Translations under genes and position numbers: made by a program | Shown: positions 1 through 33,446 of the stretch, one piece after another | Position numbering within the stretch: position 1 is the stretch's first letter | Layout: each line of letters starts with the position of its first letter | Source of the DNA: a virus | DNA: 33,446 nt | Direction: 5' to 3' (one strand) | IMG/VR virus record: IMGVR_UViG_3300022592_000019 | Span: 1-33,446 of that record | Notes under the pieces: generated by a model | Seen by the model: only the letters and a program-made list of their open reading frames with translations | The model's database searches: none | What the model was told of the DNA's origin: nothing

Positions 1-76
1 TAACTCCACGACCAATGTTTAGCATATCTCCAATAGCCATTCTATTGGGTTGTTCATCAGTTAAATTTGTATTTAC
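1..76. repeat. Imperfect end repeat, left copy (matches 33371-33446)
   Basis: Bases 1-76 align without gaps to 33371-33446 with four mismatches, at window positions 1, 12, 37 and 57. The repeat lies inside coding sequence in the same frame at both ends. It most likely marks the overlap of a circular or terminally redundant genome, with strain variation or sequencing error producing the mismatches. Confidence 0.8.
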
Positions 77-94
77 AGTAGAAACGCCAGCCAT
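1..94 (-). CDS. N-terminus of ejection protein (partial, runs off window start)
   Basis: The ATG at 94-92 opens a frame that stays open to base 1. Its first residues are MAGVSTVNTNLTDEQPNR followed by MAIGDMLNI. From codon 7 on, this matches the N-terminal end of the gene cut off at 33446 almost residue for residue (VNTNLT-x-EQPNRM-x-IGDMLNI). If the window is circular this is simply the start of that gene, giving a protein of about 485 residues. A GGAA ribosome site lies upstream, close to the ATG. The role is therefore that of the partner fragment: an internal virion protein injected with the DNA. The alternative is a second, diverged copy of the gene, which cannot be excluded from one window. 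Confidence 0.75.
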   Translation of the reverse strand, partial: MAGVSTVNTNLTDEQPNRMAIGDMLNIGRGV

Positions 95-131
95 TTTAAA
101 TTCCAAACAAATTAATTTTTTATAATTTATT

Positions 132-197
132 TTATGCAACAACATAAGGCGTTGGATTAATTCTTGATGCTACATCTGATACGTTAAATTCTGCCAT
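132..197 (-). CDS. Possible 21-residue peptide
   Basis: A short frame begins MAEFNVSDVASRINP and ends 21 residues later. An AGGA ribosome binding sequence sits about six bases before the ATG. It fills the space between the injection protein (stop at 201) and the ejection protein start at 94, on the same strand. It has no recognisable domain. It could be a real micro-protein, or the remnant of an N-terminus once fused to the downstream ejection protein. Low confidence, because the frame is so short. Confidence 0.35.
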   Translation of the reverse strand: MAEFNVSDVASRINPTPYVVA

Positions 198-200
198 GAT

Positions 201-995
201 CTATCCTACATTAAAGTTTGAAACAGCATTGCCAGCTCCAGAACTTGGTGAAAGTTGAATACCAGAAGAAACATTAGACATTCCACTACCTGTTGATGGG
301 TTTATTAAATTTCCTAAATAACCCATGTTTCCTAAATTATTAATGCCACCCGTCACAGCATTAGCAACTCCAACAGTTCCTGCTGCATTTGCTGCTGCTG
401 CACCAGTTCCCAAACTACTTAACGCATTGGCAGTATTTGCAGAAAGATTTGCACTAGTGTTATTTGCGGTTTGACCAAAGCCAGCAATAGAAGCCAAAGT
501 ATTATAAATGTTAGTGCGTTGACCTTGATAATTATTAAATGCGTTTTGATAAGCACCTTGAGCATAATTTTGTGTGTAATCTTGCAATGATTTCATTGCA
601 TTACCGCCAACTAAACCACCAGTTGCATTGTTTGCATATTGATTAGCTTGCTGGCCTTGTTTTAATTGCCAATCATAATTAGGAGCTAAATTAGCGTTTA
701 AATCTTGATTATCAAATTGATGTGTTAAATAACCTGTACCTGTTTGTGTGCCTGTAGGATTGCCTTGAGCATCATATGTTGAAGTTTGACCTGGAAGCAT
801 TGTCCCAATGGTATTAAGTGCATTATAGCCAGCAGCACGTTGCGGTGCTAATTGTTTATTTTGTGTGTTAAACATCGCAAGCTGTTGATCTTGTGCGGCT
901 TTAGCTGCATCTGCTTGCGTTTGTGCCGCATCCATTGATGATAATCCACCAATAACTGATGATCCTACTACTGCCCCTGCTACCCAAAATGTCAT
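201..995 (-). CDS. P22 gp7-like DNA injection protein
   Basis: This 264-residue protein begins with a short hydrophobic, glycine- and alanine-rich stretch (residues 4-19). A heptad-like Ala/Gln-rich segment follows (about 22-45), then a low-complexity body rich in Asn, Gln, Gly, Ala and Ser. The N-terminal hydrophobic patch, the 'QRAAGYNAL' segment near residue 52 and the position after the gp10-like tail protein and before the large ejection proteins match the injection (pilot) proteins of P22-like phages. These are carried in the virion and leave with the DNA to help it cross the cell envelope. It overlaps the cupin gene upstream by four bases, so translation is probably coupled. Family assignment rests on composition and gene order rather than a catalytic motif. 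Confidence 0.7.
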   Translation of the reverse strand: MTFWVAGAVVGSSVIGGLSSMDAAQTQADAAKAAQDQQLAMFNTQNKQLAPQRAAGYNALNTIGTMLPGQTSTYDAQGNPTGTQTGTGYLTHQFDNQDLNANLAPNYDWQLKQGQQANQYANNATGGLVGGNAMKSLQDYTQNYAQGAYQNAFNNYQGQRTNIYNTLASIAGFGQTANNTSANLSANTANALSSLGTGAAAANAAGTVGVANAVTGGINNLGNMGYLGNLINPSTGSGMSNVSSGIQLSPSSGAGNAVSNFNVG

Positions 996-1429
996 GTTAA
1001 AACCCCTTTAACTTTATTTCCTAAACTATACATATCGTTTTCATCTTCCTCTACCATTTCGGCTTCAGCTTCTTCAACAGTTGTTGAATCTGTCCGATGA
1101 AATGTCATACATAAAGTATCTGTTTCAGCATATACCGCACGTTTAGTTCCAGGCATACTATTTAACAAACATGGCCCAGTTACAGTCTTTACACCTTCAT
1201 CTGTTGTAATTGCAACAGTTCCATAAACAATCATATAAAAATGTTCTTTTTTATGAACTTTACCTATTACTAACACACCTGCGTGTCTAAAAACTTCTCT
1301 GCAATACATTCCAGCATGAAATGTATGTTTAGTTAAAGGTTCATATTGTGGTAGCTTTGATACTTCAAATTGCAATTTTTCAACTTGTTCTTTAGTTGGT
1401 ATTTCTGTTTTTTCAACTATATCAAACAT
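992..1429 (-). CDS. Cupin-fold protein in the tail gene cluster
   Basis: This 145-residue protein has a single central beta-rich domain (about 35-112) that looks like a cupin barrel. His59, His63 and Gly70 lie in the first motif region (VIGKVHKKEHFYMIVYG), and a proline-glycine turn and His111 in the second. A strongly acidic tail (about 115-132) follows. Cupins bind a metal through such histidines, but here the canonical spacing is only partly kept, so activity is uncertain. The gene overlaps its neighbours by 4 and 8 bases inside the tail/ejection operon. It is therefore co-expressed with virion proteins and may be a minor structural component. No substrate can be assigned. Confidence 0.6.
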   Translation of the reverse strand: MFDIVEKTEIPTKEQVEKLQFEVSKLPQYEPLTKHTFHAGMYCREVFRHAGVLVIGKVHKKEHFYMIVYGTVAITTDEGVKTVTGPCLLNSMPGTKRAVYAETDTLCMTFHRTDSTTVEEAEAEMVEEDENDMYSLGNKVKGVLT

Positions 1430-1658
1430 TATAATAAGCTACCTTGTATGGCTTACCATTCACAGTAATATTTATGAAGCCTACAGGCTTTGCAGGTAGT
1501 GTGGCAGTACCTGTTGTTGCAGTTGCAGAGCTAGTAAAGTTCAATAAATTAAGAAAGAACTGTTGCCATGCTCTTGTAGGCCGTTTAGTTTGACCATCCA
1601 AAAACTCTGTCTGTGGATATGGATTAGTCTGATTAACACCATATAGACCGCCTGACAT
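1422..1658 (-). CDS. Small structural protein, function unknown
   Basis: This 78-residue protein has a proline/aromatic N-terminal half (WQQFFLNLLNF near 31-41), a short Thr/Ala linker, and a C-terminal segment 'GFINITVNGKPYKVAYYNV' that would form a beta hairpin. Its ATG overlaps the stop of the gp10-like gene by one base (TAATG), so it is translationally coupled to it. Its place among tail genes suggests a minor tail or neck component, possibly in the slot where P22 has the gp26 tail needle, but it lacks the long coiled coil of gp26. No domain is recognised with confidence. Confidence 0.6.
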   Translation of the reverse strand: MSGGLYGVNQTNPYPQTEFLDGQTKRPTRAWQQFFLNLLNFTSSATATTGTATLPAKPVGFINITVNGKPYKVAYYNV

Positions 1659-3868
1659 TATGACTCGCCCTCTTCTGCTTTTAAGTTAGCTGATATTATA
1701 ACTGCTTTTACTGGATCAGTAATTACTACTTCAAAAACACGATCTCTGGCCCAACCTAGTCTACGCCAAATTGCACGATTTTTAAATTGTCCTGTTTGAC
1801 CAATAGAAACCCAATGTTCGTTTGACCATGTTGAGCCACCATCGTTTGACCAACGTAACATCGCTTGTGGATCAGCACCAATTGTTATAATGTGATTAGT
1901 GCCTGCAATTGCTAATCCTGCTACACCAATACCTGCTACTGCGTTGGTTGGTGAGAATTCATTTTGTGAATAACCAGTCAATCCAACACCTGGCTGAAAT
2001 TGAATCTGTAGTTCTTGTAAATATTGGCGTTGTAAGTCAGTCACAATATGTGGCGCACGTCTTACTCTGCGAATCTCATTACCATTGTCTGTATAGTTAT
2101 TAGGGTCTAGCAAGTAGATAATTCCATTTGCATAATCCCCAACCAATACTTCACCATTAAATACCGCACAACAGTTACCACGATGACGATGAAATACGTT
2201 CATGTTATCTACAGACAACCACTTATGCCACATTGTTGTAGTTGCATCATATACCCACGTTAAATCTAATGTAGGGAACGTAATAACATAACATTCATGG
2301 CCTTCTAGTTGATATGTCCATGCCAAAGCATCGTCTACATATTGACCAACTAAAGTTTGTTCTACAGCATGATTAGATATTCTAGTAGGCGTATATCCGT
2401 TCATTTGCATAATCATTGCTTGACCACGATTGTTTCGTGACAAGTAAGCAAACGAATTACCTAATCTATAAACAGATGCTTTTGCTGCAATACCATGTTG
2501 TGTAGAAGTGCCAGGAATACGTTGGAAAGCAAACGGATAAGTCCCTACATCAGTCCACACTTCAGATGAAGTTTCACCTAATAAATATACTTCACGATGA
2601 TCTACAATCAAAGCTACTAGATTATCTGGTGCGCCATCTTTAGATGAAAAACTTAATCCCTGACTAATTGGTGAAAGCGGATTAGATGCGCCCCATTGTT
2701 GTGTATTAGGATTGTTGTAAACAAAGTAGTTATCCACAATATCTACTGATGTAGCACCACTAAAAGCACCATCTGTTGTGGGTAGCACACTAAAATTTAG
2801 CGCATATAGTGTTTCAGAGCCAACAGACTGTGTATTGTTTAATACATAGTTACCTGTGCCACCAGCTCCTGTACCAAACGTTAAAGTTAAAGTTAATCCT
2901 GTACCATTACCGCTTGATGATGTTGATGCTGGGTTTGCTGGATTTGATGTATATGCCCCAGAGTTTGTTCTTGTTAATCCTGTAACTGCACCACTACCAC
3001 CTATGCTTGAAACTGTGTAAGTAGCTGGAGTAGTTCCATAAATACCGCCTAATACAGTAACAGTATCATTGACTGCGTAATTTGTACCTGCCGTAGCAAT
3101 GGTTTGACTTAATACTGTACCGCTACCTAATGATGTAACAATTGTTCCTGCTGTTACGTTAGCACCTTGAATTGTTTGTCCTGGATATATTGTTCCAGTT
3201 GGAGTAGTAGAAACTGTTAAAATATTTCCATTAATTGAACCTGTAAATTTTGCTGCAACCGCAGCAGAGTTCATAATTTCAGAGCCTTCAGACTGTGAAA
3301 TATTAATCGTATATGTACCAACTCCGCCTGTTGTTCCACTTGTTTGAGCAGTAATAACTGTTTCAGCAACTAACCCCACACCAAACAATGATTGATCTGG
3401 TGAAATTGTTCCACTTTTAATTTCGCTAACTGTCAACGTTGTATTTGATGGCCCAATTGATCCAATAAATACCGCAGAAGCTGGATTAGAGATGCGCCAT
3501 GTATAACGATATTGGCCATCAACAATGTAAACGTTTAGACCATTGTCAATAATGCCTACACGACCTGTACTGGTGTTTAATTGGCCTACCATTGTAGGAA
3601 CAAAAGTAGAGTTCATGACATAAACATAAGAACCTACGACAGCAACCATGTAGTTGTTGCCTGACAAAGTTCTCATGCCACGCACTTCTTCTTTGTTTTG
3701 AAATACGATTTGTGTAGTAAGGCCAGGCGTTGGATATAGTGAAACTACACCACGTTGACCTGGTTGTTTTAGTGGATCAATCTCTGGGCGAAAGTTAATA
3801 CATTCCTGCCCATCTTGATAGATAGAAGGTGCTTCATACGATGGCCCAACGAAACCAAAGTCTGCCAT
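1658..3868 (-). CDS. P22 gp10-like tail accessory (DNA stabilisation) protein
   Basis: This 736-residue protein has an N-terminus (GPSYEAPSIYQDGQECINFRPE) and beta-propeller-like repeats (for example MVAVVGSYVYVM near 74-85, LNVYIVDGQYRYTW near 111-124, and ADYANGIIYLLDP-type strands later) typical of the P22 gp10 hub that closes the portal and carries the tail needle. It is much longer than P22 gp10 (about 470 residues). The excess is one block at about 134-357 made of two copies of a 'GSI-x-GN-LTV ... GTI-x-PGQ-I-x-G' beta module, the second of them split by another insert. Outside this block the gp10 core continues to a charged C-terminus. It lies four genes after the gp4-like protein, the same relative order as in P22. 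Confidence 0.85.
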   Translation of the reverse strand: MADFGFVGPSYEAPSIYQDGQECINFRPEIDPLKQPGQRGVVSLYPTPGLTTQIVFQNKEEVRGMRTLSGNNYMVAVVGSYVYVMNSTFVPTMVGQLNTSTGRVGIIDNGLNVYIVDGQYRYTWRISNPASAVFIGSIGPSNTTLTVSEIKSGTISPDQSLFGVGLVAETVITAQTSGTTGGVGTYTINISQSEGSEIMNSAAVAAKFTGSINGNILTVSTTPTGTIYPGQTIQGANVTAGTIVTSLGSGTVLSQTIATAGTNYAVNDTVTVLGGIYGTTPATYTVSSIGGSGAVTGLTRTNSGAYTSNPANPASTSSSGNGTGLTLTLTFGTGAGGTGNYVLNNTQSVGSETLYALNFSVLPTTDGAFSGATSVDIVDNYFVYNNPNTQQWGASNPLSPISQGLSFSSKDGAPDNLVALIVDHREVYLLGETSSEVWTDVGTYPFAFQRIPGTSTQHGIAAKASVYRLGNSFAYLSRNNRGQAMIMQMNGYTPTRISNHAVEQTLVGQYVDDALAWTYQLEGHECYVITFPTLDLTWVYDATTTMWHKWLSVDNMNVFHRHRGNCCAVFNGEVLVGDYANGIIYLLDPNNYTDNGNEIRRVRRAPHIVTDLQRQYLQELQIQFQPGVGLTGYSQNEFSPTNAVAGIGVAGLAIAGTNHIITIGADPQAMLRWSNDGGSTWSNEHWVSIGQTGQFKNRAIWRRLGWARDRVFEVVITDPVKAVIISANLKAEEGES

Positions 3869-4255
3869 TTAGTGACCGCCAAATTCAAAACCTTGAGCTT
3901 GCCCATTATTAGGCATCCCTACATGATAGCCAGCAGCAGCACTTGCATCTGTCTGAAAGCGTAAATGTACCGCAATGCGACCTGATTGTTTCCAACCTGC
4001 ACCAAACTGTACTAAACGTGTTTTAGACCAACGAATCTGAACAAAGCAAGCAAAAGGAAATCCAAAGCGTACAGAGAATATTGCATTTACATATTGCCAG
4101 TTTTCTTTGACTAAACGTGGCATAAAGTTCCATTTACCTTGTTCTGTAAATAGCCATGCAATAGCTGTTGTATGTACGCTTTCGCTGTCAATTAAGAAAG
4201 GCCATGAGTTAAGAAGACCATCGTACCAATGATTAAATGATTCAAATACTTTCAT
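3869..4255 (-). CDS. Uncharacterised tail-cluster protein
   Basis: This 128-residue protein has a Trp- and Phe-rich N-terminal half (FNHWYDGLLNSWPF; AWLFTEQGKWNFMP), then a beta-rich 'FVQIRWSKTRLVQFGAGWKQSGRIAVHLRF' region and a Gly-rich tail. It sits directly before the gp10-like gene, with the two separated by a stop and start only. It is therefore a probable virion component, perhaps a neck or fibre-adaptor piece. No family is recognised, and the function is left open. Confidence 0.55.
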   Translation of the reverse strand: MKVFESFNHWYDGLLNSWPFLIDSESVHTTAIAWLFTEQGKWNFMPRLVKENWQYVNAIFSVRFGFPFACFVQIRWSKTRLVQFGAGWKQSGRIAVHLRFQTDASAAAGYHVGMPNNGQAQGFEFGGH

Positions 4256-4264
4256 AATTTATCC

Positions 4265-4906
4265 TTAACGAAGTTCGTAAATAGTAACTGTTGCATTTGC
4301 CCACGTCATCGTATAGGTAGTTCCATTAGGCACAATAAAACTTGTATTGTAGGCATAATTGGCTGCCCCTGGATTATAGATGGCTTGACCAGAATTATGA
4401 AGGGTAATTCCACCAACAACTACGTTTAATGTTGCATAAGTAGCACTTGATGAAACCAAATAAATATAAACTTGTATAGATTTGTTAGTGCTATTTGTAT
4501 AAGGTTGTCCACTTGTTCTAGTAACAGATTGCCAAGTTTGATTTACGCCAATACCAGCATTAAGATTGTTAGCAGTTCCAGAAATATTTGTACCTACTAA
4601 TGTAGATGGTGTCCCAAGATTAGAAGTTCCACTTATCGTCAATGAGCTTAATGTAGACAATCCACTTGTAGATAACGTAGTAAACGCACCAGTATTAGGT
4701 GTTCCGTTACCAATTGCGCCTGGCGCAGTTAAAGTATTATTAACTAGACCACTAAATCCTGTGCCTGACACAGAGCCATTACACACAATGTTTGTTGGTG
4801 AAATTGTGGAAGATATAAAAGTTCCATTATAAACAGCACTATTTACATCATTTAACCATGAAGCGTAAATAATACTGCTGTTGTCTACAAATGTCGTACT
4901 AGCCAT
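4265..4906 (-). CDS. Putative tail fibre / virion surface protein
   Basis: This 213-residue protein opens with TTFVDNSSIIYASWLNDVN, a short segment seen at the N-terminus of many phage fibres, where it attaches the fibre to the virion. Repetitive Gly/Ser/Thr-rich beta sequence follows (GTPNTGAFTTLSTSGLSTLSSLTI near 68-92), then a C-terminal beta domain from about 125. It lies between the gp4-like and gp10-like tail genes. The architecture suggests a trimeric fibre or spike-type decoration, but no enzymatic motif is present and no receptor can be named. Confidence 0.6.
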   Translation of the reverse strand: MASTTFVDNSSIIYASWLNDVNSAVYNGTFISSTISPTNIVCNGSVSGTGFSGLVNNTLTAPGAIGNGTPNTGAFTTLSTSGLSTLSSLTISGTSNLGTPSTLVGTNISGTANNLNAGIGVNQTWQSVTRTSGQPYTNSTNKSIQVYIYLVSSSATYATLNVVVGGITLHNSGQAIYNPGAANYAYNTSFIVPNGTTYTMTWANATVTIYELR

Positions 4907-4914
4907 ATATTATC

Positions 4915-5904
4915 CTATCTAAAGAAACCACCGCTTAAAATCCAACCAGCATCTTTTTGTCTACCACTTAACATGGCATCACTAAAACTAGCAGTTTGCA
5001 TAGGTTTCATGTTGGTGCGTTTAATTGTTGCTTTAGCTTGTGATGCGTAAGCGTTAATCATCTGAATTTGTGTTGCTGATGCTTTACCATACATTGGCAT
5101 CAATCGTTCGGCTAAACACCAGCGTAATGCCATAGAATAGCCTTGCGGTAAGATTACTGTGTCATTAATTGAGTCATATCGTCTAAAAATAGTAGAAGCG
5201 AACATATGAACTTCACCCTGTGCAGGATTAGGCCATAAGAACAAGTTACCAGACTCTTCATTAGGATTGAAGTATAACGCTTTAGGCCACGGGCCATTCA
5301 ATGTTTTTAAACCAATCTTGTTATAGTCATCCAAAGCAATACAAGCGATTTGATAATCTAATCCGCCATTAGCAATAGGAGTGCCATTAGAATTAGTATT
5401 AATACGAACATAAGCTGAATCAATCCCTAAAGGTTTTTGATAGTAAGCAGTCAAAAGTTGATTACCAACTGCACTAGGATAATTAATGTTAAGTAGATAT
5501 GTACCTTGCTCATTTACGTTACCGCCAGCACCTGTCAATGCTTGAACAATCTTTGTGCCTGATGTGATGCCAGAACCGCTTAATGTTTGTCCTGTTGCTA
5601 CTGCGCCTGATGTAATGCCTGTCACAGTTAAAATGTTGCCAGAGATTGAACCTGTAAACGATGCACCTACAAAGTTTGCTGTAGATGGATTAGGGCCAAT
5701 CGTATATTGAATTTGACCTGGAATAATAGGGAAGATGATTTCCGTTACATTGAAAACCATCATATCCTCATTAGACCATTGATCAATCAAATCATTAAGC
5801 ATATCAAAAGCATCTTGCGCTTCATCTGGAGATGGAGTTTCACCAGAAGCCAACGCACCGATGTCTTTTAATGCCCTTGATATAATCTCAATTGGTTGTG
5901 TCAT
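4915..5904 (-). CDS. P22 gp4-like tail accessory factor with inserted beta module
   Basis: The first 80 residues (helical, including LKDIGALASGETPSPDEAQDAFDMLNDLIDQWSNEDM) and the last 170 match the P22 gp4 family, the ring that docks under the portal and begins closing the filled head. P22 gp4 has about 166 residues and this protein has 329. The excess includes a block at about 83-153 (FTGSISGNILTV ... GQTLSGSGITSGTKIV ... GTYLLN) that is clearly the same module as in the gp10-like protein. The C-terminal part carries conserved helices around 'MALRWCLAERLMPMYGKA'. It follows the SGNH gene on the same strand with a five-base gap. Confidence 0.8.
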   Translation of the reverse strand: MTQPIEIISRALKDIGALASGETPSPDEAQDAFDMLNDLIDQWSNEDMMVFNVTEIIFPIIPGQIQYTIGPNPSTANFVGASFTGSISGNILTVTGITSGAVATGQTLSGSGITSGTKIVQALTGAGGNVNEQGTYLLNINYPSAVGNQLLTAYYQKPLGIDSAYVRINTNSNGTPIANGGLDYQIACIALDDYNKIGLKTLNGPWPKALYFNPNEESGNLFLWPNPAQGEVHMFASTIFRRYDSINDTVILPQGYSMALRWCLAERLMPMYGKASATQIQMINAYASQAKATIKRTNMKPMQTASFSDAMLSGRQKDAGWILSGGFFR

Positions 5905-5909
5905 ATTAA

Positions 5910-7376
5910 TTACCAGTTTCTAGATAAAGCAGTTTGTGTCATTGCATCTAGTATTTTACGAGCCATATACTCAACACCAGATGATGGAGTTGTGTTTGCT
6001 TGTGATGGTGGTACTGTTGTCATGTAAGGTGATAAATGAATCCCATCATTGCCTGTGTAATAACGACTATTACCTGCAACAAGACCTGTGGTATGAGCAG
6101 TATCTCTAGTCCCTGTAATCCAAGCAGGAATTGCACCGCTTTCTGGTACAAAGGCCAATCTGTTGTTGTTAATAGCTGTTACAGCATTAGATATTCCAGC
6201 ATCTACGGCTTGAACTGCTGCTGAATTGTTCCATTTACCTGGTTGTGCGCCAAACATAATAATATTAGCGTTAGTATTAGCAAGTAAATAACTAGCAATA
6301 TTGGTTGCTGCTGTTTGAACTGCACTTGTGCTTGCATTAGCATAAACATCATTCCAACCTGCTGGAATAATAATTAAAGGTGAGTTTGCAGCATTAACTA
6401 CGTTTACCAAATATTGAAGTCTTGGTAAATAAGTAAGCGGTATTCCAGTTGAAGACAAATCTGCAACATACCCAGTTCCGCTAACACCTTGTGGAATAGC
6501 ATTAATTCCACCAATGAAACTTAATGCGCCACATAAAGCCAATCCACCAACTGTTTGTGGGGATGTTGTTCCAGATGTATAAGAGTCACCATAAACAACA
6601 ACTGGCACACGAACATCAGTCAATGGTGCAATTGTATCGTCACCATCAATTGTAATGCCTTTAATCGTTAAAGATTGTTCAAATCCTACTGCAATATCAT
6701 ATGTACCACGAGTTGCAAACGCTACTTGTAAGTTTGCTGACGGATTGGATGCCGAACCAGGTACAACAGCAATGCCATTAATATAAATTGGCGTGTAATT
6801 TGAACTTAATCCAAAATTGTTAATATTTACTTGTAGTGATGAACAAGTAACTCTTGCAAACAATAACTGACTACCAATTTCATTTTGACCAAATGACATT
6901 CCACCAAATCCAGATCCTGATGAACTTGTTGGATATGAAGTGGCAATATATCCACTTGCATTTGTTACTATTAATGAAGTGTCTTTATATGGAACACTAC
7001 AAATGTGAAACCTGTCATATCCACCTGCATCAAAATACCCATAACTAACAGGATTTGAATATGCAGCAGCATCTACAGTAACTGCTGAAACTAAAGGCTG
7101 TGTAGTAGATGCTGGAAAGTCAAAAGGGTTTTTACCTTTTGCATTTAATTGTGATTGAACTAATTTTGAATATAAAGAGGAAAAGTTTGTATATCCACCT
7201 TTATTATTTGTTATTGATGTTGGATTCCCATTGGCATCAATTGATAACAATGCTGGATTAAAAGTTTTGCCAGCAGGGCCAACCAAATTAATGTTGTTGC
7301 CATTCTGATCAAAAGTTCCCTGTACTGGAACAATGTTTGTTGAATTGGTGTTTGCTACATTATTAAACGTTGACAT
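5910..7376 (-). CDS. Virion SGNH/GDSL-type esterase
   Basis: This 488-residue protein has three parts. Residues 1-40 form a short anchor-like segment (NIVPVQGTFDQNGNNINL) that is also present in the protein at 8354-8806. Residues about 100-250 form a beta-rich domain. From about 255 a C-terminal SGNH hydrolase fold has block I GDSYTSG with nucleophile Ser265, block III GWND with Asn342, and block V DGIHLSP with Asp444 and His447. Known SGNH enzymes cut ester bonds, often acetyl groups on sugars. On a phage particle this would trim acetylated surface polysaccharide during adsorption. The set of catalytic residues is complete. The substrate is unknown. Confidence 0.75.
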   Translation of the reverse strand: MSTFNNVANTNSTNIVPVQGTFDQNGNNINLVGPAGKTFNPALLSIDANGNPTSITNNKGGYTNFSSLYSKLVQSQLNAKGKNPFDFPASTTQPLVSAVTVDAAAYSNPVSYGYFDAGGYDRFHICSVPYKDTSLIVTNASGYIATSYPTSSSGSGFGGMSFGQNEIGSQLLFARVTCSSLQVNINNFGLSSNYTPIYINGIAVVPGSASNPSANLQVAFATRGTYDIAVGFEQSLTIKGITIDGDDTIAPLTDVRVPVVVYGDSYTSGTTSPQTVGGLALCGALSFIGGINAIPQGVSGTGYVADLSSTGIPLTYLPRLQYLVNVVNAANSPLIIIPAGWNDVYANASTSAVQTAATNIASYLLANTNANIIMFGAQPGKWNNSAAVQAVDAGISNAVTAINNNRLAFVPESGAIPAWITGTRDTAHTTGLVAGNSRYYTGNDGIHLSPYMTTVPPSQANTTPSSGVEYMARKILDAMTQTALSRNW

Positions 7377-7386
7377 TTTAAAACCT

Positions 7387-8352
7387 TTAATTAAACATCA
7401 TAAAGAAATTACTATTAGCGGTTGCAGTTGCAACATTGTATGTAAATATAATAATACCATTACCGCCTGTACCACCGACTGTTGTTGCTGTTCCTGCTGC
7501 ACCAGCACCACCACCATAATTAGGAGCTATTGCTGCTGCTGCTGAAGTTGCTGCTTGCCCACCATTACCACCGCCTGGGCCTGCTGTAGCACTATCAGAT
7601 GTTTGTGTCCAAACAATACTTGTAGCACCAGATGCGCCTGGGCCAAATGTAGCTCCAGTTCCATATCCACCACCACCACCAGCTCCAGTATTTGCAGTTC
7701 CAGCTACAGCAGTTGTAAGAGATGTTGCTCCAACACCACCACCTGTACCACCAACTCCATTACCACCAAGACCGCCACCTACTGCGTTTATTCCATTAGA
7801 ACCTGCGCTACCGCCATTTGCACCACCGCCACCGCCTTGACCTGATGTGCTTACTGTGCCTGCTGATCCATTACCGCCATTTGCTCCATTGCCACTTGGG
7901 CCAGCAGCTCCACCGCCACCACCTTTAGTGCTTGATGATCCAGCTCCACCATTACCACCAGTAAATCCTGTTAATCCTGTTCCACTACCTGCGCCATCAT
8001 ATCCGCCACCAAGTCCACCTGTATTTGTAGACCCAACACCACCGCCACGAGCAACAATATTAACTGATGCAATTGGACTAATAGTTCCAGTACCAAACGC
8101 TGTATCTCCACCAATACCTGTAAGAATACCGCCTGCACCAACTTGAACAGGTATTACTGCACCAGGGGTTAATGTGTCTGTAAGTATTTTTGTTACTTTT
8201 GCATACCCACCACCACCAGATCCACCTGCAGATGCAGATTTAGATGCGCCACCACCACCACCAATAGCTTCAATTGATACTAAAGAACCAAAATCACTAG
8301 GAATAGTAAAAGTAGTAGCTGGAACTGTAATAAATACAACTTTAACTGCCAT
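7387..8352 (-). CDS. Glycine-rich virion adhesin-like protein
   Basis: This 321-residue protein starts with an ordinary beta segment (KVVFITVPATTFTIPSDF). It then becomes extremely Gly-rich from residue 32 to about 295, with repeated GGGGG, GGNGG and GGAG runs spaced by short Ala/Ser/Thr stretches. It ends in a hydrophobic strand (GIIIFTYNV). Such patterns form polyglycine-II sandwiches in some phage receptor-binding tips, for example the T-even gp38 adhesin family. Placement between virion proteins supports a surface location. The opposite strand shows long proline-rich frames that are only shadows of this composition. Receptor specificity cannot be read from the sequence. Confidence 0.65.
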   Translation of the reverse strand: MAVKVVFITVPATTFTIPSDFGSLVSIEAIGGGGGASKSASAGGSGGGGYAKVTKILTDTLTPGAVIPVQVGAGGILTGIGGDTAFGTGTISPIASVNIVARGGGVGSTNTGGLGGGYDGAGSGTGLTGFTGGNGGAGSSSTKGGGGGAAGPSGNGANGGNGSAGTVSTSGQGGGGGANGGSAGSNGINAVGGGLGGNGVGGTGGGVGATSLTTAVAGTANTGAGGGGGYGTGATFGPGASGATSIVWTQTSDSATAGPGGGNGGQAATSAAAAIAPNYGGGAGAAGTATTVGGTGGNGIIIFTYNVATATANSNFFMMFN

Positions 8353-8353
8353 T

Positions 8354-8806
8354 TTATGCCACCGCTACGCAACGCCATGCGCTTGTAAACGCATTATAAA
8401 CAAAACCAATATCAAGCCTTGCAGTTGTTACTGTTGTCGTTGGCAAAGCGATTGTAGAAGCCTCAAACGCACTTCCCCATGTTAAAGAGATAGCACCTGT
8501 TGCATTACCATTACCAACTATACCTGTTACTGCAATCCATAGTCTTTGGCCATCAATCGGATTTCCAGTCAAATTTGTAGTAAATGATGTAATTGCTGAT
8601 GTTTGGTTAGTAATGTTTACAAAATTGTAATTGTTAGTATTAATTGCAGGAGTTGCAGAGTTGTTAGCAAGCTCTAATGCCCTAGTGGTAGGTAAAAAAG
8701 TAGTACCGCCTGGGCCAATTAAATTAATAAAATTACCAAACGTATCAAATGTTGCTTGAACAGGAACTAAATTTGTCGTTACTGTATTAGCGATTAAATT
8801 AGACAT
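8354..8806 (-). CDS. Virion protein with anchor segment shared with the SGNH esterase
   Basis: In this 150-residue protein, residues about 10-40 (NLVPVQATFDTFGNFINL, then GPGGTTFLP) closely match residues 14-41 of the SGNH esterase gene at 5910-7376. The remaining roughly 110 residues form a beta-rich domain that resembles no enzyme and ends in 'GFVYNAFTSAWRCVAVA'. It lies directly upstream of the glycine-rich gene. The shared segment suggests both proteins dock to the same partner on the particle. It is probably a head-decoration or short-fibre protein. Confidence 0.6.
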   Translation of the reverse strand: MSNLIANTVTTNLVPVQATFDTFGNFINLIGPGGTTFLPTTRALELANNSATPAINTNNYNFVNITNQTSAITSFTTNLTGNPIDGQRLWIAVTGIVGNGNATGAISLTWGSAFEASTIALPTTTVTTARLDIGFVYNAFTSAWRCVAVA

Positions 8807-8815
8807 ATTTAATCC

Positions 8816-9166
8816 TTAACTTTGATCTGCTGCTGGAGTTACATAAAGAGTAGTTGTTGAGCCTGATGGACACACAGCAGTCATATAAAATGGTGATGTA
8901 GGTGTGGCAAGGACAATAGGCACTTCCATCAATGGTGGCAATACAAAACCTTCTTGTGCTGTACCATCCGCAGCCCAAACCGCAGTAGGGCATGGCGAAT
9001 AATTAGTAAATCGCACTAAACAAGCACCTGACCCTACATTTAAAAATGAAGCAAAGTTTACTTGGTCATTAGTTGTATCATCAATTTTTGTTGAAGCGTA
9101 TGAAGTGGAAGTAACTGAAAAACCATACGTTTTGCCTGCTGTACGAATTACTGAAGTATTAGCCAT
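8816..9166 (-). CDS. Small virion protein, probable head decoration
   Basis: This 116-residue, beta-rich protein with little charge begins MANTSVIRTAGKTYGFSV and has an Asn/Thr-rich middle and 'GFVLPPLMEVPIVLATPTSPFYMTAV' near 72-97. There is no signal peptide or catalytic motif. Size, composition and location between the coat protein block and the surface proteins fit a capsid decoration or cement protein. A ribosome site (AGGA) lies close upstream. Function is inferred from context only. Confidence 0.5.
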   Translation of the reverse strand: MANTSVIRTAGKTYGFSVTSTSYASTKIDDTTNDQVNFASFLNVGSGACLVRFTNYSPCPTAVWAADGTAQEGFVLPPLMEVPIVLATPTSPFYMTAVCPSGSTTTLYVTPAADQS

Positions 9167-9176
9167 GATTTAATCC

Positions 9177-9503
9177 TTATACTGCCGTTACAGGCAATGG
9201 GCCTTCTGAACGAACGATTTGAAATACATAAACACCAGAATATGGAGTTACTGAACCAGAAGTTGTGTTAGCGAATTGAAATGACAACACGCCATTAGTG
9301 TAACAATCACATTCGGCAGTAATAATGCCAGCAACTTGTGCGCCTTGTGCGCCAATAGCCAAAATAATGTCTGTTGTTAATAAGCCTGGAATGTTAAATG
9401 TTTGAACTGCTGTAGTGTAAGAAGCAACTGAAGCTGGTGTTAGTGATGGGCCAATGTAAAATGTTTCGTGAGAGTTACCACGAGTGATTGTAGTAGATGA
9501 CAT
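9177..9503 (-). CDS. Small virion protein, probable head decoration
   Basis: This 108-residue beta-rich protein (TAVQTFNIPGLLTTDIILAIG near 31-51; YSGVYVFQIVRSEGPLPVTAV at the C-terminus) has the size and pattern of phage capsid surface proteins. It is the first gene after a strong minus-strand terminator (9550-9580). Its own leader contains a TATAAT hexamer and a GGAAA ribosome site, so it may be transcribed partly from its own start point. No family is assigned with confidence. Confidence 0.5.
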   Translation of the reverse strand: MSSTTITRGNSHETFYIGPSLTPASVASYTTAVQTFNIPGLLTTDIILAIGAQGAQVAGIITAECDCYTNGVLSFQFANTTSGSVTPYSGVYVFQIVRSEGPLPVTAV

Positions 9504-9514
9504 GATGATTTCCT

Positions 9515-9540
9515 TTGCAAAGAATTTCTATAATTATAGT
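9515..9540 (-). promoter_or_regulatory. Possible weak promoter upstream of the decoration genes
   Basis: On the minus strand the leader contains a perfect -10 hexamer TATAAT inside a 12-base palindrome (CTATAATTATAG), 17-33 bases before the ribosome site of the 9177-9503 gene. No good -35 hexamer is seen at the usual spacing, which overlaps the upstream terminator. It is called tentatively, because the terminator just before it would otherwise cut off the downstream virion genes. Confidence 0.3.
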
Positions 9541-9549
9541 CTTAAATAG

Positions 9550-9580
9550 AAAAAAAGCTACCCTAAAAAGAATAGCTTTT
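9550..9580 (-). terminator. Rho-independent terminator after the coat gene block
   Basis: On the minus strand an eight-base stem AAAAGCTA / TAGCTTTT with a 12-base loop is followed at once by a run of seven T. It lies just after the stop of the 9604-10017 gene. It would end or weaken transcripts from the scaffold/coat promoter, leaving coat mRNA more abundant than downstream messages. The stem is AT-rich, so partial read-through is likely. Confidence 0.65.
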
Positions 9581-9603
9581 CGTCTTTATTTACATATTAC
9601 TTA

Positions 9604-10017
9604 CTAGCTGAAGTCATAGCCATAAACATAAACATCAGCAGTTGCAGCAGCACCTTGCGCTGTTGCTACGTTGAAGTATAAGTTTTGACCTTGCTGTGTT
9701 GCTGTAGAAGCTACTGTACGTTCTGAAACAATTGTAGGGCCTGTACAAGCAGACAATGCAGCGTTAGCAACAATACCTGTACCAGCAGCAGATGGTGCTG
9801 TGAACAAACCAGCAGCAGCAGATGACAAGCTGATAGAAGCGTTAGTAACAACTACAAATTTTACAGAGTAAATTGTTGAATCAATAATAGGCAATACTGT
9901 ATCGCCTACTGCGTTTACGTTTACACCTTGAGCATAACCCAACAGACGAATAACTTGGTTAGAGCTTAAATTCTGTGGGTGGTTCGTGGTGGTACTTGCT
10001 GGGCCTGGATTAGCCAT
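9604..10017 (-). CDS. Small virion protein next to the coat gene
   Basis: This protein has 137 residues when started at the ATG at 10017, which has GGAAA at a good distance. A frame extension to 10041 adds eight residues (MITEKEII) but lacks a ribosome site. The sequence is Ala/Thr/Ser-rich and beta-like (LLGYAQGVNVNAVGDTVLPIID near the N-terminus; AATADVYVYGYDF at the C-terminus). A hairpin separates it from the coat gene and a terminator follows it, so it shares the most strongly expressed transcript. That expression pattern suits a capsid decoration protein present in many copies, but no family is confirmed. Confidence 0.55.
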   Translation of the reverse strand: MANPGPASTTTNHPQNLSSNQVIRLLGYAQGVNVNAVGDTVLPIIDSTIYSVKFVVVTNASISLSSAAAGLFTAPSAAGTGIVANAALSACTGPTIVSERTVASTATQQGQNLYFNVATAQGAAATADVYVYGYDFS

Positions 10018-10044
10018 AATAATTTCCTTTTCTGTTATCAAATA

Positions 10045-10064
10045 GGGGAGAACTTAATCTCCCC
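10045..10064 (-). promoter_or_regulatory. Intercistronic hairpin after the coat gene
   Basis: A perfect seven-base stem GGGGAGA / TCTCCCC with a six-base loop lies between the coat protein stop and the next ribosome site. On the minus strand only a weak T-containing tail follows, so it is more likely an attenuator or an mRNA-stabilising structure than a full terminator. Confidence 0.55.
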
Positions 10065-10071
10065 ATTGCTA

Positions 10072-11319
10072 TTAAGCAGCTACACGGCAAGCTAACTCTG
10101 GGTAGAGTGGTGCCCAACCATATAACACATCCAAACGAGTAGGAATTGAGTCATTGTTAATCGTGTATTGACGAACAACACGCATTGACAAACCAATTTC
10201 CTTATCTGAAGCACGACCAGCAAAGTGAACGCCATCTGGCAACTCAAGATCGGCTACTGCTAGAGTAAACGCATTGCGGTGCATGATGATGTTTTGTGGT
10301 GATACAACACCTGTGTTATTGAATGGTGTAACAGCTTGTGAACCAGTTGATGTTACTGATACGTTTTGGAATTGACCAGCAGTAATAACAGCAGGTGAAA
10401 CGTTTACAGTAGCTGAACCAGATGAAGCGATAGTTACAGCAGAGTTAACTACAAAGTTACGCAATTTGTTAGAGCCGTATGCTTGGCGGTTTTGTGGGTT
10501 GACTGCATAAACACCAGCAATAGTAATAACATCGCCTTGATTCAATGAAGCTGAAGCAGCAGATGTTGCAGCGATTGTGATGTTAGAGCTTTGTGCCCAA
10601 CCTGATGTCAAGAAGCCAGTTGCTGTAGTTACGTTACATGACAATACTGCTGAAGAGTAAGAACCAAATTGATGTGAAACAACGTTTTGATCCATTTTCC
10701 AGTTCATACCGCCAGAGTCACGACCCATCAAGCCTTTACGATATTGTTCGCCAATTGCTTCTTGTGGTACGAACAAACCTTTCAAGCTGTCAACGATAGT
10801 AGCTGATGTAAATGGCTCAACTGTACATGAACGACGGCCATCGCGTGGTGCGCCTTCAGCATCAAGATAAGCACCAGCAGTTAGATATGTGATCAAACCT
10901 GTTGGTGGTGTACCTGCTGTACCTACGATGTTAGCAGTAGCGTTTTTAGCTAATACTAAACCATCACGGTCAATCTTGTTGGCAATAGCAGCAACGGCTG
11001 GTTTCAATACACGATCAGAGAACATATCTAAAGATAGAGCCAAGTCTTGTGTAGTGAATTGTGTGTCAACGTGGAACTGTGTTGACAATGTTACTGGTAC
11101 TGATGTTTCGTTAAAGTCTTCAACGTTCAATGCTGGGCCAGTAGTACCGATGAAACGACCTGGTCTACGAACGTTTACTGTGTTACCAATTTTACCGCCA
11201 ACTACAGCGAATTGGTCATCGTAGTTACGATCTACTTCTGATGTAAATGTTAATTCGTTTTCCAAGACCATTAACGCTTCGTTAGTGATCTTGCTAATGG
11301 TAAGTAAGTTATTAGCCAT
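10072..11319 (-). CDS. Major capsid (coat) protein, P22 gp5 family
   Basis: This 415-residue protein begins MANNLLTISKITNEALMVLE and continues with a region (NTVNVRRPGRF; FHVDTQFTTQDLALSLDMFSDRVLKPAVAAIANKID) that I recognise as the P22-type coat protein. P22 gp5 has 430 residues, so the length fits. It builds the T=7-type shell, first on the scaffold. The central Ala/Ser/Thr-rich part (about 230-330) matches the place where the P22 family carries its inserted I-domain. The gene follows the scaffold gene with a short gap and a good AGGAAAT ribosome site. P22 coat folding needs host GroEL/ES, which is relevant to the GroES-like gene at 18247. Confidence 0.92.
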   Translation of the reverse strand: MANNLLTISKITNEALMVLENELTFTSEVDRNYDDQFAVVGGKIGNTVNVRRPGRFIGTTGPALNVEDFNETSVPVTLSTQFHVDTQFTTQDLALSLDMFSDRVLKPAVAAIANKIDRDGLVLAKNATANIVGTAGTPPTGLITYLTAGAYLDAEGAPRDGRRSCTVEPFTSATIVDSLKGLFVPQEAIGEQYRKGLMGRDSGGMNWKMDQNVVSHQFGSYSSAVLSCNVTTATGFLTSGWAQSSNITIAATSAASASLNQGDVITIAGVYAVNPQNRQAYGSNKLRNFVVNSAVTIASSGSATVNVSPAVITAGQFQNVSVTSTGSQAVTPFNNTGVVSPQNIIMHRNAFTLAVADLELPDGVHFAGRASDKEIGLSMRVVRQYTINNDSIPTRLDVLYGWAPLYPELACRVAA

Positions 11320-11352
11320 GATATTTCCTTAAAATAAAAAATTTATATCCAG

Positions 11353-12270
11353 CTACCTTAATTTTCCTGTTTTGCGAGATTCTTTCCATTGTTGATACGT
11401 TCCATGAAACTCACCATTGGTGTCCACGCCCACATCAACAACGCCAGATGATCCCTTGATAGGATTAATAGGTGCTGGTGCTTTACTGCGAGCTACAGAA
11501 GGTTTAAATTCAGCGACAGGAGCTTCTTTACGCTCAAACTGTGCTTCCAACTTACCAATTTGTCGGAGTGCGCTAATCATAGAGCCTGCATTAAGTTTTT
11601 CAGCAATTTCTGGGTTTTCTGCCAAGTGATATAAGATTCTTGGCCCAACATCTGACTCCAGGATAGCATCACGAACGGCATCACTTACCTGCACATCCGA
11701 GCTGGCCACCATGTCTTCATAATCTGGCAACTCTGTCTTTGCTGCATCCAAACGTGATTGCCATTCAGTAAGCATCTTTTGACGTTCCTGGTTGGCCTTA
11801 CGTTCAGCTTCTTGCTTATCTCTATTAAGCAGAGCTTGTTCTGCTGACCATTCTGACAGAGCTTCTGCATATTCAAAAGCATCTGTAAATTGGTGTGGCT
11901 GTGGCTTCTCATATGCACTTGATTGAACAGGTGCTGGATTGGCCCTTTGCTCTAACTCTTTTAGCCTGCTTTCTAATGACTCACGTTGCTCACGTTCACG
12001 TTGCGCTTCTTTACGAGCATCTTCACGTTGCTTGGTAAGTTCACTAAATCGTTTCTCTAACTTTGGGTTTGGTTTCTTTTCTTCTGTTGCTTTAATTTCT
12101 TCAGATTCTTGTCCACTCTGTTCTTCCGCTTCCTCAATCGGCTCTGATTCTGGAGTTTCCTCTACAGTTTCAGCCTCAACTGGTGCTTCATCAGCTAGAC
12201 CTAATCTATTACTATAAAACTCTTCTGAATTTTCAGAAGTTAATACGTTTGCTGCTTGTTGCTCTGACAT
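11353..12270 (-). CDS. Capsid scaffolding protein (P22 gp8-like)
   Basis: This 305-residue protein starts at the ATG at 12270, preceded by GGGGA at five bases. An in-frame TTG twelve bases further up lies inside the ribosome site and is not preferred. It is very acidic in the first 70 residues, then a long charged helix/coiled coil (about 70-110 and 150-195, KQREDARKEAQREREQ), and a basic C-terminus ending 'WKESRKTGKLR'. In P22 the C-terminal helix-turn-helix of scaffold binds coat protein, and the basic end here fits. It sits directly upstream of coat, as in P22, and has its own strong promoter. Confidence 0.85.
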   Translation of the reverse strand: MSEQQAANVLTSENSEEFYSNRLGLADEAPVEAETVEETPESEPIEEAEEQSGQESEEIKATEEKKPNPKLEKRFSELTKQREDARKEAQREREQRESLESRLKELEQRANPAPVQSSAYEKPQPHQFTDAFEYAEALSEWSAEQALLNRDKQEAERKANQERQKMLTEWQSRLDAAKTELPDYEDMVASSDVQVSDAVRDAILESDVGPRILYHLAENPEIAEKLNAGSMISALRQIGKLEAQFERKEAPVAEFKPSVARSKAPAPINPIKGSSGVVDVGVDTNGEFHGTYQQWKESRKTGKLR

Positions 12271-12291
12271 GGATTTCCCCAAGATTTTTAC

Positions 12292-12307
12292 CCAATGAAC
12301 CCATTGG
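12292..12307 (-). promoter_or_regulatory. Leader hairpin upstream of scaffold
   Basis: The inverted repeat CCAATG / CATTGG with a four-base loop lies in the untranslated leader between the -10 box and the scaffold ribosome site. It would fold at or just after the 5' end of the mRNA and may stabilise it. Confidence 0.4.
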
Positions 12308-12319
12308 TAGGTTTACTGC

Positions 12320-12348
12320 TTTATAGCACAATAGTTTAAATTTATCAA
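12320..12348 (-). promoter_or_regulatory. Sigma70-type promoter for scaffold and coat genes
   Basis: On the minus strand TTGATA (-35, five of six consensus bases) is followed after exactly 17 bases by TATAAA (-10, five of six). The scaffold ATG lies about 50 bases below. This is the best promoter match I found on the long arm. It explains how the structural genes can be expressed independently of the distant start at 21989. Confidence 0.75.
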
Positions 12349-12353
12349 CCAAT

Positions 12354-12370
12354 CTAAACTAATAGTTTAG
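12354..12370. repeat. Palindrome beside the scaffold promoter
   Basis: CTAAACT-AAT-AGTTTAG is a perfect inverted repeat just upstream of the -35 hexamer. The core AATAGTTTA is repeated directly at 12330-12338, inside the promoter spacer. The arrangement resembles an operator pair for a dimeric regulator. On the RNA it would be a weak AT stem with no T run, so it is not a convincing terminator. Confidence 0.45.
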
Positions 12371-12372
12371 TT

Positions 12373-12516
12373 TTATGACTGATTGCCTGGTTTAACTGCT
12401 TGTTTGTTGTCCAACTCATACCATTCTGGTTTGTTATAATTTTCATCTTGTTCATGATGATGATGATTATGAAATTGTTCCAAATATGCTTCTTTGTCTA
12501 AACCTGTATCTTCCAT
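12373..12516 (-). CDS. 47-residue acidic protein with a His run
   Basis: The ATG at 12516 is preceded by AGGAG at six bases, and that ribosome site overlaps the last codons of the GP88-like gene. The start follows that gene's stop by one base. The product starts MEDTGLDKEAYLEQF, contains four consecutive histidines at 18-21, then DENYNKPEWYELDNKQ, and ends at residue 47. It is likely soluble. Function is unknown. Tight coupling to its neighbour and a strong ribosome site argue that it is translated. Confidence 0.65.
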   Translation of the reverse strand: MEDTGLDKEAYLEQFHNHHHHEQDENYNKPEWYELDNKQAVKPGNQS

Positions 12517-12517
12517 C

Positions 12518-13732
12518 TTAATCTCCTAATTTTTGACCATCGTTGTCAACGTTAATTTGACCACGTTTTTGTTTAGCAATACTTACAATCTTGTTTTGAG
12601 CAATTGGATTGCCATTTTCATCTCTAGCTTGTTTAGTACCATCTTTTTTGTATTGTGGATCGTAATGAACAAAAAATCCGTTTGAATCTTTAGCTGCTGT
12701 TCTATCTTTATGAGTTGCAGCTTTTCTAGTTAACCCAACAATAACGCCTTTAGAGCCTTTAGGCTGTGTGTCTAATGGCCTAAAATCATGAGTATCGCCA
12801 CTAACAACATTATAATGTGTATTTGTTTCTTCATCATGAACATGAGATGGCAACTCTTTCCCATGACTAAAAGCCATTGCAACGTTATGGCCCTGATCTA
12901 ATTTGTTTCGCATTGAATGCCAGTTTTGATGTTCATTTTCAATGTGTTCTTCAACGTTATTTTTACCTGCTGGTTGTGTAACACCAGTTGAAGAGTAAGT
13001 TAAATGATGATTGGGAGCAATTGGCTTGGTGTTATTTTTAGTGTAGTCATAAAAAGTCACATCTGGGTGTGCTTTCATTAATGACTCAAAAACTTTAGGA
13101 TGAATGTCGCTTAATGTGTTTAATCTTATACCAAGATGATTTCCGTTTACATCGGCCATTGTTTTAGCAGCCTGGATCTCATCATGTAAACGTACAGCAA
13201 ACTCTTTAGGATTACGCAATAATGCTTGTGTTTTATTGTAACCATTTAATCGTGTGCCCTTTATAGCATCTAAATCTTTACCTCCACCGCCAAAAAAATA
13301 ACCACCAGATGTTTTACCTAAACATTCTTTTTTGCATGATTTTGAATTTGGACAAGTATTAAATTTACCTTCTTCATGAGCTGGAGATAATGATAAACCA
13401 GTAGTTTCTATTCCACTACCATCTTCCAAAGTAATGGCATTTTCTCCACCCTTTTCAGCTTTTAATAACTTTTTATTTTTACCTAACAAATCAATAGGGT
13501 TACCAGATTTGTTTCTTCCAACGTGTTGACCAACAACTTCCCTGGCGTTTCTAGAGTTTGCTACTCTTTCGCCACGAGGCAATGATGTGTGATGTGCAAT
13601 AGCTTCATCAAACGCTGTTTTAAGTGTATTAATATTAGGCTGTGCGTTAGATTTCTCTAATTGGCCACGTTTAATCATTTCATCACGATCATGTAAACTT
13701 TTGTTTTCGCTTGTAACTACTTTAATCGCCAT
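12518..13732 (-). CDS. GP88-like conserved phage protein
   Basis: This 404-residue protein has a cysteine cluster at about 127-138 (NTCPNSKSCKKECLGK). Then come an Arg/Phe-rich helix (NPKEFAVRLHDEI), 'IRLNTLSDIHP', 'LMKAHPDVTFYDYTKN' and a basic C-terminus. The order Cys cluster, R-L-N-x-x-SDI, HPD-x-x-FYDYTK resembles the phage family named gene product 88 (GP88), for which I know no established biochemical role. It lies between portal and scaffold, where P22 has no extra gene. It touches the portal stop and is coupled to a 47-residue downstream gene. It could be a minor virion protein or a DNA/RNA-acting enzyme. Function is not assigned. Confidence 0.65.
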   Translation of the reverse strand: MAIKVVTSENKSLHDRDEMIKRGQLEKSNAQPNINTLKTAFDEAIAHHTSLPRGERVANSRNAREVVGQHVGRNKSGNPIDLLGKNKKLLKAEKGGENAITLEDGSGIETTGLSLSPAHEEGKFNTCPNSKSCKKECLGKTSGGYFFGGGGKDLDAIKGTRLNGYNKTQALLRNPKEFAVRLHDEIQAAKTMADVNGNHLGIRLNTLSDIHPKVFESLMKAHPDVTFYDYTKNNTKPIAPNHHLTYSSTGVTQPAGKNNVEEHIENEHQNWHSMRNKLDQGHNVAMAFSHGKELPSHVHDEETNTHYNVVSGDTHDFRPLDTQPKGSKGVIVGLTRKAATHKDRTAAKDSNGFFVHYDPQYKKDGTKQARDENGNPIAQNKIVSIAKQKRGQINVDNDGQKLGD

Positions 13733-15846
13733 TATATGGCCCTTTCTTCAGTTTCTTGTGCAGCTCCACGCCTAGCAGCAGCATCAATTTGTGCTAATAA
13801 TAACGCAAACTGCCCTTTAATATGTTCAATTTCTTTTTGAGTTTCAGTTTTGATAATTGTATCATGCGCCTGGGTGTGTGTGCGTAGTTCTGTATCATGC
13901 CTACGTTCAGCATCACGCAACTCAATGTCATGTGCTTTAGCAGTAACTTCCATAAGTTTACGCTTGTCTGCGTGTTGCTCTTTAACTTCTTGCGTGTCTG
14001 TACGATCTTTAATAATAACTTGCAGTTGCTGGATAGTTTGTTGTGCTTGTTGCAACTGTGCAGCTTGTTGTTTAAGTTGCATCTGAATTTGTGGCGGGAT
14101 TTTAGATTTATCGTCAATCTGGGCCAATGGATTGTTTACAGCCAATCGGTCTGCAATAGTTTCAGCACCAGGGAAGTCCATGTTACGGAACACCAAGTCA
14201 CCAATCTGTGGCATCAAACTAGGATCGGCAGCAATAACAGCCATCATAGAATCTACAGCTTCTGAACGTTTACTGTTGTAGCCTGGGCCAGTTTCCATCA
14301 CGACATCATACTCACCAATAGTTACATCGTTTAATACTCTGTTCACGCCCTCTTCATCTGGGCCATAACGATTGATTGTCAATAGCTCTGGTTTGCCATC
14401 GTCACCAATAATGCGTAACACACGTTCTCTGTCGTAAATCTTTGGAATTAAGTCTAATATCACACGACCACATTGACGGATTGAACGAGTCAAGTTGTCA
14501 TAGTAATGGAAGTTGGTCATGTCAATTTGTTGTTGCTGACCTTGCAATGCTTTACCAGAGATGTTGCCTGTAGGTAGCTGACTAGGATCAAATATACCTA
14601 CTACTTGTTGTAAGTCTGATGTAATGCCAGCAGCAGCAGCCATAATGCCTGTTGGTGGCGGTTCTGGTTGTAATCGTGTTGGAGCTGGAGCTGGTCTGCC
14701 ATCAATGTCTGTTTGTTTATAGCGCAGAACTGGCATTGACTTAATGTTAGCCATAGCCCATTCATTCTCGTGGCCTTCATCCTGCCCTTCTGCAAGCAAC
14801 CATTTAGCTTTTGGTGCTAGTGCAACTGACTCTGTGATAGAAGTTGTCCAGAAGTTATACATACGTTGTGGGTCTTTAGCCATACGCACCAGGCCAAACT
14901 TCTTACGCTTGTTCTCAACTGTTAGCATCTGACCATACACAGGAATAATCGGGATATACTTACCAGCCCATGTTGACTCTTCTAATATCTCAATGCCTGT
15001 CAACTTAACCCACTTCACAACTTTACGAACTGATGGCCGTTTGTCAGCAATAGTAATGCCCTGCTCTTCCATTGCCAGTTTAATTTCGTCTGTAATTTCA
15101 TCCTGATACGCTGTAGTGCCATCAGACAACATGACAAGTGTTGCAGCTTCACGTTCTACATAAAAGTATTCAGCGATGCGGATGTCTTCTTTCATCACCC
15201 ATTCTGCGTTAGTGTCACCTGTACCACGTTGAATAAATCCTGTGCCATCATCAGCGTTTGGATATTGCTTACGGAACGCTTCTTTGCTCATTACTGTCGT
15301 GATTAAGACTTTCTCCGCATCAGAGCCATCAGGCATCGTTGAATTAGGGTCAAAATAAACTGTAAACGGATTATCAACGGGCTTAATATAAATCTCTTGG
15401 TCAAACGAGTCATTTTTACAATAGTCAGTAGTGATGCGGAAATAACCCCAACCCATACGAACAGCAAAATCAAAAGCGGTATCATAAGCAGCATCGGCAT
15501 CAGATTGCACCTCAATGTGTCTAAATATTCCAGAGATAACATCAGCCATGTGAGCATCGGCCTCTGTGTTCATGCCATGCGCTTTCATGCGTGGGCGTTG
15601 TTGGCGTTGTTGATTGGCTATCTGTCTACAGTAAGCATCAACTTTATTGATGGTAAGACATGGCCTAGCTTCTAATGTGCGTGAGTTTTGAATCTCTACA
15701 GGCCATTGATCACCAGCAGCAAACTTTAAATCTTCTAGGGCCTCGCTACGATTGTTTGAGTCAGCATCATTAGCAAACTTGAGGAACTGTTTAGCATCCT
15801 CTATACGTTTATCGTAGTCATTAGATATTGTTGTCTTTTTAGCCAT
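13732..15846 (-). CDS. Portal protein, P22 gp1 family
   Basis: This 704-residue protein has an N-terminal segment (SEALEDLKFAAGDQWP; RPCLTINKVDAYCRQIANQQRQQRPRMK) and wing/stem sequence matching P22-type portals. P22 gp1 has 725 residues. Residues about 585-690 are a long Gln/Lys/Glu-rich helix (MQLKQQAAQLQQAQQTIQQL) corresponding to the C-terminal barrel that reaches into the head. The portal is the dodecameric DNA entry ring and the docking site for terminase and the gp4-like protein. It follows the large terminase with a two-base gap. Confidence 0.92.
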   Translation of the reverse strand: MAKKTTISNDYDKRIEDAKQFLKFANDADSNNRSEALEDLKFAAGDQWPVEIQNSRTLEARPCLTINKVDAYCRQIANQQRQQRPRMKAHGMNTEADAHMADVISGIFRHIEVQSDADAAYDTAFDFAVRMGWGYFRITTDYCKNDSFDQEIYIKPVDNPFTVYFDPNSTMPDGSDAEKVLITTVMSKEAFRKQYPNADDGTGFIQRGTGDTNAEWVMKEDIRIAEYFYVEREAATLVMLSDGTTAYQDEITDEIKLAMEEQGITIADKRPSVRKVVKWVKLTGIEILEESTWAGKYIPIIPVYGQMLTVENKRKKFGLVRMAKDPQRMYNFWTTSITESVALAPKAKWLLAEGQDEGHENEWAMANIKSMPVLRYKQTDIDGRPAPAPTRLQPEPPPTGIMAAAAGITSDLQQVVGIFDPSQLPTGNISGKALQGQQQQIDMTNFHYYDNLTRSIRQCGRVILDLIPKIYDRERVLRIIGDDGKPELLTINRYGPDEEGVNRVLNDVTIGEYDVVMETGPGYNSKRSEAVDSMMAVIAADPSLMPQIGDLVFRNMDFPGAETIADRLAVNNPLAQIDDKSKIPPQIQMQLKQQAAQLQQAQQTIQQLQVIIKDRTDTQEVKEQHADKRKLMEVTAKAHDIELRDAERRHDTELRTHTQAHDTIIKTETQKEIEHIKGQFALLLAQIDAAARRGAAQETEERAI

Positions 15847-15848
15847 TG

Positions 15849-17132
15849 TTAGCCCATCCAGCTTGCGCCATAATTGTTTTGTGGTCTTGGTTTCTTACGT
15901 TCTTTAGTATCTTGTATCATCAGCCCAATGTAACGAAAAGCATCCGCACCATGAGAATAAATGTCATGTAGTGGAGTACGGGAGAACATTTTAGTGTCTG
16001 GGTCAACATCATAACGATAATGACGCAGACATTGTAATCCTTCCTCGCAATTTGTTCTGTCAAAGTAACAGCTAGTAAAGATTGTTCTTGCAGCGTTAAT
16101 AGAATCTGCAACAGGAACTCTCGGCAATACATTAGTCTTATAACCAGCATTGCGTACAATCTCTTCAATACTTCTGCCATTAGACCCAATCGTTTTACTT
16201 TCGGCATCATGTGGTAGATGTAGTGTATCATAAATATAGCCTAATTTTTGCATTTCCGCTAGATAGTGTGTGATCGTCTTTTGACTATCCTGCATATAGT
16301 TAATGAGCCTTGTTTCCATGCCTATGAACTGCACGAACCATATCGCAGTCATGTCAGCCCAACCCAAGTCAAACACAGCGTGTACAGGCTTTGTTGCATC
16401 ATACGGCACGTTAGTGATACGACCTGTGCCTTCAGCAGCTTGCATCTCTTTAGCAAAGATAGCACCATCCACAGTCATTCGGCATACACCTTCCCAGACT
16501 GTGTTATATGCTTCTATATCTCTGGCCTTTAGCGCATCTTTTTCTTGTCGTAGCGTTTCGGGGAACCAGGGATTGTCTGACCAGTTAATCTTTTGTACAA
16601 CTGCGTTCTCTGGTGGATAAGCTACAAAGCGTTGGTAAGTATCATCACCTTCTAGCTCTGGGTTAAATGATACCCATATCTCTGACTTTTCTTTACGGAT
16701 GGTTGGAATTAAGATATTCCATGATCGTGAGCTAACAGTCTGGGCCTCTTCTACCCAACAGATGTCAACACCCTCAAATGACTTTACGTTGGCAGTATTG
16801 TTCTTTAGGCCAACAAAGCTAAACTCTGTGCCGTTCTTCCCTCTGATACTGGCCTGTGTAATCTCATAAAATGATATAAGGCCCAACTCTATAATCTGAT
16901 CGCACAATAGCTTGTGAACAGAATCTTTCATAGATGTCATAAACTCTCGGGCGCATAATACACGCAATGCATTTTTTGCACCTTTAATCAATAATGCTCT
17001 AGCGATGCCCCATGACTTTGCACCACCACGACCACCATATAGTATGCGGTATCTACACTCTACAGGATCAAACAACACATTTAGTTTATCTGGAAAGTCT
17101 GCCCAAACTTTGGATGGGTCTTGCTCAAACAT
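15849..17132 (-). CDS. terL: Large terminase subunit (packaging ATPase and nuclease)
   Basis: This 427-residue protein has Walker A GGRGGAKS at 33-40, Walker B VDICWVEEA at 122-130 with the catalytic acidic pair 128-129, and coupling motif SFN near 155-157. The RNase H-type nuclease domain has acidic residues Asp255 (VFDLGWAD), Asp309 (HDAES) and Asp397 (HGADAF). The layout matches Terminase_3 (PBSX-type) enzymes that drive DNA into the procapsid and cut it. Together with the P22-type portal this fits headful packaging, which gives circularly permuted ends. The ATG overlaps the end of the small subunit by eight bases. Confidence 0.95.
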   Translation of the reverse strand: MFEQDPSKVWADFPDKLNVLFDPVECRYRILYGGRGGAKSWGIARALLIKGAKNALRVLCAREFMTSMKDSVHKLLCDQIIELGLISFYEITQASIRGKNGTEFSFVGLKNNTANVKSFEGVDICWVEEAQTVSSRSWNILIPTIRKEKSEIWVSFNPELEGDDTYQRFVAYPPENAVVQKINWSDNPWFPETLRQEKDALKARDIEAYNTVWEGVCRMTVDGAIFAKEMQAAEGTGRITNVPYDATKPVHAVFDLGWADMTAIWFVQFIGMETRLINYMQDSQKTITHYLAEMQKLGYIYDTLHLPHDAESKTIGSNGRSIEEIVRNAGYKTNVLPRVPVADSINAARTIFTSCYFDRTNCEEGLQCLRHYRYDVDPDTKMFSRTPLHDIYSHGADAFRYIGLMIQDTKERKKPRPQNNYGASWMG

Positions 17133-17433
17133 TCGTTTCTTTTGGCTTTACAAAGTTTACAGAAATAGATGTGACAAGTGGCTCACCATCTGCGCCAGTA
17201 ATCTCTTGAAACTGTATTGCTTTACCATCCACACGATCCATCAGCTCTTTAACGGCCCACGGCTCTCTAGCTATTGCAGCTTCAATCAATCCTTCAGCAA
17301 TGTCAGTCAGCTTCTGTGGATTTTGTGTCAATACTTTACGCAAAGCATCATAAAACAACTTTCCTTTAGCTGCGTTCTTATTGCCCTTCATACTCTCGGC
17401 AATTTTTTCGTTCCTGTCTAATTCAGTTGACAT
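17125..17433 (-). CDS. terS: Small terminase subunit (putative)
   Basis: This 102-residue protein has a Lys/Asn-rich N-terminus (MKGNKNAAKGKLFYDALRKVL), a helical middle (DIAEGLIEAAIAREPWAVKELMDRVDGKA) and a basic C-terminus. This layout is common in small terminase-like proteins directly upstream of terL, which recognise the packaging site. Size, position and eight-base overlap with terL support the call. There is no diagnostic catalytic motif, as expected for a DNA-recognition subunit. Confidence 0.7.
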   Translation of the reverse strand: MSTELDRNEKIAESMKGNKNAAKGKLFYDALRKVLTQNPQKLTDIAEGLIEAAIAREPWAVKELMDRVDGKAIQFQEITGADGEPLVTSISVNFVKPKETNV

Positions 17434-17444
17434 CTGATTGATTT

Positions 17445-17630
17445 TTAAGCAGTTGTTATTTCTACAGGTGTAACTTCTTGGGCCACTTCTTCAGTAGGCT
17501 GATTGATTTGTGCAAGTGCTTGATCACGAATCTTACAGATAGCAGGGGACACTTCAATAAATGCGCCAGCAGCTAAATGCTTTAACACTAGCTCTACATC
17601 AGCAACTTCTAGTTCTAGCTTAATGCTCAT
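17445..17630 (-). CDS. Small conserved phage protein
   Basis: This 61-residue protein has an amphipathic N-terminal half (MSIKLELEVADVELVLKHLAAG), one cysteine, and an acidic, Pro/Thr-rich C-terminal tail. It overlaps the HNH gene stop by one base and lies just before the terminase genes. No domain is recognised. It is a good candidate for a real gene because of the coupled starts and even codon usage, but its function is unknown. Confidence 0.6.
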   Translation of the reverse strand: MSIKLELEVADVELVLKHLAAGAFIEVSPAICKIRDQALAQINQPTEEVAQEVTPVEITTA

Positions 17631-17926
17631 TATTCATCCTTTTTATTTTGTGGTGGCTTATCTTTATATTTTAATATGACATCTAAATTCTTTTCAAGCC
17701 ATCCAAGCCTTACATTACATTGTTGGCAAAGAACGCCTCTGTAAGTTCCTGCTATTTTATGATCAATACACATTTTGTTTGCATTAATCCCACATATTTC
17801 ACATGGTGTTTTTCGCAATTCTTTTGCTTTTTCTAATGTAAGACCATATTTCTTTTTTGCATCATAACGTGATTGTACAAGTTTCTTTTGCGGACTCAAT
17901 GTGCCATTATTAGCAAATTTACTCAT
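17630..17926 (-). CDS. Endonuclease VII-like HNH nuclease
   Basis: This 98-residue protein has the recombination endonuclease VII pattern: Cys42-x2-Cys45 (CEICG), then CIDH with Asp55-His56, and RGVLCQQCN with Cys67-x2-Cys70-Asn71. The four cysteines bind zinc, and the His and Asn are the catalytic pair of the beta-beta-alpha-metal fold. Such enzymes cut branched DNA or DNA at packaging. HNH nucleases next to terminase genes are often needed for efficient headful cutting in other phages, so either role is possible. The start shares ATGA with the upstream gene's stop. Confidence 0.85.
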   Translation of the reverse strand: MSKFANNGTLSPQKKLVQSRYDAKKKYGLTLEKAKELRKTPCEICGINANKMCIDHKIAGTYRGVLCQQCNVRLGWLEKNLDVILKYKDKPPQNKKDE

Positions 17927-18063
17927 TTATTGCCTTTTTTCTTACTTTCACGTTTTTCTGCGTAAGCTATAGCAACGCTTTGCTTTGGTGGCTTGCCTGC
18001 TTTAATTTCTGTCTTAATGTTTTCTTCAAACGCTTTTTTGCTTTTACCTGGTTTCAATGGCAT
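17923..18063 (-). CDS. 46-residue basic protein
   Basis: The frame from the ATG at 18063 gives MPLKPGKSKKAFEENIKTEI, then AGKPPKQSVAIAYAEKRESKKKGNK. The product is highly basic, and its stop overlaps the HNH start as ATGA. The 'KPPKQSVAIAYAEKR' stretch is a pattern I recognise from small uncharacterised phage proteins. It probably binds nucleic acid or is a structural micro-protein. Coupling to genes on both sides supports expression. Confidence 0.7.
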   Translation of the reverse strand: MPLKPGKSKKAFEENIKTEIKAGKPPKQSVAIAYAEKRESKKKGNK

Positions 18064-18263
18064 ACAAATATTCCCTTTTCGTCTATGCTGTCGTTAATAA
18101 AATCTGCTGCCTCATGCAATGTATTGACTAGGATCGTTTCGTCTTCAATAAATGATGTTAGTTCAATGTATCCATCATAATCTACTGTAGCGATAGCAAG
18201 CGTGAAAGAATCTTCATCCTTTTCCGCTTCATATGACATCACTATTTTAATTAGCTGTGTCAT
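18054..18263 (-). CDS. Small acidic protein of unknown function
   Basis: This 69-residue acidic protein (MTQLIKIVMSYEAEKDEDSFTLAIATVDYDGYIEL ...) is predicted mostly beta then helical. It overlaps the GroES-like gene by 17 bases and the basic 46-residue gene by 10 bases. The start could also be the internal Met9, because neither has a clear ribosome site. No family is recognised. Confidence 0.55.
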   Translation of the reverse strand: MTQLIKIVMSYEAEKDEDSFTLAIATVDYDGYIELTSFIEDETILVNTLHEAADFINDSIDEKGIFVCH

Positions 18264-18558
18264 CTTGTACGAAAACTACATCCTGCCATGACATGACTAA
18301 ATGTCTTTCGTTATTAATAAAACACTCTTGATATTTTAAATATTCTTCTTTTGAATCTCTACCCATTGTGCCAAAGCGTACGAACTGACCCACCTTTACT
18401 GGCATATCTTCACGTTTAGAGTTGTCAATTTTTCTGCCTGGTCCAACTGCAATGACAGTCCCCATGTTATCGGCCTCTTCCATTATGACTTCAATGATAG
18501 AGCTTTTAACACGAGGAATAGGCTTAACTAATATCTTATCGCCTAATGGTTTAATCAT
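18247..18558 (-). CDS. GroES-like co-chaperonin (Cpn10)
   Basis: This 103-residue protein begins MIKPLGDKILVKPIPRVKSS, which matches the GroES first strand (PLGD-x-x-LVKP). A mobile-loop region with an Ile/Val-rich tip follows at about 20-27, then the signature MGTVIAVGPG at 32-41 and PVKVGQFVRFG at 53-63, and a C-terminal strand near 88-98. GroES has about 97 residues, so the length fits a full Cpn10 ring subunit. Phage co-chaperonins such as T4 gp31 pair with host GroEL to fold the coat protein, and P22-type coat is a known GroEL/ES client. It sits in the accessory block before terminase. Host-derived or phage-evolved origin cannot be told here. Confidence 0.85.
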   Translation of the reverse strand: MIKPLGDKILVKPIPRVKSSIIEVIMEEADNMGTVIAVGPGRKIDNSKREDMPVKVGQFVRFGTMGRDSKEEYLKYQECFINNERHLVMSWQDVVFVQDDTAN

Positions 18559-18738
18559 TTATGCGTACTTTGCCACTTCTAAAACTAGAGCATCTGCTTT
18601 TGATTTGATAGCGTCTACATCAGCATCTACCCAATCAGTAAATGTTGCTTCTGCTGCTGCTAAAGATGATTCTAGATTAGCCACTTGTGCGTTAGCAATG
18701 TCTAATTTAGCTTGAATTATTTGTTTTAATGTTGTCAT
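18559..18738 (-). CDS. 59-residue alanine-rich helical protein
   Basis: The ATG at 18738 has AGGA at about eight bases. The product (MTTLKQIIQAKLDIANAQVA ... ADALVLEVAKYA) is almost entirely predicted helix, with Ala/Leu heptads suggesting a small coiled coil. Its stop is one base from the GroES-like start codon, so the two are coupled. No function is recognised. Confidence 0.65.
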   Translation of the reverse strand: MTTLKQIIQAKLDIANAQVANLESSLAAAEATFTDWVDADVDAIKSKADALVLEVAKYA

Positions 18739-18747
18739 GATATATCC

Positions 18748-19002
18748 TTAAATTGATTTTTTGGGTCTGCCTGGTTTTCTTACTGGTGGTTCATCTATCT
18801 GAATTGCATCATAGATGTTTTTAATTTCGTCATTAGCGTAAATTAAATCATCAACTGAAATAGGGAAAAGTGTGTATTCGCCACACCAGTCATTGTCGTG
18901 CTTATTGATAGCTTGAGGGAATCTATGACATTCACCTAAAATGCCACCAGAAATAAAGAATTTACAACTTGCACAATTTTGTTTAGTATTCATATCAGTC
19001 AT
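18748..19002 (-). CDS. Small Cys-rich protein with basic C-terminus
   Basis: This 84-residue protein has CASCKFF (Cys10, Cys13), GECHRFP (Cys25) and DWCGEY (Cys40), a four-cysteine pattern typical of a small zinc-binding fold. An acidic middle follows, and a C-terminal 'RKPGRPKKS' that looks like an AT-hook and could bind the minor groove of AT-rich DNA. GGAGA lies seven bases before the ATG. It follows the stem-loop at 19030-19062. A DNA-binding or regulatory role is possible but unproven. Confidence 0.65.
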   Translation of the reverse strand: MTDMNTKQNCASCKFFISGGILGECHRFPQAINKHDNDWCGEYTLFPISVDDLIYANDEIKNIYDAIQIDEPPVRKPGRPKKSI

Positions 19003-19029
19003 TCAATGTTCTCCCCATTGTGTGATTAG

Positions 19030-19071
19030 AACCCTAGCTGGCCTCTCCACCAGACTAGGGTTTGTTTTTTA
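19030..19071 (+). terminator. Terminator-like stem-loop oriented on the plus strand
   Basis: A 12-base-pair GC-containing stem (AACCCTAG and CTGG pairing with CCAG and CTAGGGTT, one bulged A) with an eight-base loop is followed on the plus strand by TTTGTTTTTTATTT. This is a textbook plus-strand terminator, yet all neighbouring genes run on the minus strand. On the minus strand it lies just after the stop of the 19069-19326 gene without a T tail. It may block antisense transcription or act as an mRNA processing or stability element. Confidence 0.65.
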
Positions 19072-19326
19072 TTTGTCTTGATCGTGAGCAACACGCTTGT
19101 GATCGTAAACAACTTTCTCGCTTGCGCCACCTTTACATTCGCCAAGCTGACCATCAAACTTACCAGCATGACTTAATGGGCGTAAACCCATAGCATCGGC
19201 TTTACCCATTGCAACGCCACCAGTTAGTTTCATTTTGCGTTCGCCTGTTGTATCAGATGCGTTCACACCTTTTGGTAGCTTTTCGCCACTCATGCCTTTA
19301 GCAGGCTTTGTATCTTCCATACCCAT
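19069..19326 (-). CDS. Uncharacterised small basic protein
   Basis: This 85-residue protein is Gly/Lys-rich and probably disordered at the start (KPAKGMSGEKLPKG) with two GMSGE/GKADAMG-like turns and a charged end (KVVYDHKRVAHDQDK). GGAA lies seven bases before the ATG. Its leader contains a 16-base palindrome. It does not match a family I recognise. It may be a minor virion or nucleic-acid-associated protein. Confidence 0.55.
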   Translation of the reverse strand: MGMEDTKPAKGMSGEKLPKGVNASDTTGERKMKLTGGVAMGKADAMGLRPLSHAGKFDGQLGECKGGASEKVVYDHKRVAHDQDK

Positions 19327-19337
19327 GATATTTCCTT

Positions 19338-19353
19338 TTAATTTGCAAATTAA
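19338..19353. repeat. Perfect 16-base palindrome
   Basis: TTAATTTGCAAATTAA reads identically on both strands. It sits about ten bases from the start codon of the 19069-19326 gene, next to its ribosome site, in an AT-rich gap. It could be a protein-binding operator or, in RNA, a small stem masking the ribosome site. Confidence 0.4.
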
Positions 19354-19373
19354 TATAAATTATAAATCACAAT

Positions 19374-19910
19374 CTATAGCTTGTGAGATTTTATTTTAGC
19401 AGAATATTCTTTCTTTAGTTCAATAATTTGATCAACTGTCAAATGTAATGCTGGGTGTGGCCCTTCAATCCATAATACCTGCTGCAACCCTATTTTATTG
19501 ATTAATGATTGACGATATTTAATAATATTGCCAGACAAGAATGAGTTGCAATGCTCACATTGTGCGTGAACATTTAATTCATTAAATCGCATCTCTGGAC
19601 AAGCACCAACTGATCTGTAATGACCTGCGTTTATTTTTTTGTGCATTGGTTTTTGACAACTGATACATGGCTCACCTTCATCTCTTAATCTAATCCAACG
19701 ATTAAATATAATTTGAGCTTCTCGCAACCAATCCCCTTTTGTCTTGAGCTTTTCTTTAATTGCTTTGTATTCTTTACGTTGTTTAGCTTCACGTTGTTGA
19801 GTAGCCATTGCAACAGCACAAGCAAAACCACACACGACCTGCGTGGTGTTAATTGGTTCAAATGTTTCTTTGCATATTCTGCAACGTTTATGCTTGATTT
19901 TCTTGAGCAT
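19374..19910 (-). CDS. ninG: NinG/Rap-type recombination protein
   Basis: This 178-residue protein has an N-terminal zinc-type cluster (Cys10, Cys13, Cys27, Cys31), a basic helical linker rich in Lys/Arg/Glu, and a C-terminal HNH-like region with CISC (Cys82, Cys85), GHYRS (His97), and CEHCNSFLSGN (Cys118, Cys121). This is the lambda NinG (Rap) pattern. Rap processes branched recombination intermediates. Here it follows an O/P-like replication pair, as in lambdoid phages. It overlaps the preceding gene by 23 bases. Confidence 0.85.
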   Translation of the reverse strand: MLKKIKHKRCRICKETFEPINTTQVVCGFACAVAMATQQREAKQRKEYKAIKEKLKTKGDWLREAQIIFNRWIRLRDEGEPCISCQKPMHKKINAGHYRSVGACPEMRFNELNVHAQCEHCNSFLSGNIIKYRQSLINKIGLQQVLWIEGPHPALHLTVDQIIELKKEYSAKIKSHKL

Positions 19911-20124
19911 TAATTTTTTCCAGTTCCATGATATACATTTTAGCTTCTACAGATGATCTAAACGTTAATAGATTATGTGATCTGTGTGAATCGGTTTTTT
20001 TATTATAACCAGTCAATCTAAATACCTGGTACAAATAATCATCTGCTGGGCCAGACTTTGCAATTGAATATTTACCACAATCGCTAATTAATGCGTATTC
20101 GCCCCATTTTTTAAATTTAAGCAT
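19888..20124 (-). CDS. Small basic protein between replication genes and ninG
   Basis: This 78-residue protein (MLKFKKWGEYALISDCGKYSI) has a compact beta-rich start, 'SGPADDYLYQVFRL' in the middle and a helical end. It overlaps both neighbours by 8 and 23 bases, so it is part of the same coupled operon. The tone of the sequence, a short basic alpha/beta protein, fits small phage nucleic-acid-binding proteins. No function is assigned. Confidence 0.6.
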   Translation of the reverse strand: MLKFKKWGEYALISDCGKYSIAKSGPADDYLYQVFRLTGYNKKTDSHRSHNLLTFRSSVEAKMYIMELEKINAQENQA

Positions 20125-20557
20125 CTTTTAATTCTTCAATAAAGTTCATGTATGGAATACGAATGTGTTTGTTAAAAAACTCTGCTGCTGGAACGTTAGT
20201 GTTAAGTTCTTTACGAGTTTCAATATTACAAATAGCTTTGATAGCATCAGATGCTGCTTCTTCAGAATCAATGTCTTCACCAAAATTATCTTCTAGCCAT
20301 TCCCAAAACATTGTTTCTTTACACCAACGAACCGCTAATAGTCCCAGGCCGTTCATTCTGTTTTCTTGGCTGACAATGTTAGTTCGCATTTGTCTTGCAG
20401 ATGCTTCTTGTGTCATACGCACTATTGCAATGGCTGTATCAATAGGAAAATTTGTGAGAAACACATCTTTAAACTGCATATCTATATCAACTGTGACACG
20501 AATTGTGCCATCCGCCATCTCTTTCATCTGTCTTCTAGTGCCTGTGATTGCATCCAT
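20117..20557 (-). CDS. Conserved phage replication-region protein
   Basis: This 146-residue protein has 'ADGTIRVTVDIDMQFKDVF' near 15-33, then helices including 'WCKETMFWEWLEDNFGED'. The first segment is a pattern I recall in uncharacterised proteins of phage recombination/replication regions. The second is rich in Trp and acidic residues and may mediate protein contacts. It overlaps the helicase-loader candidate by one base and the next gene by eight. The role is unknown but probably DNA-related, given its position. Confidence 0.55.
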   Translation of the reverse strand: MDAITGTRRQMKEMADGTIRVTVDIDMQFKDVFLTNFPIDTAIAIVRMTQEASARQMRTNIVSQENRMNGLGLLAVRWCKETMFWEWLEDNFGEDIDSEEAASDAIKAICNIETRKELNTNVPAAEFFNKHIRIPYMNFIEELKDA

Positions 20558-20931
20558 TATGCGATCCTTTTTAAATTAAGTTTAGATAATACTTCTTGCA
20601 ACTTACGATGATTCTCTTCTTTTTGTTCTTGTGTAAACTTTTTTCCAATAGCTACAAAGTCTTTATGTGATTCTGCGGATGATTTACATTGCGCCTTAAA
20701 TTGATCACATGATGGGGCATATTCGTAATTATGTTCTAGGGCCACTTTAATTCTATCCCCAGATATTCCAGCTAACTCTTCGGCCCAAACCTGTTTAGCA
20801 TTAGCTATACCAATGTCCATACCATCTATAATCTGACCCAATTTAAACTTGTCTGTAAAATTATTACCAAAACGGCCATGTAAACGCATAAATATACGAT
20901 CAATCCATTCATCTGGAAGTTTATTCTTCAT
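20557..20931 (-). CDS. Lambda P-like helicase loader (putative)
   Basis: This 124-residue protein has the segments 'WIDRIFMRLHGRFG', 'AKQVWAEELAGISGDRIKVAL' and 'YEYAPSCDQFKAQCK'. The order W-x-x-x-L-x-G-x-x-x-x-x-I-x-x-A-L ... Y-x-P-S-x-x-x-F resembles the core of lambda P-type proteins, which load host DnaB helicase at the origin. It is shorter than lambda P (233 residues), so the call is on the core only. Location directly after an initiator-like gene supports it, and the two overlap by 11 bases. Confidence 0.55.
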   Translation of the reverse strand: MKNKLPDEWIDRIFMRLHGRFGNNFTDKFKLGQIIDGMDIGIANAKQVWAEELAGISGDRIKVALEHNYEYAPSCDQFKAQCKSSAESHKDFVAIGKKFTQEQKEENHRKLQEVLSKLNLKRIA

Positions 20932-21733
20932 ATTTCACCTCTATCTCTTTGTTTTCAAAATAAGAAATACCACTAGAGTTTTTAAATATTGATTGAGCTG
21001 CTGCCATTGTGTCGTGTTTATAAGGTTTTGCTTTATTAATGGTTGCGCTTTTAATATTTAACTCACTCGCATTTTTCAATTGTGTTTCTATAACCTTTAA
21101 CAAGTATGCAAACTTTTTTACATTACAAACTTTAGCTGCATCAACAAAGTTATCTACAGTAGCACCAGCCTCAATTAATTTTAATAAAGTAGGATGTGAC
21201 GGACTGACATCAATAATCCCATTTTTTTTAATGGCCAAACAAACTTCTCCAGGAGAAGGTTTTTTCTTATCTGTTCTAATCTCTTCTATTCTATTCTCTT
21301 CTTGCATGATGCCGTCATGACGATGACATGACGATGATTGTCCAATACTGTCTATTGCCGTATCAGGATGTATCTTGTAATTAGTTTTTATATCTTGAAT
21401 TAAGCTACGCATCTTGGGGTTACTGGTTGCGCTGGTCATTAATCTACGAGCAACCTTTAAACAAGTAATCCCACCATCTGTGTTTTCAAATAAACCAACA
21501 TCCACAAATCGTTTCATCATCTCTTCAACTTTTTGAACTGTTGATCCTGTATTACGAGCAATTACCCGTGCATCATGTTTTAACTCAAACGTAATGTTAT
21601 CGGCTGATACTTTGCCAACAATTAACTCTATACAATACCAATACAACCCATAACCTTCTAAACCATAATCCAATAACACTTCTTGCAGCTTTTCATCTAA
21701 ATTAGCGTTTGCATCATGTTTAAACCATTCCAT
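20921..21733 (-). CDS. Replication initiator-like protein (DUF4373 N-terminus)
   Basis: I take the ATG at 21733 (MEWFKHDANANLDEKLQEVLL), which has GGTGAG four bases upstream. An ATG at 21748 would add five residues. The N-terminal roughly 100 residues match the DUF4373-type winged-helix domain (WFKHDAN ... GLEGYGLYWYCIELI), found in phage replication proteins. A low-complexity linker (about 130-165) encoded by repeats follows, then a C-terminal helical domain. By analogy with lambda O, the N-terminus would bind the origin and the C-terminus the helicase loader encoded next. Confidence 0.7.
   Translation of the reverse strand: MEWFKHDANANLDEKLQEVLLDYGLEGYGLYWYCIELIVGKVSADNITFELKHDARVIARNTGSTVQKVEEMMKRFVDVGLFENTDGGITCLKVARRLMTSATSNPKMRSLIQDIKTNYKIHPDTAIDSIGQSSSCHRHDGIMQEENRIEEIRTDKKKPSPGEVCLAIKKNGIIDVSPSHPTLLKLIEAGATVDNFVDAAKVCNVKKFAYLLKVIETQLKNASELNIKSATINKAKPYKHDTMAAAQSIFKNSSGISYFENKEIEVKYEE
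21244..21337. other. Candidate replication origin inside the initiator gene
   Basis: The linker region of the initiator gene contains a perfect 15-base palindrome (CTTCTCC-A-GGAGAAG, 21244-21258), a pyrimidine-rich tract (21260-21303) and two exact tandem copies of the 11-base CATGACGATGA (21316-21337). Lambda carries its origin iterons at the equivalent place in gene O. Only two copies are present, so the call is tentative. Confidence 0.4.
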
Positions 21734-21734
21734 A

Positions 21735-21920
21735 TTACTCACCAACATTCATAAAAAAATTATAAAGTGCATCAATTATGTATGGCCTAACCTTATCTCC
21801 TTGACCCAATTCAATTTTTTTAATTGTTGGATGACTAATTCCAGTAGCTATACATAACATCTTTATGTTAAACAATCCGCTAGTTAGCTTTTGCTCAACA
21901 TATTTAATCTTTGTTTCCAT
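21735..21920 (-). CDS. Small helix-turn-helix regulator (Cro-like)
   Basis: This 61-residue protein has a helix-turn-helix at about 20-45 (LCIATGISHPTIKKIELGQGDKVRPY) in the style of XRE/Cro family proteins. 'ATGISHPTIKKIE' is the recognition part and the family's short length fits. It has a strong AGGAG ribosome site and lies directly next to the divergent promoter region, so it probably controls one or both of those promoters. It is the first gene of the long arm. Confidence 0.75.
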   Translation of the reverse strand: METKIKYVEQKLTSGLFNIKMLCIATGISHPTIKKIELGQGDKVRPYIIDALYNFFMNVGE

Positions 21921-21960
21921 TTAAATCTCCTTTAGTTGTTGACTAACTATAACATCTAAA

Positions 21961-21989
21961 TTAATATTGATGCAAGTATTTTGTTTCAA
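21961..21989 (-). promoter_or_regulatory. Divergent region: minus-strand promoter
   Basis: On the minus strand TTGAAA (five of six) and TATTAA (four of six) are spaced by exactly 17 bases, about 40 bases before the helix-turn-helix gene. It would drive the replication genes and the long arm. Confidence 0.55.
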
Positions 21990-22022
21990 GCAAATTATTT
22001 TTAATTTATTTGAATAAAAGTA

Positions 22023-22050
22023 TTGCATTTGTTTTTTATGTCTGTAGAAT
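22023..22050 (+). promoter_or_regulatory. Divergent region: plus-strand early promoter
   Basis: TTGCAT (-35, four of six) and TAGAAT (-10, five of six) are separated by 16 bases. They lie about 40 bases before the first plus-strand gene, which has a strong GGAGAG ribosome site. The direct repeat AAGTATT at 21975 and 22018 and the inverted TTAGT/ACTAA near 21932-21946 may be operator half-sites for the adjacent regulator. Confidence 0.55.
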
Positions 22051-22090
22051 AGGAACTGTAGTAACTAATTAACTTGATTGGAGAGTCAAA

Positions 22091-22294
22091 ATGATTAACA
22101 ACTTAAACGCAGTATTAAATCTAATTAACGGCATGACTCATGATGAGTTAGCTGCTTACCTTCGTATGGATGAAGTTGAAGAAGCAAAAGACCTTAAACC
22201 ATTTATATCAGTTAAACGTGATTACAACCAAGAATCATTAAAAGCTGAATACGATGCACAAATTAAACTTGAATCAATGATGGGAGATATTTAA
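22091..22294 (+). CDS. First early protein, function unknown
   Basis: This 67-residue acidic helical protein (MINNLNAVLNLINGMTHDELAAYLRMDEVEEAKDLKPF ...) has GGAGAG five bases before its ATG. As the first gene behind the early promoter it would be made immediately after infection, which often marks host-takeover or anti-defence proteins. No motif supports a specific role. Confidence 0.6.
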   Translation: MINNLNAVLNLINGMTHDELAAYLRMDEVEEAKDLKPFISVKRDYNQESLKAEYDAQIKLESMMGDI

Positions 22295-22393
22295 ATGATT
22301 GATAATCTTATTATTTTAACGTTGGGTGGCATTATTGTTTGCGCCATCTTTATTATTGGCGAAGTTTTAGCAAAATACTTTGATTGGAAATAA
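22295..22393 (+). CDS. 32-residue single-span membrane peptide
   Basis: The ATG at 22295 directly follows the previous stop, with GGGAG eight bases before. The product is MIDNLIILTLGGIIVCAIFI followed by IGEVLAKYFDWK: one transmembrane helix (about 4-22) and a short charged end. Small early membrane peptides can block superinfection or alter the envelope, but nothing here shows which. Confidence 0.6.
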   Translation: MIDNLIILTLGGIIVCAIFIIGEVLAKYFDWK

Positions 22394-22394
22394 C

Positions 22395-22679
22395 ATGACA
22401 TACGACATTTATATGGTAGACGAAGCTCGCCAAAACGAAATTGAAGATTTGGCTAATGAAGGTGATTGTGTATGGGATTTGTTGGAAATGGAATATGTAG
22501 ATGCAGCTCAAGCTAGAGCAACATTAAGAGCAATGTTTAAAGCATATTGCACTAGGATGCACAATACAAAATCTAATATATGCAATCAAGCTGACCATGA
22601 CTTAATGATATTCACTAGATCATTAATGCAGTCTATGTATGAAGCTGCTAATGATATTGTTGATGGGAGAAACGAATGA
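22395..22679 (+). CDS. Early helical protein, function unknown
   Basis: I start at the ATG at 22395, which has GGAA seven bases upstream. An in-frame TTG at 22380 is inside the preceding gene. The 94-residue product is acidic and helical (MTYDIYMVDEARQNEIEDL ... MYEAANDIVDGRNE) with three cysteines. It shares ATGA with the next gene, so the two are coupled. No family is recognised. Confidence 0.6.
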   Translation: MTYDIYMVDEARQNEIEDLANEGDCVWDLLEMEYVDAAQARATLRAMFKAYCTRMHNTKSNICNQADHDLMIFTRSLMQSMYEAANDIVDGRNE

Positions 22680-22831
22680 GCCAAGCAATGTTTCAAGCAC
22701 AAGTGATGGATCAATTAAAACAGCAAGATGAAAAAGAAGTTTATGTTGGATGTGTTTATTGTGGAGAACCAAAGGGTGACAGTTTAAGCTGTTGTGACGA
22801 AAATCATTTTGAGGAGATGAAGTATGAGTAA
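22676..22831 (+). CDS. 51-residue protein with a small zinc-finger-like motif
   Basis: The ATG lies in an ATGA overlap with the previous stop, and the frame ends eight bases into the annealing-protein gene. The product has a charged helical start and then 'GCVYCGEPKGDSLSCCDENHF' (Cys-x2-Cys, Cys-Cys, His). This could coordinate one zinc and bind nucleic acid. It is a small partner gene of the recombination module. Confidence 0.6.
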   Translation: MSQAMFQAQVMDQLKQQDEKEVYVGCVYCGEPKGDSLSCCDENHFEEMKYE

Positions 22832-23474
22832 TTTTCAAAAGTTAAGAGATATAAATGTCAATAGCAAGATTGAGAAAAAAAACAATCTTTCTTACTTGTC
22901 ATGGGCGTGGGCTGTAGATCAGTTATTAATGCAAGATCCATCAGCATCATGGGAATATATGTTGTTTAATGTTAAAGATGCTAATGGTAACGACAACACA
23001 GTTCCATATTCATCAATTAGCGGTACAGCAATGATATTTTGCACAGTCACAGCGTTTGGGAAAAAGCTCACAGCGCAATTACCTGTGATGGATTACAGAA
23101 ACAAAGCTATCGTTAATCCAGATGCTTACGCAGTTAATACAGCAATGCAAAGATGTTTAGTAAAAGGTATCGCATTGCATGGTTTAGGCTTATACATTTA
23201 TGCTGGTGAAGATTTGCCAGAGGAAGATAAAGTGCAAACACCTAAAGCTAGTGTAATTAAAGCAACCGATGGAGCTGGTGAAACATTGTCAGAAGAAGAC
23301 AAACAGTTTATTCGTGATTTGGCCATAGAAGCTATTGCAGCTCATGCTGATGGTGATATTGCAGAAGCACATCAGATTTACACAGGTTTAAATAGTGAAG
23401 AACGAGTATTTATGTGGACATTGCTAGATAGCAAAGTTCGTAGATCAATTAAAGATTACGCAGGAGCAAAATAA
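22824..23474 (+). CDS. Sak3-type single-strand annealing protein
   Basis: This 216-residue protein has an N-terminal segment 'LRDINVNSKIEKKNNLSYLSWAWAVDQLL' and a core 'MQRCLVKGIALHGLGLYIYAGEDLPEE' that are signatures of the DUF1071/Sak3 annealing family. These proteins coat single strands, pair complementary ends and drive phage recombination. The Lys/Arg-poor, acidic C-terminal part (from about 130) is expected for this family. It is followed at once by an SSB gene with an ATG overlap, the usual partner arrangement. Confidence 0.85.
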   Translation: MSNFQKLRDINVNSKIEKKNNLSYLSWAWAVDQLLMQDPSASWEYMLFNVKDANGNDNTVPYSSISGTAMIFCTVTAFGKKLTAQLPVMDYRNKAIVNPDAYAVNTAMQRCLVKGIALHGLGLYIYAGEDLPEEDKVQTPKASVIKATDGAGETLSEEDKQFIRDLAIEAIAAHADGDIAEAHQIYTGLNSEERVFMWTLLDSKVRRSIKDYAGAK

Positions 23475-23857
23475 TGAACGTATTTAACGCAGTAGGTCGT
23501 GTAGGTAAAGATGCAGAAGTAAGATTTACGCCAGCAGGTGATGCAATTGCTGGATGGTCATTAGCAGTTACGCATGGGTATGGTAAAAGTGAAGGGACTA
23601 CCTGGTTAAATTGCAGCTTGTTTGGTAAACGTGGTGAAGCACTTGCACAATACATTACTAAAGGCTCACAGGTAGCGATTACAGGCGAGATTTTATTAAA
23701 TACATACAAAGGTAAGGATGGCACAGAAAAATCAAGCCTAGAGTGCCGTGTAAATAACGTAACGCTATTAGGTAGCAAGACTGAAGCTAAACCAACATTA
23801 AAGTTAGTAGAGAATGATAGGGATTTGTCAGATTTAGAAAGTGATGTCCCTTTTTAA
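23474..23857 (+). CDS. ssb: Single-stranded DNA-binding protein
   Basis: This 127-residue OB-fold SSB begins MNVFNAVGRVGKDAEVRFTP and carries WLNCSLFGKRGEALAQYITKGSQVAITGEI in the core. The acidic C-terminal tail ends DLESDVPF, the conserved tip that recruits replication and repair proteins. It protects single strands and presents them to the annealing protein. Start and stop overlap the upstream gene. Confidence 0.93.
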   Translation: MNVFNAVGRVGKDAEVRFTPAGDAIAGWSLAVTHGYGKSEGTTWLNCSLFGKRGEALAQYITKGSQVAITGEILLNTYKGKDGTEKSSLECRVNNVTLLGSKTEAKPTLKLVENDRDLSDLESDVPF

Positions 23858-23961
23858 GATCAATGGGGGAAAGTGGCCTGTTATTTTTGAGAAGTCAAAA
23901 GACAATATATTGTGATTATTATATTAACCTCACGAGTACCCCACCATTTTAGGAAAATGTA

Positions 23962-24435
23962 ATGGCTGATTTATACAAGACTTATGTAGAAACAGATTTG
24001 TTACGAGAACAAGTTATTAACTTAATTAAATCTCAAGAAATGAGTGTGCCAGGGGCGTGTAAACTTTTGGAATGGAACCCTATTAAGATGGGATGGATAT
24101 TCAATCGTTTAGTAGTATCTGGTCATTTAATTAAGATTCAAGAAAAACGTATGTGTCCGATTATGAAAAAGAAATATTTTATTGTAAAGGCCACAGGATT
24201 ATCTTTTAAACCAAAATCTGTAGATGATGTGTTTAATTATCTATCTGTGAAAAGTTTAAAGTCTAAAAGAAAAAATAAAAATGAAACACCAAAATCAGAA
24301 ATTATTAATCATCCTAATGGTCGTGTAATTAGAATGTTAGATAGAAAAGCAGCAGATTTTGCTTATCAGTCAAAGAAACAAAAAACAGTATTTGGCATTG
24401 GATCGTCATTTTCACTTATGGAGAATTACGCATGA
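23962..24435 (+). CDS. Putative winged-helix DNA-binding protein
   Basis: This 157-residue basic protein has an N-terminal half (LREQVINLIKSQEMSVPGACKLLEWNPIKMGWIFNRLVVSGHLIKI) with the helix-turn-helix-plus-wing pattern of DNA-binding domains. A Lys-rich linker follows, and a C-terminal 'HPNGRVIRMLDRKAADFAYQSKKQK'. It is a likely early regulator. A 104-base gap before it (23858-23961) holds no clear gene or convincing promoter. Confidence 0.5.
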   Translation: MADLYKTYVETDLLREQVINLIKSQEMSVPGACKLLEWNPIKMGWIFNRLVVSGHLIKIQEKRMCPIMKKKYFIVKATGLSFKPKSVDDVFNYLSVKSLKSKRKNKNETPKSEIINHPNGRVIRMLDRKAADFAYQSKKQKTVFGIGSSFSLMENYA

Positions 24436-24680
24436 AGATTGAATTTACAGCAGATGACAATGATTTATTATATGAAGTGTTAAGTAATGTATTCATTGGT
24501 CAACTAAAGAATCAACTAAAAAACAGTCGCAAAGATTTAGCAGAGTCATATACTGATGAAGATAAAGACACTAATCAAGGTGTTATTAATGCGTGTCTTG
24601 TATTGTTGGCTTATTGCACAACTCAAAAAGAATTTAATGATTTAATTGATGAGGAAGGGCTTATACCTTTAGGAGATTAA
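24432..24680 (+). CDS. Acidic early protein, function unknown
   Basis: This 82-residue acidic protein is helical and Leu-rich (LLYEVLSNVFIGQLKNQLKNSRKDL) with a short cysteine-containing middle. It overlaps the preceding gene by four bases and is followed by a 29-residue membrane peptide. Acidic small early proteins sometimes mimic DNA or inhibit host enzymes, but no motif is decisive. Confidence 0.5.
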   Translation: MKIEFTADDNDLLYEVLSNVFIGQLKNQLKNSRKDLAESYTDEDKDTNQGVINACLVLLAYCTTQKEFNDLIDEEGLIPLGD

Positions 24681-24681
24681 A

Positions 24682-24771
24682 ATGGATGGCTACGAATTAT
24701 TTTGGTTAATTTATTGGGGATGTGTGATTGGATTTTTTGTATTGATTTGGGCGATTGTGAATAGAAAATGA
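24682..24771 (+). CDS. 29-residue membrane peptide
   Basis: The ATG at 24682 has AGGAG in the upstream stop region. The product is MDGYELFWLIYWGCVIGF followed by FVLIWAIVNRK: one hydrophobic span with aromatic residues and a short basic end. It overlaps the next gene by four bases (ATGA). Confidence 0.55.
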   Translation: MDGYELFWLIYWGCVIGFFVLIWAIVNRK

Positions 24772-25091
24772 CTAAAGACAAAGCATTAAAGATGGCGATT
24801 GAAGTAATGGATAATATTGAAATACCTTTCCGTCAATATGCAGATGAAGCAATTAACGCTTGCAAAGAAGCACTAGAACAACCAGCTCAAGATTATGTAT
24901 TAATATGTAAAAGATGTGGTGATGATTTAGGAATTGAATATGTGCCTGATGAACAACAAGAACCTTACGCCTATGCGTATGTAAGAGAAGATGGGGTTGG
25001 TCAGCTTTGTTGGACTAAAAGGGATGCCAGCCTATTTAAAGACTTGCTGAAGGGATGGAAAGAAATTCCGCTTTATACAAAGGAAAAATAA
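24768..25091 (+). CDS. Conserved phage protein with a zinc-type motif
   Basis: This 107-residue protein has 'MTKDKALKMAIEVMDN' and 'AINACKEALEQPAQDYVLICKRCGDDLG', a recurring pattern in phages of Gram-negative bacteria, then an aromatic-rich end 'WKEIPLYTKEK'. Cys-x2-Cys at the centre could bind zinc. No function is assigned. Confidence 0.6.
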   Translation: MTKDKALKMAIEVMDNIEIPFRQYADEAINACKEALEQPAQDYVLICKRCGDDLGIEYVPDEQQEPYAYAYVREDGVGQLCWTKRDASLFKDLLKGWKEIPLYTKEK

Positions 25092-25283
25092 ATGGAAATT
25101 GAAGTCATTAGAGTAGAAGAATATGAGGACGGCTCTGCTGATGTAGAAGTTCACATGGACGAGAAAACTAAACTGTTTTTAATTAACCATGCGTTCATTG
25201 ATATATTGAGCAAGTCTTTAGATGAGTTTGAGGAAAAGTTTATGCCAGAAATTAAATGGACTAATGAAAAAGGTGCAGAATAA
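25092..25283 (+). CDS. Small conserved early protein
   Basis: This 63-residue acidic protein begins directly after the previous stop (MEIEVIRVEEYEDGSADVEV). 'VEEYEDGSADVEVHMD' is a pattern seen in uncharacterised phage proteins. It is likely a small alpha/beta regulatory or binding protein. Function is unknown. Confidence 0.55.
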   Translation: MEIEVIRVEEYEDGSADVEVHMDEKTKLFLINHAFIDILSKSLDEFEEKFMPEIKWTNEKGAE

Positions 25284-25289
25284 GCGTAA

Positions 25290-25838
25290 ATGTTAAAATT
25301 ATCCATTGATAAAAACATTATTGATCACGCAATCTGGCTAGTAAATAACGTAAACTATGGTCAGCGTGGTAACGCAGATGGTGACAGAAAACAACAAGTG
25401 CGTGGCATGATTGGTCAATGTATGGTAATGGATGTTCTGGGACATGACCTACCGCAGATAACACATGAACATGATGGCGGTATAGACATCAATTACAATG
25501 GTCTGACAATAGATGTAAAGACAATGGGTAGGAACTGTGATCCCAGGCCAGAATATGTAAATAACTTGTTTGGCCTACAATCACACTTTGATGTGGATGC
25601 TTATATATTTTGCAGCATTAATCGTAAAGACATCACACTAACAATATGTGGATGGATTGCCAAACGTGAGTTTTTAAAGCTGGCAGAATTTACGCCAAAA
25701 GATGGATATAGAACTAGATCAGATGGTACTAGGTTTCAAACCAAAGCTGACTTGTATGAGCTGAAAAACAATATGTTGAATGATATCAACTCTATTGATG
25801 AACTAAAGACAGGATTAAATAATGAAGCTAAAAACTAA
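25290..25838 (+). CDS. PD-(D/E)XK-like nuclease (putative)
   Basis: This 182-residue protein has a core 'GGIDINYNGLTIDVKTMGR' with the acidic residue Asp66 followed by the pair Asp75-x-Lys77, the hallmark spacing of PD-(D/E)XK nucleases. A conserved Gln pair (41-46) precedes it and 'DVDAYIFCSIN' follows as the next strand. In a recombination operon such a nuclease could resect DNA ends for the annealing protein. The family assignment is from motif only. The upstream ribosome site is weak. Confidence 0.55.
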   Translation: MLKLSIDKNIIDHAIWLVNNVNYGQRGNADGDRKQQVRGMIGQCMVMDVLGHDLPQITHEHDGGIDINYNGLTIDVKTMGRNCDPRPEYVNNLFGLQSHFDVDAYIFCSINRKDITLTICGWIAKREFLKLAEFTPKDGYRTRSDGTRFQTKADLYELKNNMLNDINSIDELKTGLNNEAKN

Positions 25839-25932
25839 ACTTGCATTGATGTTTATTACTATCCCACTATGGATGCCGATTGCACTTATGATATTGTTTG
25901 CAATAGACTTTTGGGATGCTGTAATAGATTAG
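25822..25932 (+). CDS. 36-residue membrane peptide
   Basis: The ATG overlaps the end of the nuclease gene. The product (MKLKTKLALMFITIPLWMPI ... FAIDFWDAVID) has two short hydrophobic stretches with a basic start, consistent with an inner-membrane peptide. It is the last gene of the plus-strand arm. Confidence 0.55.
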   Translation: MKLKTKLALMFITIPLWMPIALMILFAIDFWDAVID

Positions 25933-26029
25933 ATTGGCGCAGATTTGATAGTTATTACTTGTAGCGCAGAAAGCCGAAAAACTCGCTACTTACTATATCC
26001 TCTGATGTCGGCTTAACCGCCAGTAAAGA
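25933..26029. other. Non-coding gap between converging arms, with possible RNA pseudoknot
   Basis: No gene is seen in these 97 bases. Two interleaved stems are visible: GTAGCG (25961-25966) with CGCTAC (25984-25989), and AAGCCGA (25971-25977) with TCGGCTT (26008-26014). The first strand of the second stem lies inside the loop of the first, so both can form together as an H-type pseudoknot, on either strand. The direct repeat GCGCAGA occurs at 25937 and 25964. No T run supports classic termination. Confidence 0.45.
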
Positions 26030-26101
26030 TTAACGATTGCAAACGTACATTGTTACTTCAAAGCCAAAACGCATTTCTGTAGCTGCTGGTTTAGTCCACA
26101 T
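26030..26101 (-). CDS. pqqA: PqqA, pyrroloquinoline quinone precursor peptide
   Basis: Twenty-four codons from the ATG at 26101 to a stop give a 23-residue peptide starting MWTKPAATEMRFGFEV. It carries the invariant Glu15 and Tyr19 spaced as E-x3-Y and ends in Arg23. Length, start (MW-x-KPA) and motif match bacterial PqqA; the Klebsiella peptide is also 23 residues with Glu15 and Tyr19. In the host pathway PqqE, with PqqD, links these two side chains and later enzymes release the PQQ cofactor. AGGAC lies six bases before the ATG, and a hairpin sits just above it. The gene is the last minus-strand cistron after the phosphoesterase. The tail residue Cys21 is unusual. No other pqq gene is present, so it would feed host enzymes. 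Confidence 0.9.
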   Translation of the reverse strand: MWTKPAATEMRFGFEVTMYVCNR

Positions 26102-26118
26102 GATTTAGTCCTCAATAT

Positions 26119-26141
26119 ATACAAAGCAAAATTGCTTGTAT
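26119..26141 (-). promoter_or_regulatory. Leader hairpin upstream of pqqA
   Basis: The inverted repeat ATACAA(A)GCAA / TTGCTTGTAT with one bulge and a two-base turn lies directly before the pqqA ribosome site on the minus strand. It may set translation efficiency or mark an mRNA processing point between the phosphoesterase and pqqA. Confidence 0.45.
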
Positions 26142-26185
26142 GTAATAATCTGCTAAATATTAAAGACAAGCTATAGAGAAAATCA

Positions 26186-26938
26186 TTAAAAGTTTGCTAC
26201 AATAGTAGATAGCGGAACGGCAACTTCATTAAAAGAGCCATCTTTAACATCGTTTAATACATACAGCCCTCTAAAATGATTATTGCCTTGCGCTCCCAAA
26301 TACGCTTCATCGTGTTCATAACACGAACCACAGATAATTGCACATAATGGCTTACCTGATGCTGTCTTACCATAAGCTACTTGACGGCCTTGTTGATGGC
26401 CAGCGAACGCACTCATGTGTAGTTTGTTAAGCATTTGTTGAGCTGTACCGATTGGTCTACCCATTAACCCAGATGTGAAGTAGTGAGAGAAGGCCACACC
26501 TTCTATAGTGACAACATCAAGAAACGGATAAACTTCAAAATCCTGGTACGGAAGATCGTCAATAGAAATAAGACCATCTAGTTTTCTATCGTTGTTAATC
26601 GCTGTCAAAATTCTCTGTTCATGGTTACCCAAAGTAAGCACCATGCGTGGTTTGTATTGCTTGTCTTTATTCTTTTTGGCTTTTGCATTAAATTCATACA
26701 AAGGTGTCAGCAAAGCATCTATAGCTTCACGAGCAGCTTGCACGTCTTTCTGATATGAACGACCCTCAAAAGATTTTTTACCTACATCATAGGAGCTTAA
26801 ACTCTCCATGTCCGAAAAATCGCCTATGCACACCACACAATTTGGTTTCTCTTTAAGAATAAAGTTTCCTATGGAAGTAAGAAAACTGAAATCTACGCCA
26901 TCTTTAGCCTGGACATCAGGCAGAACTATAATTTTCAT
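26186..26938 (-). CDS. Calcineurin-like metallophosphoesterase
   Basis: This 250-residue protein has the metallophosphoesterase order: Asp8-x-Gln10 (PDVQ in place of D-x-H), GD with Asp40, GNHE at 104-107, His152 (FSHYF) and GHQ at 180-182. These metals and residues cleave phosphodiesters or phosphomonoesters, and phage members of this family are common, with mostly unknown targets. The first-motif histidine is replaced by Gln, which occurs in some active phage members. It sits between the lysis genes and pqqA on the same strand, with a short leader. Confidence 0.8.
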   Translation of the reverse strand: MKIIVLPDVQAKDGVDFSFLTSIGNFILKEKPNCVVCIGDFSDMESLSSYDVGKKSFEGRSYQKDVQAAREAIDALLTPLYEFNAKAKKNKDKQYKPRMVLTLGNHEQRILTAINNDRKLDGLISIDDLPYQDFEVYPFLDVVTIEGVAFSHYFTSGLMGRPIGTAQQMLNKLHMSAFAGHQQGRQVAYGKTASGKPLCAIICGSCYEHDEAYLGAQGNNHFRGLYVLNDVKDGSFNEVAVPLSTIVANF

Positions 26939-26962
26939 CGGGTAAAACCCTTTTGTAAGTAG

Positions 26963-27145
26963 TTACTTACGCATATTAGGCATAGGATGCGCTTCTTGTA
27001 AAGAAGTTTTTTCATGCTTTTTAAGTTCTTTTTCTAGGGCCATAACGTGTTCACGTTCTTTTTTCCATTCACGCACAATTTCGTAGTCTTTTTTTTCGTC
27101 ACGAACTGAAGGGCGTTCTGCTTTGTATGTAGGTTTAACTGCCAT
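26963..27145 (-). CDS. Small charged coiled-coil protein
   Basis: This 60-residue protein is very rich in Lys and Glu (DEKKDYEIVREWKKEREHVM ... LEKELKKHEK) with a predicted single helix and a short Pro/Met end. AGGA lies upstream of the ATG. It follows the endolysin gene with a 14-base gap. Function is unknown. It could be a late regulatory or virion-associated peptide. Confidence 0.55.
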   Translation of the reverse strand: MAVKPTYKAERPSVRDEKKDYEIVREWKKEREHVMALEKELKKHEKTSLQEAHPMPNMRK

Positions 27146-27159
27146 GATATTTTCCTTTA

Positions 27160-27633
27160 TTAAGCTAGTGTTCCACCAGCGTTGAGATAAACTGCTCTTA
27201 AATCATCCAACTTGTTTGTGTGTTGTCCATATTGCGAACCTGGAAGCGATGCCCAGATAGAACAACATTTATCTACAGCAGAATTAAAGTTGCCAGCATT
27301 TACATCAGGCAATGCGCCTTTCTCTTTAATCTGCTGCAATGCAATTCGTTCTTGTGAGTCTGGGCTGAAGTCTGGCAGATTTAAACTTTTTTTGTAAGCA
27401 TCAAAGTATCTAGCCAACAATTGAAACTTACCTGCTGCCGTAGAAGCTAATGTAGGGGTTAAATGCACGAGTTTTCTAGGATGGTCAGCATAACTATCAA
27501 ACAAGATGGGTTTGTGCGCTGTAGACCCCACTATCACGTTAAATCCACCATCAGAAACATCAATTAACGCATGGCCTAACTCTGATACTGCGATCATTTG
27601 TAAAAAAGCTGCTTGGTTATTGTTCAGTATCAT
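27160..27633 (-). CDS. Lambda R-type endolysin (lytic transglycosylase)
   Basis: This 157-residue protein closely follows the lambda R family: catalytic Glu18 in 'AVSELGHA', then 'GGFNVIVGS', 'DHPRKLVHLTPTLASTAAGKFQLLARYFDAYKK' and 'IWASLPGSQYGQHTNKLDDL'. Lambda R has 158 residues. The enzyme cuts the peptidoglycan sugar backbone by transglycosylation after the holin opens the membrane. It overlaps Rz by 17 bases and completes a Gram-negative lysis cassette. Confidence 0.92.
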   Translation of the reverse strand: MILNNNQAAFLQMIAVSELGHALIDVSDGGFNVIVGSTAHKPILFDSYADHPRKLVHLTPTLASTAAGKFQLLARYFDAYKKSLNLPDFSPDSQERIALQQIKEKGALPDVNAGNFNSAVDKCCSIWASLPGSQYGQHTNKLDDLRAVYLNAGGTLA

Positions 27634-28120
27634 AAATTCTTACTTGTTCTTTAGCCCAGTCTTGGGCGTTGTCTAATTGAATTGTTGTGGCCAAACATTG
27701 ATCGGCTAATGAATCGTAGTCGGCACGAGATATTGTGTTGGCGGTTTTTTCGTCAGACTGTCTGGTAGGGTCGGAAACGATGGACATTTTGTTACTACTG
27801 GTTTTTGTAGTTGCGTTGAGCAGCTCGGTAGCATAATGCACACCAGGCACAAAATGAGTGGTGTAATAATCTTTCGCTGAATCAATAATGTGAATAAATT
27901 GTTCATTGGCTAGTCCTGTTTGTTTGTTTGATTTAGTTACAATTGTCGCAGTTTTATTGTCAGCAATTGCAACAGCTTGAGCATCTACTATTTTTTGTTG
28001 ATCCCATTCAGCCTGGATGCTTGCTTTGCCTTCTGTATAACCTTTGTGATAGATTAAACCGATAGACAATAATAAAGATAGTCCAACAACAATTTGTTTC
28101 CAATACATTGCGAATATCAT
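27617..28120 (-). CDS. Rz: Inner-membrane spanin (Rz)
   Basis: This 167-residue protein has an N-terminal membrane span at about 7-25 (KQIVVGLSLLLSIGLIY), a long coiled-coil periplasmic part and the typical end 'YDSLADQCLATTIQLDNAQDWAKEQ'. With the outer-membrane partner encoded in another frame inside it, it fuses the two membranes in the final lysis step. The start shares ATGA with the upstream gene; Met5 is an alternative start. Confidence 0.85.
   Translation of the reverse strand: MIFAMYWKQIVVGLSLLLSIGLIYHKGYTEGKASIQAEWDQQKIVDAQAVAIADNKTATIVTKSNKQTGLANEQFIHIIDSAKDYYTTHFVPGVHYATELLNATTKTSSNKMSIVSDPTRQSDEKTANTISRADYDSLADQCLATTIQLDNAQDWAKEQVRIYDTEQ
27706..27906 (-). CDS. Rz1: Outer-membrane spanin lipoprotein (Rz1), nested in Rz
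   Basis: This 66-residue frame lies entirely inside Rz in another reading frame. It has a signal peptide (about 12-28) with lipobox LPSC and lipid-anchored Cys29, then a proline-rich mature part (CPSFPTLPDSLTKKPP). AGGAC lies seven bases before its ATG. This nested layout is exactly that of lambda Rz/Rz1. It anchors in the outer membrane and pairs with Rz. Confidence 0.8.
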   Translation of the reverse strand: MNNLFTLLIQRKIITPLILCLVCIMLPSCSTQLQKPVVTKCPSFPTLPDSLTKKPPTQYLVPTTIH

Positions 28121-28338
28121 TTAGGCGTATCTTTTTTCATCATTGCAGCTCCACCACCACCAGCTAACAAGGCCCCAAATCCCAGGCCAAAAGATTGAGG
28201 GTCAAAAGCGTGATTATTAAGAACGTGTAAGAAAGAAAGCCATAAAAACGTAATAGCTCCCATACCAATAAGCACTTTGACCAAACACCATGTTTCATTA
28301 TTAGGCTCTGTAAAAAGGTTTTTTAAAAAGATTTTCAT
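28117..28338 (-). CDS. Putative holin (two membrane spans)
   Basis: This 73-residue protein has two hydrophobic stretches at about 18-41 and 50-65, a basic start and a short charged end (MMKKDTPK). Size, topology and position directly before Rz fit a small holin that times lysis. It shares ATGA overlaps with both neighbours. Family cannot be assigned because holins diverge strongly. Confidence 0.6.
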   Translation of the reverse strand: MKIFLKNLFTEPNNETWCLVKVLIGMGAITFLWLSFLHVLNNHAFDPQSFGLGFGALLAGGGGAAMMKKDTPK

Positions 28339-28568
28339 TTGTCTGCTTTGTCATTTAATTTATCAAACAATTTGTTAAGCATATCTTTAATATCACGAAT
28401 ATCATCACGATAATCATCCTTAACAACATATTCTCTTGGTAAATCTTCACGCAGTTTAGACAAATCAGATTTTAATTCTTTGACTGCTGACCATAGTTCT
28501 CTAGCAAACCATCCTACAACAGTTAAGCATGAGCCAAAGAATAAATTAAGAAGTGATTGATTGTCCAT
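28335..28568 (-). CDS. Lysis-cassette membrane protein (XhlA-like)
   Basis: This 77-residue protein starts at the ATG at 28568 (MDNQSLLNLFFGSCLTVVGW). The upstream TTG extension lies in the tail gene. One membrane span at about 6-21 is followed by a long charged coiled coil (LREDLPREYVVKDDYRDDIRDIKDMLNKLFDKLND). The pattern resembles small membrane-anchored proteins of lysis cassettes such as XhlA. It may help the holin or regulate lysis. It follows the collar gene by two bases. Confidence 0.55.
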   Translation of the reverse strand: MDNQSLLNLFFGSCLTVVGWFARELWSAVKELKSDLSKLREDLPREYVVKDDYRDDIRDIKDMLNKLFDKLNDKADK

Positions 28569-28570
28569 GA

Positions 28571-29314
28571 TTAAGTCTTCATAATGTAACAAAGTGCGTA
28601 ATAAGGTGGCAAGTTAGCGTTAGTGCCACTTACCCCTGTGGTTACGTTTGCAACAGTAATGCCAGTAACTGCAGAATTGATGTTTGCAAGAGTCATATTT
28701 TGACCAGGATTTCCAGTAAATTGATTTCCACTATAAGAATTAGTCCAAAAACTACCACCTGTAGAAGATGTATGAGTATGACCAGGGTCTGTAACAGTTG
28801 CAGTATGCGTATGTGAAACAACTACAGCATTTGCACTACCGCCTGTTTGTGCTACTGAATATGTATTACCAGCACCTATAACAAAACGATCACGCAAGTC
28901 TGGTGTACCATTAGAGCCATCACACAATACCCATCCACCAGCAATTGAACTAATTTGACCAATTGAACCTGACCAAATTAAAATCATTCCAGTTGAAAAT
29001 GGTGATGTAGCAGCAGCAGATGTTGCCAAGATGCCATACAGATTGTCATAAGTGGCAATTAAGTTATCGTTTTTATCAGTTAAAGTAAACTTGTAGCTAT
29101 ATCCTTGTGTCAACCACAGCTCACTTGGCAAGCGACCATCAGTTCCCAATATCACAGGGTTAGTGTTTTGAATTAATCCATTGACATCAGTATAAGTAGC
29201 AAGTGGTGTGCTAGAGCCTGCTTGATAAGTATTTAACTTACCAAGAGCTAAAGGCTGGCCTGTGGTGGATAGGAAGTTTATTCCATTGCCGATTGGGGAG
29301 AGAAGTACACTCAT
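28571..29314 (-). CDS. Tail collar / fibre protein
   Basis: This 247-residue protein has an N-terminal segment of about 90 residues (GKLNTYQAGSSTPLATYTDV ... GRLPSELWLTQGYSYKFTL) typical of virion attachment domains. Its C-terminal part has the tail-collar signature 'GWVLCDGSNGTPDLRDRFVIGAG' and a His-rich metal-binding stretch (SHTHTATVTDPGHTHTS), ending in 'LPPYYALCYIMKT'. Such proteins form short fibres or tail tips used in adsorption. It lies between the ejection and lysis genes. Confidence 0.8.
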   Translation of the reverse strand: MSVLLSPIGNGINFLSTTGQPLALGKLNTYQAGSSTPLATYTDVNGLIQNTNPVILGTDGRLPSELWLTQGYSYKFTLTDKNDNLIATYDNLYGILATSAAATSPFSTGMILIWSGSIGQISSIAGGWVLCDGSNGTPDLRDRFVIGAGNTYSVAQTGGSANAVVVSHTHTATVTDPGHTHTSSTGGSFWTNSYSGNQFTGNPGQNMTLANINSAVTGITVANVTTGVSGTNANLPPYYALCYIMKT

Positions 29315-29316
29315 AT

Positions 29317-32010
29317 TTATTCCTTACCTATGTCTGATAATTTAGTAATAACGTTAGAAGTGGCTGGAAACATATTTGCACCAACACCATAAACTGCTGT
29401 TTTAGTTGCTACTTTTGGAAGTGTTTTTGTAAGCAATTGTTTACGCATTGTATCGCCACTCATGCCAGCACCAAATTCATATTTAAGTCTATTACGTTCT
29501 TTTTCTGCCATTGATGCTGCTGTGGCTTCTGCATTTTTAGATAATTTATTTACAGTTGATGCAATAGGTAATTGAGTTGCTAAATCAATTGCACCAGCTA
29601 CTAAATTACCTGCATTTTCACTTCCTTGTTTATTTTCTTGCTGTTGTTGTGTAAAAAATTTTCTTAATGAACTACCAGTTCCTGACGTACTTACATGATG
29701 TCCAACAGGTAAATTAAATGCGGCATCAGCTACTTCACCAAAATTCTTTAATTTCTTAATAAAATTAGTAGATTGTTGAGTAACAGCATCAATTTCAGCT
29801 TGTGTCATGTTTTTAGTAATTGAAGGTTGAAATATTAAATCCAACTTTTTATTATCTTCTAAATTTTTTAGTATTTTATTATATGTAGCTGCGCTAAAAC
29901 CATTTGCAGATTTGGTAGATTCAGTTCTTATGTGATTTAATACTCCAGCTTGCATATTTTGCATTGCAACAGGGTCATCTTTAATTAAATCAATATAATT
30001 AGCTAACTCTTTATTTTTTGCTTTAATAATATATGAAGAATTAAAATTATCAGGACTTAATTTTCCATTTTTAAAATCTGCATAAGTTTCATTATATAAA
30101 GGACTATTTTCATCTTGCATTTGTTTTTCATGTCTTGCTAAAGAACGGGCTTGATCGGCCGCTGTTTTTAATTCAGCAGTTGCGCCTTCTGGTATTGGCA
30201 AGTTTTCCATTTCATCTCTAATTAAACCTAAAGCGTGTTTGCTTTTTTCTCCAATAGTCCTATCTCTTCTAATTGTTTCAATGTCGCTTCTTAATTTGTC
30301 AAATTTTGCAAAATTCATTGAAACTTTACCATTTGCATAATCTTGAACTTGCTTTAAGATTTTACCTGCATCATTTGATAAAGGTTTTCCTTCATGGTCT
30401 GTAAGCCAAAGAATTTCATTTTCAGAATTTAATCTATCAAGTGCATTTTTACCCAATACAGTTCCATCAACTGGCAAATTACCACCATTTAAGTCTGCAA
30501 CTTTTTGATATGCAGAACTAATTGCTGATTTTAATGAATCAGCTTTTTTTGCAATGCTTTTAATTTGTTCTTCTGCCGTTGAAAAATGACCAGAATCTTG
30601 AACTAATGGCGATGTTTCATTAATAAAATGATTTAAATTTTCTCTTGCTTGTAAATTTTGATGATTTTGATGTTCATTAAATTTGTTTGTAGCTCTGTTT
30701 TCTCTTTCTTCAGAAACCAAACCAGCATCTTTTGTAGCTTGAGCATCAGTAAGGCTTAATGGGGCAGGTAAAGATTGATCTTTAGCATGAAGTCCAACAG
30801 CAGTTTCATTTAATACTTTTCCTGCATTAACATCTTTAACAATTTTTTCTTGTATGCTTGGTGGTGCTTCAGAAATAATTTGTTTTGTTTCATCAGATAA
30901 ATTTGATTTGCCAGCAGCTTCTACTGCTTGTTTTGCCAAATCTGATGTTGCACCTGTTACTGCGCCTGTAGATACTGTTGGATTTGTTTTGCTACGCATC
31001 CAATCCCATGCTTCACCTGCTTTATTAGCACCATAACCTAATACTTTAGATGCGCCATAAGCAATTGGTGCAGTTAAAGCACCGCCAAGCATACCACCAC
31101 CAACTTGTTCTGCTTTTTTAAGCCAATAATCTAAAGGGTTTTCAACGTCAGGAGTTCCTTGCATAATTCCTGCCATTCCACCACCTTTAGCACCTTGCCC
31201 CATCAATCCTAAAATTGATGAACCTGTTTGAATATCACCAACAGGCATTAAAGCAGATGGTGTAGCACCAACAATTTCACCCGATAAATTGTATCCAGGA
31301 TGCTCTATACGATAAGGTTCATTTTCTTGTGCAATTTCTGTTGATTGTTTATTTAACCAATTTCTAGGTGCGTTATAACCAAATTGAGCAGGTATTTGCG
31401 AAACAAGTTGTGGAATACCAATCAAACTTTGTTCTCCACCAGTTTTTGCACCAGACACAAATGATTCAAGCCCACCTTTAGGAACAATGTTTTTTCCTAT
31501 TGATGATGTAGTTTGATTATTAGTATTATCATTTATTACACTTGACCAATCAAAATCAGATGTAGGAGTTTCATTTTGTTTTGCAGTTGGCATTAAAGTA
31601 GCATGAACAGGATCGGCTTTTCCTAATGGCCTATGAATACCATATTTATTAAGATGAGATTCTGGGATATTTTCTGGAATATCTAAAGCATCTGTATGGA
31701 ACATTTCTTTTTCTGGATGATCATCGGGATTAACAGGCATATAAATGCCCTTTTCACCTTTTTTTGATCTTTCAAAAATTTCTTTTTGTTTTTCTCTGCT
31801 TCGTGCAGCACTAGTGACAGGAATGTGTTGACCTGTTTTTTCAAACCAAGCCTCATCTGCTTGTTGAAATGCAGAAGTTAATGCAGGATTTGTATTTTTA
31901 AATTCATTAGTAGACGGAACAGAAACAACAGGCGCATTAACTTGCATCCCTTTTGATGTTTTAGTAATACTTGGGTCTATTTCATTCCAATTAAAATCGC
32001 TTTCACTCAT
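29317..32010 (-). CDS. Ejection protein with N-terminal M15-like peptidase domain
   Basis: This 897-residue protein has three parts. Residues 45-145 contain a peptidase M15-like core: 'HIPVTSAARSREKQKEIF' (Arg70, Ser71), 'MFHTDALDIP' (His105, Asp110) and 'GKADPVHATL' (His136). These residues bind zinc in D,D-peptidases that trim cell-wall peptides. The spacing of the second motif is shorter than usual, so activity is likely but unproven. A second part (about 185-340) is Gly/Ala-rich. The rest (about 360-800) is long and helical, like P22-type ejection proteins. Motif 'SDFNW' near residue 4 recurs as 'SDFDW' near 148, hinting at a duplicated binding peptide. The enzyme would open the wall during DNA entry. 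Confidence 0.75.
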   Translation of the reverse strand: MSESDFNWNEIDPSITKTSKGMQVNAPVVSVPSTNEFKNTNPALTSAFQQADEAWFEKTGQHIPVTSAARSREKQKEIFERSKKGEKGIYMPVNPDDHPEKEMFHTDALDIPENIPESHLNKYGIHRPLGKADPVHATLMPTAKQNETPTSDFDWSSVINDNTNNQTTSSIGKNIVPKGGLESFVSGAKTGGEQSLIGIPQLVSQIPAQFGYNAPRNWLNKQSTEIAQENEPYRIEHPGYNLSGEIVGATPSALMPVGDIQTGSSILGLMGQGAKGGGMAGIMQGTPDVENPLDYWLKKAEQVGGGMLGGALTAPIAYGASKVLGYGANKAGEAWDWMRSKTNPTVSTGAVTGATSDLAKQAVEAAGKSNLSDETKQIISEAPPSIQEKIVKDVNAGKVLNETAVGLHAKDQSLPAPLSLTDAQATKDAGLVSEERENRATNKFNEHQNHQNLQARENLNHFINETSPLVQDSGHFSTAEEQIKSIAKKADSLKSAISSAYQKVADLNGGNLPVDGTVLGKNALDRLNSENEILWLTDHEGKPLSNDAGKILKQVQDYANGKVSMNFAKFDKLRSDIETIRRDRTIGEKSKHALGLIRDEMENLPIPEGATAELKTAADQARSLARHEKQMQDENSPLYNETYADFKNGKLSPDNFNSSYIIKAKNKELANYIDLIKDDPVAMQNMQAGVLNHIRTESTKSANGFSAATYNKILKNLEDNKKLDLIFQPSITKNMTQAEIDAVTQQSTNFIKKLKNFGEVADAAFNLPVGHHVSTSGTGSSLRKFFTQQQQENKQGSENAGNLVAGAIDLATQLPIASTVNKLSKNAEATAASMAEKERNRLKYEFGAGMSGDTMRKQLLTKTLPKVATKTAVYGVGANMFPATSNVITKLSDIGKE

Positions 32011-33446
32011 TTAGTTAATCCCAAGTTATATTGATTATCTAACGTTCTTAATGAATCAACTTTATGTTTAAATTCTCTTTGTTCTGAAGTTAATCCATCT
32101 GAACCTTTTGGTGCAGCCTTACCATTAGAATCAATTGCTAAACCTGCCCAAATATTTTTTTTATCTTCTGCTGGCATAGACATAAAAGCAATTGCTCTAG
32201 GGTCTTTAATTCTATCTAGTTTTTCTTTAACATCTAAATAAATATCTGGTTGATTTTGTAATTTTGATTTAACGCCTTGTTCAAGCAATATCATTTTATT
32301 TCTAGCAATTAACAAGTCTGCTGCTTTTTGAATTGCTCTAATATCCATTTTATTATTTGGATTTGACATTACTGACATTGCTCTAGCTGCATCCGTCATG
32401 CCAGGCATATTTGAAAGCATATTTGATTCTTTATTAAACAAATCTGTATATGCAGCTTCATTCATTGTTTGCGGATCAACTTTAATGCCAAGAGCAGCAG
32501 CAGCTTTAATTGCAAATGCTTTTCTATCCGCACCAGCACCTGTTGCTGCTTTAGGTGCAAGTTCTTTAAGGTCTTGTAAAATGCCAACAGTAGCTTGTGC
32601 GCCACTTGCTTGTTGTTGAACATTTTTAAAGTCTTCAGTAACAATGGATTGTTTATCAACAAATGACTGTGGAAGAGCTGTTACATAAGAAGGATTGCCA
32701 GAAGTAGGCAAAGTATATTCTGTGCCAGGCGCAAAATTAGATTTATCGTTTGGTTGTGCAATTGCTTTACTTCCAACTGGTGGAAGTAAATTTGTTTCTG
32801 TTCCAGATATAGCTTCACCTTGACGAACGTTATTAGCAAATGGATTTGTATTAATAACTTTACGTTGTTGGTTATTACTAACTTCAATACCAGATGGAGT
32901 AATTTCGCCTTTAACTTGTTCTGGTGAAACTCCTAAAATATGACGTTGTTTTAAATAATTTTGCAATTCTTGAGGATTATTTTGTGCAATATCAATATAA
33001 GGTTGAATTAACTTTTTAGTAGTTTCTTCATCAATACCAGTTTCCTTGCCTTGTAAGATTCCCCAATCCGTTACTTTTTTAACAAGTGTTTTTGTATCAA
33101 CTTTAGATGGATTGCTTGCCGCTTGAACAACATCTGGATCAAACATAAAGGTTACATAATTTTGAGCAATTGCTTTTTGTTTTTTAGTTGCTAAATCTAA
33201 CCCGCCAGATTCTGTTGTTTGTTGTGCGCCTTTTGCTAATGATTCAGCTTGAGAAACTTCTGGTTCTAAAGTTCTTCTAGCTTTTTCAGCACCTGTTTGA
33301 GATGTTGAAAGTCTTGCTTTGGCTTCTTCAATTGCAAGGGGATTTAATGCCTGTGCTTGTTTATACTCTTGAACTCCACGAGCAATGTTTAGCATATCTC
33401 CAATAGACATTCTATTGGGTTGTTCAACAGTTAAATTTGTATTTAC
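32007..33446 (-). CDS. Ejection (internal virion) protein, N-terminus cut by window end
   Basis: The frame is open to base 33446. Internal ATG 33410 begins MSIGDMLNIARGVQEYKQ, but upstream codons give VNTNLTVEQPNR and the real start is probably the ATG found at base 94 of the window, if the genome is circular (about 485 residues). The protein is mostly helical with Ala/Gln/Lys-rich coiled coils, a central Asn/Pro/Thr-rich region (about 165-235) and a helical end. Its location before the M15-bearing protein and after the gp7-like gene matches P22 ejection protein order. It leaves the capsid with the DNA to help form the channel. Confidence 0.75.
   Translation of the reverse strand, partial: VNTNLTVEQPNRMSIGDMLNIARGVQEYKQAQALNPLAIEEAKARLSTSQTGAEKARRTLEPEVSQAESLAKGAQQTTESGGLDLATKKQKAIAQNYVTFMFDPDVVQAASNPSKVDTKTLVKKVTDWGILQGKETGIDEETTKKLIQPYIDIAQNNPQELQNYLKQRHILGVSPEQVKGEITPSGIEVSNNQQRKVINTNPFANNVRQGEAISGTETNLLPPVGSKAIAQPNDKSNFAPGTEYTLPTSGNPSYVTALPQSFVDKQSIVTEDFKNVQQQASGAQATVGILQDLKELAPKAATGAGADRKAFAIKAAAALGIKVDPQTMNEAAYTDLFNKESNMLSNMPGMTDAARAMSVMSNPNNKMDIRAIQKAADLLIARNKMILLEQGVKSKLQNQPDIYLDVKEKLDRIKDPRAIAFMSMPAEDKKNIWAGLAIDSNGKAAPKGSDGLTSEQREFKHKVDSLRTLDNQYNLGLTK
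33371..33446. repeat. Imperfect end repeat, right copy (matches 1-76)
   Basis: This copy has 72 of 76 identical bases and encodes the same peptide as the left copy except at four residues. All four differences fall in codon positions that change the amino acid or, at the edge, the next codon. See the left copy for interpretation. Confidence 0.8.

Follow-up and report, generated by a model that had tools for sequence, protein, structure and literature searches.

The co-chaperonin gene and its neighbourhood

The window, i.e. the whole stretch of DNA analysed here, is the 33,446-base IMG/VR virus record IMGVR_UViG_3300022592_000019. As judged by Pfam and PHROG profiles, it carries the P22-type portal, scaffold and coat genes in this order, which is the head module of a P22-like podophage. 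The sequence-only reading had described a small P22-like phage, and both the size of the record and the matches to P22_portal, P22_CoatProtein, Terminase_3 and the PHROG 8865 scaffolding family bear this out. The genes that concern us, in their order along the minus strand, are:

18559-18738, minus strand: 59-aa coiled-coil-like ORF directly upstream of cpn10, as seen from its sequence
18247-18558, minus strand: cpn10, 103-aa GroES-like co-chaperonin (Pfam PF00166, PHROG 3188, AF2 model)
17125-17433, minus strand: putative small terminase subunit (TerS), 102 aa, just upstream of TerL and kept in relatives; weak profile evidence
15849-17132, minus strand: large terminase subunit (TerL; Pfam Terminase_3, 132 bits)
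13732-15846, minus strand: P22-like portal protein (Pfam P22_portal, 585 bits)
11353-12282, minus strand: head scaffolding protein (PHROG 8865, E 2.4e-40)
10072-11319, minus strand: P22-like coat protein, 44 kDa (Pfam P22_CoatProtein, 116 bits), a putative client of the co-chaperonin

The cpn10 gene lies inside a tightly packed operon, since its ATG abuts the TAA of the 59-aa ORF and the following ORF (18054-18263) begins before cpn10 has ended. Pfam and PHROG give no confident family for the 59-aa ORF. Further upstream, positions 18748-19002 (minus strand) encode a small protein rich in Cys (C-x2-C ... C ... WCGE), whose match to HIPIP stays below threshold; it co-occurs with cpn10 in 60 loci and is likely a small metal-binding protein travelling with the operon. 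The nameless 85-aa protein encoded at 19069-19326 (minus strand) has relatives just upstream of cpn10 in most loci, with a match in 111 loci and in 20 of the 24 portal-selected loci described below. Between the portal and scaffold genes there is a GP88-family protein (Pfam PF17338; 12518-13732, minus strand), which only five of the fetched sequences have. Other phage genes in the record encode a Sak-type annealing protein, SSB, NinG and an endolysin, and there is a metallo-phosphoesterase gene (PHROG 221) at 26186-26938 on the minus strand; one relative has a calcineurin-like phosphoesterase, and in Xanthomonas phage PBR31 the gene for a lambda-type protein phosphatase immediately precedes cpn10. 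We detected no Rfam matches and no tRNAs within the 33.4-kb record.

The sequence-only reading had placed a GroES-like co-chaperonin at 18247-18558. These coordinates are correct, with the gene on the minus strand; the plus strand of the interval is full of stops and contains no open frame. The signatures that it had pointed to, PLGD, LVKP and MGTVIAVGPG, all lie within the 103-aa ORF, which starts with ATG. The protein matches Pfam Cpn10 (PF00166) with a score of 39 bits, above the cut-off of 21.1 (E 8.7e-10, profile positions 2-89 of 93) and PHROG 3188, ‘co-chaperonin GroES’, at E 6.4e-11, while a phmmer search against solved chains retrieved the Thermus Cpn10 structure 1wnr at E 4.4e-9. None of the curated NCBIfam GroES subfamily cut-offs was reached, the best score being 38.6 bits as compared to the required 96 (NF001531), and the protein is therefore not a canonical bacterial GroES. 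Profile, fold, tree and synteny all point to a GroES-like co-chaperonin; as judged from sequence and structural model, the protein is a true Cpn10. The annotation of the gene is thus correct and ordinary, with variation in the loop, the insert and the roof adding some interest.

Predicted fold and anatomy

We built an AlphaFold2 (AF2) monomer model on an alignment of 59 family members, with two rows from annotated records excluded. The model is of moderate confidence (mean pLDDT 75.5, pTM 0.65), and pLDDT averages 55 over residues 21-30, as expected for a flexible mobile loop. When the model was compared to the PDB with Foldseek, the best 36 chains without exception were Cpn10-like or contained a Cpn10 domain (lowest E 1.5e-6), with T4 gp31 at ranks 35-36. 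VIA-align gave Z scores of 12.0 to Mycobacterium tuberculosis Cpn10 (1p3h), 11.5 to Escherichia coli GroES in complex, 6.8-7.3 to gp31 (1g31/2cgt) and below 6.2 to medium-chain dehydrogenases, in which the barrel also occurs. The top matches among viral models were annotated GroES of uncultured Caudovirales. By both Foldseek and VIA-align, then, the model has the Cpn10 beta-barrel fold that the original identification called for.

For the anatomy of the protein, we compared 64 phage family proteins with 74 bacterial Cpn10, and followed residue conservation in 59 relatives. The parts in question are:

18463-18537, minus strand: mobile-loop segment, residues 8-32 (25 residues between D7 and G33, 29 in bacterial Cpn10; low pLDDT)
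18487-18504, minus strand: loop tip SSIIEV, residues 19-24, counterpart of GG-IVL in GroES by phmmer alignment to 1wnr
18391-18441, minus strand: roof hairpin, residues 40-56, of full length in the window protein (17 between G39 and G57)
18322-18363, minus strand: insert with an EYLK motif, residues 66-79, absent from bacterial GroES

The D7-G33 segment measures 24-26 residues in all 64 phage proteins and 29 in 73 of the 74 bacterial ones, i.e. it is 3-5 residues shorter in the phage family, usually 4. The glycine that precedes the hydrophobic tip in 73/74 bacterial Cpn10 is found in none of the phage proteins (0/64). While the sequence-only reading was right that the tip is Ile/Val-rich yet unlike the usual I-V-L (SSIIEV as compared to G-I-V-L), its description of the loop missed both the segment shortened by four residues and the lost glycine. 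Loop residues rank among the most conserved of the window protein: P13, R16, S19, E28 and G33 are invariant in 59/59 relatives, and in the tip itself fully conserved S19 is accompanied by V/I/L at position 21 (56/59), I/L at 22 (53/59) and V/I at 24 (54/59). Since a G-hydrophobic tip is found in other phage Cpn10, e.g. in Serratia phage BF and Pectobacterium phage CBB, the short glycine-less loop marks this group and not phage GroES generally.

The roof hairpin is cut to 8-10 residues in 13 of the 64 family members, a truncation with two or more independent origins on a tree computed with the roof columns left out. The spacing between F62 and M89 is 20-26 in the phage proteins as compared to 16-19 in bacteria, and the insert residues Y73 and L74 are present in 59/59 relatives. 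T4 gp31 is likewise a phage-encoded lid with the Cpn10 fold (Z of about 7 to 1g31/2cgt), approximately 10-13% identical to the window protein; its mobile loops have 22 residues versus 16 in GroES, and it has no roof (PMC6318259). The window protein shares neither trait: its loop segment is shortened (25 versus 29) and its roof kept (17), although some of its relatives are roofless. Conceivably, if against our expectation, the family of this freshwater P22-like lineage is a distinct class of co-chaperonin, in which the short glycine-less loop and the EYLK insert would alter both the mode of GroEL binding and the shape of the cavity, the roof would have been lost more than once, to the state seen in gp31, and the lid would have co-evolved with the coat.

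Distribution and relation to host GroES

A profile search found relatives of the window cpn10 on at least 439 viral contigs. To avoid circularity, we also picked loci by the portal gene alone, taking the best 80 portal matches at 65% identity or more; cpn10 is present in all 24 of these loci with 4.5 kb or more of sequence upstream of the portal gene. Given how the portal set was drawn, this universality applies to this lineage only. In all 99 loci that have cpn10, TerL and portal the three genes share a strand; 98 of these loci show the order cpn10-TerL-portal, and the one that departs from it is a circular record that happens to begin at the gene. A wider distribution among P22-like phages was rejected: in the 17 named records with a P22 portal, we found Cpn10 only in MW202520, MW202674, Xanthomonas phage PBR31 and phage DSL-LC05, and none in the other 13, P22 included, which implies that P22-type heads need no Cpn10 in general.

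MW202520 and MW202674 (Caudoviricetes sp., Manatee Spring) belong to the same P22-like phage type and carry a Cpn10 of the same family at the same place (62% and 50% identity, respectively); both copies are already ‘co-chaperonin groes’ in GenBank, and the roof hairpin, kept in the window copy, is truncated in both. In PBR31 (QIN95328, ‘co-chaperonin GroES’) and in Burkholderia/Paraburkholderia prophages, Cpn10 lies just upstream of TerS-TerL-portal-scaffold-coat, with homologous portal and coat. The PBR31-type protein is approximately 30% identical to that of the window, occupies a separate tree branch and has a loop segment of 35 residues with a classical SAG-hydrophobic tip. Phage DSL-LC05 encodes an 82-aa roofless Cpn10 (29730-29978) between TerL and portal, unlike the place of the gene in the window lineage; this different genomic place suggests a separate gain. 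Podophages of the HTVC023P type, whose 13 core genes include the co-chaperonin GroES (PMC9599517), are marine pelagiphages of approximately 59 kb, likened here to the window phage by description.

Bacterial GroES (E. coli, Methylococcales, Burkholderiales) has the same fold, belongs to the same family and is approximately 30% identical to the window protein, but differs in its 29-residue loop segment, the glycine before the tip and the lack of the strand insert. Such homology could mean that a host groES was recently captured and is carried as passive cargo, which we consider highly improbable and have rejected on the basis of the tree and of a score gap within the same metagenome-assembled genomes (MAGs). 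A tree of 94 Cpn10 proteins separates the 64 copies of P22-like phages, with branch support of 98/87, from 27 bacterial, two PBR31-type and one DSL sequence, although its deeper order is of limited reliability given the small number of columns and the long branches. Phage contigs of this type occur in MAGs of a Methylococcales bacterium, a beta proteobacterium and a Burkholderiales bacterium, binning being weak evidence of host. All three MAGs have their own groEL with an adjoining canonical groES that scores approximately 116-120 bits to PF00166, as compared to approximately 38 bits for the phage copies in the two MAGs where the copy passed. A third Cpn10-like frame, scoring 28 bits and highly diverged, lies on a different contig of the Methylococcales MAG. 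Across 473 pairwise comparisons the median dN/dS is 0.22, with dS partly saturated, indicating purifying selection; together with the presence of cpn10 in all 24 portal-selected loci, this argues that the gene is not stray cargo. Tree and synteny therefore support the proposal that the phage has a dedicated version, set apart from the GroES of its host.

A candidate lid for host GroEL

Phage-encoded GroES is already well established, as attested by the gp31 family, by the 1,348 phage records matched here and by the core gene of HTVC023P-type phages (PMC9599517). We searched for GroEL in the window and in 12 relatives, several of whose records are fragments, and found none; a phage-encoded GroEL partner was accordingly rejected, and it is the host GroEL ring that would be used. 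This result and the conserved hydrophobic residues of the loop tip make it plausible, from the sequence, that the window Cpn10 acts as a lid on host GroEL. In our preferred reading, which we regard as probable, it is a phage-dedicated co-chaperonin that closes host GroEL over phage proteins, the likeliest client being the coat or another protein of the head and packaging module. The 103-aa protein, predicted to fold as a Cpn10 subunit, would form a heptameric ring by analogy with GroES; its mobile loops would dock with their hydrophobic tip, S-S-I-I-x-V, in the apical groove of host GroEL, so that the chamber is shut around freshly synthesised phage proteins, of which the P22-type coat or a further product of the module is the most likely. 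The phage would supply the lid alone, with affinity or the shape of the cavity presumably adjusted to the clients by the changed loop and the extra strand insert.

How the tip would engage GroEL depends on the register of the alignment. The IVL tripeptide of GroES binds GroEL helices H and I, contacting L234, L237 and V264, and the L27A substitution in GroES abolishes the interaction with GroEL (PMC3514286). In the HMM register, the position of this essential L27 is deleted or occupied by Glu in the window protein, which counts against the protein being a lid. Only the shifted register I22-x-V24 retains both outer hydrophobic contacts, and it is probably the better one, since it is position 23 that varies among family members. 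Alternatively, the protein may have the Cpn10 fold but not bind GroEL, serving e.g. as a ring-shaped assembly factor or as an accessory to DNA packaging or the head. The absence of the tip glycine from the whole phage family, the shorter loop, the deleted or acidic counterpart of L27, the conserved EYLK insert and the position of cpn10 beside the terminase genes would all fit; we nevertheless find this doubtful, because the tip hydrophobics and the rest of the loop are highly conserved, as if the loop still binds something, and because PBR31 and the Burkholderia prophages keep the classical tip at the same genomic place. That this divergent lineage retains a Cpn10 there, next to a homologous portal and coat, supports the lid on GroEL.

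As to the client, the coat or tail proteins named by the sequence-only reading are inferred on two grounds, synteny with packaging and head genes and precedent. Folding of the P22 coat uses GroEL/ES. The T4 lid gp31 replaces GroES and allows gp23 to fold (PMC6318259). At 44 kDa the coat of the window phage fits the ordinary cage, and a special or larger lid is not needed for its size; coat size was rejected as the reason for a special lid, with lengths of 414-421 aa in roofless (n = 5) and 398-423 aa in the remaining phages (n = 24) showing no clear difference. The 13 named P22-portal phages that lack Cpn10, P22 among them, speak against the lid. It may also be that the protein binds host GroEL but mainly takes it over or retunes it for infection generally, through client spectrum, cycling speed or blocking of host folding or defence, rather than serving one head protein. 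The MAGs already have a host GroES, so that a lid would be at hand without any phage copy, and the loop differs systematically from that of host GroES, which could change affinity and cycling. We judge such retuning to be rather unlikely, as cpn10 is constantly linked with packaging and head genes and not with early genes; its late-operon position suggests a role in morphogenesis.

Our search of the open-access literature turned up no study that deals with GroES in P22-like phages from freshwater. The closing of host GroEL by a phage-dedicated lid would extend the idea of gp31 to a very common type of small freshwater phage with the lid gene in its head operon. The family also provides a natural series of lids, with a short loop without glycine and with the roof kept or lost, for asking how loop and roof set GroEL affinity and the choice of client, and it raises the question of why a lineage with a P22-type head needs its own lid while P22 has none.

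Follow-up and report, generated by a model that had tools for sequence, protein, structure and literature searches.

A gene for the PQQ precursor peptide PqqA in phages of methylotrophic bacteria

The DNA analysed here, referred to as the window, is a virus record of 33,446 bases. It carries P22-type terminase, portal and coat genes together with genes for a head-closure protein, endolysin, spanin, tail fibre, Sak-type annealing protein and SSB, and is thus a phage. On its minus strand, a 23-codon open reading frame at 26030-26101 runs from ATG to TAA and encodes MWTKPAATEMRFGFEVTMYVCNR, preceded by the Shine-Dalgarno sequence GAGGA 7 nt before the ATG (26109-26113, minus strand). The peptide contains the Glu-x3-Tyr pair that PqqE cross-links, as E15-V-T-M-Y19, and ends in Arg. 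It passes both curated PqqA models with about twice the required score: Pfam PF08042 at 42.4 bits (E 6.3e-11, cut-off 21.1) and the NCBIfam equivalog TIGR02107 at 45.1 bits (E 5.8e-12, cut-off 20). No match to the peptide was found in solved structures, and PHROGs has no PqqA family. The pqqA gene follows a metallophosphoesterase gene on the same strand (26186-26938, minus; PHROG 221 E 1.1e-42, Pfam PF00149) and faces a convergent plus-strand gene (25290-25838). A preliminary description had proposed that this frame is a phage-encoded PqqA missed by annotation, in which only the substrate and not the enzymes of PQQ synthesis is encoded, and that it either boosts PQQ supply in the infected host or diverts PqqD and PqqE; the identification is confirmed.

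To determine how common such genes are, we compared the peptide by tblastn with 50,697 phage records, of which 12 matched. Nine of these are isolate genomes of Methylophilales phages, namely Venkman, P19250A, MEP301, MEP401, MEP402 and four Melnitz variants. They represent four lineages with differing gene neighbourhoods around pqqA: Venkman and P19250A share a genus-level cluster (PMC8163748), MEP401/402 are listed as Zobellviridae and Melnitz as Kyanoviridae. A tenth match is an environmental circular genome, ctXG6705. The remaining two, CAKLQF020000010.1 and CAKLQH020000055.1 (locus L244), are named 'Acinetobacter phage MD-2021a' but hold bacterial chromosome, with ppk and the complete pqqBCDE set beside the match in L244, and are probably mislabelled. 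In the isolate records the frame is unannotated or, in Melnitz, overlain by a hypothetical protein called on the opposite strand (2961-3056 of the fetched Melnitz locus); ctXG6705 has the same wrong-strand call (2067-2195 of its locus). Over 200 IMG/VR contigs also carry pqqA, counts that are lower bounds and not a prevalence. Of 49 further pqqA-bearing viral records, 23 hit one terminase family alone. Other Methylophilales phages are listed in the taxonomy (MEP431-434, phiMB624-A and Venkman EXVC038S), and we do not claim that all methylophages carry the gene. Searches with Methylobacterium-type PqqA gave only weak Melnitz matches among phages.

We next asked whether the viral peptides are constrained. 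In 84 viral copies retrieved with a pattern that fixed only codons 1-14, codon 15 is Glu in 84/84 (GAA and GAG) and codon 19 is Tyr in 84/84 (TAC 46, TAT 38). Over codons 15-23, pN/pS is 0.08 among 74 distinct sequences, whereas residues 4, 6, 7, 8 and 21 vary. An SD-like core (AGGA, GGAG or GAGG) lies within 20 nt upstream in 202 of 208 viral copies. The frame therefore has the marks of a translated, selected peptide with the cross-linked pair intact. Viral peptides are identical or nearly identical to host PqqA, several of them identical, although the host loci for this comparison were fetched with a pattern that fixed Lys4. Both observations had been proposed as tests in the preliminary description, and both came out in its favour. 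The same evidence makes it unlikely that the peptide is a decoy that occupies PqqD/PqqE or is turned into a dead-end product, thereby lowering host PQQ and shutting down methanol oxidation. A substrate encoded without its enzymes would indeed compete with host PqqA, but a decoy should diverge at the reactive residues, and the viral peptides keep these and the whole central core.

Interestingly, the gene is accessory in the window's own lineage. Relatives with 96% identical phosphoesterase (loci L326-L328) have both flanks but no pqqA, whereas a relative with 88% identity (L329) has it at the same place together with about 95 nt of conserved downstream DNA. The closest relatives of this phage lack the cassette, so it is dispensable there. 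The cassette, comprising box, promoter, reading frame and downstream segment, is inserted after the phosphoesterase stop codon at 25925-26190 (ends approximate). Only 2 of 40 longer records with the window's terminase type carry pqqA, and 2 of 28 with its phosphoesterase, but these relatives include fragments and probably phages of other hosts and do not give a prevalence among methylophages. The downstream segment (25931-26029, minus strand) is 74-94% identical in 12 other fetched loci and absent with pqqA from the closest relatives. It contains AAGCCGA...TCGGCTT, yet neither it nor the mRNA showed an unusual fold relative to shuffled sequence (z 0.75 for the mRNA and 0.15 for the segment), and no Rfam family was found around pqqA; a riboswitch or structured RNA is therefore not supported. 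The patchy occurrence, and the many host copies available for capture, would also be compatible with neutral cargo, that is, a frequently captured host fragment without benefit to the phage. However, the purifying selection, the recurrence in unrelated phages and the retention of promoter and ribosome-binding site render this improbable.

Inspection of the upstream regions revealed a conserved promoter element. Expectation-maximization on 139 non-redundant viral upstream regions yielded a motif, TMATGRTTTTCYKTA, of 16 bits that an estimated 88% of regions carry; shuffled regions gave 7-9 bits. At a score of 14 the motif precedes 126 of 209 viral pqqA copies within 150 nt and occurs elsewhere in those loci at 0.12 per 10 kb of strand, several of the latter lying just beyond 150 nt. 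In the window, this 'PQQ box' reads TTAATGATTTTCTCTAT (26173-26189, minus strand). The match (minus strand, 26190) scores 20.1 bits, the best in the window, and none of 300 simulated windows reached 20. A probable -10 hexamer, GATTAT (26145-26150, minus strand), lies 38 nt after the first T of the box and is assigned by position and resemblance. Anchored on the motif, the -10 in phage pqqA promoters peaks at an offset of 37-38 nt. A 37-nt offset places the box at about -41, a position that would be typical of activators overlapping the -35; the box is thus a probable binding site of a host activator, a role inferred from position only. P19250A, MEP301 and Melnitz have strong boxes, whereas in MEP401/402, Venkman and ctXG6705 the box is weak or absent, and ctXG6705 has a consensus-like TTGACT/TATACT instead. 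We also considered that the box might reflect the start of a divergent gene, but although the TCATGG variant reads as a reverse start codon, the commoner TAATGA does not, and the fixed -10 spacing argues for a promoter element.

Notably, the same element occurs in the hosts. Upstream of pqqA in Methylophilaceae the motif is a palindrome, CTMATGANNNTCATKAG, about 120-135 nt before the ATG. In 12 whole methylotroph genomes, examined with sequences and a pattern independent of the viral training set, the strict palindrome occurs 0-4 times each and 17 times in all, whereas the reversed control pattern never occurs. Of the 17 sites, 12 are within 200 nt upstream of a pqqA and two more precede pqqB, the one in Methylophilus methylotrophus having been checked as PqqB (E 1e-114). 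Of the other three, two precede a glycine-zipper-like protein (locus L455, position 2003) and a YjbQ-family protein (locus L456, position 2035), both possible further regulon members, and one is an unassigned site in Methylophaga. Host promoters show the distal palindrome 60 nt and a proximal half-site 37 nt before the -10; phages have one box at that proximal position, keeping the left half and the spacing, with a degenerate right half. We considered whether the DNA box itself might be the important part, with phage copies titrating the host PQQ regulator and the frame only carried along. Despite the strong conservation of the box in many phages, this seems remote: the frame is under strong purifying selection and has a ribosome-binding site nearly everywhere, the box keeps fixed promoter spacing to a -10, and some phages retain the frame without a strong box. 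Use of the host box also speaks against a decoy, which would be switched on exactly when the host wants PQQ.

The phage records contain the substrate gene but not the modifying enzymes. In 49 longer pqqA-bearing viral records we found no PqqE (0/49) and no PqqD (0/49), and one PQQ-dependent alcohol dehydrogenase (1/49; 608 bits), at 34049-35731 of a 72-kb contig. By contrast, all 12 methylotroph genomes tested have pqqE over the cut-off and 1-12 pqqA copies. Twelve copies are scattered in the genome of OM43 LSUCC0135, of about 2.1 Mb, with one pqqE over cut-off. Stand-alone 23-codon pqqA units, many behind the same palindromic box, are common in these genomes, and scattered extra copies are also known in Methylovorus MP688 (Ge et al. 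2015, cited in PMC9851590 and PMC6520949). The hosts multiply pqqA but hardly pqqE. In a Hyphomicrobium PQQ producer, five pqqA copies are differently expressed, and added PqqA peptide is converted to PQQ by cell extract of Gluconobacter (PMC9851590).

Taken together, these findings suggest, with a probability of roughly 0.75, that phages of Methylophilales carry a small transcription unit, made of a host-type PQQ box, a -10, a ribosome-binding site and pqqA, that tops up the consumable substrate of PQQ synthesis. On infection, the host's own PQQ-regulon activator and RNA polymerase would transcribe the unit, and the peptide would enter the host PqqD/PqqE/PqqB/PqqC pathway. Each PqqA is consumed to make one PQQ, which is established for PqqA but inferred here, whereas the enzymes act catalytically and are already present, so that only the consumable part needs supplying. 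PQQ supply for methanol dehydrogenase, the host's energy source, could thereby be kept or raised while host genes are shut off. Expression, processing and benefit to the phage are inferred, and the marginal benefit of one more copy in hosts with up to 12 is unproved. Of the two mechanisms raised in the preliminary description, boosted supply is favoured and diversion disfavoured. Modification by PqqE for a purpose other than PQQ, for example as a signal or anti-host peptide, is not excluded but doubtful, given the near identity to host PqqA and the membership in the host PQQ regulon by promoter. Somewhat more likely than not, Methylophilales phages have repeatedly joined this regulon through a mobile cassette of about 250 bp, exchanged with the scattered pqqA genes of their hosts, so that infection adds the one consumable input of cofactor synthesis under host sensing. 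In that case pqqA would be a hallmark gene of methylophages and a sequence tag for predicting methylotrophic hosts, and would link viral infection directly to methanol oxidation in one of the main groups of aquatic methanol oxidisers.

A phage PqqA had been reported once before. Coutinho et al. 2020 (PMC7678222) described PqqA in one large Lake Baikal virus population, VP_266, assigned to Methylophilaceae hosts and also encoding methanol dehydrogenase, and proposed it as an auxiliary metabolic gene; they stated that P19250A encodes none of those genes, but P19250A does carry pqqA. A 2026 reservoir study lists pqqA among viral genes (PMC13188868). By word search, the isolate papers examined do not mention phage pqqA: in PMC9004378 PQQ appears only as a medium component, and PMC8024684, PMC8163748 and PMC10580990 do not mention PQQ. 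A literature search, limited to open-licence papers, for a described pqqA operator in Methylophilaceae gave no relevant title. The breadth of viral pqqA and the promoter box shared by phage and host appear new.

Beyond the pqqA cassette, the window encodes a chaperonin-10 (GroES-like) protein at 18247-18558 (Pfam PF00166, E 9e-10). Its GC skew changes sign at about 22000 and 26000, where gene orientation switches, with a block of plus-strand genes (22.8-25.8 kb) between minus-strand blocks.
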